DNA from: Permianibacter fluminis
GTDB taxonomy: Bacteria; Pseudomonadota; Gammaproteobacteria; Enterobacterales; Permianibacteraceae
NCBI RefSeq assembly: GCF_013179735.1
Contig: NZ_JABMEG010000001.1
Span: forward strand, 3,286,001 to 3,350,000
Reading direction: 5' to 3'
Length of the DNA: 64,000 nt
The notes under the pieces were generated by a model. That model ran no database searches, was not told where the DNA came from, and saw nothing but the letters and a program-made list of their open reading frames with translations. How positions within the stretch are numbered: the first letter of the stretch is position 1; each line of letters starts with the position of its first letter. Made by a program: the position numbers and the translations under genes. Below, one piece after another: positions 1 to 64,000 of the stretch.

Positions 1-1048
1 CTTCCCGCGACAGCCACTGGTAATCGGTGGCGCTGCGAATATCAGTTGCCCGCAGTGCAAACAGCAGCAACGAGCCACCAATCACAACGGCAAGAAAGGC
101 CAGAATAAACAGTCCGCGCTCCGGATCAGAGGCAAACGCGTGCACCGAGGTCAGCACACCGGAGCGGACCAGGAAGGTACCGAGCAAGCTGAGCGAGAAC
201 GCAAAAATCGCCAGCAGCACCGTCCAGGCTTTGAAGCCGTCGCGCTTTTCGGTGACCGCCAACGAATGAATCAGCGCCGTTCCGGCCAACCACGGCATGA
301 ACGACGCGTTCTCGACCGGATCCCAGAACCACCAGCCGCCCCAACCAAGTTCGTAATACGCCCACCAGGAACCGAGCGTGATTCCCGCCGTCAGGAAAAT
401 CCACGCCGCCGTTGTCCACGGCCGCGACCAGCGTGCCCAGGCGCTATCGAGTTTGCCACCGAGCAAGGCGGCTATGGCAAAAGCAAATGCAACCGAAAAC
501 CCGACATAGCCCATGTACAACATTGGCGGATGCACGATCAAACCAAAATCCTGCAGCAGCGGATTCAGATCGCGACCTTCAACCGGAAACATCGGCAAGG
601 TACGAACAAACGGATTGGAGGTAAAAATCATGAAGCTCAGAAAACCCACCGCGACGATGCCCATGATCGACAGCACGCGTGCGCTCAGCACGATCGGCAG
701 CTGCGCGCTGCGACGGGCAACAGCATAAGTCCAGCCGGACAGCACCAGCGCCCACAGTAGCAAGGAGCCTTCGTGCGCACCCCACACCGCTGACAACCGA
801 TAGTAAATCGGCAATTGCGAGTTGGAGTTGCTGGCGACGTAATGCACGGTAAAATCATTGCTGGCAAACGCATACGCCAGACAGGAAAAGCTCAGCACCA
901 GTAACAGGAACTGCACCGTTGCTGCCGGCTTCGCCACTTGCATCCAGCCGACATCACCACGGTAGCTGCCAACCATCGGCACCACCGCCTGCACCAGCGC
1001 CACCAGCAGCGCCAGTATCAGCGCAAAATGACCAAGCTCGGGGATCAT
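1..1048 (-). CDS. ccmF: Cytochrome c maturation heme lyase CcmF, N-terminal part (cut by window edge)
   Basis: CcmF is the large inner-membrane subunit that, with CcmH, attaches heme from CcmE to apocytochrome c in the periplasm (System I). The visible 349 codons begin [20 protein letters not shown] and are almost continuous membrane helices. The tryptophan-rich WWD heme-handling motif is visible as [12 protein letters not shown], preceded by the family's [15 protein letters not shown] stretch. The ATG overlaps the TGA of ccmE as ATGA, which fixes the start and suggests translational coupling. The C-terminal part lies outside the window. Identity is very sure. Confidence 0.97.
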
Positions 1049-1671
1049 GGCGTGGTTCCTGTCGTTGTGGGATCAGCTGTGGGATCAGTTCTTGAATCAA
1101 TTGCAGAGCCGGTTGTCGGCTCAACCGGTGGCAACGCGTCCGGTTGCGACTCATACGCTGCGGCACCCGCGGCGCGTTCCTGCTGGAGCTTGGCTTTCGC
1201 GCGGGCTTCGGCATCCTTGATCGCCGAGGCGACTTCCGGTGACATGTAATTTTCGTCGTGCTTGGCCAGAATCTGGCTGGCTTGCACCGTGCTGTCGGCG
1301 TTGAGTTTGCCAACCCCGATGATGCCCTGCCCTTCGCGGAACAAATCCGGCAGGATGCCTTCGTAGAACACCGTGACTTCGCTTTCGGTGTCGGACAATT
1401 TGAATTGCACTTTCAGCGAACTCGGATCGCGTTTGACGCTGCCCTTGACCACCAGGCCACCGATATTGATGGTGCGCTCAAGACCGGCTTGTTGCAGCGC
1501 CTCACCCTTGACGATTTGGGTTGGCGTATAGAAAAAATTGATGTTTTGTCGCATCGCATACAGCACCAACGCCAATCCGGCCGCGACCGCAAACACACTG
1601 CCCAGCACCAACAGCAAGCGCCGCTTGCGTTCCGGTTTCATCATCGGTTTCGACATTGGCTTAGACATCAA
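1045..1671 (-). CDS. ccmE: Cytochrome c maturation heme chaperone CcmE
   Basis: Periplasmic heme chaperone anchored by one N-terminal helix (about residues 19-40 after a Met/Lys-rich start). It receives heme from CcmC and passes it to CcmF. The covalent heme-binding histidine is H138 in the motif LAKHDENYM, with Y143 as the usual axial ligand. At 208 aa it is longer than most CcmE proteins because of a variable acidic, Pro/Thr-rich tail after about residue 170. It overlaps ccmD upstream and ccmF downstream by 4 nt. The first codons are Met-rich ([14 protein letters not shown]), so the exact initiation codon is uncertain by up to ten residues. Confidence 0.97.
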
Positions 1672-1892
1672 GACATTCCCCGCTCATCCGATTGTGCATC
1701 CAGCTGCTCGCGGCGATAAAACGCCTGCAGCCGTGTGCGCAGTTGGCGCCGACGCACCACCGGCTCCAGCAACAAGAAAAGAAAAATCAGCAAGCCGACA
1801 CCGTAGGCCAGCCAGACATAAAAACCGTGGCCACCCATCGCCAGAAAATCGGCGAATGAGCTAAAGCCTGAGCGCAGCGGTTCGGAATTCAT
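1668..1892 (-). CDS. ccmD: Heme exporter protein CcmD
   Basis: Small single-pass membrane protein (74 aa) that helps release holo-CcmE from the CcmABC complex. It shows the family pattern: a short N-terminus containing FADFLAMGGHGFYVW, one helix (about residues 26-43, YGVGLLIFLFLLLE), then a basic cytoplasmic tail rich in Arg. It overlaps ccmC upstream (ATGA) and ccmE downstream. CcmD sequences are weakly conserved, but size, topology and position between ccmC and ccmE make the call firm. Confidence 0.93.
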   Translation of the reverse strand: MNSEPLRSGFSSFADFLAMGGHGFYVWLAYGVGLLIFLFLLLEPVVRRRQLRTRLQAFYRREQLDAQSDERGMS

Positions 1893-2638
1893 TTGACCAA
1901 CTCCCGCACCCAGCTGGCCTGCCGCTCACGCCACAGCACTTCATTGCGGGCCCGGCGAAACAGCAAGGCAAAGAAAAACACGAAACTGGCAGCAATCATC
2001 ACCAGCAGGGCCGCCAGCATCTGGGCATCAATCGTCGGCTTGCTGAAGCGCGAGATGGTCGCACCCTGATGCAGCGTGTACCACCAGTCCACCGAGAAGT
2101 GAATGACCGGCACATTGATCACACCAACCATGGCCAGCACGCCGGCGGCGCGATCACCAGTCTGAATGTCATCAAAGGCATGCCGCAGCGCGATGAAGCC
2201 AAAATACAAAAACAGCAGAATCAGTTCGGAAGTAATCCGGGCATCCCACACCCACCAGGTGTTCCAGGTCGGTTTGCCCCAGACGGCGCCGGTAAACAAC
2301 GCCAAAAAGGTAAAGCAGGCGCCAATCGGCGCGGCCGCAGCGGCAACGGCGTGGGCGAATTTGATTTTCCAGATGTAGCCAACCGCAGCGGCAGTTGCCA
2401 TCAAGACATAGCCAAACATCGACAGGAACGCGGCTGGCACATGCAGGTACATGATCCGCACCGAATTGCCTTGCTGATAATCCGGCGGCGACAAATACAA
2501 ACCTTGCACCAGACCGTAGCTGAACAACAGCGCCGAAATGCCGAACAGCCATGGCAACCAGCGGCCGCTGATGTCGTAAAACCATTTGGGCGATGCCCAT
2601 TTGTGAAACCAGGTCCAAGTGGCCATGCTTTTTCTCAT
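1889..2638 (-). CDS. ccmC: Heme transporter/heme-handling protein CcmC
   Basis: Six-helix inner-membrane protein that loads heme onto CcmE. The WWD motif is present as WNTWWVWDARIT (residues 125-136), flanked by the conserved histidines H66 (YLHVPAA) and H180 (VIHFSVDWW). 249 aa is normal. Two start codons are possible (2638, or ATG at 2626 giving MATWTWFHKW); neither has a strong Shine-Dalgarno sequence. Unlike the other ccm genes it does not overlap its upstream neighbour, because a small unrelated gene sits between it and ccmB. Confidence 0.96.
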   Translation of the reverse strand: MRKSMATWTWFHKWASPKWFYDISGRWLPWLFGISALLFSYGLVQGLYLSPPDYQQGNSVRIMYLHVPAAFLSMFGYVLMATAAAVGYIWKIKFAHAVAAAAAPIGACFTFLALFTGAVWGKPTWNTWWVWDARITSELILLFLYFGFIALRHAFDDIQTGDRAAGVLAMVGVINVPVIHFSVDWWYTLHQGATISRFSKPTIDAQMLAALLVMIAASFVFFFALLFRRARNEVLWRERQASWVRELVK

Positions 2639-2689
2639 TAGCGCATGAATTAATCCGAGCTCCGAAGCGGCTTCGACTCGAATAAATGT

Positions 2690-3031
2690 TTAAATACCAA
2701 ACCGCTGCACCACGGACGCGCACGCAGGCAGAGCTTGCGGTGTTGCCCATGCAATTGCAGATTGTATCTCCGGCTCCAGTCTCGCCAATGCTTCAGGAGC
2801 CCAGTATGCCCGAACAGACCCAATTGGCAGAGCATCGATCTCCGACGAAATCGCAGTGAAAATCAAAAAGTCTGGATCACAGCTATCAATCTCAACCTCC
2901 CAGCGAAGTGACGCAAGGGAATGACAGCCCTCCAAGACAGGCACCTCACCAGCAATGATGCCTGCAGCGATCTCGGCGGCTTGCCGGCGAACGCACATTA
3001 CGTACTGTTCGTGTGTCATGCGCTCGATCAT
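2690..3031 (-). CDS. Small hypothetical protein inserted in the ccm operon
   Basis: A 113-aa protein I do not recognise. It has no signal peptide or membrane helix. It looks like a compact alpha/beta cytoplasmic protein, with a helix at the start (QYVMCVRRQAAEIAAGIIAG), a middle strand region and a Cys near the end. It lies between ccmB (77 nt gap) and ccmC (51 nt gap), whereas all other neighbouring ccm genes overlap or abut, so it looks like an insertion that left the operon frame intact. An alternative start is ATG at 3019. There is no evidence for a role in heme export. Confidence 0.6.
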   Translation of the reverse strand: MIERMTHEQYVMCVRRQAAEIAAGIIAGEVPVLEGCHSLASLRWEVEIDSCDPDFLIFTAISSEIDALPIGSVRAYWAPEALARLEPEIQSAIAWATPQALPACASVVQRFGI

Positions 3032-3107
3032 TGAGGCTTAATTCTCTATTTCATTGACTTACAAGCGCTGAGTCCCAAATACGGGGCTCGTTTCAACGCT
3101 GTTTGTC

Positions 3108-3770
3108 CTAACTGCTAATCGATACTTTCAGCGCCGCACCGGCTGCCAATGGCGCCAGCCCCAGTGCAAACAACAGCAAGGCACCCAACAAGGCCAGCTG
3201 GCCATTGTACGGCAGGCCTTGCGCGGCCGCTGTGACGGCGCTGGCACCAAAAATCAAAACCGGAATCAGCAACGGCAACACCAGCAGCGCCAGCAGCACC
3301 GCGCCACGGCGCAAACCGACCGTCAGACTCATGCCAACGCTGCCGATCAGACAAAATACCGGCGTGCCGAGCAGCAAACTGGCCAGCAGTGCCGGCCAGG
3401 CCGCGACCGGCAAGGCCAAGGTGGTTGCCAGCACCGGTGTCAGCACGAGCAGCGGTACGGCACACAACAACCACTGCGCCAGCGCTTTCGCCAAGGCGAT
3501 CAAGGCCGGCGAGCGGCTGACCAGCAACAGTTGTTCGAGACTGCCGTCTTCAAAATCGCCGCGGTAAAACAATTCCAGCGTCAGCATGTTGGCAAACAGC
3601 GCCGCGACCCACAGCACACCGGGGGCAATTTTGGCCAGATCGGCGGGCTCCGGCGACACCGCAAACGGAAACAGCGACACCACCAACAGGAAAAATACCA
3701 GCGGGTTGGCGAGCTCAGCCGGTCGCCGCAGCGCCAACTTCAATTCACGGCGCAGCAGGATCATCAGCAT
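3108..3770 (-). CDS. ccmB: Heme exporter permease CcmB
   Basis: Permease partner of CcmA; the CcmABC complex uses ATP to release holo-CcmE. The protein begins MLMILLRRELKLALRRP, a typical CcmB start, and has six membrane helices with the family stretch PLVFFLLVVSLFPFAVSPEP. The open frame extends upstream, but the ATG at 3770 overlaps the end of ccmA by 7 nt and gives the usual length of about 220 aa. Confidence 0.96.
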   Translation of the reverse strand: MLMILLRRELKLALRRPAELANPLVFFLLVVSLFPFAVSPEPADLAKIAPGVLWVAALFANMLTLELFYRGDFEDGSLEQLLLVSRSPALIALAKALAQWLLCAVPLLVLTPVLATTLALPVAAWPALLASLLLGTPVFCLIGSVGMSLTVGLRRGAVLLALLVLPLLIPVLIFGASAVTAAAQGLPYNGQLALLGALLLFALGLAPLAAGAALKVSISS

Positions 3771-4414
3771 GGCCGTGCTCCGAGTACCAGCTCGCGCAGC
3801 GGTTTGGCCGTTGCCACCGGTTGATGGCTGGTCAGCAGCACCGTGCCGCCTTGGTCGACAAAGGCGTCGATTTGCTGACAAAGCCAGGCCGCGGCTTTGA
3901 CGTCGAGCGCGGCAAACGGTTCATCGAGCAACCACAAACCGGCCGGTTCAATCAGCAGGCGAGCCAGTCCCACCCGACGCTTCTGTCCGGCCGACAAACT
4001 GCCAACCCGGGCATCGAAATATCGCGCCAAGCCAACCGCTTGCAAGGCATCGGCATACGAGCGGCGCGCCGCCTGACCGGACAGCTGCAACAAAAACGCG
4101 AGATTTTCTTCTACGGTCAGTTCCGGCTTCAGGCCCAGCGCATGACCGAGATAAATCACCCGGCAATCCGCCGCAATGTGAAAGTCGCCGGTCAGCGCCG
4201 GCGCGATGCCGGCCAGTACTCGCAGCAAGCTGGTTTTGCCGGCGCCGTTGGCACCGAGCAGGTGCACGCCCTCGCCCGCTGCCAGTGCAAAATTGAGCGC
4301 AGTGATCAGCACCCGATCGCCGCGCTGCACGGATAAATCACGAACCGCCAGACGCGGCTCGGCAGCATCGTCTGTTGCGGCCGCAGCAGTTTGCCCCATC
4401 ACCGGATCCGTCAT
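3764..4414 (-). CDS. ccmA: Heme exporter ATP-binding protein CcmA
   Basis: ABC ATPase of the CcmABC complex. Walker A is GANGAGKTSLLR (about residues 54-65), the signature is SLSAGQKRRVGLARL, and Walker B is LWLLDEPFAALD, followed by the switch His in LLTSHQ. The 216-aa length is typical. Its first codon overlaps the stop of the upstream mogA-like gene (ATGA), so the operon order is mogA-ccmA-ccmB-small gene-ccmC-ccmD-ccmE-ccmF. Confidence 0.97.
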   Translation of the reverse strand: MTDPVMGQTAAAATDDAAEPRLAVRDLSVQRGDRVLITALNFALAAGEGVHLLGANGAGKTSLLRVLAGIAPALTGDFHIAADCRVIYLGHALGLKPELTVEENLAFLLQLSGQAARRSYADALQAVGLARYFDARVGSLSAGQKRRVGLARLLIEPAGLWLLDEPFAALDVKAAAWLCQQIDAFVDQGGTVLLTSHQPVATAKPLRELVLGARPC

Positions 4415-4995
4415 GAAGATTTCGGCCGGAAAGCTTGGATGACTGCCGCCTGCGTTTCCAGATACGGGCCGCCGATCAGATCAATGCAATACGGAATGGC
4501 CGGCATCACCGCTTCGAGGCAATCGCGGATCGCGCTGGGTTTGCCCGGCAGATTGATGATCAGGGTTTGGCCGGAGGTTCCGGCAATTTGGCGCGACAGA
4601 ATCGCGGTCGGCACCACTTTCAAACTGACCGCCCGCATCTGTTCACCAAACCCGTCGAGAATGCGCTCGCACACCGCTGCGGTCGCTTCCGGCGTCACAT
4701 CGCGCGGCGCCGGGCCAGTGCCGCCGGTCGTGACGATCAGGCAACAGCCGGCATCACGCAAATCGCGCAACGTGACTTCGATCAGGGTTTGCTCATCGGG
4801 AATGACGCGCGCCAGCGGTTCGAACGGCGTGCTCAGCATGCGTTGCAATTCGGCGAGGATGGCCGGACCGCCCTTGTCTTCGTATTCACCGCGACTGGCG
4901 CGATCGGAGACGGTGACAATGCCGATTTTGACAAGGCCGGCGCGCGGCGAAACGGCGCCCGGACGATCCGACTGAGGTGGGACGGGTGCTGACAA
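4411..4995 (-). CDS. mogA: Molybdopterin adenylyltransferase MogA
   Basis: Adenylates molybdopterin before molybdenum insertion during molybdenum cofactor synthesis (cytoplasm). Family motifs: KIGIVTVSDRASRGEYEDKG near the start, the substrate-binding TTGGTGPAPRDVTPEAT loop, PTAILSRQ, and LIINLPGKPSAI. The C-terminus AFRPKSS matches the E. coli MogA pattern. No ATG is well placed; I chose a TTG at 4995 because GGAG lies 8 nt upstream, whereas upstream alternatives (ATG at 5055, TTG at 5094) lack a ribosome site. It heads the ccm operon, although the two pathways are not directly connected. Confidence 0.9.
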   Translation of the reverse strand: MSAPVPPQSDRPGAVSPRAGLVKIGIVTVSDRASRGEYEDKGGPAILAELQRMLSTPFEPLARVIPDEQTLIEVTLRDLRDAGCCLIVTTGGTGPAPRDVTPEATAAVCERILDGFGEQMRAVSLKVVPTAILSRQIAGTSGQTLIINLPGKPSAIRDCLEAVMPAIPYCIDLIGGPYLETQAAVIQAFRPKSS

Positions 4996-5243
4996 ACGTC
5001 TGACTCCGAAAAACGACCGGGAACGCGAGGCGCCTATAATACCAGCCAACGTCATGATATAGGCCGGGTCCGGCGCAGCCCGGATCTGGATCAAGTCAAG
5101 GCCGGAGAATTTTGGCCGATACCGTGATCATAACTGGCGACTAAATGTCCACCCGACCGCGCAGCCAGCGAGTTGGGTAAGCAAGCAGCCCACTAATCCG
5201 GCGCTAGGCCAATCAGGCACCACGTCAATCAGGTAAGCCCGCG
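4996..5243. other. Divergent intergenic region between mogA-ccm and the fliK-like gene
   Basis: About 250 nt separating divergent transcription units. A perfect TATAAT lies at 5035-5040 on the plus strand, about 200 nt before the fliK-like gene, but no good -35 box precedes it at standard spacing. No hairpin with a T tract was seen. Confidence 0.35.
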
Positions 5244-6725
5244 ATGGTAAAACCGACCTTGCCCATCATGCCCAGTCCGGCCATCACGGTCTCGGACGTG
5301 CGGGCGCCGCGGCAATTGGCCGATTCCGGCCAGCTGAAAAGCTGGCAAGCCGGCGCGATCATGGACGTGGTGGTCAATCGCCGAGACGGCGCGCTGCTGA
5401 TGCTTGATACCGGCAAAGGCGTGGTCGGGCTGCCGGTGCCGGCCGACGCCGGTTTCAAACCCGGCACGGCGCTGCAGCTGCAGGTGTTGACCCTGACACC
5501 GCTGCAACTGCAGCTGCGACCGGCACCGGCACCGACACCGACCACCGCCGGCAGCTTGACGGCGGCAGCCGGCGCGCTCGTTGAAACGCTTGCGGCGGGC
5601 GCCGTCACAACCAGCAATGCCACAACCAGCACCGCCACAACAGTTCCGGGCACGCCGCCGAATCCGATTTCTCCCGCGCCAATGCCGCAGCTTGCTGGCG
5701 ATCCGATCGCCAATCTGGCGGCGCAATTGAAAGCCCTGTTGCAACCGGCCGCGAGTCAAATCGATCCGGCAAAACTGGCACCGCTGCCGCAGCGCTTGAC
5801 CGAATGGCTGGCCCGCTTGCCGCCAACCATGCTGGCTGATGACGCACTGCCCACCTCGCCGCTGCCGCAATCGCTGCCGGTACCGACCAGCGCCGACTGG
5901 CCGAAGCTGGCCAGTTCACTGCTTGCCAGCTGGCCGAACCCACAACAGGCCGGCGAACCGGAATCGCTGGAGCATCTGCTGCGCCAAGCGCTATTTGCGG
6001 AACCCGCGACAAACCGCCAAACCAACCCCGGCAGCCTTGCCGGCGCCTTTGCTGGCGCCGGTAACGGAACGACATCCGCCAACGACTGGCTCGGCACCGT
6101 CCTGCGCCTGCTGATCAGCCTGCCAGCAACGTCAGCGTCAGTCAGCACACCACCGGCACCAGCTTCATCGTCAAGTAATACAGCGACTGTGATCACGGCC
6201 ACTGTGAAAACCGGCGCCGAAACCGATGACAGCAACCCGCTGCCCGGCGTGCTGCCACCACTGCCGGACGATGTAATCGAGCAACTGGCCAGTCTGCTCG
6301 GCCGCAGCCAGCAACATTGGCTGAGCAATGTTCAAGCTGACCCGCGCGCGCAGCCGCTGTACGGCGAATTGCTGCTGCGTCAGGGCGAGCGACTGGATCC
6401 GTTTGAACTGAGTGTGCGGGAAGACGCCAGCCAGGCCGAGCGCGACGCACCCGCACGAGCCATCCATCATGTCGTGCGCCTGCGTTTCGATTTGCCCGGT
6501 CTGGGCGTGTGCCAATTTTTGCTGGATTTGCAGGCCGATGATTTGCAGCTGCATTTCTACAGCGAGCAAGCCGCAACGGTGGAGCTGTTCAATCACCATC
6601 TGGATACGCTGGCGGCGACGCTGGCAGCCGATGCCATACATCTCAATGCCGTGCAAAGTCATCGGGTTGAGCAATTGCCGGCGCTGCAATTGCCGGCCGC
6701 GCAGGGTTTTCATGTCCGGGCCTGA
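5244..6725 (+). CDS. FliK-like flagellar hook-length control family protein
   Basis: A 493-aa protein with the FliK layout: a globular N-terminal region (residues 1-75), a long Pro/Ala/Thr-rich low-complexity middle (about 90-160 and 290-330), and a conserved C-terminal domain (about 390-480) with RLRFDLPGLGVCQFLLDLQ, resembling the Flg_hook fold that contacts FlhB. It overlaps by 14 nt a gene for a lone FlhB C-terminal domain. A fliK-like plus flhB-like pair next to ccm genes is known from pseudomonads. Whether it sets hook length, or has another role in flagellar export, cannot be told from sequence. An alternative start is ATG at 5268. Confidence 0.75.
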   Translation: MVKPTLPIMPSPAITVSDVRAPRQLADSGQLKSWQAGAIMDVVVNRRDGALLMLDTGKGVVGLPVPADAGFKPGTALQLQVLTLTPLQLQLRPAPAPTPTTAGSLTAAAGALVETLAAGAVTTSNATTSTATTVPGTPPNPISPAPMPQLAGDPIANLAAQLKALLQPAASQIDPAKLAPLPQRLTEWLARLPPTMLADDALPTSPLPQSLPVPTSADWPKLASSLLASWPNPQQAGEPESLEHLLRQALFAEPATNRQTNPGSLAGAFAGAGNGTTSANDWLGTVLRLLISLPATSASVSTPPAPASSSSNTATVITATVKTGAETDDSNPLPGVLPPLPDDVIEQLASLLGRSQQHWLSNVQADPRAQPLYGELLLRQGERLDPFELSVREDASQAERDAPARAIHHVVRLRFDLPGLGVCQFLLDLQADDLQLHFYSEQAATVELFNHHLDTLAATLAADAIHLNAVQSHRVEQLPALQLPAAQGFHVRA

Positions 6726-7020
6726 AACCGCAGCGAATGAACCGGGCGCTAGCGATGCCGGCAGCGCCCGAACGGCGGCCGCGCTGAAATATGATGGCGA
6801 CAGCGCACCGCGCCTGATCGCCAAAGGCCGTGGCGATCTGGCGGAACAAATCATCGCCTTGGCCCAGCAACATGGCGTCTACCTGCACGAAGATCCGGTG
6901 CTGGCGCAGGCGCTGCAGCAATTGCGATTGAATCAGGAGATCCCGCGCAAACTGTATGTCGCGATAGCCCGGGTCATTGCCTTTGCTTATTTCCTGCAAG
7001 GCAAGACACCGCAGCGCTGA
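6712..7020 (+). CDS. FlhB C-terminal-domain-like protein (EscU/YscU/HrcU family)
   Basis: A 102-aa protein that matches only the cytoplasmic C-terminal part of FlhB-type export switch proteins: AAALKYDGDSAPRLIAKGRG, a central helix, and DPVLAQALQQLRLNQEIPRKLYVAIARVIAFAY. The membrane domain and the NPTH autocleavage loop are absent, so it may mimic the cleaved FlhB-C fragment. The ATG lies inside the end of the upstream gene (14-nt overlap), pointing to a coupled pair with the FliK-like protein. Confidence 0.85.
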   Translation: MSGPETAANEPGASDAGSARTAAALKYDGDSAPRLIAKGRGDLAEQIIALAQQHGVYLHEDPVLAQALQQLRLNQEIPRKLYVAIARVIAFAYFLQGKTPQR

Positions 7021-7054
7021 GCGGCAAACGTTTTTCGGTAAAATAAAGAAGACC

Positions 7055-7090
7055 AAACAAAAACGCCGGCGATTGCCGGCGTTTTTGTTT
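7055..7090. terminator. Bidirectional rho-independent terminator
   Basis: A perfect 16-bp stem (AAACAAAAACGCCGGC and its complement) with a GATT loop. The A tract on one side and T tract on the other make it work in both directions. It separates the plus-strand flhB-like gene from the convergent PiT transporter gene. Confidence 0.93.
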
Positions 7091-7112
7091 TGCGAGACGG
7101 TCGCGTCAACGA

Positions 7113-8135
7113 TCAGAACAACTGCTGGCCAACATACCAGGCAATCGCGGCAACAAACGCCGATGCCGGAATGGTCAACAGCCAGGCCCAGACGATATTG
7201 CCGGCCACGCCCCAACGCACGGCGTTGACGCCCTGACTGGAACCAACACCGACAATCGCACCGGTAATGGTGTGCGTGGTCGACACCGGAATACCGAACG
7301 ACGAGGCCAGGAACAACGTGATCGCGCCACCGGTTTCGGCACAGAAACCACCCACCGGCTTCAGCGGAGTAATTTTCTGGCCCATGGTTTTGACGATGCG
7401 CCAGCCGCCGAACATGGTGCCTAGGCCGATGGTGATGTAACAGGCGATCACCACCCACGGCGGAATGTGATCTGGCGTGGCCTGCAGCCAGTGCGGCACA
7501 ACATCCGGCGATGACAGTGTCGCGGCCATCAGCAACATCCAGATAATACCGGCAGTTTTCTGGGCGTCGTTACCACCATGACCCAAGCTGTACAGCGCCG
7601 CCGAAACCAGCTGCAGGCGTCGGAACCAGCGATCGACCCGGCGCTGCGAGCTGCGGAAAAAGATCCACGACACCGCCAGCATCAGCAGACTGCCGAGCAA
7701 CATGCCAAGCATCGGCGACAGCACGATAAACGTCACGGTCTTGATCAGGCCCGACGAAATCAGCGAACCGGTACCGGCCTTGGCGACCGCCGCACCGACC
7801 AGGCCGCCGATCAAGGCATGCGAAGACGACGACGGGATGCCGTAATACCAGGTAATCAGGTTCCAGGTGATCGCACCGATCAGTGCACCGAAGATCACAT
7901 AGTGATCGACGATCTCCGGATCGATGGTGCCCTTGCCGATGGTCGCCGCAACTTTCAGCGGGAAAATCACGTAGGCAACAAAGTTGAAGAAAGCCGCGAA
8001 CGCGACCGCATAATGCGGCCGCAACACGCCAGTCGATACAACGGTCGCAATCGAGTTGGCGGCGTCATGAAAACCGTTCATGAAATCGAACAGCAGCGCC
8101 AACACGATCAGGAACAGCAGGACCTCGAAGCTCAT
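7113..8135 (-). CDS. Inorganic phosphate transporter, PiT family
   Basis: Low-affinity phosphate permease of the inner membrane, 340 aa, with about ten helices. Both PiT signature repeats are visible: FDFMNGFHDAANSIATVVST near the N-terminus and YSLGHGGNDAQKTAGII in the middle, plus GIPVSTTHTITGAIVG near the end. It follows the PhoU-like gene by 18 nt and is probably cotranscribed with it. Confidence 0.96.
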   Translation of the reverse strand: MSFEVLLFLIVLALLFDFMNGFHDAANSIATVVSTGVLRPHYAVAFAAFFNFVAYVIFPLKVAATIGKGTIDPEIVDHYVIFGALIGAITWNLITWYYGIPSSSSHALIGGLVGAAVAKAGTGSLISSGLIKTVTFIVLSPMLGMLLGSLLMLAVSWIFFRSSQRRVDRWFRRLQLVSAALYSLGHGGNDAQKTAGIIWMLLMAATLSSPDVVPHWLQATPDHIPPWVVIACYITIGLGTMFGGWRIVKTMGQKITPLKPVGGFCAETGGAITLFLASSFGIPVSTTHTITGAIVGVGSSQGVNAVRWGVAGNIVWAWLLTIPASAFVAAIAWYVGQQLF

Positions 8136-8153
8136 GATGGGGGTCCCGGTTCG

Positions 8154-8783
8154 TTAAGCGTTTTCGAGCACGATGCCTTCGATCACATTGGCGACGTCGG
8201 CACAGCGATCGGTGGTGGTTTCGAGCAACTCGTATACCGCTTTCAGCTTGATCAGCTGCTTGGTATCGGTCTCTTCCCGGAACAGTTTGGCCATGCCGGA
8301 ACGCATCACGTGGTCGGCTTCGCCTTCAATGCGGTCGATGTCTTGGCACAGCTTCAGGATGGTCAGTGCGTTGTCCATGTTCGGCAGCAACTTGACCGCT
8401 TCCTGAACCTTGTTGACGCCTTGCTCAATCTGCTCACCGAGCTTCTGGCACTCAGGTGTCAGTTCATGCACATCATACAGATGAATCGACTGGGCGACGT
8501 CTTCCATCAAATCAAGGATGGTGTCGAGACCGGTGATCAGCTGGTGGATGTGGTCACGGTCCAGCGGAGTGATAAAAGTGTGGTGCAGCAGGTTGATGGT
8601 TTCGTGGGTCACTTCATCGGCCCGGCGTTCGACCGCCTCGACCTTGCGCACCCGGCCTTCCAGACCATTGTCCGGGTGTGCCAGCAGGGCCCGCAGTTCG
8701 GCAGCCCCCTCGATAAGCAAACCCGCATGCTTGTTGAAGTAGTCGAAGAACTTGCCTTCGCGCGGCATGAAATTTCCGAACAT
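8154..8783 (-). CDS. PhoU-like DUF47 family protein, partner of PiT transporter
   Basis: A 209-aa all-helical cytoplasmic protein of the DUF47/TIGR00153 family, which is regularly encoded just before pit genes and thought to regulate phosphate uptake. Motifs include GNFMPREGKFFDYFNKHAGL at the start, the E-x-x-AD-metal-binding type repeats VEAVERRADEVTHE and RIEGEADHVMRSG, and DRCADVANVIEGIVLENA at the end. It heads the phoU-like/pit operon. Confidence 0.93.
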   Translation of the reverse strand: MFGNFMPREGKFFDYFNKHAGLLIEGAAELRALLAHPDNGLEGRVRKVEAVERRADEVTHETINLLHHTFITPLDRDHIHQLITGLDTILDLMEDVAQSIHLYDVHELTPECQKLGEQIEQGVNKVQEAVKLLPNMDNALTILKLCQDIDRIEGEADHVMRSGMAKLFREETDTKQLIKLKAVYELLETTTDRCADVANVIEGIVLENA

Positions 8784-8941
8784 GACAGCCCCATGACGGT
8801 TGGATGACGAACGGGCGCCGTTTTACCCGAAACTGTGACAAATGCCCAGCTCAGCCGACAAAAAAAGTCATTTTTGCTTTGAAAAACCGTGGTTTGGATG
8901 GCCATACCTGAGGATCAAACCGTCGGTCGGCTAAACCCAAG

Positions 8942-8963
8942 CTGTCATAAAAATGTCACAAAA
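8942..8963 (+). promoter_or_regulatory. Pho box (PhoB binding site)
   Basis: CTGTCATAAAAATGTCACAA followed by AA matches the 22-nt enterobacterial Pho box consensus at 21 positions; the only mismatch is A for C at position 12. Two direct TGTCA half-sites are 11 bp apart. The box is oriented on the plus strand, away from the phoU-like/pit operon whose start lies 159 nt to the left. A TGCAAT hexamer follows after 9 nt, about where a PhoB-dependent -10 should be. Confidence 0.8.
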
Positions 8964-9103
8964 GAATGGCGATGCAATGTGGTGCGGGTTTGAACCGTTC
9001 AAAAGCAATCGAAACGAAATTGCGGCCGGGACTCGAATGGGTCAGAACCCCTGCGCCCTGAATCTTCAAAATCAGCCGCGGCTATTGCCCCAACAACAAA
9101 AGT

Positions 9104-9125
9104 AAAGGCCCCGTTTGGGGCCTTT
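9104..9125 (-). terminator. Rho-independent terminator after the epimerase gene
   Basis: Nine-bp stem AAAGGCCCC/GGGGCCTTT with a 4-nt loop. On the minus strand it is followed by TTTACTTTTGTTGTTG and lies 36 nt after the epimerase stop codon. On the plus strand the trailing T run is weak. Confidence 0.8.
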
Positions 9126-9160
9126 GCTGTTGCTCGAATGTTGAGCCTTTTGCCTTCACT

Positions 9161-10174
9161 TCAAACCTTGTAATACGCCCGATACCAGTCGACGAAGTTA
9201 CGTACGCCAGTTTGCACCGGCGTGTTCGGTCGAAACCCGGTCCAGCTTTCCAGCTCGCTGACATCGGCGCAGGTCGACGGCACGTCGCCGTCCTGCATCG
9301 GCAGGAAGTTCTTGATCGCTTTTTTGCCGACCGCTTCTTCGATGGCCTCGATGAATTCCATTAGCTGCACCGGCTGGTTGTTGCCGATGTTGAAGATTCG
9401 GTAATTGGCGTAGCTGGTGGCCGGATCGGGCTTCAGCGCATTCCAATCCGGATTGGGCTGGGCAGGCCGATCCATCGCACCGATGACGCCGCTGACAATG
9501 TCTTCAACATAGGTGAAATCGCGGATCATCTTGCCGTGGTTGAATACGTTAATCGGCGTGCCTTCCAGAATGCCTTTGGTGAACAGGAACAGCGCCATGT
9601 CCGGCCGGCCCCAGGGGCCGTAGACGGTAAAGAAGCGCAGCCCCGTGACCGCCATGCCGTACAGATGGGCGTAGCTGTGGGCCATCAGCTCATTGGCTTT
9701 TTTGGTGGCCGCGTACAGCGTCATCGGGTGATCGACGCCGTGGTGTTCGCTGAACGGTTGCAGTTCGTTAGCACCGTACACCGAGCTGGTCGAGGCAAAC
9801 ACCAGATGACCGACCTTGCTGTGCCGGCAACCTTCGAGGATGTGCAAAAAGCCGGTGACATTGCTGTCGACGTAGACATGCGGATTGGTGATGGAGTAGC
9901 GCACGCCGGCTTGCGCCGCGAGATGAATCACGGCATCGAATTTCTCACGCTGAAACAGCACCTCCATGCCGGCCCGATCGGCCAGATCGAGTTTGACGAA
10001 CTCGAAGCCCTTGTGCTGGCGCAAGCGCGCCAACCGATCTTCTTTCAGCTGTACGCTGTAATAGTCGTTGAGATTATCGAGGCCGACTACGGTGTCGCCG
10101 CGCGCCAGCAGGCGCTGGCTGGCATGCGAGCCGATGAAACCGGCGGCACCGGTAACCAGAATGCGTTTACTCAC
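9161..10174 (-). CDS. NAD-dependent nucleotide-sugar 4-epimerase (UDP-glucuronate 4-epimerase type)
   Basis: Short-chain dehydrogenase-fold epimerase, 337 aa. NAD-binding [15 protein letters not shown] (residues 9-23), LDNLNDYY typical of UDP-glucuronate epimerases, [15 protein letters not shown], catalytic YAATKK (Y-x3-K), and [15 protein letters not shown]. It most resembles the CapI/UDP-GlcA 4-epimerase branch, but UDP-HexNAc substrates cannot be excluded. It follows the C6-dehydrogenase gene on the same strand (19 nt gap), so the two probably make a uronic-acid precursor for a surface polysaccharide. Confidence 0.88.
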
Positions 10175-10193
10175 AATTCGGCTCCGTTATCGC

Positions 10194-11495
10194 TTACAAG
10201 CGCCACAAACTGACACCCACCTTCCCCATCGCCTCACGGTCCAACGCACACTTGACGTCGGAGATGCGAGCGCCCGGGGCCAGCATGGCTTTGAGTTGTT
10301 CGGCGCTGAGCGCTTTGTATTGTTTGTGTGCGACCGCGATGATGATGTGGTCGAGTTTGTTCAGTTGGTTCAGGTCAACGAGGTCGACGCCGTATTCGTG
10401 TTTGGCCTCGTCTTTGTCGGCGATGGCATCGTGCACCAGCGGTTCGATGCCGTAGCTGCGCAGTTCGTTGATGATGTGGATGACTTTGCTGTTGCGCAGG
10501 TCCGGGCAGTCTTCTTTGAAGGTGAGTCCGAGCACGGCGACGCGGGCGCCGTGCAGCGGCCGGCCGGCTTTGAGCATTTCTTTGATGGCTTCTTGGGCAA
10601 CGAAGCGGCCCATGTCATCGTTGACTTGCCGACCGGCGAGAATGACTTGCGGGTGGTAGCCGAGTTTTTGCGCTTTGTGGGTGAGGTAGAACGGGTCGAC
10701 GCCGATGCAGTGACCGCCGACGAGGCCGGGCCGGAACGGCAGGAAGTTCCATTTGGTGCCGGCGGCTTGCAGGACGTCGACGGTGTCGATTCCCATGCGG
10801 TGGAAGATCAGCGAGAGTTCGTTCATCAGCGCGATGTTCAAATCGCGTTGAGTGTTTTCGATGACTTTGGCGGCTTCGGCGACTTTGATGCTGGCGGCGC
10901 GGTAGACACCGGCGGTGACGACGGAGCTGTAGACGTCGGCAACGATGTCGAGGGTTTTGGCATCTTGGCCGGAGACGACTTTTTTGATTTTGGTGAAGGT
11001 GTGTTCTTTGTCGCCCGGGTTGATGCGCTCGGGTGAGTAGCCAACGGTGAAATCAACACCGCATTTGAGGCCGGATTCGCGTTCGAGCACCGGTACGCAG
11101 TCTTCTTCGGTGGCGCCGGGGTAAACGGTGGATTCGTAGACGACGATGTCGCCTTTTTTGAGCGCTTTGCCGACGCTGACCGAGGCTTTGAGCATCGGGG
11201 TCAGGTCGGGGATGTTGGCATCATCGACCGGGGTCGGCACGGCAACGATGAAGAAGTCAGCTTTTTTGAGCTCGTCGATTTGGTTGGTGTAGTGAATGCG
11301 GGTTTCGGCGAGTTCCGCCGCGGTCACTTCGCCGGTGTGGTCCTGGCCGGTTTTGAGTTCGGCGATGCGCTTGGTGTTGATGTCGAAACCGATGGTCTCC
11401 TTGCCATCGATGGCGGCTTGGCGACCAAAGGCGACCGCAACGGGCAGGCCTACGTAGCCCAGGCCTATGACGGCGATACGGCGGGAATGCGGCAT
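10194..11495 (-). CDS. UDP-N-acetylhexosamine/UDP-hexose C6-dehydrogenase (TviB/WbpO-like)
   Basis: Nucleotide-sugar dehydrogenase of the UDP-Glc/UDP-GlcNAc family, oxidising C6 to a uronic acid with NAD+. It shows IAVIGLGYVGLPVAVAFG (NAD fold), AVPTPVD, STVYPGATEEDCVPVLE, GYSPERINPGDKEHT and the catalytic cysteine in GGHCIGVDPFYLT. I chose ATG at 11495 because AAGGA precedes it by 7 nt; an in-frame start at 11540 is less likely. 433 aa is normal for the TviB/WbpO group. The substrate is not certain. Confidence 0.9.
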   Translation of the reverse strand: MPHSRRIAVIGLGYVGLPVAVAFGRQAAIDGKETIGFDINTKRIAELKTGQDHTGEVTAAELAETRIHYTNQIDELKKADFFIVAVPTPVDDANIPDLTPMLKASVSVGKALKKGDIVVYESTVYPGATEEDCVPVLERESGLKCGVDFTVGYSPERINPGDKEHTFTKIKKVVSGQDAKTLDIVADVYSSVVTAGVYRAASIKVAEAAKVIENTQRDLNIALMNELSLIFHRMGIDTVDVLQAAGTKWNFLPFRPGLVGGHCIGVDPFYLTHKAQKLGYHPQVILAGRQVNDDMGRFVAQEAIKEMLKAGRPLHGARVAVLGLTFKEDCPDLRNSKVIHIINELRSYGIEPLVHDAIADKDEAKHEYGVDLVDLNQLNKLDHIIIAVAHKQYKALSAEQLKAMLAPGARISDVKCALDREAMGKVGVSLWRL

Positions 11496-11628
11496 TTCTT
11501 GTCCTTCCAGTGACGAAAACAGCTCCATGAGGGCGCGCATTCTAGCAAGGCCGCCGGGCCAAAGTCATGACGACCGCGACCGGTCCGGCCAAACCGGCCG
11601 GGGCCGACTCCGGCAGGCCAGATCACGT

Positions 11629-12195
11629 ATGATGCCGCCCCAACGCTACCCTGCCCTGCCAATACCGATGCAAACCCTGCCTGTTGCCAGCGTCTGGCGC
11701 CGCCTGTTCGCCATGGTTTATGACGCGTTGTTGCTGATTGCGCTGCTGATGCTTGCTGCTGCTATCGCCATGCTGTTCGCCGAGCTGGTCGTGCCCGGCC
11801 TGAATAGCCAGCGACCCGATGCCCTGCGCCACCAACCGCTGTACTTGCTGTGGCTGTCGCTGTGGTGGTTTGGCTATTACGTCTGGTGCTGGCGCCGAGG
11901 CGGTCAGACGGTGGGCATGAAAGCCTGGCGACTGCAATTGGTCAGCCTAACAGGCCAAGCGGTACAGCTGTGGCAGTGCACGATGCGCTTGCTGGTGGCC
12001 GTTTTTATCGCCGCCCTGTTGCTGGCCGCTTACAACCTGCTCGCCGCGCTCGGCATGAAACAGTTTGGCGGCCCGCTGCTCGCGCTGGTGCTGTTGTTGC
12101 AGCTACCGATGCTGGCGGTGCATGAAAAGCTGTCGCAGACCGTGGTTCTGCAATTGCCGAAAACGGCGGCGACGAAAAAAGAGAATTCCCGATAA
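11629..12195 (+). CDS. RDD family membrane protein
   Basis: A protein of about 188 aa with the RDD fold: VASVWRRLFAMVYDALLLIA at the first helix (Arg...Asp pattern), a second helix pair, WRRGGQTVGMKAWRLQLV between helices, and a last helix near residue 150. RDD proteins are small inner-membrane proteins of mostly unknown function; some are Na+/H+ antiporters. The start is unsure (ATG ATG at 11629/11632 or ATG at 11668). Confidence 0.8.
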   Translation: MMPPQRYPALPIPMQTLPVASVWRRLFAMVYDALLLIALLMLAAAIAMLFAELVVPGLNSQRPDALRHQPLYLLWLSLWWFGYYVWCWRRGGQTVGMKAWRLQLVSLTGQAVQLWQCTMRLLVAVFIAALLLAAYNLLAALGMKQFGGPLLALVLLLQLPMLAVHEKLSQTVVLQLPKTAATKKENSR

Positions 12196-12501
12196 ATCGC
12201 TGGCGACAAAACGCGGTAGTTCTCGATCAAAAGGCTACCGCGCAAACACCCGCCGCGCTCCCATTGGGAGAGGGATCGAATACGTCTCCCGCCGAAAGAA
12301 GGTGGCGTTTCGCGCCGGATGAGGGTGGCTGCTACGTCCGCATCGTCAGCCAGATTTGTTCAAGCAGTCTTGGTTCAGCGCAAATGATATGAGACTGCCG
12401 CAATTTCGATTAGCGCTGCAATGGCGGCAAGAGCTGGCGGGTCCGCTTCGCTTGACCCGCCCTACGCAATCGGGTTGTGACTCGTCGCGAATCCGAAAAA
12501 C
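12196..12501. other. 306-nt intergenic spacer between RDD gene and lptG
   Basis: Convergent spacer. It contains an imperfect palindromic stretch around 12258-12300 (CTCCCATTGGGAGAGGG and a CTCCCGCC/GGCG neighbourhood) and GGTCCGCTTCGCTTGACCCGCC near 12440. These look like dispersed-repeat remnants. I see no gene. Confidence 0.4.
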
Positions 12502-13572
12502 TCAGCGGGCTCTTCGCAATAGCCAGAGCGCGCCGGTCAGAAATACTGCGGGTGGCAACAGGGCGCCGAGCACTGGCGGCAATTGATAAACCAGACTGAC
12601 TGGGCCGAAAATCTGGCCAAGGTAATGAAAGCTCAAACCGACCGCCACACCGGCCAGCACGCGCGCACTGACGGTCACCGAGCGCAGCGGCCCGAATACC
12701 GAAGCGATGCCCGCCAGCATCATCGCAAACAGGTTCAGCGGCTGGAAAACCTTGCGCCAGAATTCCAGATCGTACTGACTCGCATCCAGACCATTGCTAA
12801 CCAGATACTGGCTGTACGACCACAGTCCGGCACCGGACAATTCGGCCGGCCGCGCCTGCAGCACCTGCAAATGTTCCGGTGCCAATTCGCTTTGCCAGAA
12901 CACTTCGTCAAACGGCTCGGTATTGACCTGCTCACCATCAAACCGGGTGTGAATGCCGCGCAGCAAACGCCATTTGCCATCGCCCTGATACTGCGCGCGC
13001 TCGGCAAAATAGGTTTCGCTCAGCTGCTGCGGTGCCGAGAATGAAAAGATCTGCACTTCGTCGGCGGTTTGATCCACCAGCACATGGCGGAAAAACACAT
13101 AATCGTGAGTAGAGCGTAACCAGACCCCGGCGCCGGACGCGCGAAACGCCTCGTTTGGCGCAATGGCATTCAAGCGCAGATCCTGCGCCATGGAACTGGT
13201 GTGTGGGACAATCACTTCGCTGAGCAGAGCACCGCCAAGAATGAGAAACACCGCAGCCCGGATGGTGGCCATGCCAACCTGAGTGGGTGATACCGCTGCC
13301 GCACGCATGGCGGTCAGCTCGCTGCTCGACGACAACACGCCAAGCCCCATCACGGTGCCGATCAGCGTGGCCATCGGCAGCAGTTCACCCAGCCACATCG
13401 GCACACTGAGCAAGGTATAAGCCAGCGCTTTTATCGCGGTGTATTCCGCGGTGCCGACATCGCCCAATTCATCCAGAAACGAAAACAGAAAGCGCAGCGC
13501 GACCAGCAGGAACAGCACCATGGCCGTTGGCTGCAACACAGAGCGGACGATATAGCGATTCAGGATACGCAT
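12502..13572 (-). CDS. lptG: LPS export system permease LptG
   Basis: One of two permease subunits of the LptB2FG ABC exporter that extracts lipopolysaccharide from the inner membrane. 356 aa; N-terminal MRILNRYIVRSVLQPTAMVL, the PMATLIGTVMGLGVLSSSSELTAMRA coupling region (read in two parts), a periplasmic beta-jellyroll in the middle (about residues 130-260), and three C-terminal helices. It starts 4 nt after the lptF stop. Confidence 0.95.
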   Translation of the reverse strand: MRILNRYIVRSVLQPTAMVLFLLVALRFLFSFLDELGDVGTAEYTAIKALAYTLLSVPMWLGELLPMATLIGTVMGLGVLSSSSELTAMRAAAVSPTQVGMATIRAAVFLILGGALLSEVIVPHTSSMAQDLRLNAIAPNEAFRASGAGVWLRSTHDYVFFRHVLVDQTADEVQIFSFSAPQQLSETYFAERAQYQGDGKWRLLRGIHTRFDGEQVNTEPFDEVFWQSELAPEHLQVLQARPAELSGAGLWSYSQYLVSNGLDASQYDLEFWRKVFQPLNLFAMMLAGIASVFGPLRSVTVSARVLAGVAVGLSFHYLGQIFGPVSLVYQLPPVLGALLPPAVFLTGALWLLRRAR

Positions 13573-13576
13573 GGGC

Positions 13577-14665
13577 TCAGCTCAACTTGGCCAACGGGGC
13601 CCGGCGGATTTCCCGCTGGCGCAGCAAGATCACGCCGAGCGCCAGCGCCAGCAAATGCACCGGCCACAAACCGATCCAGCCAGCCAATTTACCCTCTTCG
13701 AGCGACGACCTCGCCATCATCAGCAGCATGGTGTAACCGAGAAAAATCAGCAGGCCGGGCAGGATACGGGCGAACTTGCCTTCGCGCGGCCGAACCCGGC
13801 AGAGCGGAATTGCCAACAGAGCCAGAATCGGCATTTGCAGCGGTACCGCCAAGCGCCATTGCAGCTCAGCGATGTTTTCCGGTTTCAGATCCATCAGCAA
13901 TTCAACGCTGGACAAAGCCTTGGCCTTGCGCCGGATTTCCGAAACGGAGCGCGGCTGCAACTTCATGAAATACTTGTCGTACTTGACCACCGTCCACTTT
14001 TTGCTGCCGGGCTGCATTTCATAGCGATAGCCATTTTCCAGCACCAGAAAACGCTGGCCGTCGCGTTCATCTTGCCAGTGATAGCCACCGCGCGAGGCCA
14101 AAATGCCGGTCGAGTCGCCAGCCGCTTGCGGCATGCTGGCGAAAAAAACACCACCGAGGGAATTCTGCTCACCGAACGCTTCGACGTAGAGCACGCTGTG
14201 CTTGTCCTGACCTTCTTGGAACCGACCCGGCGCCAGCAACGACAATTCGGATTCCGCGGCCTGCTGGTCCAGTACCTGATACTGATATTCCAGCGCCATC
14301 GGCATGACATAGAGCGTCAGCGCGGCGGTAAATGCCGTCATCGCCAACACTGGTTTCAACAGGTGGCGCAGGACATCGTTCTCACCCACCCCGCAGGCCC
14401 GCAGCACGGTCATTTCGTGTTCGACATAAAGCCGACCGAGCGCCAGCAAAATGGCCAGAAACAAGGTCAGTGGCAGCAGCAGGCTGAATAGTACAGGCAG
14501 ATAGAGCGCGACGAGTTTGAGCACGACCAGACCGCTGAGCTCGCCACCGGCGGCTTCGCCCAGATAGGTCACCAGCCGCTGACTCAGAAAGATCAGCATC
14601 AGCACCGTCAGGATGCCGGCAAAGCTGCGCAGAACCTCGCGATTCAGGTAGCGGAATACGATCAA
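13577..14665 (-). CDS. lptF: LPS export system permease LptF
   Basis: LptG partner, 362 aa. It starts MIVFRYLNREVLRSFAGILT, with ALGRLYVEHEMTVLRACGVG as the coupling helix facing the LptB ATPase, a periplasmic jellyroll domain, and LQWRLAVPLQMPILALLAIP at the return to the membrane. It is the first gene of lptF-lptG and is divergent from pepA, the usual gammaproteobacterial arrangement. Confidence 0.96.
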   Translation of the reverse strand: MIVFRYLNREVLRSFAGILTVLMLIFLSQRLVTYLGEAAGGELSGLVVLKLVALYLPVLFSLLLPLTLFLAILLALGRLYVEHEMTVLRACGVGENDVLRHLLKPVLAMTAFTAALTLYVMPMALEYQYQVLDQQAAESELSLLAPGRFQEGQDKHSVLYVEAFGEQNSLGGVFFASMPQAAGDSTGILASRGGYHWQDERDGQRFLVLENGYRYEMQPGSKKWTVVKYDKYFMKLQPRSVSEIRRKAKALSSVELLMDLKPENIAELQWRLAVPLQMPILALLAIPLCRVRPREGKFARILPGLLIFLGYTMLLMMARSSLEEGKLAGWIGLWPVHLLALALGVILLRQREIRRAPLAKLS

Positions 14666-15009
14666 ACCGGGACGCTCCAGAAGCCAGAAAACCTGTGTTT
14701 TTACCGCGAAATATCGCTTTTTGCGCTGCAGCAGTGTATTTTTACACTTTTCCCGCCAGGGTGATCGCCACGGCGGCGGCCATGATACACCAAGTCGGGA
14801 CGTTCCCTAGCGGGATAAACCCGGCGCGAATCCGCCCTTTTCAGAGTGATCCGCGCCGCGTTAACCCGGTCGGGATCAACCCCGATCCGGATTAGCCTGA
14901 TCGGGATTAGCCCGTTCCGGCGAAAGCATAGGTCAGCCCCCGCTCAGGATAGTCCCGACTCGCCGACACGCGAGCGCAGCGGTCATCCCCGATTCAGTTG
15001 GAGAGCAGT
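14666..15009. other. Divergent lptF/pepA promoter region
   Basis: About 340 nt with no supported gene. It should hold the promoters for lptFG (minus) and pepA (plus). The pepA-proximal half contains iterated CGGGAT(T/C)A-type motifs, listed separately. I could not assign -35/-10 boxes with confidence. Confidence 0.5.
14869..14914. repeat. Degenerate 15-bp tandem repeat upstream of pepA
   Basis: Three adjacent 15-bp units: GTCGGGATCAACCCC, then (after one extra G) ATCCGGATTAGCCTG and ATCGGGATTAGCCCG. A related GCGGGATAAACCCG copy lies at about 14810. It ends 95 nt before the pepA start. Confidence 0.6.
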
Positions 15010-16521
15010 ATGGAGTTTGATGTCAAAAGTGGCAGCCCGGCCAAACAACGCAGCGCCTGCATCGTGGTCGCGGTATTCGAGCCGCGCAAACTGAGCGCGG
15101 CCGGTGAGGAAATCGACGCTGCCAGCGCCGGCTATCTCGCCAGCATCCTGCGCCGCGGCGACATCGAAGGCAAACCGGGGCAAACCCTGATGCTGCATTC
15201 CGTGCCGAACACACTGTGTGATCGGGTGCTGCTGGTCGGTTGCGGCAAAGAACGCGAACTCAATGAAAGCCAGTATCGCCGCATCATCAGCAAGGTGGTG
15301 GCCACGCTGCAGGAAACCGGCTCGATGGAAGCCGTTTGCTTTCTGCCGGAACTGAACGTCAAGAATCGCGATTTGCGCTGGAAAGTGCGTCACGCTGTCG
15401 AGGCCGCCAGCGAAACCCTGTACAACTTCGATCAACTGAAAAGCAAAAAAGACGCTGCCCGCCGGCCGCTGCGCAAACTGGTATTCAACGTGCCGGCACG
15501 CAGTGATTTGGCCGAAGGCGAAAAGGCCATTGCCGAAGCGCTGGCCGTGGCGGAAGGCGTCAAGTTCGCCCGCGATCTGACCAACCTGCCCGGCAATATT
15601 TGCCACCCGACCTACCTGGCTGAGCGCGCCCAGGAAATGGCCAAAGCCAACAAGCCGCTGAAGACCACCATCATCGACGAAACCGAATTGAAGAAGATGG
15701 GCGCCGGCGCTTTTGTTGCGGTATCGCAGGGTTCAGATCAGCCCGGCAAATTGATCGTCATGGAATACAGCGGCGGCAAGAACGGCGATGCGCCGATCGT
15801 GCTGGTCGGCAAAGGCATCACCTTTGACACCGGCGGCATTTCGATCAAACCGTCCGATGGCATGGACGAAATGAAATTCGACATGGGTGGCGCCGCTTCG
15901 GTGTTCGGCACCATGACCGCCGTGCTGAAACTGGCGCTGCCGATCAATGTGATCGCGGTGGTCGCGGCGGCGGAAAACATGCCGAGCGGCAAAGCCACTC
16001 GCCCCGGTGATGTGGTCACCACGCTGTCGGGTCAGACCGTGGAAATCCTGAATACCGATGCCGAAGGTCGGCTGGTGTTGTGCGATGCCATGACCTATGT
16101 CGAGCGCTTTGATCCGGATGTGGTAATCGATATCGCGACGCTGACCGGCGCCTGCGTGATCGCGCTGGGCCATCACACCAGCGGCTTGATGAGCAATCAC
16201 AATCCGCTCGCCAATGATCTGCTGGAAGCCGGCGAAACCGCTGGCGACCGCGCGTGGCGTTTGCCGATATACGACGAATATCAAGAACAGCTGGACAGCA
16301 ACTTCGCAGACATGTCGAACCTCGGCGGTCGTCCGGCCGGCGCCATCACCGCCGCCTGCTTCCTGTCGCGATTCGCCAAGAAATTCCACTGGGCGCATCT
16401 GGATATCGCCGGCACCGCCTGGAAATCCGGCAAAGCCAAAGGCGCAACCGGTCGGCCGGTGCCGCTGCTGACCCAGTACCTGCTCGACCGCGCCGGCAGC
16501 AAGAAACGCAAAAGCGCCTGA
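15010..16521 (+). CDS. pepA: Leucyl aminopeptidase PepA
   Basis: Hexameric M17 aminopeptidase with two metal ions, 503 aa. Active-site sequences: [34 protein letters not shown], and the signature [14 protein letters not shown] (about residue 350). Chosen start ATG at 15010, preceded by TTGGAGAG; an in-frame TTG 12 nt upstream is less likely. In E. coli PepA also binds DNA, for example in Xer site-specific recombination. It leads the usual pepA-holC-valS order. Confidence 0.97.
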
Positions 16522-16545
16522 TCCGAAACGGAAACCACCATCGCC

Positions 16546-17001
16546 ATGACTCGCGTCGATTTTTATCAGCTTGCCGACACCAGCAGCAGAGCGCCACTGC
16601 TGACCAGCTGCAAGCTGATCAAAAAAGCCTTGCAGGCGCACAGTCATGTCTATGTGCAGGTGCCGGATCTGCGCACCGGCGAGCAACTGGACGAACTGCT
16701 CTGGCAGTTTGAACCGGATGCCTTCATTCCGCATGTGCTGCTGCCACGCGATGAAAAACTCAGTGCCAATGTCGCCATTGGCGTCGGTGCTGCGCCGGAT
16801 CTCTACGCGGGCGTGCTGATCAACTTGAGCGATGCCCTGCCGCACCAGTTCCAGCGCTTTGAGCGCTTGCTGGAGCTGGTGCCGGCCTCGGAAGAACAAC
16901 GGCTGAAAGCTCGTGAGCGTTACGGCTATTACAAACAGCGAGGTTACCCGCTGCAGTATCACAATTTGGAAAAGTCCCACAATCTGGAAAAGAACGCCTA
17001 A
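16546..17001 (+). CDS. holC: DNA polymerase III chi subunit HolC
   Basis: Chi links the clamp loader to single-strand-binding protein. 151 aa, starting MTRVDFYQLADTSS, with ACKLIKKAL-type helix, DELLWQFEPDAFIPHVL and the C-terminal RERYGYYKQRGYPLQYHNLE. It lies between pepA (24 nt gap) and valS, its conserved location. A small internal duplication is visible at the C-terminus (HNLEKSHNLEK). Confidence 0.95.
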   Translation: MTRVDFYQLADTSSRAPLLTSCKLIKKALQAHSHVYVQVPDLRTGEQLDELLWQFEPDAFIPHVLLPRDEKLSANVAIGVGAAPDLYAGVLINLSDALPHQFQRFERLLELVPASEEQRLKARERYGYYKQRGYPLQYHNLEKSHNLEKNA

Positions 17002-17010
17002 AGCCATTTT

Positions 17011-17075
17011 GTAGGAGCGAGCTTGCTCGCGATGCATTTCGGAGCGTGCTCTTTCGCGAACAAGCTCGCTCCTAC
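17011..17075. repeat. Inverted pair of REP-type palindromes (REPIN-like)
   Basis: GTAGGAGCGAGCTTGCTCGC at the left and its inverted counterpart GCGAACAAGCTCGCTCCTAC at the right flank a 23-nt centre. This is the Pseudomonas-type REP sequence found in inverted pairs in intergenic DNA. It sits between holC and valS. Confidence 0.85.
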
Positions 17076-17108
17076 TCAAACCGTCATTGAATACTGGAAC
17101 GAAACCGA

Positions 17109-19967
17109 ATGGACAAGTCGTACAACCCCAACGAAATCGAACGCCGCTGGTATGAAACCTGGGAAGCTGCCGGCTACTTCAAGCCAAGCGGCCAAGGCAC
17201 GCCCTACTGCATCATGATCCCGCCGCCGAACGTGACTGGCAGCCTGCACATGGGTCACGGCTTCAACAATTCGGTGATGGATGCGCTGACCCGCTACCAC
17301 CGCATGAAAGGCCACAACACGCTGTGGCAGGTCGGTACAGACCATGCCGGTATCGCGACACAAATGGTGGTCGAGCGTCAGCTCGCTGCCCAGAACACCA
17401 CTCGCCACGAACTGGGCCGGGAAAAATTCCTGGAAAAAGTCTGGCAATGGAAAGCCGAATCCGGGGGCACCATCACCAATCAACTGCGCCGGCTTGGCAG
17501 CTCGGTCGACTGGTCACGCGAACGCTTCACGATGGATGAAGGACTGTCCAATGCGGTTCGCGAAGCATTTGTCCGTCTGTACGACGATGGTCTGATTTAT
17601 CGCGGTAAACGGCTGGTCAACTGGGATCCGAAACTGCACACCGCCATTTCCGATCTGGAAGTGGTGTCGGAAGAAGAGAAAGGCTCGCTGTGGCATTTCC
17701 GCTACCCGCTCGCCGATGGCAGCGGCCATCTCGTGGTCGCAACCACCCGTCCGGAAACCATGCTCGGCGACACCGCCGTTGCCGTGCATCCGGAAGATGA
17801 GCGTTACAAACAGCTCATCGGCAAGCAAATCAAGCTGCCGATCACCGGCCGCTTGATTCCGATTGTCGGCGACGATTATGTTGACCGCGAATTCGGCAGT
17901 GGCTGCGTCAAGATTACCCCTGCACACGATTTCAACGACTATGAACTCGGCAAGCGACACAACCTGCCGCTGATCAACGTGCTGGATCGTGATGCCAAGA
18001 TTCTGGCTGAATTCACCGTCTTGACCTTTGCCAACTACGAAACCTTGCACGGTGAAAAAGGCCCAGTCGCCTACGCCGGACTGGATCGCTTCGATGCCCG
18101 CAAGAAAATCGTTGCCGAATTCGAACAGCTCGGGCTGCTGGAAAAAATCGAGCCGCACACATTGAAAGCACCACGCGGTGACCGGTCGGGCGTCATTGTC
18201 GAACCGTGGTTGACCGATCAGTGGTATGTCAAAGCCTCGGTGCTGGCCAAACCGGCCATCGAAGCGGTCGAAGATGGCCGCATCAAATTTGTGCCTCAGC
18301 AATACGAGAACATGTACAACGCCTGGATGCGCGATATCCAGGATTGGTGCATCAGTCGGCAGCTGTGGTGGGGGCATCGGATCCCGGCCTGGTATGACAA
18401 CAGCAGCAATGTCTATGTCGGCCGCGATGAAGCGGAAGTGCGCAGCAAATACGGCCTTGCTGCCGACGTCGATCTGCGTCAGGACGACGACGTGCTGGAC
18501 ACCTGGTTCAGCTCGGCCATGTGGACGTTCTCGACGCTGGGCTGGCCGCAGCAAACACCAGAACTGAAAACCTTCCATCCGACCGACGTGCTGGTCACCG
18601 GCTTCGACATCATTTTCTTCTGGGTCGCCCGGATGATCATGATGACCATGCATTTCATGAAGCATGAAGACGGTACGCCGCAGATCCCGTTCAAGACCGT
18701 TTATGTGCACGGTCTGGTGCGCGATGCCGAAGGCCAGAAGATGTCAAAGTCGAAGGGCAACGTGCTCGATCCGATCGACATCATTGATGGCATCGATCTG
18801 GAGACCCTGGTGCAGAAGCGCACCAGCGGTCTGATGCAGCCGCAGATGGCTCAGAAAATCGAACAACGCACTCGCAAGGAATTCCCGGAAGGGATTGCGG
18901 CCTTTGGCACCGATGCGCTGCGCTTCACCTTTTGCTCGCTCGCCTCAACGGGTCGTGACATCAAGTTCGACATGGGCCGGGTCGAAGGCTACCGCAATTT
19001 CTGCAACAAGCTGTGGAACGCCACCCGCTTTGTGCTGATGAACACCGAAGACCAGGACCTCGGCACCACTGCCAGCAATCAGCACACCGTTGCCGATCTG
19101 TGGATCCGCTCGCGCTTGAATGCCGCGATTGCCGATTTCCACAAGGCAATGCAAAGCTACCGACTCGATTTGGCCTCGCAAGCGCTGTATGACTTCTTCT
19201 GGAACGAATACTGCGATTGGTATCTGGAGCTGACCAAGCCGGTACTGAACGGCGATGTGCCCGCCGCCCAGAAAGCCGGTGCCCGTCGGACCTTGCTGGA
19301 GGTGTTGGAAACCTGGTTGCGGCTGGCCCATCCCGTGATGCCGTTTATCACCGAAGAAATCTGGCAGAAAATCGCGCCGATGGTTGGCCGATATGGCGGG
19401 GATACCAAGCACGGCGTCACCATCATGCTGCAAGCCGCGCCGCAAGAAGACGCCACCCTTGCCAATCCGCTTGCTGATGCCGATATCGCCTGGCTGCAGG
19501 CGGTGGTGCTCGCGGTGCGCAACATCCGCGCCGAAGTGAATCTGGCGCCGGGCAAGATCATTCCGGTTCTGTTTAAGCCAGTTTCCCATAACCACGCGGG
19601 CCAACCGGAAGATCAACGTCGCAGCCGTGAGCTGGCGGTGTTCCTGCATTCGCTGGCACGTCTGGAGCGCATTGACTGGTTGACTGCTGGTGCCACGCTA
19701 CCGGCCACCGCAGCGGCCATTGTCGGCGATTTGGAGATTCATATTCCGCTGGCAGGTTTGATCGATGTGGAGGCCGAGAAAACCCGGCTGAACAAGGAAA
19801 TCGCCAAACTGACCGATGAAGTTGCACGCCTGAATGGCAAGCTGTCGAACGCGGCATTCGCCGACAAGGCGCCGGCTGCCGTCGTCCAGAAAGAGCGCGA
19901 CAAGCTGACCGAAGCTGGCACGGCGTTGATCAAACTGCGCGAGCAATTGGCGCAATTTAGCGGTTGA
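17109..19967 (+). CDS. valS: Valyl-tRNA synthetase
   Basis: Class I synthetase charging tRNA-Val, 952 aa. The HIGH motif is GSLHMGHGF (about residue 42) and KMSKS is [14 protein letters not shown]. The CP1 editing domain carries [17 protein letters not shown]. The C-terminal coiled coil (about 880-950, rich in Lys/Glu/Leu with [19 protein letters not shown]) is the tRNA-binding arm. Full length and intact. Confidence 0.98.
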
Positions 19968-19991
19968 TGGTGCGGCCATCGCAATAGCTAG

Positions 19992-20021
19992 AACGGGCGC
20001 TACGGCGCCCGTTTCTCTTTT
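19992..20021 (+). terminator. Rho-independent terminator after valS
   Basis: Stem AACGGGCGC/GCGCCCGTT with a TACG loop, followed by TCTCTTTTCTCT. It begins 25 nt after the valS stop. Confidence 0.85.
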
Positions 20022-20042
20022 CTCTAACTGACCACGTCTACC

Positions 20043-20603
20043 ATGCAGACATTGAAAACCACGCGCCTGCTACTGCGGCAGTGGCGACCGGAAGATGCCA
20101 AACCATTTGCCGAACTGAATGCAGATCCGGAGGTGATGCAGCACTTTCCGGCTCGGCTGACTGCAGCGGAGAGTGATGCAATGCTGACGCGTTGTCAGCA
20201 ACACATCGAAGTACATGGCTGGGGTTTATGGGCGGTTGAACAGATCGACGGCGGTGACTTCATTGGTTTTGTCGGGCTCAGCCGGCCTCGCTTTCAGGCC
20301 GCGTTTACCCCTTGTGTTGAGGTGGGCTGGCGACTCCGGCGAAGTGCCTGGGGTCATGGCTTTGCCAGCGAAGCAGCAACAGCATGTCTGCATTTCGGTT
20401 TTGACACGCTGCAACTGGATGAAATCGTGTCGTTTACTGCAGCCAGCAATACCCGCTCACAGTGTGTCATGCAGCGGCTAGGCATGCGTCATAACCCGGC
20501 CGACAATTTTCTGCATCCACTGCTCGACCCGCAGCATCCGATCACGCCGCATGTGCTGTATCGAATCGCTCAGGCGGAATGGCGGAAAAACCTGACGCGC
20601 TGA
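20043..20603 (+). CDS. GNAT family N-acetyltransferase (RimJ/RimL-like)
   Basis: A 186-aa acetyl-CoA-dependent acetyltransferase. N-terminal LKTTRLLLRQWRPEDAKPFA is typical of the RimJ/RimL/Acetyltransf_3 group. The acetyl-CoA loop region is WRLRRSAWGHGFASEAATAC, followed by ASNTRSQCVMQRLGM. The substrate is unknown. It sits alone between the valS terminator and a convergent DUF2937 gene. Confidence 0.88.
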   Translation: MQTLKTTRLLLRQWRPEDAKPFAELNADPEVMQHFPARLTAAESDAMLTRCQQHIEVHGWGLWAVEQIDGGDFIGFVGLSRPRFQAAFTPCVEVGWRLRRSAWGHGFASEAATACLHFGFDTLQLDEIVSFTAASNTRSQCVMQRLGMRHNPADNFLHPLLDPQHPITPHVLYRIAQAEWRKNLTR

Positions 20604-20613
20604 ACGCGTTGAA

Positions 20614-21126
20614 TCAGTAGCGTCGGACCGGTTGTGGACTGCCGCGGAAAAGCCGAGCCAAGGCCATGATGAGTAATTCGATCACCAGCGCTGCCAGCAA
20701 GCCGATGCTGACACCTGCGATCACAGCGTCCTGATTCAGCGGCACCACATAGCTGTAGTTGATTCGGGTTTCAGCCATCAGCTCGTCATTGGCGGCGAAC
20801 AGGGCATGAAAGGCGCGTAGTGGAAATGGCTTTTGCATTGCCAGCTGTTCGGCGGCCAGCAGCTGCAACCGTTGCCAGATTTTTTCGATACTGTCGGCGT
20901 CTTCCTGAAACACGACATCGCCGCTTTGGCGATGATGCTGAATCATTGCATCGACATCGCCGTTGAAATGCCGGTCAGCGGTATCCTGAAAGCCGGCGAA
21001 ATTGCCTTTGGCTTCCAAATAGTGTGCATCAACCCGTTTGGCGTACTGATCGACAAATGCCGGCAGTTGCACTCCCGCCAGCAAGCCCACCGCAAAGACC
21101 ATCAGCCGAATATAATCCCGAAACAC
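20614..21126 (-). CDS. DUF2937 family membrane protein
   Basis: A protein of about 170 aa with a helix near the N-terminus (VFRDYIRLMVFAVGLLAGVQ) and another near the C-terminus (AVIAGVSIGLLAALVIELL). Between them lies VDQYAKRVDAHYLEAKGN, characteristic of DUF2937. I start it at GTG 21126 because GGGGAGGAGG precedes it with good spacing; the ATG at 21153 would add nine unlikely residues that encode that ribosome site. Function unknown. Confidence 0.8.
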   Translation of the reverse strand: MFRDYIRLMVFAVGLLAGVQLPAFVDQYAKRVDAHYLEAKGNFAGFQDTADRHFNGDVDAMIQHHRQSGDVVFQEDADSIEKIWQRLQLLAAEQLAMQKPFPLRAFHALFAANDELMAETRINYSYVVPLNQDAVIAGVSIGLLAALVIELLIMALARLFRGSPQPVRRY

Positions 21127-21243
21127 GCTGCCTCCTCCCCTTTCCCACGCCATTCACCCGGTACTGAAACCGAGCGGATTGCGCGTTCTCGCCGGCGCAG
21201 TTCAAGGCTGCGCTTGATGCTTCAAATTGACAATCGCGACGGA

Positions 21244-23739
21244 TTATATCGGTGCACCCGGTGGAATGGCCGGCAATGGTCGACGTTTTACCGAGTCCGG
21301 ATTGCTCAGGTACTGGCTGATGAAGTGCGCGGCATCGCGGCGATTACTGCCCAGCAATCCACGCTTGCCGTGATCGGCCAACCACTGCTGCCACTGCCCC
21401 AACTGCTCGCGCAGCTCCGCTGCCACCGTCGGATGCAATTGACCACCGTCCAGCGTGGCAATCAGCGCATCCAGAACCGTCCAGTTGGCCGACAGCTGCA
21501 CGGCGTCACCGGCGATCAGATTGGCGTCCACTGCATCGCGTTGCCAGGTGCCGGCAAAAACGCTGCGCATCAATTCGGCGACACCCGGTTGCTGCGCGTC
21601 ACGGGCTTGTTGCCAAGCCAGCCGGTTGAGCCGGCTCGGTTCAAACAGCAGCTGGCTGCTGAGCGCGGCAGCCGACTCCACCGCGGCGAGCGCATCGAAC
21701 ACCGGCGTCATGCGGCTGGTGAAATATTCGCGGCCACGCGCGTAACCGATGGCGGGCGGCGTCAGCACATCGAGCACGTTGGCTGGCAAGGCCAGTTCTT
21801 CGGCGCTGAGCAAACGCACCAAACGGCTCAGAGCCGCACGTTGTGTCGCCGCAGCAACCGGCTGCGCTCCTGCTTCACTGCCTCGATTCAGCGCATTCAA
21901 ATCGTATTGATACGCCGCGCCAGCAAGCTGACGGGCCACCGCTTCGGTTTGATAGCGATGCAACAGATACACCGGCACCAAACGCGCTTCCAATTCGCCG
22001 CGCTGCCGATCCGGCGGCAATACCGCCGGTGAAAACTGTTGCAGGGCCTGACGCCGCACGGCCAGCAGTTGATCAAAACTCTGTTGACTGTCCGGGCCGT
22101 AGTCCCACAGCAAACCATCGGAATTGCTCATGCCGGGCGAACGGGCATCGTTGTCGCTGACGTATTGCATGCCGGTCGCAGCGATTTGCTGGCGCAACTG
22201 GGCCAGCGCGGCCGATTCCTGTTCGGCCGGAAACTGGCTGTAGGCGTGCTTGACGAGGTAGACATCCCACGGGCCGATGCCGACACCGTAGGCTTTGCTC
22301 AGATCGAGTGAGTTGTCCGGCTTCACGGTCAGCAAGGGATGCGGATAATCCATCACCGAACCATTGCCCTGCCGGCTGGCGGCAAAATTGTGATTGAAGC
22401 CGATGGTATGGCCGACTTCATGCGCGGCAAGCTGACGCATCCGGGCCAGCGCCATTTGCTCGGCCATCGCCGTCAATTCCGCTTGATTGGCTTTGCCGTA
22501 TGGCGCCAACAGCGACTCCGCGATCAGGATGTCCTGACGCACACGCTGCGAGCCAAGCGTAACCGCGCCCTTGATGATTTCACCGGTGCGCGGATCATGC
22601 AAGAAGGTGCCGTAAGACCAACCACGCGTCGCACGGTGCACCCATTGAATCGTGTTGTAACGGATATCCATCGGATCCATATCCGCTGGCATCAGCTCGA
22701 CCCGGAATGCATCCTTGAATCCGGCTTGCTCAAACGCCGCGCTCCACCAACGTGCTCCCTCCAACAAGGCCGAACGCACCGGCTCCGGCGTACCGGCATC
22801 AAGGTAATAGACAATCGGTTTCTTGACTGGACTCAGCGCCGCCGTCGGATTGGTTTTCTCCAATCGAAAGCGCACTTGATAGCGAGTGTCGAGACTCGCC
22901 GACAAGGGTTTGGCGAAATCATAAAAGCCGATATCGATACCACCCGAAGCCGGATGATAGGGTCGCGGCTGGAAGCCATCGGCCGGCAAGCGCACCAGGC
23001 TGATGCGTTGCTGCAGGGTCAGACTTTCCGGATCGACCGCGACATCACGCACAAACTGGCCTTCACCGGGACCGGAAAAAGTCAGCAGTGCTTGCAACTC
23101 GGTGTTGTCGGGAAACGTTTTGCTGTCATCAAAAACCGGTACGCTGCGCTTGTCGTCTAGCTTGTAGCTGCCCTGCTGGCTGCCGGCGAGACGCGCGGCG
23201 ATGCCATGGCGATCGGCAACGACAAATGAAGTCAGATCCACGACCGCCGTTTTGCTGTCAGCAGTTTTGTCGACAGTTTTGCTGGCCGCAGTGCGGGCAG
23301 CATCGGTACCTGCCTCGGCAGCGATATCCGTCAGCACATCACCGGCCCACAATACCGATTCGGCAAAAGCTTCACGAACACTGGCACGCTCGAGCGCACT
23401 GTCGGAGTTGGCGACAAACCGGGTGTTACGCTGAACCAGCAAAACCCGATTGCCAACCCGACGAAACTCGACCATGCGCATTTCACCCGGCTGGCCGCGA
23501 TCAAGGCCGACATCGTTGGAGCCGAGACCATAGGGCAGCGATGTGGTCAGCAGAAACGGCTGATCAAAGTGCTGGATACCGAGCAGCAGACGGCCTTTGC
23601 CGGGATCGCGGTAGAGATCAAAAAAACCGGCTTGTCGGGTCAAGCCCTTTAGCGGATTGTCCGCCGCGCTCACCAGTTGCGGCAACGCAGCCCACGCCAG
23701 CCCAACCATGGCAACTATCAAGCGGCCGATATTTCGCAT
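21244..23739 (-). CDS. Secreted zinc metalloprotease, DUF4953/DUF5117 family
   Basis: An 831-aa exported zincin. A signal peptide (about 1-25) ends VSAAD. The middle holds the DUF5117-type region; the catalytic motif HEVGHTIGFNHN (HExxHxxGxxH, about residue 440) lies in the DUF4953 part, followed by GNGSVMDYPHP, which resembles the Met-turn region of metzincins. The C-terminal third is helical. Members occur widely in Proteobacteria and Bacteroidetes, with unknown substrates. A 17-bp tandem array lies 41-108 nt before its start codon. Confidence 0.88.
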   Translation of the reverse strand: MRNIGRLIVAMVGLAWAALPQLVSAADNPLKGLTRQAGFFDLYRDPGKGRLLLGIQHFDQPFLLTTSLPYGLGSNDVGLDRGQPGEMRMVEFRRVGNRVLLVQRNTRFVANSDSALERASVREAFAESVLWAGDVLTDIAAEAGTDAARTAASKTVDKTADSKTAVVDLTSFVVADRHGIAARLAGSQQGSYKLDDKRSVPVFDDSKTFPDNTELQALLTFSGPGEGQFVRDVAVDPESLTLQQRISLVRLPADGFQPRPYHPASGGIDIGFYDFAKPLSASLDTRYQVRFRLEKTNPTAALSPVKKPIVYYLDAGTPEPVRSALLEGARWWSAAFEQAGFKDAFRVELMPADMDPMDIRYNTIQWVHRATRGWSYGTFLHDPRTGEIIKGAVTLGSQRVRQDILIAESLLAPYGKANQAELTAMAEQMALARMRQLAAHEVGHTIGFNHNFAASRQGNGSVMDYPHPLLTVKPDNSLDLSKAYGVGIGPWDVYLVKHAYSQFPAEQESAALAQLRQQIAATGMQYVSDNDARSPGMSNSDGLLWDYGPDSQQSFDQLLAVRRQALQQFSPAVLPPDRQRGELEARLVPVYLLHRYQTEAVARQLAGAAYQYDLNALNRGSEAGAQPVAAATQRAALSRLVRLLSAEELALPANVLDVLTPPAIGYARGREYFTSRMTPVFDALAAVESAAALSSQLLFEPSRLNRLAWQQARDAQQPGVAELMRSVFAGTWQRDAVDANLIAGDAVQLSANWTVLDALIATLDGGQLHPTVAAELREQLGQWQQWLADHGKRGLLGSNRRDAAHFISQYLSNPDSVKRRPLPAIPPGAPI

Positions 23740-23779
23740 GCTTCTCTCCCGTGCCAGTTCTTCTGTTTTATCTTGATTC

Positions 23780-23847
23780 TGTTTTGACCCAATTACGGTT
23801 TTGACCTAATTCCGGTTTTGACTTACTTCCGGTTTTGATTTGCTTTC
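23780..23847. repeat. Four-copy 17-bp tandem repeat upstream of the zinc protease
   Basis: Units on the plus strand: TGTTTTGACCCAATTAC, GGTTTTGACCTAATTCC, GGTTTTGACTTACTTCC, GGTTTTGATTTGCTTTC. On the minus strand, the direction of the protease gene, each reads as a TCAAAACC-containing unit. The period is exactly 17 bp over 68 nt, with GTTTTGA invariant. Confidence 0.8.
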
Positions 23848-23958
23848 TCTATTTTCCTGCCAAGCATTCGCTTGCTCGCCGCTCGCGGTAGCCGGCTGGA
23901 GCGGCAAAGACCTACACCCACGGGCCTGCCCTGAAACTCAACTTTTTTGCCAGCACAC

Positions 23959-25737
23959 TCAATGTGCGCGTTCACCGGTCTGCAGGCGCCACAGCGCGGC
24001 ATAGCCACCATTGTGCGCCAGCAATTCATCATGGCTGCCCGCTTCGACAATGCGGCCCTGCTCCAGCAGATAAATCCGATCAGCCTGACGCACGGTCGAC
24101 AGCCGGTGCGCGATGACGATCGTGGTGCGGCCCTTGCTGACGACATCGAGCGAGCGCTGAATGGCGGCTTCGGTTTCGTTGTCGACTGCCGAGGTGGCTT
24201 CATCGAGCACCAACACCGGCGGATTCTTCAGAATGGCCCGTGCCAACGCCAAGCGTTGACGCTGGCCACCCGACAATTTCTGGCCACGCTCTCCGATGCG
24301 GGTGGCAAACCCGAGTGGCAGTTGATTGATGAATTCGGTGGCCTCGGCCGCTTGAGCGGCAGCGGCAATGGCTTCGTCACTGGCGTTTGCCATGCCATAG
24401 GCAATATTCTCGGCAACGGTGCCATCGGTCAAAAAGGTATCCTGACTGACGTAACCGATGGCCCGGCGCAAATCCTGCAAATTCAGCGCCTCGATATTCT
24501 CGCCGTCAAAGCGAATTACCCCCTTGCCCGGGTGATAAAAGCGCAACAGCAATTTCACCAGCGTGCTCTTGCCAGAACCGGTCGAACCGACAAAGGCGAT
24601 GGTTTTCCCGGCGGGAATATGGACGTCGATATCGTTCAGCGTGCTGCGCTCGCCGTCATAGGAGAAATGCAGGTGCTCGAAGCGGATTTCGCCGCGGGCC
24701 TGCTGCACCGGAAAATGCTTGCCTTCGTAGGGTATGGCAATCGGCGTGTTGAGCAAGCCAAGTGCGCGGTCGATTGAAGCCATCGAACGCTGATACATAT
24801 CGGCGACATCGGCCAGCCGGGTCATGGGCCACAACAGGCGCTGGGTCAGGTAGACCAGCACCGAATAGGCACCGACGGCCAGCTCGCCATGAATGGTCAA
24901 CCAACCACCGTAGACCAGCGTGGTGGTGAAACCGGCCAGAATCGCCATCCGGATAACCGGGGTGATTGCCGAGCTGACCAGAATCGCGCGGGCATTGGTT
25001 GTGCGATAGGTGTCGCTGGCCTCACGAATGCGTTCCGCTTCAAATTGTTCGGCAGCAAAGCTCTTGATGGTAGCCAGGCCGAGCAAGTTGTTGTTGAGCC
25101 TGGCATTGACGTCACCGGCCGCTTCCCGCACTTCGGCGTAACGTGGCGCCAGTTTTTTCTGGAACCAGAATGCGCCGAACAAAATGATCGGCACCGGCAG
25201 CAAGGCAATGATGGCGATGGTCGGCTGCAGGACAAAAAACACCGCACTGACCATGATCGACGAGCAGAACACCTGGATGATTTCGTTGGCGCCGGTATTG
25301 AGGAAGCGCTCCATCTGATTGACGTCGTCATTCAGAATCGACAGCAGATTGCCGGTCTTGCGATTTTCAAACCAGGCCAATTCGAGTTTCTGCACGTGGT
25401 TGTACACGTCCAGCCGCATATCGTGCTGCAGCGATTGCGCCAGATTGCGCCATTTCAAATGGTGCAAATATTCGAACAACGACTCGCCGCCCCAGATCAG
25501 CACGTTCAAGCCACCGAGAAACAGCAGCTGATGCCAAGTGCTGACAATGCCCCAGCCACTGAGAATCTCGCGCGCCAGAAACGATTGCTCGCCGTTTACG
25601 ACAATGTCCACGGCCACCCCGATCAACACTTCCGGCAAAATGTCGAACAACTTGTTCAACACCGAATAGCTGGTGCCGAGCAAGAAATCGCGGCGGTAAG
25701 AACGGGCGTAACTGAACAGCTTCTTCAACGGATGCAT
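23959..25737 (-). CDS. ABC transporter, fused permease and ATPase (MsbA-like exporter)
   Basis: A 592-aa half-transporter with an N-terminal six-helix exporter domain (about 20-320) and a C-terminal ATPase (about 350-580). Walker [19 protein letters not shown]-loop GYVSQDTFL, signature [17 protein letters not shown], Walker [14 protein letters not shown], and switch [10 protein letters not shown] chose ATG at 25737 ([18 protein letters not shown]), the family start; the frame extends 63 codons upstream without family similarity. It is probably a homodimeric exporter of lipid or drug-like molecules; the substrate is not inferable. Confidence 0.9.
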
Positions 25738-25950
25738 GGCAGACGGCGGCTGGCGGCAGGAAGCCGCTAGTGTAGGCCAATTGGCACTGTCACTGCAGAA
25801 CGCAGCCGCCGGGCAAAGTACCGAGGCGCGATGCTGGACGCGGTCGGCCCGGATCGGCACAATTCGCCCGCCGCTGAACCTGCCCGGTTCCGGTTTGCCC
25901 CGCCCGCTCACCATGACTGGGCGCAAGGATGAAGTAGAAAGGAATCGTTA

Positions 25951-26250
25951 ATGCTGCGTTTGGCCGGATGCGCCCTGTTTTGCCTGATTTGTAGCCATGT
26001 CGTGCAGGCCGACAGCCTCTATCGCTGGACCGACAGCAATGGCGTGGTCCATTTCTCCGACCGCCCGGCCCCTGCCGCCGCCAAGGTCAAACAATCACCG
26101 GAACGGATCGAAGTCAGTCCCAGCGACAGCCCGGTCAACAATGAGGCCGAAGACCGTTGGCACGGTGCCCTGCGCGCCCGCGGCGTGCAAATTCGGACCA
26201 TTGTCATCAAGCAACCCAAGCCGACCCATTCCCGGGCCAGCGGGCTCTAG
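25951..26250 (+). CDS. DUF4124 domain-containing exported protein
   Basis: A 99-aa protein with a signal peptide (1-20, cleaved after VQA) and the DUF4124 core LYRWTDSNGVVHFSDRPAP (residues 23-41). This small secreted domain is common in gammaproteobacterial envelopes and has no known function. AAGGAA precedes the ATG at good distance. It is divergent from the ABC exporter gene. Confidence 0.88.
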   Translation: MLRLAGCALFCLICSHVVQADSLYRWTDSNGVVHFSDRPAPAAAKVKQSPERIEVSPSDSPVNNEAEDRWHGALRARGVQIRTIVIKQPKPTHSRASGL

Positions 26251-26522
26251 ATGGCCAATGGGTACCTCATCTGGTCGGCGCAGCCAGCAGGCGGCGATGG
26301 CGACAAATGTCAGCGATTTTCGGCGGCTGCTTTTCCATTGCCGGCACCGACCGTGTCGAGTAAGGTAGGCCGCGCCCGAACCGCCCAGGCTTGCTACAGC
26401 CGCTAGTACCCGGAGCGGCGACGACTTGTGGAAAGGTCATCGCTTTTGCATTGAGCACAACTTGCAACGCTAAACACCGGCATCACTGATGCCGCAACTA
26501 TAACGAGACATTGAGGACAGCA
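26251..26522. other. 272-nt spacer before the permease gene
   Basis: No gene supported. It probably holds the promoter for the amino acid permease; no clear hairpin or operator was recognised. Confidence 0.4.
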
Positions 26523-27971
26523 ATGCTCTTCCAACGTGTAAAACCCCTGGACCAGATTCTCGCCACGGCAGAACAACGCGGTCTGAAACGCCAGCTCGGC
26601 GCCCTGCAGCTGGTGCTGCTTGGTGTCGGCGCCATCATCGGTACCGGCATTTTCGTGCTGACATCGGTCGCGGCAAACAAAGCCGGTCCCGGCATGATGT
26701 ATTCCTTTGTGATCGCCGCCATCGTCTGCGCGCTGACCGCACTGGTCTACGCCGAAATCGCTTCGATGGTGCCGGTCGCCGGTTCCGCTTACACCTATTC
26801 CTATGCAGTCCTTGGCGAGATCGTCGCCTGGATGGTGGGCTGGGCGCTGATCCTCGAATACGCCGTTGCCGCCGGTGCGGTATCGGTCGGCTGGTCCGGC
26901 TACGCCAACGGTTTCCTGCGTGAAATTGGCATGGGTTTGCCAGTCGCGTTGACCGCCGGTCCGTGGGATACGGTCAAGCTCGCTGACGGCTCCGTCGTCA
27001 ACGGCAGCTTCAACCTGATCGCTTTTGTCGTCGCGCTGGTAGTCACCTCGCTGCTGGTGCTCGGCACCAGCAAAAGCGCCTGGGTGAATGCCTTCCTGGT
27101 CGCGATCAAAATTACCGCGCTGTCGGTCTTCGTGGTGCTGGCCATCGGCTCCGTCAACACCGCCAACTTTGAACCGATGTTGCCGAACGGCTGGGGCAGT
27201 CCGCTGTCGTCTTCCGGTTTGGGCGTGCTCGGTGCTGCCGCGTCAATCTTCTTTGCCTACGTCGGTTTCGATGCCGTCTCGACTGCCGCTGAAGAAACCA
27301 AAAACCCGAACCGCAATATTCCGATCGGTCTGATCGGTTCGCTGGCCGTCTGCACCGTGTTCTATCTGCTGGTTGCCTACGCAGCAGTCGGCGCGGTCGG
27401 AGCGCAACCGGGCGGTGAATTGTCGATGTCGAAAGAACCGCTGGCCTACGTGCTGCGCACCATTGGCTATCCTCGGATCGGCAACTGGGTCGCTGCGGCC
27501 GCCATTCTGGCGCTGCCATCGGTCATCATCATGATGATGTACGGTCAGACCCGCATTCTGTTCACCATGTCGCGTGACGGTCTGATGCCGAAGCTGTTCT
27601 CGGAAGTGCATCCGAAGTTCCACACCCCGCACGTCGTCACCATGATCACCGGCGTCGCCGTTTCGCTGTTCGCCGCAATGTTCCCGGTGTCCATGCTGGC
27701 CGACATCACCAACTCCGGTACGCTGTTCGCGTTCTTCATGGTCGCACTGGGTGTGATGTTGCTGCGCAAACGCGAACCGACTCGTGTTCGTCCGTTCCGC
27801 ACCCCGTTCATCGCCTTTGTCGGTCCGGCCGCGATGGCAGGCTGTCTGCTGCTGTTCTGGAGCCTCGACACCTTCACCAAGTCGGCCTTCCTCGGTTGGG
27901 CGATTGTCGGTCTGATTGTGTACTTTGCGTTCAGCCGCAGCCGCAGCGCGCTGGCCAACGGCAATAAGTGA
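26523..27971 (+). CDS. APC superfamily amino acid permease (cationic amino acid transporter type)
   Basis: About 482 aa with twelve membrane helices. The N-terminal LGALQLVLLGVGAIIGTGIF is the APC substrate-binding unwound helix (GAIIGTGIF), and FFAYVGFDAVSTAAEETKNP is the conserved helix 6 region of the YfnA/CAT branch. Start ATG 26523 with GAGGACA upstream; an in-frame TTG 12 nt earlier is less likely. Probably a proton-coupled amino acid importer; specificity unknown. Confidence 0.92.
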   Translation: MLFQRVKPLDQILATAEQRGLKRQLGALQLVLLGVGAIIGTGIFVLTSVAANKAGPGMMYSFVIAAIVCALTALVYAEIASMVPVAGSAYTYSYAVLGEIVAWMVGWALILEYAVAAGAVSVGWSGYANGFLREIGMGLPVALTAGPWDTVKLADGSVVNGSFNLIAFVVALVVTSLLVLGTSKSAWVNAFLVAIKITALSVFVVLAIGSVNTANFEPMLPNGWGSPLSSSGLGVLGAAASIFFAYVGFDAVSTAAEETKNPNRNIPIGLIGSLAVCTVFYLLVAYAAVGAVGAQPGGELSMSKEPLAYVLRTIGYPRIGNWVAAAAILALPSVIIMMMYGQTRILFTMSRDGLMPKLFSEVHPKFHTPHVVTMITGVAVSLFAAMFPVSMLADITNSGTLFAFFMVALGVMLLRKREPTRVRPFRTPFIAFVGPAAMAGCLLLFWSLDTFTKSAFLGWAIVGLIVYFAFSRSRSALANGNK

Positions 27972-28031
27972 GCGTGTTGGCGGATTCCGTTTTTGTTTGC
28001 GCTGCCGGTTAAAGACACGGCGCCAACCGCC

Positions 28032-28063
28032 AAAAAAGAGCGACCTTCGGGTCGCTTTTTTTT
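28032..28063 (+). terminator. Rho-independent terminator after the permease gene
   Basis: AGCGACC-TTCG-GGTCGCT hairpin with a stable UUCG-type tetraloop, an A run before and TTTTTTTT after. Usable in both directions. Confidence 0.92.
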
Positions 28064-28199
28064 GGCCGAGGGTTTCTGTTCATAACCGACATCAGCATGG
28101 CTGAAAATCAATAAGCACCGCTTGGACGATCTCCACACTTGCAAGGACCGAGCGAGCTGGTGATAATCGGCCATCACTGGTCGTACCACGAGTGCCGTC

Positions 28200-28694
28200 A
28201 TGACGAAGCCCAATCGACTATCCCGCTTGTTCACCCGCTGCAAAAGCTTGCCGGCGCCGCTGCAATCGTTCGCGATGAGTTTCTTGTTCGGTAGCGCGGT
28301 GAAGTTTTTCGCCACTGCCCGCATCCGCATCACCGAGGCCGAACACGGCCGCGTGATCATGGTGATCCGCAACCGGCGCAAAGTGCAGAACCACATCAAG
28401 GGCGTACACGCCACGGCCATGGCGCTGCTGGCAGAATCCGCGACGGGCCTGGTGCTCGGCATGAGCTTGCCGGACGACAAGCTGCCGCTGATGAAAACGA
28501 TGAAGGTCAATTACGTCAAACGCGCGCAAGGCGATCTGAAAGCCATTGCCACGCTAAGCCCCGAGCAACTGCGGGCCATTGAAAACGATGAGCGTGGCGA
28601 CATCGTGATCGCAGTCACTGTCACCGACAGCGAAGGCAATGAACCGCTGCAGGCAGAAATGCTGTGGGCCTGGCGACCCAAGAAAGCCAGCTGA
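28200..28694 (+). CDS. DUF4442 family hotdog-fold protein
   Basis: A 164-aa protein of the DUF4442 group, related to PaaI-type acyl-CoA thioesterases. Pattern: KNHxKGVHA-like NHIKGVHATAMALLAESATG (residues 64-83), which is the helix-bearing hotdog core, and KTMKVNYVKRAQGDLKA. The catalytic Asp/Glu of true thioesterases cannot be assigned. It stands alone. Confidence 0.85.
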   Translation: MTKPNRLSRLFTRCKSLPAPLQSFAMSFLFGSAVKFFATARIRITEAEHGRVIMVIRNRRKVQNHIKGVHATAMALLAESATGLVLGMSLPDDKLPLMKTMKVNYVKRAQGDLKAIATLSPEQLRAIENDERGDIVIAVTVTDSEGNEPLQAEMLWAWRPKKAS

Positions 28695-28840
28695 TATGCA
28701 ACCATAAGAAAGACCACAAACGGCGGTGTTTTTTAACCCCACGGCACCGGCATCGGCCATTGCCGACGGGCGATCCGGATGCAAACCGCTACCGTTGCGG
28801 CAAACCCGCGTCAGAAAACACTACCACCTCGAGCTTTCAC

Positions 28841-29605
28841 TTAACCAGTCTGGCTTAACTCGGCGCAGTGCTGCCCAAGCGACTTGCGCCGCGGCCCCTG
28901 CGCAACCAGCAACATACCAACATCGGCGGCGGTCTTCAGCAAGCCAAAAAGCAACATACCGCCGAGCGAATCCAACGCCTGTCCGGCAAATATAATCACC
29001 AAGTGCATGGGGATAATGCGCATATAGGGCGTAATAAACATTAACCCCAGATTGGGCACTGTTTGTCTATCTACCGTGACCTGCTGACGATGCTCCAGCA
29101 TCAGCTCGAACACTAGCGCAATCAGACAGAGACCGAAAAATAGATCAACGGCGTAAAGCCCTTTGCCAAGCACGAGAAGAAAAACAAGATGTAACAGGCA
29201 AAAAAACAAGTAATGAGACAGAAAAGAGACAATGCACTTTCTCTTCTCTCGATTTGCGAGCTCACGAATTCCCTCGTCGTAACGAACGCCGACACTATCA
29301 AAACGCTGCAAGCGAAGTATTCTCACCGCATTGCTAATACCGATGAGCACACTTTGTGCCCAATAGGTCAACATCAGCGAGAAATTGCTCCATCCGCCGA
29401 AGATTGCAGCGGCTAATACCAGACAATTGACCAGTACGAGACCGAGAATCTCTCTACGGTCCTTCACACGTTGCGACAGCAGAATCGTTGACTGCCGCGC
29501 CACCTCAGCGGCATGAACATAGCGGCTACCACAAGCCACGCAGGTCAATCGAAGTTTGACGGCCATTGCGGATCGAGTTGCACCGCAGACAGGACATGCC
29601 AGCAT
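28841..29605 (-). CDS. Zinc-ribbon membrane protein, DUF6498-like
   Basis: A 254-aa protein. Its N-terminus forms a two-knuckle zinc ribbon (CPVCG at 4-8 and CVACG at 22-26), followed by about six membrane helices beginning near residue 55. The membrane part, with NFSLMLTYWAQSVLIGISNA, resembles DUF6498 proteins. Role unknown. It is lower in GC than its neighbours. Confidence 0.7.
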   Translation of the reverse strand: MLACPVCGATRSAMAVKLRLTCVACGSRYVHAAEVARQSTILLSQRVKDRREILGLVLVNCLVLAAAIFGGWSNFSLMLTYWAQSVLIGISNAVRILRLQRFDSVGVRYDEGIRELANREKRKCIVSFLSHYLFFCLLHLVFLLVLGKGLYAVDLFFGLCLIALVFELMLEHRQQVTVDRQTVPNLGLMFITPYMRIIPMHLVIIFAGQALDSLGGMLLFGLLKTAADVGMLLVAQGPRRKSLGQHCAELSQTG

Positions 29606-29686
29606 GGAAAATATGACGAGCCTTAATTCGTAAGGCGTGCAGCTTAACTCAAACCAAGTGCATGAAGGTACTGTTGCGCCATAGTT

Positions 29687-31396
29687 CTAGGCGCCGAGCA
29701 ACTGCAGTACACCGTTGGAACTGAGATTGGCTTGTTGCGCGATGGCAAGACCAAATTGTTGCAGGATTTGGCTGCGGGCCAGCTCGGCGGTTTCAACGGC
29801 GAAATCGGCATCGCGAATACGGCTGCGGCTGGTTTCGGCGTTTTCGCGGGTGTTGCCGAGATTGGCGATGGTCGATTGCAGCCGATTCATCACCGCGCCC
29901 ATTTTGGCGCGCTGGGAATCGACTTGGGTCAGCGCGTCATCAAGGAACATCACGGCGAATTGCGGCGCGTTGATCAGATCCAGATCGGTCAGACCCAGAC
30001 TGGTGGTCGAGACGCCACCAAAACCCGCATCGATGGTTTCAAAGCGGTTGGCACCAACCTGAAAACTGACAATCTCGCCGCCGAGGCTGTCGGAACCCAA
30101 GGTCGGGAACACGACATTGAAACCGTCCATCGGCTGATCGCTGACGCCGTTGCCATCACCCACGTTCGGGAACACGCTCTTGGCGGTGTAGACCGCACCA
30201 CCATCAACATCGAGACCACCAATCGCGCCGGTATCCTCGTTGGCAAAATTGAACGTGCCAATAAATGCAGCGCCGTTGGCGGTAAAGTCGGCTTCAAATG
30301 CAGCAAGGTTGGCATAGGCACCGCTGCTGGCGTTCGCCAGTGCCGTGCTCAGATTGCTGCCAGGGTTGGCGTTCATGTACACCATCAGATCTTTGATACC
30401 GTTGCCGCCAGCAGCCTGAATCTGTTCGTGCAAATAGCGCACAGCGGAATAGCCGGCAGAATAACCGGCACTTGCCGAGACATCATCAGCGGCAAAAGCG
30501 GCCATGACTGCCGCCGTATTGGTGCCGTTGGCGGTATCGCCGGCCACGCGTTCGTCAGCGCCGTGAATGAATTCGGCAGTGCCTTCGATGAACCAGTTTG
30601 GCAACGCGCCCGGCGTGAAATTGGTCGCTCGGCCCATGATGGCGTGCACCATTTCATGGCCGATGATGCGGTCATTGAAGAACGGTGAGCTGCCGCCGTC
30701 GGGCAGGTTTGGCGGCACGAAATCGGCCATGTCGACATTCAATTCCATGCCGGTGGTATGACCGTTGCCGTCGAGTCCGGTGTAACTCACCGAGGCCAAT
30801 ACCCCACCGGCACCATCTGAACTGGGATCATTCAAATCCACAGTAATGGTCGCGCCATCGCCAACAATGCCGTAGTAATCGCGGACCCGATTTTCGGCTT
30901 CCGGCAACCAGACCGCTTTCAGGCCCATCACCACCACGCGCTGGGCAAATGTCGCTGAAGATGATGCTCCAGCCGGACTGAACAGCGATTTGCCACCAAA
31001 GCGGGTGGTGTCATTGATACGGTTAATTTCTTGTTGCAGCGCGGTGACTTCTTTTTGCAGCGCTTCACGCTCCTGCGGACCGTTGCTGCCGTTGGCTGAC
31101 TGCACGGCCAGATCGCGCATGCGCAGGATGGCGTTGGTGACTTCCTGCAACGAACCTTCGGCAGTTTGCAGCATCGACAGGCCATCGTTGGCATTGCGCA
31201 TGGCCTGTGCCAGCCCGCCGACCTGGGCACTCAAGCGATTGCTGATTTGCAATCCGGCAGCGTCGTCCTTGGCGCTGTTGATTTTGTAGCCCGAGGACAG
31301 GCGCTGGAAGCGCAAGCCCAGAGACTGACTGGATTGATAGAGTTGCCGCTGCGCGTTAAGCGCCGCGACATTCGTGTTGAGTTGCACCGAGTGCAT
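29687..31396 (-). CDS. Flagellinolysin: flagellin with embedded zinc metallopeptidase domain
   Basis: A 569-aa flagellin. Residues 1-145 are a normal N-terminal D0/D1 (LNTNVAALNAQRQL, RLSSGYKINSAKDDAAGLQI) and about 470-569 a normal C-terminal D0 (NTRENAETSRSRIRDADFA, ending GVLQLLGA). The surface-exposed middle, replacing D2/D3, carries a gluzincin-type site: H247-E248-x-x-H251 in GHEMVHAIMG and E271 in NWFIEGTAEF as third zinc ligand. This is the architecture of flagellinolysin, a described family whose filaments are proteolytic. The frame is open throughout. GAGGGG abuts the ATG, while a GTG at 31387 has better spacing, so the protein may start three residues later. A FliA promoter lies upstream. 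Confidence 0.93.
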   Translation of the reverse strand: MHSVQLNTNVAALNAQRQLYQSSQSLGLRFQRLSSGYKINSAKDDAAGLQISNRLSAQVGGLAQAMRNANDGLSMLQTAEGSLQEVTNAILRMRDLAVQSANGSNGPQEREALQKEVTALQQEINRINDTTRFGGKSLFSPAGASSSATFAQRVVVMGLKAVWLPEAENRVRDYYGIVGDGATITVDLNDPSSDGAGGVLASVSYTGLDGNGHTTGMELNVDMADFVPPNLPDGGSSPFFNDRIIGHEMVHAIMGRATNFTPGALPNWFIEGTAEFIHGADERVAGDTANGTNTAAVMAAFAADDVSASAGYSAGYSAVRYLHEQIQAAGGNGIKDLMVYMNANPGSNLSTALANASSGAYANLAAFEADFTANGAAFIGTFNFANEDTGAIGGLDVDGGAVYTAKSVFPNVGDGNGVSDQPMDGFNVVFPTLGSDSLGGEIVSFQVGANRFETIDAGFGGVSTTSLGLTDLDLINAPQFAVMFLDDALTQVDSQRAKMGAVMNRLQSTIANLGNTRENAETSRSRIRDADFAVETAELARSQILQQFGLAIAQQANLSSNGVLQLLGA

Positions 31397-31462
31397 CCCC
31401 TCAAGCTGGCGTCCAACGCCAACGCACGACCCCTGCCCCCTTGGCAGGGAGTCACGCAGAAG

Positions 31463-31489
31463 AAGTCGGCCCGGCCGGCGGAAACTTTA
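31463..31489 (-). promoter_or_regulatory. Sigma-28 (FliA) promoter of the flagellinolysin gene
   Basis: On the minus strand TAAAGTTT, 11 nt, then GCCGACTT. The -35 matches the FliA consensus exactly and the -10 (consensus GCCGATAA) at five of eight positions including the GCCGA core, with the standard 11-nt spacer. The start codon lies 67 nt downstream of the -10. Confidence 0.85.
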
Positions 31490-31650
31490 GGGGAAGAGAG
31501 GAAAATCGGGCCAAAGCGGCAGGAATCGGCCCGGATCCAGCAGGAATTCCATGCTGCAGCGCCGCATTTCAGTTGATACCGGAACCGGACTGACCCAAAC
31601 CGGCTCGGCTTCAGCTCACCAATGCGACCGGCACCAGCGAGCTGCAGTGC

Positions 31651-32421
31651 TCAATTACGCTGGCAATAGAACACACTGAGGTAATTCGGGGTCGGGTACT
31701 GAATCTCGGCCAGCGCGACATCGATGCCGAGAGACTTCTTCAAATCGGCCTGCAGCGCCTCTGCGGCCTGGCGCTCGTCCGGGTTGTAGCGAATCAGGTT
31801 TTGCTCGATGTGATAGCCCGGCCGGGCATTGATCTCGTCCGGCAACGCCCGCACCCGCCAGCTGGCGGCACTGTTGCTTTCACGCAGCCTCAGCGTCGAC
31901 TCGGCCTTGGCTTTGCCGGTTCCTGAATTATCGGCGCAATAGAATGCATCAACCCGAATCGCTCCGTAGGGCTTGTCCGGATTCGCCACTTTTGCACTCG
32001 ACAGGGAAACCGCAGGAGCGAGTTCCTCTTCCTTGAAAAATGTCGCCGACGCTTCGGCTTTTTGTTTGACGGTCGGGTCACCGGCAGCCACTGCGATGGC
32101 CTGCAGCAGTTTCCAGCGAAACGGGTCTTCGGCCAGCGAATCCACCAGCACCCGCATTGCCTCTTCTTCACGGGCGTTGTGCTCCTTGGCACTCAGCACC
32201 GCCTTGACCTCCTGATACAACTGCAAACTCAAGGCTCGCGAAGACTCCAGCCGTTTCATTTCGGCATCGGACAGTTTGAGCGCATTGTCCAGACGCACCG
32301 TTTCGGCTTGCAGCGCTTTCAACTGCGCATCGAGCGGCAAGGCATACCACGCCGCGGTAGTGGCGATTGCCAGTGAAATCAACGTCAAGATTTTGCTGAA
32401 TTGATCCATCCAGGCCGACAT
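31651..32421 (-). CDS. Membrane-anchored coiled-coil protein of unknown function
   Basis: A 256-aa protein. One helix near the N-terminus (ILTLISLAIATTAAWYAL, residues 11-28), then a coiled coil (about 32-62, LKALQAETVRLDNALKLSDA), a helical segment, and a C-terminal alpha/beta region with Y/C/D-rich FYCADNSG and a terminal SVFYCQRN. Start chosen at ATG 32421 behind GGGAGGG. The topology suggests a periplasmic or cytoplasmic C-terminal domain tethered to the inner membrane. I do not recognise the family. Confidence 0.7.
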   Translation of the reverse strand: MSAWMDQFSKILTLISLAIATTAAWYALPLDAQLKALQAETVRLDNALKLSDAEMKRLESSRALSLQLYQEVKAVLSAKEHNAREEEAMRVLVDSLAEDPFRWKLLQAIAVAAGDPTVKQKAEASATFFKEEELAPAVSLSSAKVANPDKPYGAIRVDAFYCADNSGTGKAKAESTLRLRESNSAASWRVRALPDEINARPGYHIEQNLIRYNPDERQAAEALQADLKKSLGIDVALAEIQYPTPNYLSVFYCQRN

Positions 32422-32614
32422 GTCGGGTCCCTCCCTTGCGCCAATTAAAGAAGCTGAGCGCCCACAGCAGACTGACAACGTGATGACGTCTGGTGATGCC
32501 ATGACGTAACCACCAAGACCGGACGCACCGGCACTGACACCGGTCAGTGTCATAATGGCCACCCAGCGATGAGCAGCGGTTCTGCAGAAACACGCCTGCC
32601 GGAGGCGGCCATCA

Positions 32615-33394
32615 TCACAGCCTTGGCGGTAGAAAAAGCTTGGCGTCCGTCTCGCGATATTGATGCAATCGATTGCCGACCCCGCGGAAACCAAGCAAAG
32701 CGCGGCTATCCAGTCGGGTATGCATGAATCGTACGCCAATGGCCTGCGTTTGCGAATGCAGTTTCAGTCGTCCGCTGCTGCCGTATATCCTGCCTGCCCC
32801 ATGCTGGGGCCACTCGCTGTACTCGCCATTGTTTGCCACCGGTAAGGCTGGTTCTGCAGACGTGATATCCAAAAACAACTGTTCGTCAGATTGCGGCTCG
32901 ACTTGCCATTGAATCCGGATGGACTGATCCGGATCACGAACCAAGCCCGGCTGAAGATCCGGCAGGGCCAGCACATCATCGGTCGCACGATGCCCCAAGA
33001 CATCGTCGCGCCACTCCAGGTGATATTGCGGTGCCGTCGCCAAGGTCGCGCAATAATGTCGGGGCGCAAAAAAGTGCTCGCCGGGCCCGCGATTGAAATT
33101 GGCCTTCAGCACGTTGCCATTGACCGACAACTGCTGCTGCGGCGTCAATGTCCACCACGTCTGGATATATTCACCGATCCAGTCGCCTCGTTTGGCGCTG
33201 CGCTGAAACGCCGCGCAGATCTCGACCGTTTTGCCATCCGATAACTGAACCATATCAAGTTGCAGATAGCTATGTTGCCGCAGGTCAACTCCTTTGGCAC
33301 TGAAGCGCTTGCCATCGTCGCTGCACGCAGTCAGACAAAGAACACCAAGCGATAGCAAAAACCATTGGTGGCACCGATAAAGTGTTGTAGTCAA
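32615..33394 (-). CDS. Putative lipoprotein of unknown function
   Basis: About 260 aa. Residues 1-24 from a TTG at 33394 form a classic lipoprotein signal (TTTLYRCHQWFLLSLGVLCLTAC, lipobox LTAC with the acylated Cys), and AGGGA precedes that TTG by 6 nt. A GTG at 33457 overlapping the upstream stop as GTGA is the alternative, but it would put 21 odd residues before the signal. The mature part is beta-rich. It follows the sialidase-fold gene directly, so the two are likely cotranscribed. Confidence 0.65.
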   Translation of the reverse strand: MTTTLYRCHQWFLLSLGVLCLTACSDDGKRFSAKGVDLRQHSYLQLDMVQLSDGKTVEICAAFQRSAKRGDWIGEYIQTWWTLTPQQQLSVNGNVLKANFNRGPGEHFFAPRHYCATLATAPQYHLEWRDDVLGHRATDDVLALPDLQPGLVRDPDQSIRIQWQVEPQSDEQLFLDITSAEPALPVANNGEYSEWPQHGAGRIYGSSGRLKLHSQTQAIGVRFMHTRLDSRALLGFRGVGNRLHQYRETDAKLFLPPRL

Positions 33395-33453
33395 ACTTGT
33401 TCCCTGTTCGATTGAGTTGGGTTGCGTTGCGTTAAATTGACTTGTCGTCAATG

Positions 33454-34743
33454 TCACAGCTTGGCCAGCGGTATCGCCAACGAGCGTACCTGCGGCATTT
33501 TCGCTTCGCTGGTATCGGTCCAGGCAGCAATGATGTTGTCGCCTTGAATGACCAGCCGAGGAAAGCCGCTGCTGCGTCCGAGTCCGGTATGCACCAAGGT
33601 GTGTACCGGGCCGGCACGCAATTGCTGTTGTTCCAAATCAATTCGGCGCAGCCGCAATGCGGCCTGCTCACCGTCCCGCTCCAGCCAACTGACAACCGCT
33701 TGATGGGCCGAAACCATGACCAACGCCACACGGCCCAACGGGCGCCCGGTATCGACCCGCAACGGCGCACCAAACGCGCCATCTGCACCGGCAAAGGCGA
33801 CCTGAACCCTCGGAATATTCTGGCCACCGGTATACCAGGCAACAGCCAGCTGCTGGGCAAAGCTGGCCAACGCGGGGCCGTTGACCGGGCAACCGGGGAT
33901 TTCCCAATTGTCGGCATGGACGATTTGCGGTGCGCTCCAGCTACCGCGCTGCCAGCGCAGTGTGGCGATATCGCGAATCTCGTTGGCGGCATGATCGCGA
34001 TAACCGACGACGATACCGTCCGGCAGCGTCGTCGCCGTCGTTTGACAGCAAGTGCAGGTATCGCTGTCGATGACCTGCTCGGTCAGTTTTTTGCCTTCAC
34101 GATCAAAGCTCGCATGACGCAACTGCATCGTTTCTGCATCACCGCGAGCCTCGCGACCATCCAGCCACACGACCGACAGCGTGTTGTCACGTTGCGGCAG
34201 CAAGGTGACAAAGCCATGCTCGGTTGGCGTGCCGTCATCATGCGGTGAGAACGGTGCCGACCAATGCCGACCGTGGTCCGGAGAAAAGACCAGACGGATA
34301 TCATAGGCGTAGCTGTCGGGCGCCGATTTCTGCAGCCAGTGCGCCACCAGCGTGCCGTCGCTCAAGGCTACCAGCGACGGAAAATCGGCCCAATTGATAA
34401 ACCAGTTGTCACCGCTTGAAATCTTTGTCGGCGCTGACCATTGTTTGCCCTGCAAACTGGCAAACCACAATGACGCTGGCGCACCGTCGACTTTTTCCAG
34501 CCAGCTCATCAGCACCTGCCCATTCGCGGCAAAAAGCTGGGGATATTGACTGCCGGCATTTGTCTGCAGCGGCAACGGTTCTGCTTTCAACAACCCAATA
34601 GTCGGTAATTCACTTGCTTTTGTTTCGTTTGCCGGCACGTCACCTGAAGGTCCGCCGGATGGCGCTTGTCCGGGTTCGACCGCGAATGCCGGCCAAGGAG
34701 TCAGGAACAATGCCAAGCAGATCGCGCGCCAACAAACCGACAT
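33454..34743 (-). CDS. Exported sialidase-fold (BNR repeat) protein
   Basis: A 429-aa exported protein with a signal peptide (1-20, cleaved after AFA). It shows repeated Asp-box-like BNR elements of a six-bladed propeller, such as FSPDHGRHWSAPF and LQGKQWSAPTKIS. A CTCC motif (DTCTCCQTTATTLPDG) followed by VGYRDHAANEIRDIA marks a subgroup of sialidase-like proteins whose activity is not known; the arginine triad of true sialidases cannot be assigned. Start ATG at 34743 behind GAAGGG. Confidence 0.78.
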   Translation of the reverse strand: MSVCWRAICLALFLTPWPAFAVEPGQAPSGGPSGDVPANETKASELPTIGLLKAEPLPLQTNAGSQYPQLFAANGQVLMSWLEKVDGAPASLWFASLQGKQWSAPTKISSGDNWFINWADFPSLVALSDGTLVAHWLQKSAPDSYAYDIRLVFSPDHGRHWSAPFSPHDDGTPTEHGFVTLLPQRDNTLSVVWLDGREARGDAETMQLRHASFDREGKKLTEQVIDSDTCTCCQTTATTLPDGIVVGYRDHAANEIRDIATLRWQRGSWSAPQIVHADNWEIPGCPVNGPALASFAQQLAVAWYTGGQNIPRVQVAFAGADGAFGAPLRVDTGRPLGRVALVMVSAHQAVVSWLERDGEQAALRLRRIDLEQQQLRAGPVHTLVHTGLGRSSGFPRLVIQGDNIIAAWTDTSEAKMPQVRSLAIPLAKL

Positions 34744-34819
34744 TTCACCCTTCCTCTCTTTCAAACACACAAACACTCAATCACTCAACCATTCGCCACG
34801 GTAGCGCGAGGTCATGCCA

Positions 34820-35089
34820 TCACGGTTGATAGTGCTGATCGGTACGCGGCAACTGCGGCGCTTGCTCATCCAGTGATTGCCGGTAGCGTATGCAGCCCTG
34901 AATGAACACCGGCCATTCCGGCACAGTCGGCTGCGGATCCGTTTGCTCCGGCAACAGGCCCCACAACGCCGGGTGGTGCCAGCACAGATCGTGACCGGTG
35001 CTGTCACGATGCTCACGGATACCCTGCCGCAGGCGTTTGACTTCTGCGATCAACTGTTCGCGCGACCAGCCATCAAGTTCATTATCCAT
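34820..35089 (-). CDS. Small conserved hypothetical protein
   Basis: An 89-aa cytoplasmic protein starting MDNELDGWSREQLIAEVKRL, with a Leu/Arg-rich helix followed by REHRDSTGHDLCWHHPALWG and a C-terminal FIQGCIRYRQSLD. This combination recurs as a short conserved protein in many Proteobacteria; no function is known to me. The start is ATG 35089; upstream in-frame codons lack similarity. Confidence 0.7.
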   Translation of the reverse strand: MDNELDGWSREQLIAEVKRLRQGIREHRDSTGHDLCWHHPALWGLLPEQTDPQPTVPEWPVFIQGCIRYRQSLDEQAPQLPRTDQHYQP

Positions 35090-35140
35090 ACCGTTCACCA
35101 CGCTTAACCCCCTCGACCAATCCGCGCTACGCGAGTCTGC

Positions 35141-35180
35141 TCGAACTGGCTCAAGCCTGTTCAAACCTGATCGAATTTGC
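35141..35180. repeat. Four-copy 10-bp degenerate tandem repeat
   Basis: TCGAACTGGC, TCAAGCCTGT, TCAAACCTGA, TCGAATTTGC in register, beginning 52 nt upstream of the small conserved gene on the minus strand. A 10-bp period is about one helical turn. Confidence 0.5.
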
Positions 35181-35213
35181 TTTGCTCAGCTACGTTCAGT
35201 GCGCGTTATGCCA

Positions 35214-35423
35214 TCACTTGAGCATACGAATCGTTTGCCCGGGCCCCGCCAGTTCATGAAAGACATCATCGAGGAAGCATGCCAATTCCGACTCCTCAAT
35301 TCCAGCCGGGAAGTTCACTGCCGTTTCTTTCCTGCGCAGCCCCATGGCACTGCGATAGGCAACCCACTGGCCATGTTCCCAGCGCACATCCAGCTCAAAG
35401 CGACCGTAGATATCGAATCTCAT
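35214..35423 (-). CDS. Small conserved hypothetical protein (69 aa)
   Basis: A compact beta-rich protein, MRFDIYGRFELDVRWEHGQW at the start and FLDDVFHELAGPGQTIRML at the end. No signal or helix. It is read on the same strand as its neighbours and ends 28 nt before the GFA gene in genomic terms. Homologues of this size exist in Proteobacteria, but I cannot give a function. Confidence 0.6.
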   Translation of the reverse strand: MRFDIYGRFELDVRWEHGQWVAYRSAMGLRRKETAVNFPAGIEESELACFLDDVFHELAGPGQTIRMLK

Positions 35424-35450
35424 GTCCGGCGGCGCCTTCTCATTCTGTGC

Positions 35451-35957
35451 TCAAGACGCCGACGCACCGGTATTGCGTGCCAGCAAGATAGCGCGGCGCG
35501 CCAGACTCGCTGCCGGCCAATAGCGATCACGGTCATAGTATTCCGGCACAGCGGGAATATTTGCCGGAAGCACCAGCCAGGGCTGTTTCGACGCGGTAAA
35601 AATATGAATGTCAGGTGGCAGATGATCCGGATCATCCAAGGTGCCGACTCGGACAAAACTGACCATCGGGCCGGCACCGGAGTAATGACTCCAAAGTGCC
35701 AACCGGCAATGCGGACAACGGGCAATCTTCTGGCCCCTGCCGCTTTCCGATGGTGTGTCGATGAGTTCCGGTTCCCCCGCCAGAAGCAGGACCCGATCGG
35801 CCTCGATCATCGCATTCAAGGCAAACGAGGCGCCACTTTCGCGTTGACACCAACGGCAGTGACAGCAGTGGACAAACAGCGGCGCTGTCTGCAACTGATA
35901 GCGAACGCGGCGGCAATCGCAGCCGCCCGGCAAGGGGTAATGTGTGCTGGCAGGCAT
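35451..35957 (-). CDS. GFA family zinc protein
   Basis: A 168-aa member of the glutathione-dependent formaldehyde-activating (GFA/DUF636) family. Zinc-binding cysteines: GGCDCRRVRYQL near the N-terminus, VHCCHCRWCQRESG, and CPHCRLALWSHY. Most family members are not true formaldehyde-activating enzymes; substrate unknown. It starts just after the stop of the small membrane protein gene (6 nt). Confidence 0.88.
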   Translation of the reverse strand: MPASTHYPLPGGCDCRRVRYQLQTAPLFVHCCHCRWCQRESGASFALNAMIEADRVLLLAGEPELIDTPSESGRGQKIARCPHCRLALWSHYSGAGPMVSFVRVGTLDDPDHLPPDIHIFTASKQPWLVLPANIPAVPEYYDRDRYWPAASLARRAILLARNTGASAS

Positions 35958-35963
35958 CGGTCT

Positions 35964-36353
35964 TCACTCCCCCGCAGCGCTGTCGTCTTCGGCAAAATGG
36001 AAGCGATGCAACAACCGGTGCACCAGCGGACCAAAGATCAAACCGGCGGCAGCCAGAAACACCAGCCCGGCGAACAAGGCGTAGCAACCAGCAAAGAGCT
36101 TGCCGAGATCCGTTTTCAGTTCCGACACAGGTCCCATGCCACCCAGGATCATCGCCGCATTCAAAAATGCATCAATCCAGCGCATGCCTTCGATGAAATG
36201 GTAACCCAACATGCCAATCGACAAGGCGACGGCAATGACCAGCAGAGCAAATCCCAGATAACCGTAAAGTCGATGCCGAAAGCGTGCCGCTGACAGCGGC
36301 GCCTGTCGCTTGTGTTCAAAACTCAACTCAAACAAGTCCCTGCGCCTGGCCAT
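35964..36353 (-). CDS. Small membrane protein with channel-like loop
   Basis: A 129-aa protein with a basic N-terminus (ARRRDLFELSFEHKRQ) and three hydrophobic helices. Between the first and last lies IEGMRWIDAFLNAAMILGGMGPV, which looks like a pore helix and loop of Ion_trans_2-type channels, but the potassium filter TVGYG is not present. Start ATG 36353 behind GGAGTG. It lies downstream of the M28 peptidase gene, separated by a hairpin. Confidence 0.65.
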   Translation of the reverse strand: MARRRDLFELSFEHKRQAPLSAARFRHRLYGYLGFALLVIAVALSIGMLGYHFIEGMRWIDAFLNAAMILGGMGPVSELKTDLGKLFAGCYALFAGLVFLAAAGLIFGPLVHRLLHRFHFAEDDSAAGE

Positions 36354-36371
36354 TTGCACTCCGCGTGAGTT

Positions 36372-36407
36372 GACGGGCAGGCGCATGACGTCACGCGCCT
36401 GCCCGTC
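36372..36407. terminator. Strong hairpin after the M28 peptidase gene
   Basis: A perfect 13-bp stem GACGGGCAGGCGC/GCGCCTGCCCGTC with a 10-nt loop that is itself palindromic (ATGACGTCAC). It begins 6 nt after the peptidase stop. No T tract follows on the minus strand, so it may attenuate or stabilise the mRNA rather than terminate. Confidence 0.6.
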
Positions 36408-36412
36408 CGTTA

Positions 36413-38110
36413 TCAATTTTTCAGCAGCTGCTCCCGGACTGCCTTGAATTCCGAACCCGGTTTGAAATCGACATTTTTCAAATCGCGGGCCAGATCACGG
36501 CCAACCAGATAGTACAGCTCGGCATCCTGACCAAATCCGGCGATATCCCAATCCGGTTTGATGTCGTCATCTTCCTTGTGATAATCGTGTGAGCCGTATT
36601 CTTTGCCTTTCTGCTCACCGTAACCTTCCGGCTTGCCGATCACGTCTTCGCCACCTTCCAAAAAGGCCGCCGGCACACCTTTCTTGACCAGATTGAAATG
36701 GTCGGAGCGGAAATAGCCACCACTTTCCGGCCGGCTATCCGGTGTGACATGGCGGCCCTGCAGTTCGGCGTTGTGTTCAATCAAGTCTTCGATGGTGGTT
36801 TGACCGTAACCGACCACCTGAATGTCCCGAGTCTTGCCCCACGGCTGCATCGAATCGATGTTCAGGTTGGCCACGGTTTTCTTCAGCGGATAAAGCGGAT
36901 TGTCGGCATAGTATTTGGAACCGAGCAGACCTTTCTCTTCCGCTGTCACCGCGACAAACAATACGCTGCGCCTCAGCGCTTTTTTGTCGGCGGCGAAAGT
37001 GCGTGCCATTTCAATCAAGGCCGCCACACCGGAAGCATTGTCGACCGCGCCATTGAAAATATGGGTCTGGCCGCCCTCCTCGGTTTTACCGAGATGATCC
37101 CAGTGCGCGGTGTAAACCACATACTCATCTTTGTGATGTTTGTCCGCCCCTGGCACCAGCGCCACCACGTTTTTCGATTGCATTTCCCGCAGGCTGTTGC
37201 TGATGCTGGCGGTGAGCTTGGTCGCCAATGGCACCGGCTTGAAATCTTTCTTCAGTGCCGCCGCCTTCAGCGCATCGAAATCCTGACCACAGCCCTTCAG
37301 CAAGGCGCGGGCTTTGTCTTCGCGTATCCAGGAACGCATCGGCACATCACCGGCGTTGCCGTCGGTTGGCTTCAGGGTCATGTTTTCACCGACGCCGTTG
37401 TTGCGCACCACCTCGTAAGGGTACGAAGCCGGCCCGGTTTCGTGCACGATGATGGCGCCGGCAGCGCCTTTTGCAGCAGCGATTTCGTATTTGTAAGTCC
37501 AGCGACCGTAGTAGGTCATGGCCTTACCTTTGAACATGTTGCTGTCGAGCTTACTCGGGTCCGTCGGATCCGGAATCGCCGGATCATTCACCAGCATCAC
37601 CAGCGTTTTGCCTTTGACGTCCAGCCCTTTGTAATCGTCCCAACCGTATTCCGGCGCAACCACGCCGTAACCAACGAAAACCAGATCCGAGGCTTTGATC
37701 TCGACTTGCGGCTTGACCTGCGTTGTCCAGGCAACGTATTCATCCGGCGCCGACAGTTTCAGTTCGCTGGCGCAACCTTCGAAGCTCCAGCTTGGCGTAC
37801 TGCGGATGCCGACCAGCGGCACGTTCTGCACCCAACTGCCATCTGGATTTCCGGGCATGGCGCCGGCAGCCTTGAACTGCTCGCTCAAGTAAGCAACGGT
37901 TTTCTCCTCGCCGACGGTGCCGGGGCCGCGGCCCTCGAACGCATCGGAAGCCAGCACCTTGATATGGTCGAGAATGCGCTGCGAAGAAATCAGCTCTTTG
38001 CCAGCGTCGGCATGGCTGGCAGCCGCCATAGTCACGCTGGTACATGTCATGGCAAGTGCGAGGGCCGAGACGCGTCGCGCGTCGGCCGAAGAAAACCTGA
38101 ACAGAGTCAT
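36413..38110 (-). CDS. Exported M28 family zinc peptidase with PA domain
   Basis: A 565-aa exported aminopeptidase-like enzyme. Signal peptide about 1-35. The PA (protease-associated) insertion spans roughly 130-290 (KGKTLVMLVNDP, GAAGAIIVHET). Catalytic M28 motifs: YTAHWDHLG (first zinc His, with Asp), NGAVDNASGVAALIEMA (bridging Asp), VTAEEKGLLGSKYYAD (Glu pair), and FRSDHFNLVKKGVPA (last His). Full length. A degenerate 13-bp array lies 131-233 nt upstream of its start. Confidence 0.92.
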   Translation of the reverse strand: MTLFRFSSADARRVSALALAMTCTSVTMAAASHADAGKELISSQRILDHIKVLASDAFEGRGPGTVGEEKTVAYLSEQFKAAGAMPGNPDGSWVQNVPLVGIRSTPSWSFEGCASELKLSAPDEYVAWTTQVKPQVEIKASDLVFVGYGVVAPEYGWDDYKGLDVKGKTLVMLVNDPAIPDPTDPSKLDSNMFKGKAMTYYGRWTYKYEIAAAKGAAGAIIVHETGPASYPYEVVRNNGVGENMTLKPTDGNAGDVPMRSWIREDKARALLKGCGQDFDALKAAALKKDFKPVPLATKLTASISNSLREMQSKNVVALVPGADKHHKDEYVVYTAHWDHLGKTEEGGQTHIFNGAVDNASGVAALIEMARTFAADKKALRRSVLFVAVTAEEKGLLGSKYYADNPLYPLKKTVANLNIDSMQPWGKTRDIQVVGYGQTTIEDLIEHNAELQGRHVTPDSRPESGGYFRSDHFNLVKKGVPAAFLEGGEDVIGKPEGYGEQKGKEYGSHDYHKEDDDIKPDWDIAGFGQDAELYYLVGRDLARDLKNVDFKPGSEFKAVREQLLKN

Positions 38111-38240
38111 CAGAAAACCTCTCCGGTTGGAACCGAATCAACAAGAAACCACGTGAACGATGGCCGGCGCACCGCACCTGATGGCGCCAGCCTAGCGGTC
38201 TTTATAACGGCTGGGCTCGGGCAGGACAACCGTAACCATG

Positions 38241-38343
38241 CCTGGAACCAAGACATGGAACCAATACCTGGACTAATGCCGGGTACCGATACCGAGTAAC
38301 AATACCGAGCAAAAACGCCGAGCAGAAACCCCGAGCAAGACCA
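38241..38343. repeat. Eight-copy degenerate 13-bp tandem array
   Basis: Units in order: CCTGGAACCAAGA, CATGGAACCAATA, CCTGGACTAATG (12), CCGGGTACCGATA, CCGAGTAACAATA, CCGAGCAAAAACG, CCGAGCAGAAACC, CCGAGCAAGACCA. The sequence drifts gradually along the array while the period stays at 13 bp. Confidence 0.75.
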
Positions 38344-38389
38344 CCAGGCAGCGATCGGATGCATTGCGACATACGCAACCGGAGAAGAT

Positions 38390-39190
38390 TCAGCAGCGGA
38401 TGGCGACCACTTCGTGCTCGGCGTGATGACCGTCCGGCAATTCACCTACCGGGGCCAAGGGCCAGCGCCAGCGGGCAAAGACCTGATCGCTCAAACCCAG
38501 CGCCTGCACCAGGGCGGTTTGTTCGACCAGTTGCTGCTGGCGATTCCAGGTGCGCTGCCAGTCATCGGTCACCAGACACACCGGCACGGTCAGCGTCTGC
38601 AAGGCCGCGACATGAGCGCGCAGCAACCGCCAAGCAAACGCATTCAGGTCAGTCAGCGCCAGTGTCGGAGAGTTTCGCTGCAGGTATTCGACCGGCTTGA
38701 CCGGCAATTGCGACAGCAGATTGACCGAAGCAACAAAATCGATATCGCTCTTTTGCAACACTGGCGGCACGGCCAGCACGAGCGCGGCGAGTTCATCGGC
38801 GCTGACGCAGCCGCGACGCGCCGCCAGCCAGTCGGCAACGCCAGTCAGATCGGCTTGGATAGTCTGAACATTCGGGAAGGATTTGCTGCGTGCCAGCACG
38901 GCCGGCAGATGCACGATATCAACCAGCAAGACGCGTTCGAACTGCGCTGACAATTCTGCCAGCGGCACATCATGACAACTGCCGGAGCCGAGGACCACCG
39001 CGCAACGCCGCGACGGACACTGCGCCGCGACCTGCAAAATGGCCGCGCGAGTGTGCGCGAGATGGTCTTGCCAAGGCAAGCGCTGACGCTTGGCACGCGC
39101 ATCGAGCGCAATGGCCTCGGCCAGATGACCGAGTCGGCGCGCTGGCGCCGTGCAGCGCGCACGTAACCACATCCAGGCTTCTGCCAACAT
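38390..39190 (-). CDS. Putative SAM-binding-fold hypothetical protein
   Basis: A 266-aa cytoplasmic protein. The stretch CAVVLGSGSCHDVPLAELSA followed by FERVLLVDIVH resembles the nucleotide-binding start of a Rossmann-fold methyltransferase (glycine loop, then an acidic residue at the end of strand 2), and ADLTG fits motif III. The rest (for example NLLSQLPVKPVEYL) matches conserved proteins annotated only as hypothetical. No methyl acceptor can be proposed. Confidence 0.6.
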   Translation of the reverse strand: MLAEAWMWLRARCTAPARRLGHLAEAIALDARAKRQRLPWQDHLAHTRAAILQVAAQCPSRRCAVVLGSGSCHDVPLAELSAQFERVLLVDIVHLPAVLARSKSFPNVQTIQADLTGVADWLAARRGCVSADELAALVLAVPPVLQKSDIDFVASVNLLSQLPVKPVEYLQRNSPTLALTDLNAFAWRLLRAHVAALQTLTVPVCLVTDDWQRTWNRQQQLVEQTALVQALGLSDQVFARWRWPLAPVGELPDGHHAEHEVVAIRC

Positions 39191-39231
39191 GACTCAGGCG
39201 TCTTCCCATTGCGGGTTGTGATGATCTGCGG

Positions 39232-40086
39232 TCAATTCTGCAGCATCTGGAGGAACGACTGAATCTCCTTGCGCGATTGCGTCAGCCACGGCTCCAGTTT
39301 GCGGCGGTCGACATGCAGCCGCTGCGCCGGCGGAAAATTGTCGATTGCCGGCACTGTCGAATTGGGCACTTCCTGCCACTTGGCCAGTTCCAGTGCCAGC
39401 CGGATGACATCAACCGTCACCGGTGAGTCGGCATCACCTTCGTGCGCCAATCCGCGTGGCACCGCGATGACATCGTCCGGCATCTGCCAGTGCTGCAAAA
39501 TGGCTTCGCCGAGCAGCGCCTGATCACTGGCCAGCAAGAGTTTCATCAAATCGATGCGGCCGGCCAATTCTCGTTGCTGGCCAAACAGCGACAAAATCGG
39601 CAAGGCGCCGATGTTGTGCATCATGCCCGCCAGCAAGGCGTGACTGTTTTCCAGCGCCAGTTTGCTGGCCAGCATCTGCGCGCAGGCAGCGGTCAAGGTG
39701 GCGCGCTGCCAGATCTTGCGCAGCTCATCGCGCAGCGGACCGGTTTGCCGCTCCTTGAACAATTTGGACAGACAATAGTTGTAGACAATGCCGCGCACGC
39801 TTTGCATGCCGATGCGCGTGATCGCGACTTCAAGATTGGCGGGCGGCTCCAAACCGATCCACGAGGCGCTGGCCGCTTGCATCAGCTTGGCCACCAGCAC
39901 CGGTTCGGCGGACAACACTTGCGCCAATGCCCGCACCGAAATATTACGGTCGGCCACGGCTTCACGCAGACGCTGAGTGATTTCCGGCAGGCTCGGCAAC
40001 TGCAGTCGCTGCAGCCGCAGATCCTGCTGCAGCCGGTCACTCCATTCCTGTTGTTCCTGCTGCAGGGTTAGCTTCGAAGTTCTCAT
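39232..40086 (-). CDS. HDOD domain signalling protein
   Basis: A protein of about 284 aa with the HDOD core (about residues 30-235): LPSLPEITQRLREAVADRNI, EPVLVAKLMQAASAS, AITRIGMQSVRGIVYN, LLAGMMHNIGALPIL. HDOD proteins are degenerate HD hydrolases used in chemotaxis and stress signalling. ATG at 40086 chosen. It is the last host gene before the integrative element, whose candidate left end lies 48 nt upstream of this start codon, so its promoter may have been displaced. Confidence 0.88.
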   Translation of the reverse strand: MRTSKLTLQQEQQEWSDRLQQDLRLQRLQLPSLPEITQRLREAVADRNISVRALAQVLSAEPVLVAKLMQAASASWIGLEPPANLEVAITRIGMQSVRGIVYNYCLSKLFKERQTGPLRDELRKIWQRATLTAACAQMLASKLALENSHALLAGMMHNIGALPILSLFGQQRELAGRIDLMKLLLASDQALLGEAILQHWQMPDDVIAVPRGLAHEGDADSPVTVDVIRLALELAKWQEVPNSTVPAIDNFPPAQRLHVDRRKLEPWLTQSRKEIQSFLQMLQN

Positions 40087-40130
40087 TTGCTCACTAGTGC
40101 CTCCTTTTCGCATCAGTGTAGCTCTCATTT

Positions 40131-40150
40131 GCAACAAATGTGACATAAGG
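40131..40150 (+). other. Candidate left attachment site (attL)
   Basis: GCAACAAATGTGACATAAGG. The 9-mer ACAAATGTG recurs with one mismatch at the right end, and the element-side arm GTGAC is the inverse of the GTCAC on the element side of the right end. It lies about 100 nt before intA. Confidence 0.45.
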
Positions 40151-40245
40151 GCATTTCAGCAGAAAGAATGCAGGTTTTCCCAACTGTTCTAATATCGTTC
40201 ACCGGTTGAGGGTGCTGTGCACTATTCGATCCCATGGATTGAACG

Positions 40246-41466
40246 ATGTTTAAAGTCGAGACTGTCATAGCTCCGAGCGGCGAGCGCATGTTGCTCCTGG
40301 TGCATCCCGAAACCCAGCAACCACTATTGCTGCCTCTGCTCTATCTATCCCTACAACGCCGCTACGTTCGTTTTAAGACCTTGCGCCGAGACGCGCTGGC
40401 TTTGAAGCTATTTTACCGTTGGTGCTACGAAGTCAGTCATGACGTTATCGATCTCGAGTTGCTACTGGCTCAGGGCCAACTACCGGCACCACGTCAACTG
40501 GAAGCCTTTTCCCGATGGCTCCGGGTCAGGACTCGTTACGAGCTGACAAATGACGAAGCAGCTATCGTGCTGCTGTCTGCATCGGCCAAGCCACTGACAC
40601 CGGAGACCCTGCAGAATTATCTCGGTGCCATACAAGCCTTCTTGCTGTGGTGTCTGCGTCGTTATCTGCCCCCTGTTCCACAACTGATTCACGCTGGCGC
40701 TATCTATGAGGCGCTCGACGAGCAACTTCAGTCACTCTTTAAGGGGATGCAGGTGCGCGGAAAAAGCCCTGTGCTAGTGACCGGCCTCGATGAAGATAGC
40801 GTAGTTGCGCTCTGTGCGTTAGTACGGCCCGATCATCCTCAAAATCCGTTTCGCCCGCAGTTGCGGCTGCGAAATGCATTGATCGTGGAACTGTTATTGG
40901 CAACCGGTCTTCGACGCGGCGAACTACTCAAGCTCAAGACCAATGATATTGGCCGAGACATTGAGGGTAGCTGTTTTGTCCGTGTCGCGATCCACCGCGA
41001 TGACCCTACCGATCTCCGACGCAATGAGCCGGGTCAGAAAACAGGCCCCAGAGTTGTGGCCATTCCACCAGTCCTGTACGACAGTCTCATTCAATACATT
41101 CAACACGAACGTCGACCCCGCCGTAAAGGGCGCCCAATCAAGCTGTCACAAACCTATCTGTTCTTATCCGAGCGCGGCCGGCCGCTCGCTGAAGGACAAG
41201 TCAATTACCTATTGCAGGTGTTGGGAAAGCAATTGGATTGCCATGTGCGTCCACATCAACTGCGTCACACCTTTTGCCACAACTTCCTTGCCTACTGCAC
41301 TCAGGAAGCAGGCCTGACGCATGAGTCGGGTCAAGATCAGCTGCGAGTGCTGTGTGGCTGGTCGATGACATCGACGATGCCGCAACGCTACACGCAAAAA
41401 TTCCTGCAAGAACAAGCCGACCACCACAATCTCGCGCGCCAGCGCATTGCCAAAGAAGCCCAGTAA
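40246..41466 (+). CDS. Tyrosine recombinase, IntA-like (Tn554 TnpA-like)
   Basis: A 406-aa site-specific recombinase and first gene of the element. An N-terminal SAM-like DNA-binding domain (about 35-150) precedes the catalytic domain (about 180-395). Catalytic residues: R223 in ATGLRRGELL, H337-x-x-R340 in RPHQLRHTF, W372 in LCGWSMTS (the His/Trp position), and nucleophile Y382 in QRYTQKF. The catalytic set is complete, so the protein is probably active in strand exchange. Codon use and the lower GC differ from the host genes. It is followed after 17 nt by the second recombinase-fold gene. Confidence 0.9.
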   Translation: MFKVETVIAPSGERMLLLVHPETQQPLLLPLLYLSLQRRYVRFKTLRRDALALKLFYRWCYEVSHDVIDLELLLAQGQLPAPRQLEAFSRWLRVRTRYELTNDEAAIVLLSASAKPLTPETLQNYLGAIQAFLLWCLRRYLPPVPQLIHAGAIYEALDEQLQSLFKGMQVRGKSPVLVTGLDEDSVVALCALVRPDHPQNPFRPQLRLRNALIVELLLATGLRRGELLKLKTNDIGRDIEGSCFVRVAIHRDDPTDLRRNEPGQKTGPRVVAIPPVLYDSLIQYIQHERRPRRKGRPIKLSQTYLFLSERGRPLAEGQVNYLLQVLGKQLDCHVRPHQLRHTFCHNFLAYCTQEAGLTHESGQDQLRVLCGWSMTSTMPQRYTQKFLQEQADHHNLARQRIAKEAQ

Positions 41467-41483
41467 AAAGGCGCAAAACCACT

Positions 41484-42992
41484 ATGGCTACAGCACAACC
41501 CAATACTTTGCCGCCTTCTGCAACTCAGGAGTTTCGCTATTGCTTTGACAATCCAGGGCACGTTGTCATTCGCACCTGTCACCCCGAGGAGTCGCGCATT
41601 ATCGATACCCGAGGCACTGTCTGGCGACATGAGCATTACGGGTCCATTGACTGGAGGAGGCTACATATTCAGGGAGATATGAGAAACCTGATGCAACACT
41701 ATGTCATTCATCGGCTCACCATATCTGCGCCAAGAACAGGAGTGATGGCGGGCCGCTTTCTGCTGCAGTTTCAGGATGAGATTGCTCAGTGGCCAACCGC
41801 TGCCGAAGCTAACTTCATTGAGCTGGCAATACGAACAACCAAAACACAGCACATATTCCTACGTAACTTCTACCGGTTCGCATTGCGACAGCAAGCACCA
41901 GGATTCATCCGCCCCATGCTCCGCGTGCTGGAGACAATAAAGCATCTGCCTCCCCTGCAACTAGTCGATTCACGCGCTCGACACCGTTCGCTCAATCCTG
42001 CGGAAGAGCGGAAACTCATTGATAGCTTCAATACCACCCCATCTCTGGAATCAAATAGCTTGCGTAATGAGTGCCTGTTGCAAATCTGCTGGGAACTTGG
42101 ACTACGCCCAACTCAGATCCGAGGATTGGAGGAGCGCCATCTCATATTCACCCAAACCCCGGCCGGGAGTTACTTCGCGGTTGACGCGCTGCGCGCGAAA
42201 CAGCGGCATGTCAACCGAGCCTACAAACGGCGCGCAATCAGCAATGAACTTGGCGAAAAACTGTTGCTGCTAATTGTGCAGAACCGGCTGCTCTATGGTA
42301 GTGGCGGCTCAGAACTACCTCTGTTCCGCACCAGACTCAATGCTGCGGGAAGGAGACTGCCGAGCAAGAACTTCGCCAAGCGGATGGCCCACGACACGTT
42401 GGCAGTCGCAATAGCGACAACGCTATGTCAACGAGTTGGCAAAGGACGCACCGCCAATACCCTGAGACATCACATGGCGCAGAAGCTCGCCGATCTAGGC
42501 GCACCAGCCGAGGTCATTGCAGAGCTTTTGGATCACTCCAGTCTGAGTAGCGTGTTGGTCTATGTTCGGGCCCGCTCCGACATCGCAAGTATCAAGACTC
42601 GCGCGTTGGGGTTAAATCCAGAATACGGTGAATTACTGGGGTGGCTAAGTGGCAGATCACCTATTCCCCGCACATCAACGGCACCAGCCGCCGAAGTGAT
42701 CCAAGGTGTAGTCGCCAACCGCTATATTGGCAACATCGGTCTGTGCGCACTTCCCGCACCAAACCGATGCCCCAAAAACCCCGTTTACGCCTGCTACGGT
42801 TGCCAGGATTTCACGCCGTTTGTCGATGGCGATCACGCTGCGGTGGCGACCGCTATGGCAGCCGAGCACCTCCAGCTACTGGCGGGTTCAGGTAATACGG
42901 TCAATCCGATCGCGGTACAAAACGAGCACCCCATTGCAGTGGCACGCGCAGTGCAAACGCTTTGCGACACGCTCCGAAAGGCCGCGCGATGA
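41484..42992 (+). CDS. Tyrosine-recombinase-fold protein, Tfp-like
   Basis: A 502-aa protein with recombinase fold but an altered active site: R208 (ELGLRPTQI) is kept, box II reads N325-T-L-R328-H-H, so the usual first His is Asn, while H351 (LLDHSSLS) and Y360 (VLVYVRA) remain. A C-terminal extension carries four cysteines (C421, C429, C437, C440; NPVYACYGCQDF) that could bind zinc. This agrees with a structural or architectural partner rather than a full recombinase. Start ATG 41484; it overlaps the next gene as ATGA. Confidence 0.85.
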   Translation: MATAQPNTLPPSATQEFRYCFDNPGHVVIRTCHPEESRIIDTRGTVWRHEHYGSIDWRRLHIQGDMRNLMQHYVIHRLTISAPRTGVMAGRFLLQFQDEIAQWPTAAEANFIELAIRTTKTQHIFLRNFYRFALRQQAPGFIRPMLRVLETIKHLPPLQLVDSRARHRSLNPAEERKLIDSFNTTPSLESNSLRNECLLQICWELGLRPTQIRGLEERHLIFTQTPAGSYFAVDALRAKQRHVNRAYKRRAISNELGEKLLLLIVQNRLLYGSGGSELPLFRTRLNAAGRRLPSKNFAKRMAHDTLAVAIATTLCQRVGKGRTANTLRHHMAQKLADLGAPAEVIAELLDHSSLSSVLVYVRARSDIASIKTRALGLNPEYGELLGWLSGRSPIPRTSTAPAAEVIQGVVANRYIGNIGLCALPAPNRCPKNPVYACYGCQDFTPFVDGDHAAVATAMAAEHLQLLAGSGNTVNPIAVQNEHPIAVARAVQTLCDTLRKAAR

Positions 42993-45001
42993 ACCTCGGA
43001 CTAGATGCACTTATCGCCCGCGGAAAGGCATTGTTTGATGCATTGCCGCTAAAGGCGGACTGGCATGATGATGCCTGGGAAGTCACCCATTGGCTGCAGT
43101 TCCGGCGAATAGGCGCCCAGCACGTCTGGTGGCATTTTTCTGGTTCACCAGCCTCCAGCCGACGGCAGCAGCCACCATTGCCACAGACATTTCAGGACAC
43201 GGCCAAAGCACTGGTGCTGCTCCACTGGCATCAGAACCGGTCCGGAGCAACGCCGCTGGAAAACTACCTGGGTGTCATACGGACGGTATTCACAGTGATG
43301 GTGACACGCGGCAGTGACAGCCCTGCGCAGCTAATACCTGCCGATCTCCTCGAAGCGCTGGCCGTCCGGGAGCGTCGACACCCGGCTGCTTCGACATTAC
43401 GAAATTTCGACTTCTTATTGCGTCGTCTAGCGCTCTCATTCGACGACCATGGCATCACACCGATACCGCTACAGTACTCTGGCAGCACTAGGCGATATAG
43501 CGCCGCCGAGCCCATCTCCGAGAACTGGCCGGATATGCGCCGACAAGCCAGCAAATTGCCAGACGAGGCTGCGCTGCGGGCGTTGGCCCAATGCTCCGCG
43601 TCGCCATTAGATGACAACGAACGAATTCTCCTGCGCATTCTCGATTTGCAGCTTGTCCTCGGCACACGAATCGGCGAGACACTTGCACTGCCTGTCGATT
43701 GCTGGGTCCAGGAGAAAACACCCGCAGGACAGCGCTGCGGCATCCGGTACTTTCCGGAGAAAGGGTTCGAATTGGCGATTAACTGGCTAGCCGAACAAGA
43801 CGTGCCCATCGCGCGCCGTGCCGTTTCGGAACTGACCAAACTGTGCGCACCGGCACGCGCAATCGCGGCTTGGCAAGAGCGTCATCCAGACAGGCTATGG
43901 CCATTTGTGTCACATGCGGCCGTGTCATTAGAAGAGTTGCAACCATATATAGCGTGCCCATCGCATAAAAGTCTCAGGGCATTCCTATCCAATCGCCAAA
44001 TTCCAGTTTACGGCAGACGTGAAAATGGCGCGCCATTGAGTGAGATTCGCTATCGCGCCGGAGACATCGAGAAAAGCATTGGCCCTCAACAATATCGATT
44101 GACCATCCTGCAAGACAAGCGAGGAAAATGCCAACTCCGTCTAAGTCAATCTCTTTGCGTTAAATTCGAAGGGCAATTTGCCCCGACGCATACAACGGTC
44201 TTGCGACTGCTTCCCAAGCTCGTGAATGTCAACGACATCGACCGAGCCCTCGGTAATGTCAAGGGAGGATCCATCTACGACCGACGTGGTCTGCATCTCG
44301 TTGATGAAAATGGCCAGCGCCAACCAATGCGCATCTTTACCCATTCACTCAGACATTACCGCAATATGCTGTACGACAAAGGTGGCATGACTCACCTGCA
44401 GCAAACCTTGGCTATGGGGCGGAAAAGCGCAGAGCAAACTGCCGTTTACCAACACCCCACGCCGGCTGAATCCACACAGTGGTTACGTCAACTTCAGCAG
44501 CTACAGTACCGTGAGAAAATCCCATTGGTGCAACAAGCAATACGAAACGGGAAGCTGCAGGGACCGCTCACCACAGCCTATCAAGGCCTGCTTCACCACT
44601 CTCCAGTAGAGGCCGAAACGTTTTTGCAGACATTTGCAGGCGGTGTCCACCTGACACCTTGGGGTGTTTGCACCCATGACTTCGCATTGTCCCCTTGCCG
44701 ACACTATCTGCAATGCTTTGACGGCTGCCAGCACTATCATCGCACCATGAGCGAGGAGGAAACCGCACGGCTGCAAACGCTGCGCGACAATATGGCGGCC
44801 GCACTAGTAGTAATGCAACAACAAGCCGATGGAGAAGCTGCCGCAGACCGCTGGATCAGTATGCTTGAGCAAAAACTTCGAAACCTGGGTCGCATCCTAG
44901 CGATGCCGAAACCGAGACCCGATACCACACATGCCATACCCGTCTTTGTAACGGGCGGCGGAACTGTTTCACCAGCTGACTACAAGGACGCGTCGAAATG
45001 A
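42989..45001 (+). CDS. Large tyrosine recombinase, IntB-like (Tn554 TnpB-like)
   Basis: A 670-aa recombinase. Residues R227 (VLGTRIGET), H452-S-L-R455-H (IFTHSLRHY) and Y487 (EQTAVYQH) are present; the His/Trp before the Tyr is replaced in MGRKSAEQ (Arg at that place). A C-terminal region has C561, C570, C576, C580 (GVCTHDFALSPCRHYLQCFD), a likely zinc knuckle as in TnpB of Tn554, then an Arg/Gln-rich helix. Starts by ATGA overlap with the second gene and overlaps the fourth gene likewise, indicating tight stoichiometry. Confidence 0.88.
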   Translation: MNLGLDALIARGKALFDALPLKADWHDDAWEVTHWLQFRRIGAQHVWWHFSGSPASSRRQQPPLPQTFQDTAKALVLLHWHQNRSGATPLENYLGVIRTVFTVMVTRGSDSPAQLIPADLLEALAVRERRHPAASTLRNFDFLLRRLALSFDDHGITPIPLQYSGSTRRYSAAEPISENWPDMRRQASKLPDEAALRALAQCSASPLDDNERILLRILDLQLVLGTRIGETLALPVDCWVQEKTPAGQRCGIRYFPEKGFELAINWLAEQDVPIARRAVSELTKLCAPARAIAAWQERHPDRLWPFVSHAAVSLEELQPYIACPSHKSLRAFLSNRQIPVYGRRENGAPLSEIRYRAGDIEKSIGPQQYRLTILQDKRGKCQLRLSQSLCVKFEGQFAPTHTTVLRLLPKLVNVNDIDRALGNVKGGSIYDRRGLHLVDENGQRQPMRIFTHSLRHYRNMLYDKGGMTHLQQTLAMGRKSAEQTAVYQHPTPAESTQWLRQLQQLQYREKIPLVQQAIRNGKLQGPLTTAYQGLLHHSPVEAETFLQTFAGGVHLTPWGVCTHDFALSPCRHYLQCFDGCQHYHRTMSEEETARLQTLRDNMAAALVVMQQQADGEAAADRWISMLEQKLRNLGRILAMPKPRPDTTHAIPVFVTGGGTVSPADYKDASK

Positions 45002-45492
45002 GGTTCAAATGTCTATCCAGATCAGGACCTCGGCCACTTCGAGGCGGAAAGCTTGATGCCGCATTGGCAACCTTATTGCGAGAACTTACCGATAGTGACG
45101 CTCCGTCCAGTGCGTTCACGATTTCAGCGCTCACCCGTAAGCTTGGCCTAGGCAGTCGCAATGCACTGTCGACACCAACCCGACAGGCGTTGATTGCGGC
45201 GGCACTACCAACCGCGCTAACCGGAAAGGACACACGGTCTTCACAAGACATCAATGCACGTTGCTTGACTCTACAACAGCGTCTCCTCGATCAGGAGCAC
45301 GCAGTGGAAACCCTCCAACTGCAGCTGATCCATGTGGCTATCAATGCTCACCGACTGGGTTTTCAACCGGAGAAACTGCTTGCGGCGTTACAGCGACAGC
45401 CCGTGCCCAATGCAGATGCTCTGTATCGAGCTGCATGTGACTACCTCACAACAACTAAGCTGCTCCAAGCATTGGAGCCAAACCCGCGCTGA
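44998..45492 (+). CDS. Recombination auxiliary protein, Srap-like (Tn554 TnpC-like position)
   Basis: A 164-aa helical, basic protein, last gene of the recombination unit and joined to intB by ATGA. N-terminus RFKCLSRSGPRPLRGGKLDAA, then a possible winged-helix or HTH segment (FTISALTRKLGLGSRNALST) and a C-terminal helical part with QLIHVAINAHRLGF. Position and size fit the fourth core gene of SE-type elements. Sequence similarity to known proteins cannot be checked here. Confidence 0.7.
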   Translation: MRFKCLSRSGPRPLRGGKLDAALATLLRELTDSDAPSSAFTISALTRKLGLGSRNALSTPTRQALIAAALPTALTGKDTRSSQDINARCLTLQQRLLDQEHAVETLQLQLIHVAINAHRLGFQPEKLLAALQRQPVPNADALYRAACDYLTTTKLLQALEPNPR

Positions 45493-45508
45493 GCGCTATG
45501 CCGCGTTT

Positions 45509-45649
45509 CTGCCTACCTTTCCGAAAATAATGTTGTGCCGCCCGCTCCGCTTGTTCTAGCAGATAGACGTTGCCTCCTTCCAGCCGCGGCAGCAGTTCAT
45601 CCGGCGGCAAGTCAATTAGCTCGACCTCGTTGGCTTCGTCGAATGCTCG
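45509..45649 (-). pseudogene. Relic of potassium sensor kinase KdpD
   Basis: A 47-codon stretch reading AFDEANEVELIDLPPDELLP and QAERAAQHYFRKG matches the conserved strand of the KdpD N-terminal sensor domain (FDEADEVELIDLPPDEL... PEQAERAIQNFFRKG). Nothing before or after fits KdpD: the frame turns into unrelated sequence at both ends. It lies between the recombination module and the sulfur operon, opposite in strand to both, a fragment left by an earlier rearrangement. Confidence 0.7.
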
Positions 45650-45765
45650 GTCCCTTGCGCGCAAATGACGGTAATTGAACGGACAACGTCGTTGACGCAC
45701 TCCAAGTGCTGGACATTGACCGTGACCTAAGCACCACGCCTGGGGCAAGCATTCAGCAAGGGCGC

Positions 45766-45797
45766 TTGCCAAATTCTAATAGTCGTTAGAATATATA
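45766..45797 (+). promoter_or_regulatory. Palindromic operator/promoter of the ArsR-rhodanese operon
   Basis: A perfect 7-bp inverted repeat ATTCTAA-6 nt-TTAGAAT (45773-45779, 45786-45792), typical of ArsR-family autoregulated operators. TTGCCA at 45766 and TAGAAT at 45787-45792 can serve as -35/-10 (15-nt spacer), so the operator overlaps the promoter. The ATG begins 8 nt after it with no Shine-Dalgarno, suggesting a leaderless mRNA. Confidence 0.65.
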
Positions 45798-45800
45798 CCC

Positions 45801-46463
45801 ATGAACGATACCCGTACGCTCAAAGACACCCTCTACGGCCAAGTCGCCCGCTTGGGGAAAGCCATGTCCAGCCCGAAACGGCTGGAGCTGCTGGAGTTGC
45901 TGTGCCAAGGCGAGAAGCCGGTCGAGCTGCTAGCAGAACAGGCGTCCATCAGCGTCAAGCTGGCCAGCGCCCACCTGAAGGAGCTCCGGATTGCTCGGTT
46001 GGTCGATGTGCGGCCGGATGGTCAGCGTCGGCTTTACCGGCTCAGCGCGCCCGATGTTGCGGCGTTCTGGGTGACGAGCCGGACGCTTGCGGAAAGTCGA
46101 CTGACCGAATTGCAAGTGGCCATGCAGTCCTTGCTGGCAACACCGGATGAGTTGATGCCGTTTACCGGTGCCTCGCTGTTGGCACAGGCCGAACGAGGCG
46201 AAGTGCTGGTGCTGGATGTGCGACCAACGCAGGAATACGACACCAGCCATTTGCCGTTTGCCCAATCGATGCCGCTGGCGGATTTGAAACGGCGATTGGC
46301 CGAACTGCCCGCTGACCGCCCCATTGTTGCCTATTGCCGCGGACCGTTTTGTTTGATGGCACTCGACGCGGTAGCGCTGCTACGTGAGCACGGTCGCGAA
46401 GCATTCCGGTTGGATGATGGTGTCGCCGAGTGGCGCGCCAAAGGCTTGCCATTGGCCGGCTAA
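45801..46463 (+). CDS. ArsR-type regulator fused to a rhodanese domain
   Basis: A 220-aa fusion. Residues about 10-100 form an ArsR winged helix (AMSSPKRLELLELLCQGEKP, LASAHLKELRIARLVDVRPD), and 120-220 a rhodanese domain with LDVRPTQEYDTSHLPFAQSM and the catalytic loop YCRGPFC (C179; second Cys at C184). The rhodanese cysteine can accept sulfane sulfur, so the protein likely senses persulfide or sulfide, or acts as sulfurtransferase and repressor at once. C35 in the HTH part could take part in sensing. It heads the operon with dsrE-like, hydrolase and MFS genes. Confidence 0.9.
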   Translation: MNDTRTLKDTLYGQVARLGKAMSSPKRLELLELLCQGEKPVELLAEQASISVKLASAHLKELRIARLVDVRPDGQRRLYRLSAPDVAAFWVTSRTLAESRLTELQVAMQSLLATPDELMPFTGASLLAQAERGEVLVLDVRPTQEYDTSHLPFAQSMPLADLKRRLAELPADRPIVAYCRGPFCLMALDAVALLREHGREAFRLDDGVAEWRAKGLPLAG

Positions 46464-46491
46464 GCCGTAAGTCGCCGACTGAGGGGGAAAC

Positions 46492-46848
46492 ATGAAAGCG
46501 CTATTTGTTCTGAATGATGCCGCCTATGGCAGCGAACACACCTACAACACGCTGCGCTGGGCCGGTGCGATGGCCAAGCTACCGGACAGTGAAGTGAAAA
46601 TATTTTTGTTTGGTGACGCGGTGCTTTGCGCCAAAGCCGGTCAGCAAGTGCCGGAAGGTTTCTACAACCTGCAACTGATGCTCGACAAGCTACTAGCTAC
46701 CCATGACGGCAATGCCGTCGGTGTTTGCAGTAGTTGCCTGAATGCCCGCGGCATTAGCGATGCGGAATTGATGGCAGGCGCTCATCGTAGCTCACTGACT
46801 GAATTGTGCGAGTGGACGGCCTGGGCCGACAAAGTCATGGTGATTTAG
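46492..46848 (+). CDS. DsrE/DsrF-like sulfur-relay protein
   Basis: A 118-aa protein with the DsrE fold: KALFVLNDAAYGSEHTYNTL at the first strand, VKIFLFGDAVLCAKAGQQVP, a cysteine pair C84/C87 area in VGVCSSCLNARGISD, and LCEWTAWADKVMVI at the end. Such proteins relay persulfide between sulfurtransferases. Second gene of the operon; GGGGGAAAC ribosome site. Confidence 0.87.
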   Translation: MKALFVLNDAAYGSEHTYNTLRWAGAMAKLPDSEVKIFLFGDAVLCAKAGQQVPEGFYNLQLMLDKLLATHDGNAVGVCSSCLNARGISDAELMAGAHRSSLTELCEWTAWADKVMVI

Positions 46849-46858
46849 GGGCGCCCTC

Positions 46859-47611
46859 ATGTTCTTTCAGCAATTACACAGCAAGGATGCCTCACTGTCG
46901 TATTTTTTTGGCTGTGGCGGCTTGGGCAAAGCCGTCGCAGTGGACGTGGTGGCTGGCGATGAGGACTGGTTCATTGAGCAGGCGAAAGCGGCAAATGTCG
47001 AAATCAGTTATGTCATCGATACCCATTTGCACGCGGATCACTATTCGGGCGGCGCCGAGCTCGCTCGCCGCACGGCAGCCCCGTATTGCCTGCATCAGTC
47101 CGCTGCAGACGTCGTCAGTTTTCCATTCACTGCCTTGCACGACGGTGAGGTGCTGAGCATCGGCAATGTCTCCCTGCAGATCTTGCATACGCCAGGTCAT
47201 ACCCCAGAAAGCATGTGCCTGCTGGTAACCGACCGACGCCGTGGTGATGAACCCTGGTTTGTGCTGACGGGCGATACACTGTTTGTCGGCGCCGTAGGCC
47301 GGCCCGATCTGGCGGGGCGAGAAGCCGAGATGGCGGGCCTTTTGTTTGACTCCTTGCAACGAAAACTGTTGCCGTTGCCGGACGCCATCGAAATCTACCC
47401 GGGCCACAAAGCGGGCAGCCTGTGCGGTGCCGGGCTCTCTGGCAAGCCTGCATCAACGCTGGGGTTTGAACGGCGCTGGAACACGATGCTCGGAGTGGCC
47501 ACACGCGAGCAATTTATTGCTGAACTGCTACCGACGATCCCACTCAAGCCGGCGCTGATGGCGCAGATGCTCGCGCGCAATTGTGGGCTTGCTTCCGCTT
47601 CGGCGCCGTGA
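46859..47611 (+). CDS. Persulfide-dioxygenase-like metallo-beta-lactamase-fold hydrolase
   Basis: A 250-aa MBL-fold protein of the ETHE1/GloB branch. Metal ligands: THLHADHYSGG (HxHxDH), LHTPGHTPES (second His), LTGDTLFVGAVGRPDL (bridging Asp) and IYPGHKAGSL (third His). Persulfide dioxygenases oxidise glutathione persulfide to sulfite, which fits the regulator and DsrE-like neighbours. It overlaps the MFS start by 4 nt (GTGA). Glyoxalase II activity is the main alternative. Confidence 0.87.
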   Translation: MFFQQLHSKDASLSYFFGCGGLGKAVAVDVVAGDEDWFIEQAKAANVEISYVIDTHLHADHYSGGAELARRTAAPYCLHQSAADVVSFPFTALHDGEVLSIGNVSLQILHTPGHTPESMCLLVTDRRRGDEPWFVLTGDTLFVGAVGRPDLAGREAEMAGLLFDSLQRKLLPLPDAIEIYPGHKAGSLCGAGLSGKPASTLGFERRWNTMLGVATREQFIAELLPTIPLKPALMAQMLARNCGLASASAP

Positions 47612-48852
47612 CTTCCACGCTTACGCCATCCGCGGGCGAGCCCATTCGGCACGGCCTGCGCGAGAACTGGCAACAATTTTCCCTGCTGGTGCTAATCAAC
47701 GCGTTTGTTGGCGCGATGATCGGCATGGAGCGCAGCATTTTGCCGCTGTTGGCCGAGCAAGAGTTTGCGGTGCTAGCGCATACCGCAATGCTGTCGTTCA
47801 TCGCCGTATTTGGCATCAGCAAAGCCATTACAAACTATCTGGCCGGTCATTTTTCTGATCGTAGCGGTCGCAAAACCATACTGGTCATCGGTTGGTGGAT
47901 TGCAGCACCGGTACCGTTCTTGCTGATGTGGGCACCGAGCTGGGCGTGGATCTTGTTTGCCAACGTCTTGCTGGGGATCAGCCAAGGGCTGACCTGGTCA
48001 ACCACGATCATCATGAAAATCGATCTCGTCGGCGCGAAAAATCGCGGCCTCGCGATGGGCTTGAACGAGTTCGCCGGCTACATCGCTGTCGGTCTTGCGG
48101 CGCTGGCGACCGGCTGGGTCGCCGGGCATTACGGCTTGCGGCCACAACCGTTCTATATGGGCATCGCATTTGTCGCGCTGGGCCTGCTGTTGTCAACGTT
48201 GCTGATACGCGAAACCAAACCGTACGCCGATCTTGAAGTCGCTGGTCACGGAGATTCACAACCCGCAATCGCGTTGTCCGCACGTGAGATTTTCCGGCAG
48301 GCATCGTGGCGCGACCGCCGTTTGTTTGCCATCAATCAGGCTGGGCTCGTCAACAATTTGAACGACGGCATGGCTTGGGGTTTGTTTCCGGTATTGTTCG
48401 CCGCCGCGCATCTCAAACTCACTGAGATCGGTTTGTTAGCGGCGCTGTACCCCATCGTCTGGGGCATCAGTCAGATCTTCACGGGGCCGGCATCGGACCG
48501 CTTTGGTCGACGCGGACTGATCGTGGGCGGCATGTGGACGCAAGCGGTCGGTATTGCGATCGTTGCCGTATCTGTTCAAGTAGCATGGCTAATCTCAGGG
48601 CTTTTCCTGCTTGGTGTCGGCACGGCAATGGTGTACCCGACCTTGATTGCTGCTATCGGCGACATTGCCCACCCCAGTTGGCGCGGCAGCGCCATCGGTG
48701 TTTATCGCTTCTGGCGTGACAGTGGTTACGCCATTGGTGCACTGCTGTCCGGATTGATTGCCGATGGCTTTGGTGTGCAAGCGGCAGTGATTGCGGTGGC
48801 GATACTAACGTTTCTGTCAGGCGTCACCAGTGCCCGGCTGTTGCCGCGCTAA
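47608..48852 (+). CDS. MFS transporter of the sulfur operon
   Basis: A 414-aa major facilitator protein with twelve helices and the family loop NYLAGHFSDRSGRKTILVIG (motif A between helices 2 and 3), repeated as GPASDRFGRRGLIVGG after helix 8. GTG at 47608 overlaps the upstream stop. Because it closes an operon of sulfane-sulfur genes, it probably exports sulfite or another sulfur product, or a toxic metal oxyanion; substrate not shown. Confidence 0.88.
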   Translation: MTSTLTPSAGEPIRHGLRENWQQFSLLVLINAFVGAMIGMERSILPLLAEQEFAVLAHTAMLSFIAVFGISKAITNYLAGHFSDRSGRKTILVIGWWIAAPVPFLLMWAPSWAWILFANVLLGISQGLTWSTTIIMKIDLVGAKNRGLAMGLNEFAGYIAVGLAALATGWVAGHYGLRPQPFYMGIAFVALGLLLSTLLIRETKPYADLEVAGHGDSQPAIALSAREIFRQASWRDRRLFAINQAGLVNNLNDGMAWGLFPVLFAAAHLKLTEIGLLAALYPIVWGISQIFTGPASDRFGRRGLIVGGMWTQAVGIAIVAVSVQVAWLISGLFLLGVGTAMVYPTLIAAIGDIAHPSWRGSAIGVYRFWRDSGYAIGALLSGLIADGFGVQAAVIAVAILTFLSGVTSARLLPR

Positions 48853-49026
48853 CCCGGCGTCAACGCGAATGTCTGTCGACCGCCTACCAGTGAATGCATT
48901 GTTGACAGTTCTCTTAGACTGGCGTGCAGTAACCAGCCATCGCAACAGGCCGCTGCGCGCTAAGGCGAACGATGTTGTTCAGTGTGGTTCTACACTGTAC
49001 GGGATCACTTTGGTATCGGGGTTGCC

Positions 49027-49524
49027 ATGGGCAAAGAGAACACCGTGTATCTGGTCCGCTTGCTCGCGTTCGGCGCGCTCGCCGTGGCTACTTGGATGTA
49101 TCGCTCACCCGAACCACCAGCGTTTGCCAATCAGATCGAACATGCCCATGGCCCACACGGCGCCGATGAGCATGTTGAAGAAGGGCTGTTGCCGCATGGC
49201 CCTCACGGCGGCATGCTGTTTGAAGATCGCGACTTGGCCATTGAGCTGGTTCGGCACGAGCACGAAGGCACGCAATGGCTCTATGCCTATCCGCTGACTG
49301 AAAACAAACAGCCACTGGCGCTGTCGGCGATCAAGCTGACGGTGACCTTTAGCAATAATGGTCTCAGCGAAACCTTGCAGCTGCATGCCGATAGCAACGA
49401 AAGTCACTCGCTGGCCGGTCAATTACCAGAGGATGCGCTGCGCGGCTGGCAATTGACGATGCTGGCAAGTCATGAGCAGCACGCCCATCAATGGCGACTC
49501 GAAAACTTCATCGACCCTAGCTAA
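49027..49524 (+). CDS. Membrane-anchored His-rich protein with CzcB-type N-terminal domain
   Basis: A 165-aa protein: an N-terminal anchor (about 6-24), then a His-rich stretch (HAHGPHGADEHVEEG) and LLPHGPHGGMLFEDRDLAIE, the N-terminal domain found in front of CzcB-type periplasmic adaptors. The adaptor barrel and hairpin are missing, so it is a free-standing metal-binding domain in the periplasm. GC and codon use resemble its neighbours. It starts the metal module on the plus strand. Confidence 0.7.
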   Translation: MGKENTVYLVRLLAFGALAVATWMYRSPEPPAFANQIEHAHGPHGADEHVEEGLLPHGPHGGMLFEDRDLAIELVRHEHEGTQWLYAYPLTENKQPLALSAIKLTVTFSNNGLSETLQLHADSNESHSLAGQLPEDALRGWQLTMLASHEQHAHQWRLENFIDPS

Positions 49525-49635
49525 GCCAAAGGCGACAGCGCGTTGCACGTTGCTTTGCGCCGTCTTTGCTTGTGGCGCTTGTCTGGCGTGTCAACACCTT
49601 GATTGACATGCCGAGCGACAACCGCTCAGCGCGGC

Positions 49636-50235
49636 TCAATGTATCCGGTCGATGCTGAGGTAATTGCCTTCCGTTTGCAGGTGCACCTGGATCACCTTGC
49701 CGGTGCGATTCTTCCAATACCAACCGTGAATACCATTGAAGCTCGCGGTGAAATCACCGCTGTCGCTGCTGTCAGTGGCCTCTTTGTAGCTGGTGAATTC
49801 ACCATTTTTGGCGTTCTCGGCATCGCCATGAAAATCGAAATAGAGCTCGCCCTGATCAGTCGTCCAACGGTAATGCATCGATTGACCGACACGCATGGTG
49901 GCCTTGTATTCGACACCTTCGCCTGGCTGTAACGTAATGTCGAATTCGTTGTGCTGTATTGCCGATACGGGCGCGGCAGTGGGTTCCACCTCGGTCACGG
50001 CCGGCTCGGTGGCAGCAGGTGGTATCGGTAAAGCGGATGGGCTAGCCGTTGGCGCGTGCGCTTGCTTCAGTTCGCCCACGCGCTTCAGTCCCAGTGCCTC
50101 GCCAATACCGGTCGGGTCGATCCCAAACTCGGCCGGCAATACGGCAGTGAGCAAAATCAAGATGGCAGCCGCTGCCGCGGCAGCGCTTGCGTAGAGGAGC
50201 TTGCGAACGGAAATCTGTTCAGGTGTTTGGCTCAT
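49636..50235 (-). CDS. Transmembrane anchor protein of metal-resistance clusters
   Basis: A 199-aa protein with one N-terminal helix (about 14-34, ASAAAAAAAILILLTAVLP), a Pro/Ala/Thr linker (60-95), and a beta-rich periplasmic domain with GEGVEYKATMRVGQSMHYRW, YFDFHGDAEN and GWYWKNRTGKVIQVHLQTEG. This pattern recurs next to HME-RND and HupE genes in mobile metal islands. Function unknown. Confidence 0.72.
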   Translation of the reverse strand: MSQTPEQISVRKLLYASAAAAAAAILILLTAVLPAEFGIDPTGIGEALGLKRVGELKQAHAPTASPSALPIPPAATEPAVTEVEPTAAPVSAIQHNEFDITLQPGEGVEYKATMRVGQSMHYRWTTDQGELYFDFHGDAENAKNGEFTSYKEATDSSDSGDFTASFNGIHGWYWKNRTGKVIQVHLQTEGNYLSIDRIH

Positions 50236-50296
50236 GAAATCAGTCTCTTCGTTTGTTAACTATCAGTTCGTTGGCAGGTGGTGGGCGAATGTGGAG

Positions 50297-51001
50297 TCAG
50301 GAAATATAGAAATAGCCAATAAGCTGATAGCCCATCAGCAGAAATCCTGCGCTCATCAGCACGGTGTTGGCGGCGAATGCGTGCCGAGAAAAGTTTGAGC
50401 TCAGTCGCCAAGCCGCCATTGCGATCAAGATGCCGCACAGTGCCAGAAACTGACCAACCTCGACGCCTAGATTGAAGGCAATCAGATTGCTGACCAGGCC
50501 GTCGCCGGCTAGGGCGAATTCTTGCAGCTTGGTCGCCAGCCCCATACCGTGAAACAAGCCGAAGATCAGGACGGCGGCGCGCGTATCCGGTTGCACACCG
50601 AACCATTGCTGCCAGGCGCCCAGATTGTCGAGCGCCTTGTAGACCACCGAAAAGCCGATGATGGCGTCGATCAGATAGGCATTCACTTGCCACTGCAGCA
50701 GCACACCCAGCAGCAAGGTGATGCTATGACCCAGCGCGAACAGGGTGACGTACAGGCCAACGTCTTTCACTCGATACAGGAAGAAAATCACCCCGAACAG
50801 AAACAGCAGATGATCGTAGCCGGTGATCATGTGCTTGGCGCCGAGGTAAAGGAACGCCACAAACTGCACACCGCTGCTTTGCTGGATAAAGGCCTTGTCG
50901 GCATCGGCGACGCCATGGCCCCAAGCAGTGCCTGCCAGTGCCAGCAGCAACAAAGCCAAGACTGGGCCTATTTTCTTCCAGTAAGAACAATTTGAACTCA
51001 T
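50297..51001 (-). CDS. HupE/UreJ family membrane protein
   Basis: A 234-aa protein with a signal/helix 1 (AGTAWGHGVADADKAF, His-containing after cleavage) and about six helices. The motif GAKHMITGYDHLLFLFGVIFF (H-x5-DH) and ALGHSITLLLG, FGLFHGMGLA are typical of HupE/UreJ permeases, linked to nickel or cobalt uptake. Inside a resistance cluster it may instead help deliver or export the metal. It is probably cotranscribed with the anchor protein gene downstream of it. Confidence 0.85.
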   Translation of the reverse strand: MSSNCSYWKKIGPVLALLLLALAGTAWGHGVADADKAFIQQSSGVQFVAFLYLGAKHMITGYDHLLFLFGVIFFLYRVKDVGLYVTLFALGHSITLLLGVLLQWQVNAYLIDAIIGFSVVYKALDNLGAWQQWFGVQPDTRAAVLIFGLFHGMGLATKLQEFALAGDGLVSNLIAFNLGVEVGQFLALCGILIAMAAWRLSSNFSRHAFAANTVLMSAGFLLMGYQLIGYFYIS

Positions 51002-51044
51002 GGTTAGTGCTTCTCTCAGTGAAATACTATTCAGCCGCCATCAA

Positions 51045-52118
51045 TCAGTGTTCGTGCCGGTGATGAATATCCGGCAGATGCGAATGGCGATGCGTTATGG
51101 GCTCGTGGACATGCTCATGATCATGTGGCTCAGGCCCTTCGCTGCCGTCGTGCCCATGCTGATGATGGTCGTCATGGCAATGGGGATGGCGATGCACCAA
51201 GCGTTCGTGATGATGCTCGTGACTGTGCTGCTCCGTCAGCACCAACCAGGTCGCGACCAGCATCAGGGCAAACGCCAGCACAAACATCAGGGTCAGCGGC
51301 TCACCCAGCAGCACGATAGCAACCGCCGCACCGAGAAAGGGTGCGGTACTGAAATGGGCAGCAGTGCGCGCACTGCCCAGATGCCGTAAGGCGAGCACAA
51401 ACAACACCAAACTGAGGCCGTAGCAGAAGAAACCGAGCAACAGCAGCGCTGTCACCTTTGGGAGGTCAGGCATGGTCGCGCCGAGCGCCAAGGCAATGGT
51501 GACATTGACCACGCCGGCGACCAGACCTTTGATTAGCGCCAGCAACACAGCATCGTTGGCGGAGATCTTGCGAGTGACGTTGTTGTCGATCGCCCAAAAA
51601 AAGCAGGCACCGGCCACTGCCAGCGCCTGCCACGACAACACTCCGTCCGTCCACGACAGCAGCGCACCGGCCAGCACCGTCAGTGCAACGCCCCACCAGA
51701 TCCGGGCCGCTACCGCTTCCCGGAACAGCAGCACGGCCAGTACCGTAGTCAGCACGCCTTCGAGGTTCAGCAGCAGGGCCGCGCTGGAGGCCGTCGACTG
51801 CGCCAGTCCGGTCATCAGCAATACCGGCGCAATGATGCCACCGGCGAGCACCGCACCTGCCAGCGCCGGCCAATCGCCAGCGGCCAATGCCGGGCTGGTG
51901 CTCGTGGTGTTGGCGCGCCGAACCAGCCACACCAGCGTCAAACCACTGCCCGAACCGAGGTACAGCAGGCCGGCCAGCAACCATGGCGAGCTGTCGCCGA
52001 TCAAGGCTTTCGCCAGCGGCGTGCTGATGCCGAATAATGCAGCCGCCAACAAGGCGAGTAACGCATAACGCTGCACAGCGAAATCAAATCGCGTTTTCGG
52101 AGCGGACGCTTTTGGCAC
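51045..52118 (-). CDS. EamA/DMT family transporter with His-rich cytoplasmic tail
   Basis: A 357-aa protein with ten helices of the drug/metabolite transporter superfamily (LLALLAAALFGISTPLAKAL at the first helix and a second EamA repeat from about residue 155). A tail of about 65 residues contains some 25 histidines (for example HSHEHHHERLVHRHPHCHDD), a strong indication of metal binding. Together with the surrounding genes it suggests a metal exporter such as for Ni, Co or Zn. Confidence 0.87.
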   Translation of the reverse strand: MPKASAPKTRFDFAVQRYALLALLAAALFGISTPLAKALIGDSSPWLLAGLLYLGSGSGLTLVWLVRRANTTSTSPALAAGDWPALAGAVLAGGIIAPVLLMTGLAQSTASSAALLLNLEGVLTTVLAVLLFREAVAARIWWGVALTVLAGALLSWTDGVLSWQALAVAGACFFWAIDNNVTRKISANDAVLLALIKGLVAGVVNVTIALALGATMPDLPKVTALLLLGFFCYGLSLVLFVLALRHLGSARTAAHFSTAPFLGAAVAIVLLGEPLTLMFVLAFALMLVATWLVLTEQHSHEHHHERLVHRHPHCHDDHHQHGHDGSEGPEPHDHEHVHEPITHRHSHLPDIHHRHEH

Positions 52119-52139
52119 GAAATAATCTCAACTCAAAGA

Positions 52140-52169
52140 AAAATGCCGGACCGATCGGGCAAGTCCGGC
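52140..52169 (-). terminator. Terminator of the RND metal efflux operon
   Basis: On the minus strand GCCGGAC, an 11-nt loop, GTCCGGC, then ATTTTTCTTTG. It lies 128 nt after the outer-membrane gene's stop and just before the EamA gene. Confidence 0.75.
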
Positions 52170-52296
52170 GCAACCCCGAAGAGACAAGGGCGAAAATGAT
52201 ACGGCCGCAAACGGTTATCGTGTCCGCTTTATCGTCATCGACTCTTCGTTGTGTGGTCACACGTTGTGGTCAGCTATCTCACGAAATCCGACCGCG

Positions 52297-53610
52297 CTAG
52301 GGCTCGTCTGCCTGCGCTTCATGACGACCCCACCAACGCGTCCCCATGACCTTGGCGTCCAGCAACAAGCGCACATAACTGCGCAGGGCATCGATGCGGG
52401 CGGCCGCTTCCGACTCAGTCGCTGTCAATGCTTGCCGGCGAGCCAACAGCAGCGCCTGAAAATCCTGCTCGCCCAAGGTATAAGCCTTCTGCATCAGCCG
52501 GGCATTTTCCTGCAGGGTTCTGGCCGCCGTGATCGCCAGTTGCCAGCGCGCATAGGTGCCGGTAGCGGTTGCGTAAGCCGCGCGGGCTGCGCCGGTTGTC
52601 AGGCGTTCCTGTAGTGTCAGTTGCTGCTTGGCGCTGTCCGCCAGCGCCAGTTGCTTTTGCAGTTCCTGACTCCGTCGTGCGCCGGGAAAGGGCACGCTCA
52701 GATTGATGCCGACAATCTGCTCATCGCCGAAGGCCTCACGCCCGGTAAACACGCCGATGGTGGGGTCCGGTACGCGATCGGCACGAGCACGGTCAACACT
52801 GGCTTGCGCCGCGACTACGTTCGCGCGAGTTGCGTCCAACGCATCACTGGCGGCAATGATTTGCTGCTGCCACCAGCTGCCATCGTGAACGATGGGCTGT
52901 GGGTCGGGCAAGGCCGGTGCGGTATAGCCTTCCACCGGGTAGCGTGCTGACAGCATGGCCCAGGCGGAGGTTTCGGCAATCTCCGCCGAGCGCAGCTCGC
53001 CTTCGATCGCACTGAGCTCAGCCGCCGCCAGTTTCTGTTCGAGCAACGCGGCATCACCACCGCGCACTCGTGCTGTAACGGCCGCAACGCTCTGGTTGGC
53101 CGCGCCGTATTGCTCGGCCAGCAATTGCCGGCGCGATTGCGCTTGTAGCCAATCAAACCAGGCAGCGTACAAATCATCGATGGCTTGTCGACGGTCCTGA
53201 TTGCGACGCGCCTGCGCGATGTGCCGGAGCGCGTTGGCGGTAGCCTCATCCGCACTGACTTTTCCCGGCAGCCGAAACGTGCGCTCAATGCCGAAGTTCC
53301 ACTCATTGGAGTGCGGTCCGGTTTCGTATGCGCGTTGCTGTCGGCTGAAGTTTGCAGTCCACTCATACGGCGAAGCATCGACTTGCGCGGCCTCGGCTTC
53401 ATTGACTGAAAACGAGCTGTCCGCCGCCTGCATGACCGGATCTTGTGCCAGCCATTTGGCAACAAGCGTGTCCGGCAAAATGTCCGGGATGAGAATGGCT
53501 TGCTCAGTTGTTGTGCGTGGCGTCGGCATACCAGCTTCCGCCGCTATCGCCTCTACCAGCAATCCCAATACAAAAAATGTGCTTAACGCGATCACAGAAA
53601 AAGACTTCAT
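52297..53610 (-). CDS. Outer-membrane efflux protein, TolC/CzcC-like
   Basis: A 437-aa OM channel of a metal tripartite pump. Signal peptide about 1-23; two repeated helical hairpin regions with LPGKVSADEATANALRHIAQ and the OEP signature GINLSVPFPGARRSQELQKQ. Start ATG 53610 behind AAGGGGAA. Its first codon overlaps the DUF3240 stop (ATGA) and it is the last gene of the operon adaptor-pump-DUF3240-channel. Confidence 0.87.
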   Translation of the reverse strand: MKSFSVIALSTFFVLGLLVEAIAAEAGMPTPRTTTEQAILIPDILPDTLVAKWLAQDPVMQAADSSFSVNEAEAAQVDASPYEWTANFSRQQRAYETGPHSNEWNFGIERTFRLPGKVSADEATANALRHIAQARRNQDRRQAIDDLYAAWFDWLQAQSRRQLLAEQYGAANQSVAAVTARVRGGDAALLEQKLAAAELSAIEGELRSAEIAETSAWAMLSARYPVEGYTAPALPDPQPIVHDGSWWQQQIIAASDALDATRANVVAAQASVDRARADRVPDPTIGVFTGREAFGDEQIVGINLSVPFPGARRSQELQKQLALADSAKQQLTLQERLTTGAARAAYATATGTYARWQLAITAARTLQENARLMQKAYTLGEQDFQALLLARRQALTATESEAAARIDALRSYVRLLLDAKVMGTRWWGRHEAQADEP

Positions 53611-53909
53611 TCGATTTCCCCTTGCGTCAAGACGGGGCACAGCCAATAACGCAATTTGCTACCGGCCAGTTGCCGGCGTAAGTCCGTGAGCAAGGCGTCG
53701 GCATCGCTGCCGGCGAGCACGGCTTGGATCAATACGCCGTCGCCACGACCGAGTACCTGCTCACTGGCATCCAGCTCAGACGGGTGGACTCCATGACTGG
53801 CGATGGCTTGGCTGGTGAAAGTACGGATCAACGGATGCAGCAGCAATTGGTCGAGCAGCTGCTCTTCCAGTTCGGGCGCACCGAGCAAGAACAGGCAGAC
53901 ATCAGTCAT
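53607..53909 (-). CDS. DUF3240 family small protein of metal-efflux operons
   Basis: A 100-aa cytoplasmic ferredoxin-like-fold protein, MTDVCLFLLGAPELEEQLLDQLL at the start and KLRYWLCPVLTQGEIE at the end. DUF3240 proteins are almost always encoded between czcA- and czcC-type genes and resemble PII-like regulators. It overlaps czcA-like by 8 nt and czcC-like by 4 nt. Start ATG 53909 behind AGGAGAAAC. Confidence 0.85.
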   Translation of the reverse strand: MTDVCLFLLGAPELEEQLLDQLLLHPLIRTFTSQAIASHGVHPSELDASEQVLGRGDGVLIQAVLAGSDADALLTDLRRQLAGSKLRYWLCPVLTQGEIE

Positions 53910-56900
53910 GGTGTTTCTCCTCTTGGGTGTGCGTCGAGGTGAAAGCAAAGCGGGCATACAGCATCGGCAGGATAATCAGGGTCAATGCCGTGGCGGTGAT
54001 CAAGCCGCCGATCACGACAATCGCCAAGGGCCGCTGAATCTCCGAACCCGGGCCACTGGCGAATAGCAACGGGATCAAACCAAACGCGGTAATCGCCGCG
54101 GTCATCAAGACCGGTCGCAACCGGCGGATAGCGCCAACACGGACCGCCTCGGCAACCGACAAACCTTCCGCATGCAGCTGATTGAAGTAGCTGACCATCA
54201 CGACACCGTTCAGAACGGCGATGCCGAGCAGCGCAATGAAACCAACCGAGGCCGGCACCGACAGATATTCCCCGGTCAACCAGAGCGCGAAGATGCCGCC
54301 GACCAGCGCAAACGGAATGTTGCTCAAAACCAGCAACGATTGCCGCACCGAGCGGAAACTGGAAAACAGCAGCAGAAAAATCAGGACCAGCGCCAGCGGG
54401 GTAACGATACCCAAGCGCGCCGCCGCGCGTTGCTGGTTCTCGAATTGACCACCAAAACTGATCCGGTAGCCATCAGGCAGTTTGACTTGTGCCGCAATGA
54501 TGCGCTTGGTCTCTTCAACAAAACCGACCAAATCGCGACCGCTGACATTGGCAATCACGACGCTGTAGCGACTACCCAGTTCGCGATCGATTTTCACCGG
54601 ACCGGCGGTACGCTCAAGTCGAGCCACGCTGGTCAATGGCACCGTCTCGCCACTGGCCGTGGTCAGGCGAAGCTGGGAAAAATCGCCCGGCGAGGTACGC
54701 AGATTTTCCGGGCCGCGGATGAGAATCGGTGTGCGACGATTGCCTTCAATGACCGTGCCGGCCTCCGTGCCTTGAATCTGCATCCGCAGCGCTTCCTGCA
54801 CCTCTTCGGTCGACAGATCAAAGCGGCCGGCAGCGAGTCGATCGACCACCACCCGCAGGTACTGAACGCCATCATTGACGACCGTGTAGACATCCTGGTT
54901 GCCCGGCACCGTCTTCACCGCGGTCTCGATATCGGCCGCAAGCTGATTCAGGACCGGCAGCTCCGGGCCAAAAATCTTGATCGCCAGATCGCCGCGCACA
55001 CCGATAATCATTTCGGAAACGCGCATCTCAATCGGCATCGTGAAGCTGTAAGTCGTACCCGGCAGCTCATCCAGCACCTTGCGCAGTTCGTCCAGCAATT
55101 GCTCCTTGCTTTGCATGCGCCATTCCGAACGAGGCTTCAGCACCAGAAAGGTGTCGGTCTGGTTCAGCCCCATCGGGTCCAGGCCGATTTCATCCGAGCC
55201 CGCCCGCGCGACAATGGCGGTTACCTCAGGCACGGCGTTCATGATGGCTTGCTGGATTTTCAGATCCAGCGCTGCGGTCTCCTCCAAACTGACCGTCGGC
55301 AGCTTCTCGATGCCGACCACGATATCGCCTTCGTCCATCGTCGGAATAAACGTCTTGCCAACATCGAAATATACGGCGGTTGCGGCGAGCAGCATCACAC
55401 CGGCACCGATTGCAATGGCTTTCGGCTGCCGGAACGCCGCCTGCAGGGTGGGCTCATAGATCCGCTGCAAAGTGCGTGGTAGCCACGGGTCTTCGTGCTT
55501 GACCGATTTGAGCAGGAACGACGCCAGCACGGGAATGACGGTGAGTGACAGCAACAGCGAACTGGCCAAGGCAAAGGCAATGGTCAGCGCCACGGGCACG
55601 AAGAATTTGCCTTCCAATCCCTGCAAGGTCAGCAAGGGCAAAAACACGATGATGATGATGCCCATGCCGGTGGTCACCGGCGCTGCCACTTCGCGCACGG
55701 CGCGATAGATCACGTGCAGGCGCGGCAGCTTGCCAGCGCTCGGATCATGCGCCAGATGCTGGACAATGTTTTCCACCACCACAACGGCCGCATCGACCAA
55801 CATGCCGATGGCAATCGCCAAGCCGCCCAGACTCATCAGATTGGCCGACATGCCGACTTGCCGCATCAGGATGAACGTGGCCAATGCAGATAAAGGCAAC
55901 ACCACGGCGACCGTGACTGCGGCGCGAACATCACCGAGGAACACACCAAGCAGCACCAGTACCAGAATGATGGCTTCGGCCAGCGCTTCGGCCACCGTGC
56001 CGACCGCATGATCGACCAAGGCCGCGCGGTTGTAAAACACCCGCAGCGTGGTTCCCTCCGGCAGCCCGGGCTGCAGCTCGCGTATTTTTGCTTCGATGCC
56101 GGTCACGACGTCGCGCGCGTTGGCACCGGCCAAACCGAGCACCAAACCTTCAACAGCCTCGGCTTTGCCGCTGTCGGTGACCACGCCATTACGGGTGAGC
56201 TCACCAATTCGCAGTTCCGCAACATCACCAAGCCGCAGTGGCACGCCATCGCGATTGCCGACCACAACGGTGCGCAAATCGTCCAGATCGCGAATATTGC
56301 CTTCGCTACGGACCAGCAACACTTCACCGCCTTCGCGCAAACGACCAGCGCCATCGTTACGGTTGTTTTTGGTAATCGCTTGCTGCAGATCATCAATCGT
56401 CAGCGCCGCTGCCGCCATCTGCACCGGATCAGGGATAACTTCATAACTGCGGGTCACGCCGCCCAGCACATTGACGTCGGCAACGCCCGGCACCGTCCGC
56501 AGCGCCGGGCGAATGACCCAGTCCAGCAGCGCTTTGCGCTCCATCAAACTCATATTGGGATTGTCGACGACAAACTGAAACATTTCGCCGAGCGGAGTGG
56601 TGATCGGCGCCATACCGCCTTCCAGCTCACTCGGCAACTCCGACATGATCCCGGACAGGCGCTCCGCAACTTGTTGCCGTGCCCAGTAAATGTCCGTGCC
56701 ATCGACGAAATTGAGGGTCAGATCAACGATGCCGTATTTGACCGTGGTGCGCAGCATCTCTTGCTGCGGAATGCCGAGCATTTCGGTTTCGATCGGGATT
56801 GCGACTCGGCTCTCGACTTCTTCCGGGGTCATGCCCGGTGCTTTCAGGATGATTTTTACCTGCGTGCTAGCAACGTCCGGAAAGGCGTCAATCGGCAGCT

Positions 56901-56997
56901 GCCGAAATGCATACCAACCCACGCCTGCCAGCAAGGCGGTCAGAATCAAGATAAAGGTTCGCTGCGTCAGCGCGAACTGAACCAAACGACTCAGCAT
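53902..56997 (-). CDS. Heavy-metal efflux RND pump, CzcA/CusA family
   Basis: A 1031-aa inner-membrane RND pump with twelve helices. N-terminal RTFILILTALLAGVGWYAFR, helix 4 LGGLAIAIGMLVDAAVVVVE, and porter-domain sequences such as MDEGDIVVGIEKLPTVSLEE. The first acidic residue of the CzcA helix-4 signature (DFG-x3-D) is Gly here (GGLAIAIGMLVD), as in other HME-RND subgroups, so Zn/Co specificity should not be assumed. Full length, no breaks. Four nt after the adaptor stop. Confidence 0.93.
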   Translation of the reverse strand: MLSRLVQFALTQRTFILILTALLAGVGWYAFRQLPIDAFPDVASTQVKIILKAPGMTPEEVESRVAIPIETEMLGIPQQEMLRTTVKYGIVDLTLNFVDGTDIYWARQQVAERLSGIMSELPSELEGGMAPITTPLGEMFQFVVDNPNMSLMERKALLDWVIRPALRTVPGVADVNVLGGVTRSYEVIPDPVQMAAAALTIDDLQQAITKNNRNDGAGRLREGGEVLLVRSEGNIRDLDDLRTVVVGNRDGVPLRLGDVAELRIGELTRNGVVTDSGKAEAVEGLVLGLAGANARDVVTGIEAKIRELQPGLPEGTTLRVFYNRAALVDHAVGTVAEALAEAIILVLVLLGVFLGDVRAAVTVAVVLPLSALATFILMRQVGMSANLMSLGGLAIAIGMLVDAAVVVVENIVQHLAHDPSAGKLPRLHVIYRAVREVAAPVTTGMGIIIIVFLPLLTLQGLEGKFFVPVALTIAFALASSLLLSLTVIPVLASFLLKSVKHEDPWLPRTLQRIYEPTLQAAFRQPKAIAIGAGVMLLAATAVYFDVGKTFIPTMDEGDIVVGIEKLPTVSLEETAALDLKIQQAIMNAVPEVTAIVARAGSDEIGLDPMGLNQTDTFLVLKPRSEWRMQSKEQLLDELRKVLDELPGTTYSFTMPIEMRVSEMIIGVRGDLAIKIFGPELPVLNQLAADIETAVKTVPGNQDVYTVVNDGVQYLRVVVDRLAAGRFDLSTEEVQEALRMQIQGTEAGTVIEGNRRTPILIRGPENLRTSPGDFSQLRLTTASGETVPLTSVARLERTAGPVKIDRELGSRYSVVIANVSGRDLVGFVEETKRIIAAQVKLPDGYRISFGGQFENQQRAAARLGIVTPLALVLIFLLLFSSFRSVRQSLLVLSNIPFALVGGIFALWLTGEYLSVPASVGFIALLGIAVLNGVVMVSYFNQLHAEGLSVAEAVRVGAIRRLRPVLMTAAITAFGLIPLLFASGPGSEIQRPLAIVVIGGLITATALTLIILPMLYARFAFTSTHTQEEKHHD

Positions 56998-57000
56998 GGT

Positions 57001-58125
57001 TTATTCCTCCTCAGCGCCGCCAAGGCCCAACCATGCTGCTTTCAGCGCCACAATACTGCTCACCGCAATGCGCTGGCCCACTTTTAACTCGCCCTGGATC
57101 TGAGCGCGTTGACCCGCGTTGGCCAGTACCGTCACGGCCACCGCAACGAAGCTGTCTTTGTTGACGCTGTCACGGACAAATACGTAGCTGTGATTGTCGT
57201 GACGCGCGATGGCACTGAGCGGAACCTCCCACGCGGAGGCTTCAGAAATGGGCAGTTCCACTTGCACAAACTCACCCGGCCGCAGCGGGCTCGCACCGGC
57301 ACGCAGCTGCGCGCGCAAGGTGACCGTCTGAGCACTGCTGGTAAGTGCACTGGCGCTCAACACCTCGGCTTCGGCACCGCCAACAACATGCACGCGCTGA
57401 CCTTTCTGCCAGCGCACAGCCGAGCCGCTGGGTACTTGAATATCCAGCCAGAGTTTTTCGGATCGCACTAACCGCAGCAGGGGATCGGCCGCATTGACCC
57501 GCTGGCCGGTTTTCACCGCCAGCGCGACAACGGTGCCGCTGCGCTGTGCTTTCAAAGTCAACTCATTGCTGACGGCCGCGGACGTCGCAATGCGATCGAG
57601 CTGGACGGCATCGACACCGGCTAACGCCAACGCGGCCCGGCTATGCGTTTGCCCCGCTTCAGCGTCGCGAGCAGCCGCATCACTCTCATCCAGACGGCGG
57701 CGCGGGATGATGCCTTCCGCGAACAACTCCTGATCGCGCTGCAGGCTGGCGCGGGCAAGCCGCAGCCGGTTGCTGGTCTGCACCAGATCCAACTGCAGGG
57801 CACCAAATTCCGGGCCACTCAGTACCAACAATGCCGTACCAGTGCTGACTTTCTGATTTTCCTGAACCAGCATTTGGGTGATGACACCGGCAAATGGTGC
57901 GCTCAGCACATTCTCTTGATCGGGCGGCAACACGACTTGTGCCGGGAAACGGGCGCCAGCGGCATCCGATTGGGCTTTCAGCGTGATGAGTTCAACGCCA
58001 AGGGCGCGCATTTGCTCGTCGGTGACGGAAAAGCCGTCAGCTGAATGGGCGGCAACACTGAAAAAAAACAAGCTGACAAAAAGCCCGGCAGAAATGCCGG
58101 CACTGCGCCATAGGGAAAAAGACAT
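57001..58125 (-). CDS. RND periplasmic adaptor, CzcB family
   Basis: A 374-aa membrane-fusion protein. Signal peptide about 1-29 (cleaved after AHS). The lipoyl half-motifs frame a coiled hairpin (VLSAPFAGVITQMLVQENQK ... RSGTVVALAVKTGQRV), and the barrel domain follows. The N-terminal His-rich domain of classic CzcB is absent; that domain is found instead as a separate protein (49027-49524). Start ATG 58125 behind CGAGGA. First gene of the four-gene efflux operon. Confidence 0.88.
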   Translation of the reverse strand: MSFSLWRSAGISAGLFVSLFFFSVAAHSADGFSVTDEQMRALGVELITLKAQSDAAGARFPAQVVLPPDQENVLSAPFAGVITQMLVQENQKVSTGTALLVLSGPEFGALQLDLVQTSNRLRLARASLQRDQELFAEGIIPRRRLDESDAAARDAEAGQTHSRAALALAGVDAVQLDRIATSAAVSNELTLKAQRSGTVVALAVKTGQRVNAADPLLRLVRSEKLWLDIQVPSGSAVRWQKGQRVHVVGGAEAEVLSASALTSSAQTVTLRAQLRAGASPLRPGEFVQVELPISEASAWEVPLSAIARHDNHSYVFVRDSVNKDSFVAVAVTVLANAGQRAQIQGELKVGQRIAVSSIVALKAAWLGLGGAEEE

Positions 58126-58235
58126 GACTATCCTCGAAAACCAAGTAGCAATGAAAAATCGTGCGGCTGGCCATGCCAAAAGAATGGCCAGCGCGCTGCT
58201 GCAGGGATTGCCGCAAAAACGCGGCCGAGGGGAAA

Positions 58236-58724
58236 TCAGATCAACAGGCGGGTGAGTTTCAGCGTGGAGAGTGCAGAGTTGCGCGTCGAGGGGGCTGGCC
58301 GCAATGCCAGCGTGACAAGCGGGGTGCCGCTGAGCGATGTCACATAACTGATGGCCGGAAGGGTCAGCAGCAAATTGTTGAATTTGACATCTTTGATTAA
58401 CGACGCACTGGCGGGCTGGTCATTGTCGAGCACGACGACGTGGTCGCCATGATGACCATCGTCGGTTTGAGCATGCGCGGCGGGCTGGTCGGCGTGTGCA
58501 TGCACGTCGATCGCGGTAGGTTCGTGGGCATCCTGGTGACCGGCGTGATGAAAAATCAGCTCGCGGCCCGCATCGACCGGCACCACTACCGTTGCTTCGT
58601 TGTGATGCTTGGCCAATTGATGAATGAGCAAGGCCTCGCCGACACTGGTGGCGGACCACAAGTAGGCGAACAGGCTGATCAACAACAGGCTGGAACGACG
58701 GCGCATGCGAGTAAGGGGGATCAT
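58236..58724 (-). CDS. Exported histidine-rich protein of the metal module
   Basis: A protein of about 162 aa with a signal peptide (MRRRSSLLLISLFAYLWSAT) and a central block of about fifteen His with many Asp (DAHEPTAIDVHAHADQPAAH, HAQTDDGHHGDHVVV). The N-terminal start is uncertain (GTG 58736, ATG 58724 or 58706). It lies 15 nt downstream of the CDF stop and upstream of the RND operon, so it is probably a periplasmic metal buffer. Confidence 0.65.
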   Translation of the reverse strand: MIPLTRMRRRSSLLLISLFAYLWSATSVGEALLIHQLAKHHNEATVVVPVDAGRELIFHHAGHQDAHEPTAIDVHAHADQPAAHAQTDDGHHGDHVVVLDNDQPASASLIKDVKFNNLLLTLPAISYVTSLSGTPLVTLALRPAPSTRNSALSTLKLTRLLI

Positions 58725-58739
58725 CAAATTGCCCACATG

Positions 58740-59381
58740 CTAGGTAGCCGATGCCGGTGGCGTCAAGCTCGGCCGGCGCGCCAAGGGCACGGCTTCACCC
58801 AATATTCGCCAGGCCGAGCGCAGGATGATCACGGCCATCACAAAGCCGACAACGCGGTCGGGCCATGGGCTGTTGAGCCATGCGACCAGGCCGGCGGCCA
58901 GCACTACGCCGACATTACCGATCATGTCATTGCGGGAGCAGATCCAGGTCGCGCGCAAATTGATATCGCCCTTGCGGAATCGGGTGAGGAGTAAGAAACA
59001 GGTGGTGTTAACGAGTAGGGCCAGCAGCCCCAACACCGTCATGGCGACCGGCTCCGGCGCGGTTCCAAGCCAGCTACGGCGGCCAACCTCAACCAGAATC
59101 AGCAAGCCCAGCAGCCATTGCAGACTGCCATTGAGCACCGCTGCCCGCGCTTTGAGCTGCAAGCTGTGGCCGACTGCATACAGGCTGACGCCATAGACGG
59201 CCGCGTCGGCAAACATATCGAGCGAGTCCGCCATCAGCGCGGTCGAGCCCGCCAACCAGCCGGCAATGAATTCGGCCAAGAACATGGCGCCGTTCAGGCT
59301 CAGGGTGACCCACAGCACCCGTCGCTGCTGGCGCTCCAGCGTCTTGGTTTCACAGAGATCGTGTTCGCAGCAACCGGCCAT
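58740..59381 (-). CDS. Short CDF-like cation exporter (Cys-containing site)
   Basis: A 213-aa membrane protein with six helices, related to cation diffusion facilitators but lacking the C-terminal cytoplasmic domain. The helix-2 site is D-x3-D (ALMADSLDMFADAAVYG) instead of H-x3-D, and helix 5 reads C-SRN-D (WICSRNDMIGNVGVV), so a Cys takes the usual His place, as in a subgroup found beside MerR regulators. The N-terminus AGCCEHDLC has three cysteines and a His. It is probably an exporter of Cd, Pb or Zn, driven by the divergent MerR-type promoter. Confidence 0.85.
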   Translation of the reverse strand: MAGCCEHDLCETKTLERQQRRVLWVTLSLNGAMFLAEFIAGWLAGSTALMADSLDMFADAAVYGVSLYAVGHSLQLKARAAVLNGSLQWLLGLLILVEVGRRSWLGTAPEPVAMTVLGLLALLVNTTCFLLLTRFRKGDINLRATWICSRNDMIGNVGVVLAAGLVAWLNSPWPDRVVGFVMAVIILRSAWRILGEAVPLARRPSLTPPASAT

Positions 59382-59411
59382 TACGGTCCCCTGACGGACT
59401 GGCAGGAGTGC

Positions 59412-59442
59412 ATTACAAACCCTATAGTGGCTATAGACTCAA
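59412..59442 (-). promoter_or_regulatory. MerR-type promoter/operator of the CDF gene
   Basis: On the minus strand TTGAGT (-35), a 19-nt spacer with the perfect 6-bp palindrome CTATAG-CCA-CTATAG, and TGTAAT (-10). The 19-nt spacer is the hallmark of MerR-activated promoters; the sequence resembles CadR/PbrR operators. The -10 lies about 31 nt before the CDF start, and the regulator reads the other way. Confidence 0.9.
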
Positions 59443-59460
59443 GCCATTTTAGAGGTGGTC

Positions 59461-59907
59461 ATGCGTATCGGGGAACTGGCGGCACAGGCCGGGGTGGATG
59501 TGCAGACCATCCGCTACTACGAGAAAGCAGGTCTGATGGCCGAGCCGCATCGCACTGAAAGCGGGTATCGACAGTACCGACCTGAGCAACTGGATACGTT
59601 GCAGTTTATTCGCCATTGCCGATCGCTGGACATGTCACTGGCAGAGGTGCGCACGCTGCTGGATTTTCGCGACCATCCGGATCGCACATGCACAGATGTC
59701 GATCAGCTAATCGCGAGACACATAGAGCAGTTGCATCAGCGTATTGCTCAGATGCAACAACTGGAACAACAACTGAAAGTCTTGCAGCAGCGCTGTGGTG
59801 AGCAACGGACCGCAGCGGAGTGCGGCATCTTGCAGTCCCTCACTACCGCCGCAAGCGATTGCAGCTGTCACGGGGCGTTCGAAGCAGATTGCCAAGCAAG
59901 CCCATGA
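59461..59907 (+). CDS. MerR family metal-responsive activator (CadR/PbrR-like)
   Basis: A 148-aa regulator. HTH 1-70 (MRIGELAAQAGVDVQTIRYY, EKAGLMAEPHRTESGYRQY); dimer coiled coil about 80-118; metal loop with cysteines in RTCTDVD, QRCGEQRTAAECGIL and a tail DCSCHGAFEADC. The C-terminal cysteine pattern fits CadR/PbrR (Cd, Pb). It is divergent from the CDF gene across the MerR-type promoter. ATG at 59461 is preferred over GTG at 59455. Confidence 0.92.
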   Translation: MRIGELAAQAGVDVQTIRYYEKAGLMAEPHRTESGYRQYRPEQLDTLQFIRHCRSLDMSLAEVRTLLDFRDHPDRTCTDVDQLIARHIEQLHQRIAQMQQLEQQLKVLQQRCGEQRTAAECGILQSLTTAASDCSCHGAFEADCQASP

Positions 59908-60030
59908 AACAGCTGTTATAGGCCGCGTTCGGCCATTAGCGGGCGGCCAGAATAAGGAGACAAAGAAATCCGTCCCTTTTCTGTCGGTCATGATTTATCG
60001 TCGTGCGATTGCTATATCGGACACTAAGAA

Positions 60031-61137
60031 ATGGATCCACAGACTTACCTTCGGTCCCTGAATACCCAACTAACCTATCTGTTCGCCTACGCGCGCAAGA
60101 TTAATGAAATTGACACTGCAGCGGCACTATTTGGTGAGTTTCGCGGGATGCAGGACGCTGGCTGGAGCACGGTTGCCACGGCATATGAAGTCTTCCACGA
60201 ACTGAAGTCACTTGGATCGAAGGGCTCGCCGCTGACTCAGGCAGAGCTTCGCCAGGTGCTCTGCCTCTATGTTCAGCTTGCAGAGGCTGGCGGCATCTAC
60301 GAGGGACTGCTGAACACCATGCAGATCCCGCAATTGAAGCCCTACAACCTATGGCCTTTTCAAAACCTCGTGCGAGTTCGCCAAGTGCCCCGAGCGGTGA
60401 TAGGCCCCAACGCCAATTTAATGTTCCGGCGTCTAGCGGAATCCGCAACAGAGATTGGGATGACCGGCCTCGCGCACCTACTGGAGCTTACTTTCCGGGA
60501 CGATATTCGAAATGCCATGGCGCATGCCGACTACATACTGGTTCCGGATGGACTGCGATTACGGCGAAGAAATGGTGGCCAGCCGACGCTCGTGTCCAAT
60601 GCCGAGATGGAGACCGCCTTACAGATCGCACTTTTTTTCTTTGAGCTCCTCCAGGCCTTTCAGCAAGCGACGGCAGAGTCATTTCGTCCTGCTCGGACCA
60701 TCGTAGGTCGGTTCAGCGAGAACCCACCAATGCCTTGGAAGATCGAATTGACAGACCTCGGAGGATTTTCGATCTCTACCACCTCGGCGGGCCCGCAAAT
60801 CGATGCCGCTTACGAACGACAGAAACGGATTAACGACCACCTGGGTGGGCGAATGGTGGCGGCTTATGCGGCCCCCGGAATAGAAGTTCCGCCTGCGCTC
60901 CTGACTGAAGTCTCCGCGATGGGTTTTGAGGTTTTGATAGTTGATTTTGAGAGTATCGAACGAATCGACTCGCTCATCGCTGAGGTTGAGGAACACGGCC
61001 TGTGGGACTCAACACCAAACGCAGCGAGCTCCAACACTGCACTTCTTATGGCCACTCCTTTTGGATTTCGGAGAATTTCCACCGGAGCCGAGTTCCAAGC
61101 ATGGCTTCCAGTTGTCGAAGAGGTTGAAGTCGCCTGA
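60031..61137 (+). CDS. Unrecognised protein with HEPN-like RNase motif
   Basis: A 368-aa cytoplasmic protein, lower in GC than the metal genes, at the right end of the element. No family recognised. A helical N-terminal half (about 1-215) contains FRDDIRNAMAHADYILVPDG, in which R160-N-A-M-A-H165 is the Rx4H pattern (polar residue after R) of HEPN ribonucleases and toxins. A middle section (ISTTSAGPQIDA) is followed by an alpha/beta C-terminal part with EVLIVDFESIERIDSLIAEV. It stands alone, without a clear antitoxin gene. A weak Shine-Dalgarno leaves the start moderately sure. Confidence 0.7.
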   Translation: MDPQTYLRSLNTQLTYLFAYARKINEIDTAAALFGEFRGMQDAGWSTVATAYEVFHELKSLGSKGSPLTQAELRQVLCLYVQLAEAGGIYEGLLNTMQIPQLKPYNLWPFQNLVRVRQVPRAVIGPNANLMFRRLAESATEIGMTGLAHLLELTFRDDIRNAMAHADYILVPDGLRLRRRNGGQPTLVSNAEMETALQIALFFFELLQAFQQATAESFRPARTIVGRFSENPPMPWKIELTDLGGFSISTTSAGPQIDAAYERQKRINDHLGGRMVAAYAAPGIEVPPALLTEVSAMGFEVLIVDFESIERIDSLIAEVEEHGLWDSTPNAASSNTALLMATPFGFRRISTGAEFQAWLPVVEEVEVA

Positions 61138-61596
61138 CTTCCGCCGTCTCCTGCTCAGCACAGGAGATAGAGGAGCCTCTAGCTACCGGCACGCTAAAGG
61201 TCAGCTTTGGCCGAATGCAGATATCAACAACTAAAGCCACTGAGAGGAACAAACAATGTCCTTCCGTGAGCTTCTTGGAAGAAATGGCACTTTGACTTTC
61301 TCTTTTTTTCTTATCCACATCACTTGTACGACGGCTAACTGGCTGACTTAAACAAAAGTTAGTGAACAGGTTGTTAGTGATCAACTCTCGCTAAAACCAT
61401 CGAAAATAATATGGAAATTTATGCATATAGACACTTTGTGAGCGATATCACTTTGAATACTTACCAAGTTTTGCGAACGGGCAAGGCCACTGGGGAGGTT
61501 CCGGGCAATTGACAGTCACAAAAGTGTAGTCAAAGCGCCCGGGCCTGTTGTCTGGTTTTTGTAGCATTGTTTGCTTTTTGTAGCGTTGTCCACGGC
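61138..61596. other. AT-rich intergenic right end of the element
   Basis: About 460 nt without a supported gene. It starts with a hairpin (TCTCCTG/CAGGAGA, 61147-61167, no T run), continues AT-rich from about 61230, and ends in the candidate right attachment site at 61518. The last 70 nt are host sequence before the convergent host gene. Confidence 0.55.
61511..61534 (+). other. Candidate right attachment site (attR)
   Basis: GACAGTCACAAAAGTGTAGT and the next 4 nt. ACAAAAGTG repeats the left-end 9-mer with one mismatch. GTCAC on its element side is the inverse of the left GTGAC arm. Confidence 0.45.
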
Positions 61597-62349
61597 TCAG
61601 ATCGGCAAGGCCTGCCCCGCCATAGCCTGCTGCCGGGCCTGATCAGCACGGCGATAGCGTTGCTCCCACCAATAGCTGAGCGCAATTCCGACCACTACGG
61701 GCGCAACCCACGGCAACACCGCCCAGTTACCGGTCAGCCAGTGCGCAAACACCGAGCGGGCACCAAACACCAGAAACGCAGTGTGAAACGCGATGCCAAG
61801 CCCGACACCCTGCGCCATGTGTTCGTAGAACCAGGCTTTCGGTTCGCGATCCGGCCGACGCAAATGCCGCTGCATGTTGAACGTGGTCAGATAACCGATT
61901 GGGCTCAGTGACAGCAGGATGATCTTCACCGTGCCCGGTATGGTCAGGGCAATCAGGATCAACACCGTACTCGAAACAAAAGCCAATGCCATCAGCGCCC
62001 ACGCCAGCGGCCGTCGCAGCGCCGCCGGATCACGCTTGTGAATCAGCACATGGCGCATATACCAGGCACCGGTCAACACCGTGATACCGAGGTAGCCGAG
62101 AAAAACCAGCAGGCCAAACTTCGGCGTCGCCCACAGCGGCTGGTCCTGCATTGCCGCCACGCCAAGATGCAGACTGACGCTGGTCAGTGCCGTCACCCCG
62201 ATGATGTTGACGCACCACAAAAAGCCCTGACCAAAGCGCTTGTGTACCGGTGAGCCTTTGCGACTGAAAATCGGCACCCAAAACAGCACCAGTCCGATGG
62301 CACCGGCCAGAATATGCAGCCAGCGCAAGCCGGTAAGCACGTTTTCCAT
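61597..62349 (-). CDS. Multi-pass membrane protein of unknown function
   Basis: A 250-aa protein with about seven helices, starting MENVLTGLRWLHILAGAIGL. A His near the first helix (WLHILAG) and SPVHKRFGQGFLWCVNIIGV recall DUF2306-type membrane proteins, but I cannot place it. It is host sequence to the right of the element, read away from the PstS-like gene. Confidence 0.65.
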   Translation of the reverse strand: MENVLTGLRWLHILAGAIGLVLFWVPIFSRKGSPVHKRFGQGFLWCVNIIGVTALTSVSLHLGVAAMQDQPLWATPKFGLLVFLGYLGITVLTGAWYMRHVLIHKRDPAALRRPLAWALMALAFVSSTVLILIALTIPGTVKIILLSLSPIGYLTTFNMQRHLRRPDREPKAWFYEHMAQGVGLGIAFHTAFLVFGARSVFAHWLTGNWAVLPWVAPVVVGIALSYWWEQRYRRADQARQQAMAGQALPI

Positions 62350-62519
62350 GATGGCATTCCTGCAATGACAGCGGCCCAGCGCCGCGATGGCATCAGATTG
62401 CCCCCCTCACGCTGCCGGCAACAGTGCCGGAAGTCATGGTGACCGTTAGCGATGCCCCATCCCGGTGACAGCGGCAGTCGGCAGACCGTACAAACGGATA
62501 CCCAAACCAACCTTGCCGA

Positions 62520-62549
62520 CTGTCATATCCGCTGTCACAGAGTTGTCAT
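62520..62549 (+). promoter_or_regulatory. Pho-box-like triple TGTCA array
   Basis: TGTCA at 62521, 62533 and 62544 (spacings of 12 and 11 nt), each in CTGTCA or TTGTCA context. The last pair has the normal Pho box spacing. It lies about 120 nt before the PstS-like gene, in the same direction, consistent with PhoB activation. Confidence 0.6.
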
Positions 62550-62667
62550 GACCACGCTCTACCCTGCGCTGGCTTTCCAAAACCTCCGTCAGCGGCAAAC
62601 CATTAAAAAAACCGCGACCGAGCGCAAACAACAACCCATCTGTCACTTACTTAACGCGCGGAACATC

Positions 62668-64000
62668 ATGAAAAAACTGCTGCTGGTTTGCCTTATTGCC
62701 CTGACTGCCGGCATTGCCGGTGCAGCGCTATGGCTACGCACGGATGCGGCAGAACAACGCGCCAGCAAGGACGCACCGCCGGCCATTGCCCTGCGCATCC
62801 ATGGCTCGAATACCGTTGGTGAAAAGCTGATGCCGGCACTGGTCACGGCCTTTCTGGAGCAACGCGGCTATGCCGTTGTCCGCACCCAGATCGGCGCTGA
62901 ACCGGTCGAAAAGACCGTGCTCGCGCGCTCGCATCCGAGCCGGCCGGCACTGGCGGTGGAGATTCATGCCCACGGTTCCAGCACGGCGTTTCAGGATCTG
63001 GAAAAAGGCCTGACCGATCTCGGCATGGCTTCGCGCAAAATCAAAACCGAAGAGCTGGACAAACTGAAAGATCGCTACGGCGATCTGTCTGACGCCAAAC
63101 AGGAACATGTGATCGCACTGGATGCGCTGGCCATCATCGTGCATCCGGACAACCCGCTCGAACAGCTGACCGTCGAGCAGATTGCCGGCATTTTTGCCGG
63201 CGAAATCAGCGACTGGTCGCAGCTGGGCCTGCCAGCGGGCGCCATTGCCCTGTATGCCCGTGATGACAAATCCGGCACCTGGGATACCTTCGAAAATCTG
63301 GTGCTGAAAAAATTCGACAAGAAACTGCTCGGCAGCGCCCGCCGCTTTGAATCGAGCGATCAGCTGACCGAATCAGTACGCAAGGATCGCAATGGCATCG
63401 GTTTTGTCGGCGTCGCTTATGCCAACCGCGCCAAGCTGCTCGGCGTTTCTGCCGATGGCAAAAAAGCGTTCACCAAACCGGGCAAGCACAGCATCGGCAC
63501 CGAGGATTACGCGCTGTCGCGCCGGCTGTTTGTCTATGAGCCGGCCGGCCTCAACAATGAACTGGCGCGCGATTTTCTGGCCTTTGCGGTGTCCGATGCC
63601 GGCCAGAAACTGGTCGAAGCCAGCGGCCTGATTTCCTACTACCCCACGCGCGACAAGCCGCGCATTGCGCTGCAACCGTATCCGGCGCGTTATCAAAGCC
63701 TGGGCACACTCGGTGAACGACTCAGCGTCAACTTCCGGGTCGAGGACAATGCCCTGCTGCAAGACAGCAAGCTCAATCGCGATCTGGGCCGCGTCGCCAA
63801 TTTCTTCCGCGATCATCCGGACAAGCATCTGGTGCTGGCCGAACTGAGCCCGCCGACGACCGGCAAAAACCGCGGCAGCAACGAAGCACTCAGCCAACTG
63901 GAGCGGCTGCTGGCCGCCAGCGATCTGACCCCGTTCGACCGGGTGAAGGTCGAACATGGGCCGGACAACTTTGCCGCGACCGCCAGCCAGATTGAGATTT
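62668..64000 (+). CDS. PstS-like phosphate-binding protein fused to OmpA-type domain (cut by window edge)
   Basis: An exported protein of at least 444 aa. Signal peptide about 1-25. The body (about 40-330) is a type 2 periplasmic binding protein of the PstS kind: IHGSNTVGEKLMPALVTAFL, GSSTAFQDLEKGLTDLGMAS, ALDALAIIVHPDNPLEQLTV, ARDDKSGTWDTFENLVL. From about 355 a new domain begins (SLGTLGERLSVNFRV, then LNRDLGRVANFFRDHP) like an OmpA peptidoglycan-binding domain. The stop codon lies beyond 64000. With the upstream Pho-type sites, a role in phosphate scavenging is likely. Confidence 0.85.
   Translation, partial: MKKLLLVCLIALTAGIAGAALWLRTDAAEQRASKDAPPAIALRIHGSNTVGEKLMPALVTAFLEQRGYAVVRTQIGAEPVEKTVLARSHPSRPALAVEIHAHGSSTAFQDLEKGLTDLGMASRKIKTEELDKLKDRYGDLSDAKQEHVIALDALAIIVHPDNPLEQLTVEQIAGIFAGEISDWSQLGLPAGAIALYARDDKSGTWDTFENLVLKKFDKKLLGSARRFESSDQLTESVRKDRNGIGFVGVAYANRAKLLGVSADGKKAFTKPGKHSIGTEDYALSRRLFVYEPAGLNNELARDFLAFAVSDAGQKLVEASGLISYYPTRDKPRIALQPYPARYQSLGTLGERLSVNFRVEDNALLQDSKLNRDLGRVANFFRDHPDKHLVLAELSPPTTGKNRGSNEALSQLERLLAASDLTPFDRVKVEHGPDNFAATASQIEI

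Follow-up and report, generated by a model that had tools for sequence, protein, structure and literature searches.

A flagellinolysin of Permianibacter fluminis with a filament core resembling the host's own flagellins

The window analysed here, a stretch of 64,000 nucleotides from Permianibacter fluminis (3286–3350 kb of contig 1), carries a gene for a flagellinolysin, a further member of a known family. New here is the grouping of its two parts in sequence trees: the core of the protein falls with flagellins of its own genome and the peptidase with those of other bacteria. We regard it as very likely that the product is a minor, surface-exposed zinc protease subunit of the filament, transcribed under FliA, with a peptidase cassette that probably arrived independently of the core. 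Beyond what the sequence and the predicted fold provide, this mechanism is drawn from relatives.

The earlier note on this DNA had described one uninterrupted frame, and the gene does read as such from an ATG. The curated NCBIfam equivalog profile for flagellinolysin matches along its whole length (model positions 1–384 of 384, 3.5e-126; score in Table 1), and the protein is 47% identical over its full length to the enzyme of Hylemonella gracilis; both results bear out the family identity that the note had proposed. The family was described in 2017 (PMC5595980) and corresponds to MEROPS M101 according to PMC7643111. Filament-core halves surround the peptidase, as the definition of a flagellinolysin requires: Flagellin_N covers residues 7–140 (137.6 bits, 3.8e-40) and Flagellin_C residues 485–567 (75.6 bits, 4e-21), both above the Pfam cut-offs and with E values that exclude a chance match. 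The D0/D1 ends are therefore those of a flagellin, as had been noted, but the protein does not end with the peptidase. The latter (about residues 155–431) is inserted, and is followed by the D1 strand FQVGANRFETI (445–455) and the C-terminal D1/D0 half. In the resident flagellins compared, the strand motif SFQVGANRFETI stands directly after the N-terminal D1. Peptidase family M9 was considered as an assignment and rejected, since Pfam PF01752 reaches 24.2 bits against a cut-off of 26. The start codon, judged by eye, is uncertain. A GTG three codons downstream of the ATG has the better spaced purine run by eye; we have retained the ATG because the protein then begins with MxSV, as two of the four resident flagellins do.

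Table 1. Features of the flagellinolysin gene and its upstream region (positions in the window).
Feature	Position	Strand	Basis
Flagellinolysin gene, 569 aa	29687..31396	-	ORF; NCBIfam NF033876, 421.7 bits against a cut-off of 205
N-terminal D0/D1 filament-core half, aa 1–140	30977..31396	-	Flagellin_N; 65–67% identity to the four own-genome flagellins
Gluzincin peptidase domain, about aa 155–431	30104..30934	-	Alignments A1/A2/A5; domain model; M9 fold matches
HEMVH zinc/catalytic motif, aa 247–251	30644..30658	-	Sequence; alignment A5; helix 241–257 of the model
E271, predicted third zinc ligand	30584..30586	-	Invariant in A5; Ala three residues later (A274)
D1 hairpin strand SFQVGANRFETI, aa 444–455, after the inserted domain	30032..30067	-	Same motif in own flagellins
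C-terminal D1/D0 filament-core half, aa 485–567	29696..29944	-	Flagellin_C; identity to own flagellins
Sigma-28 (FliA)-like promoter TAAAGTTT-N11-GCCGACTT	31463..31489	-	93 nt upstream of the ATG; 13 of 16 consensus positions

The putative zinc site was found as it had been claimed, with H247, E248 and H251 in HEMVH (M249 and V250 lie between) and E271. The H, E and H of the HExxH motif and E271 are invariant in the 32 rows of alignment A5, and across the alignments the relatives conserve the motif, the distal glutamate and the alanine that follows it. A model of the full-length protein (22 sequences, pLDDT 74, moderate) places H247 and H251 in helix 241–257 and E271 in the next helix, 267–274, which is the arrangement expected of gluzincins. 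The D0 region of this model is of low confidence, with N-terminal blocks of 35–49. A fold search with it gave only flagellins among the best 50 matches listed and no viral match at E ≤ 0.001, and we therefore folded the peptidase domain alone. That model (32 sequences) has a pLDDT of 92.8 and a pTM of 0.92, and its best solved matches are two M9 collagenase peptidase domains, 7wss (Z 12.2, 3.8 Å over 206 residues) and 4ar1 (Z 12.1, 4.2 Å over 219 residues). The M1 aminopeptidases come after these with Z 10.8 and lower, a small gap between the groups, and Z values below about 13, those here being about 12, may reflect an arrangement common in helix-rich models. For these reasons we go no further than to assign the predicted structure to the gluzincin fold with collagenase nearest, in agreement with the published homology. 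The domain model likewise gave no viral match at E ≤ 0.001 and so was of no help with the link to tail domains considered below.

Our main argument concerns the ancestry of the two parts. Identity of the core to the best resident flagellin is 67% in the N-terminal and 64% in the C-terminal half; the latter half is 63–64% identical to three of the four and 53% identical to the fourth, for which the N-terminal value is 65%. Against L009, the nearest flagellinolysin, the core values are 56% (N) and 57.5% (C); in the peptidase domain, L009 and L013 both reach 60% identity. A core tree and a peptidase tree were built, each from 43 rows of selected representatives; several other same-host flagellins, near-identical flagellinolysins, most of the tail loci and every permuted domain are not among them. 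In the core tree the window core lies inside a clade of its own family (99/94) and adjoins three of the resident flagellins (85/84, unstarred), on an end branch of 0.61 that is flagged as long and leaves its exact place unsure. The peptidase tree gives the domain of L013 as sister of the window domain (99/93), with L009 joining next (95/89).

The same pattern recurs elsewhere. Among the 12 genomes with ordinary flagellins in the core tree, the flagellinolysin core sits with the flagellins of its host in nine: the window's, those of L009, L013, L021 and L045, G102 (92/82, unstarred), G357 and, jointly, G378 and G171. The grouping is absent in G360, the Massilia genome (L014) and G099. A single clade of all 16 flagellinolysin cores is rejected by 245 log units (p-AU 2.4e-5). 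Many deeper forks of the peptidase tree are unresolved, so most of the other carriers show the core half of the argument only. The position of the insertion gives a second line of comparison. In 12 of 15 flagellinolysins an FQxGA strand follows the inserted domain and stands 123–126 residues before the C-terminus; L045 and L105 have it ahead of the domain, and the pattern finds none in L102. From these sequences, the best reading of a shared insertion point combined with many different cores is that the domain was inserted once and that recombination in the conserved ends came afterwards, with a second type of insertion besides. PMC5595980 had already proposed partial insertion and lateral transfer.

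In position the gene stands alone. Flagellin_N has six matches genome-wide and, as the note had observed for the window, only this gene lies within it. The conventional flagellins for which it had suggested looking elsewhere are there, as four strong matches; the weaker sixth match, named by eye, is probably FlgL. All five lie at 3105–3127 kb, some 200 kb away, where ORFs resembling fliD, fliS and a sigma-54 regulator were recognized by eye beside the ordinary flagellins. None of the 13 neighbouring ORFs scanned (between 21244 and 40146) matched a flagellar family, in line with the note; ten were scanned with Pfam and ten with NCBIfam, seven of them with both, and for two the NCBIfam result comprises the best 25 families. 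The flanking genes, 28841–29605 and 31651–32739 (both -), are one with DUF6498 and one without a family match. A gene resembling an M28-family aminopeptidase, possibly unrelated, lies about 5 kb upstream on the same strand (36413–38110, -). One genome of the same genus and one of the same family, both of which have ordinary flagellins, lack the peptidase domain in a search in which our own genome served as a responding positive control; neither flanking gene was found in them, in searches run without a positive control. The neighbourhood of the flagellinolysin gene may thus be strain-variable.

To call it an isolated filament gene, as had been done, is right as to position but not as to regulation, since a sigma-28-like promoter ties it to the flagellar regulon. 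Sites were scored against what we take to be the sigma-28 consensus. Among sites with at least five of eight matches in the first half, this is the only one to reach at least 13 of 16 on either strand of the 64 kb; when half-overlapping 300-nt tiles were scanned without this filter, 13 was reached in two tiles only and nothing scored higher. Its -10 element, GCCGACTT, is weak. Upstream of the ordinary resident flagellins comparable sites score 13–15 in three cases and 11 in the fourth, and the genome encodes a single FliA above the cut-off (261.4 against 189.6 bits). The predicted promoter links the gene to the FliA regulon and would make its transcription FliA-dependent. The upstream regions of 13 relatives give a mixed signal, in some only above background: the scores of L011, L012 and L014 are matched by only 2–4 of 152 background windows and those of seven others by 7–14 of 152, and there is no stand-out signal in L009 (38 of 152), L045 (58 of 156) or L013 (151 of 160). 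A general sigma-70 promoter scan found none, and terminator-like matches stayed below the shuffled mean.

We propose the following course of events. FliA (sigma-28) would transcribe the gene late in flagellar assembly. The flagellar type III apparatus is the export route of flagellins, and this protein would take it too. Its D0/D1 core would then let it copolymerize with the four ordinary flagellins as a minor component. The zinc endopeptidase, which occupies the turn of the D1 β-hairpin, would project from the filament surface and, by analogy with characterized relatives, cleave extracellular proteins or peptides. Recombination in the conserved D0/D1 ends would have brought a separately acquired peptidase cassette into a core that resembles those of the resident flagellins. 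Because the core is like the resident filament proteins and the enzyme like those of other bacteria, direct copolymerization is predicted.

A separate origin of core and peptidase falls short of formal proof. The tests do not reject a grouping of the window core with the cores of both L009 and L013 (p-AU 0.064) or with that of L013 alone (0.072). The former value and the long core branch leave some room for the whole gene to have arrived or been inherited as a unit, with convergence, later gene conversion or poor resolution of the tree accounting for the host-like core. The joint absence of the peptidase and of both flanking genes from the same-genus and same-family genomes, the flank searches being without positive control, is also what gain or loss of a block would give. 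We nevertheless think whole-gene arrival rather unlikely, given the well supported place of the core in its own family in the best tree and the rejection of a single clade of cores.

Separate acquisition is thus the reading that we prefer, and the fate of the exported protein is a further question. In the manner of the secreted flagellin FlaC, it might leave through the flagellar apparatus and act mostly as a released, soluble protease. The low model confidence in D0 and the long core branch would fit poorer assembly, and secretion is named as an alternative in PMC7643111. Against this, both D0/D1 ends are complete and up to 67% (N) and 64% (C) identical to the resident flagellins, and the relative in C. 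haemolyticum is found in filaments (PMC5595980); release as the main fate seems to us distinctly improbable. Still less credible is a purely structural or adhesive flagellin with an inactive peptidase domain. Loss of the third ligand has occurred elsewhere, in a permuted copy of the domain, but in the window protein every residue of the zinc site is intact and the resemblance to a proven enzyme extends across the domain.

In the protein's own class, 12 of 369 sampled genomes have a match to the domain, strong in eight (our own included), and all eight strong matches lie in Flagellin_N ORFs; in the phylum to which the genome of L022 belongs the corresponding figures are 21 of 398 and eight. The weak matches, in four of the 12 and 13 of the 21 genomes and in L095–L097, were excluded as carriers; L096 by eye resembles an M9 collagenase. 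The zinc motif is present in 26 of the 80 loci found, the remainder being ordinary flagellins or parts of them. L030, of which only the second half aligned, was omitted from alignment A1. Five of the 398 genomes (G757, G447, G779, G736 and G690) contain a circularly permuted domain (L134, L135, L133, L117 and L118, respectively), in which model positions from about 130–180 to 264 come ahead of 2–180. Four of these copies are intact frames and that of G690 is split by a stop; a non-permuted copy is also present in G447, G757 and G779. Flagellin ends are confirmed by Pfam in L134 and L135, and in L135 alanine replaces the third zinc ligand. Other copies have altered ends: L022 and L023, and perhaps L024–L027, L029 and L059, show a degraded D0; L022 and L023 have a partial Flagellin_N and no Flagellin_C, and a Flagellin_C match is missing in eight of the 22 members of alignment A3. 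Judging from their sequences, flagellinolysins with a degraded D0 may not polymerize normally.

Homologous domains also occur on proteins of other kinds. In L052 (Cellvibrio mixtus) and L038 (a gammaproteobacterial MAG) the domain, 43% and 46.5% identical to that of the window, respectively, is part of very long ORFs with RTX-type repeats, which Pfam confirms in L052 only; in the peptidase tree these two adjoin the flagellin forms of L045 and G099 (98/100). The domain has matches in ten plasmid records, and in three of these the match spans at least 80% of its length. The three records examined each carry it, with the zinc motif intact, at the C-terminal end of a tail protein (PHROG 1887) whose gene is the third after a tape-measure gene. 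The gene of L091 is annotated 'flagellin' yet scores as a tail protein, with a flagellinolysin score of only 102.7 bits. Among viral contigs, the flagellin-type query found two loci and a tail-type query 25, those two contigs included; an ORF with the zinc motif is present at 23 of the 25 (about 20 distinct), L182 and L183 being unmatched by the pattern. The tail-type carriers are L089–L092 and L181–L204, on prophage-like plasmids and viral contigs. In the peptidase tree 12 tail domains form one clade apart (100/98). The tree is unrooted, so the ancestral carrier cannot be told. With the window domain as query, a collection of phage records gave no match at E ≤ 0.001. A word search of the main text of PMC5595980 and PMC7643111 found neither 'phage' nor 'RTX', and a literature search of titles and the starts of abstracts, with most subscription papers outside it, returned nothing that we recognized on tail or RTX carriers or on permutation of the domain.

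Taken together, these observations incline us, by a modest degree, to regard the peptidase as a mobile surface-display cassette and not as a fixed flagellin family. It would have entered the D1 hairpin once, after which recombination in the conserved ends of flagellins shifted it between cores and left each copy in that of its host, with a separate insertion site in flagellins of the L045/G099 type, probable exchange with giant RTX proteins, circular permutation in some lineages and a common origin with the C-terminal protease domain of phage tails. The gene itself extends a known family; what is added is the contrast between core and peptidase and the wider range of carriers. The ancestry of the family was called undetermined in PMC5595980, and homologous domains on phage-tail and RTX proteins make it more approachable. 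The window gene can serve to test how flagella acquire enzymes as decoration.

Comparison with known systems places the protein more closely. Relatives are known to be zinc- and calcium-dependent endopeptidases (PMC5595980; PMC7643111), and two have published cleavage profiles. The statement in the earlier note that the substrate is open was thus too strong, and stands for the biological target: by analogy the cleavage preference of the window enzyme should be roughly predictable, whereas its target is not. The M9 collagenases (ColG, ColH, ColT and the Grimontia collagenase) share the predicted fold of the peptidase domain (Z 11.0–12.2), but are only 11–15% identical to it in structural alignments and do not reside in a flagellin. 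The PHROG 1887 tail proteins and the RTX proteins of L052 and L038 have a homologous domain with the HExxH, W..EGxAE and DT...GG signatures, and are not flagellins either. Another flagellinolysin is FliA(H) of C. haemolyticum, with HExxH, a distal glutamate (Glu262) and an alanine three residues later (Ala265) in the hypervariable region of a flagellin (PMC5595980). It has been shown on filaments, as a less abundant subunit beside the structural flagellin (PMC5595980). Its gene, unlike that in the window, lies inside a flagellar cluster (PMC7643111).

The closest CHARACTERISED relative is L011 of Hylemonella gracilis ATCC 19624, with 565 residues and its HExxH at H249, which fits HgrFlaMP as published (PMC7643111). 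Across 265 aligned domain residues the identity to the window protein is 55%. HgrFlaMP is an active zinc/calcium protease that prefers large hydrophobic P1' residues (PMC7643111); its activity is proven, whereas the window protein is known from sequence and model. The cores differ, with 49% (N) and 52% (C) identity, and the loop from HExxH to the third glutamate is three residues longer in L011. The two proteins nevertheless agree in architecture, in HEMVH, in the third glutamate and in the insertion point in the D1 hairpin, and the HgrFlaMP gene, like that in the window, lies away from the flagellar genes (PMC7643111).
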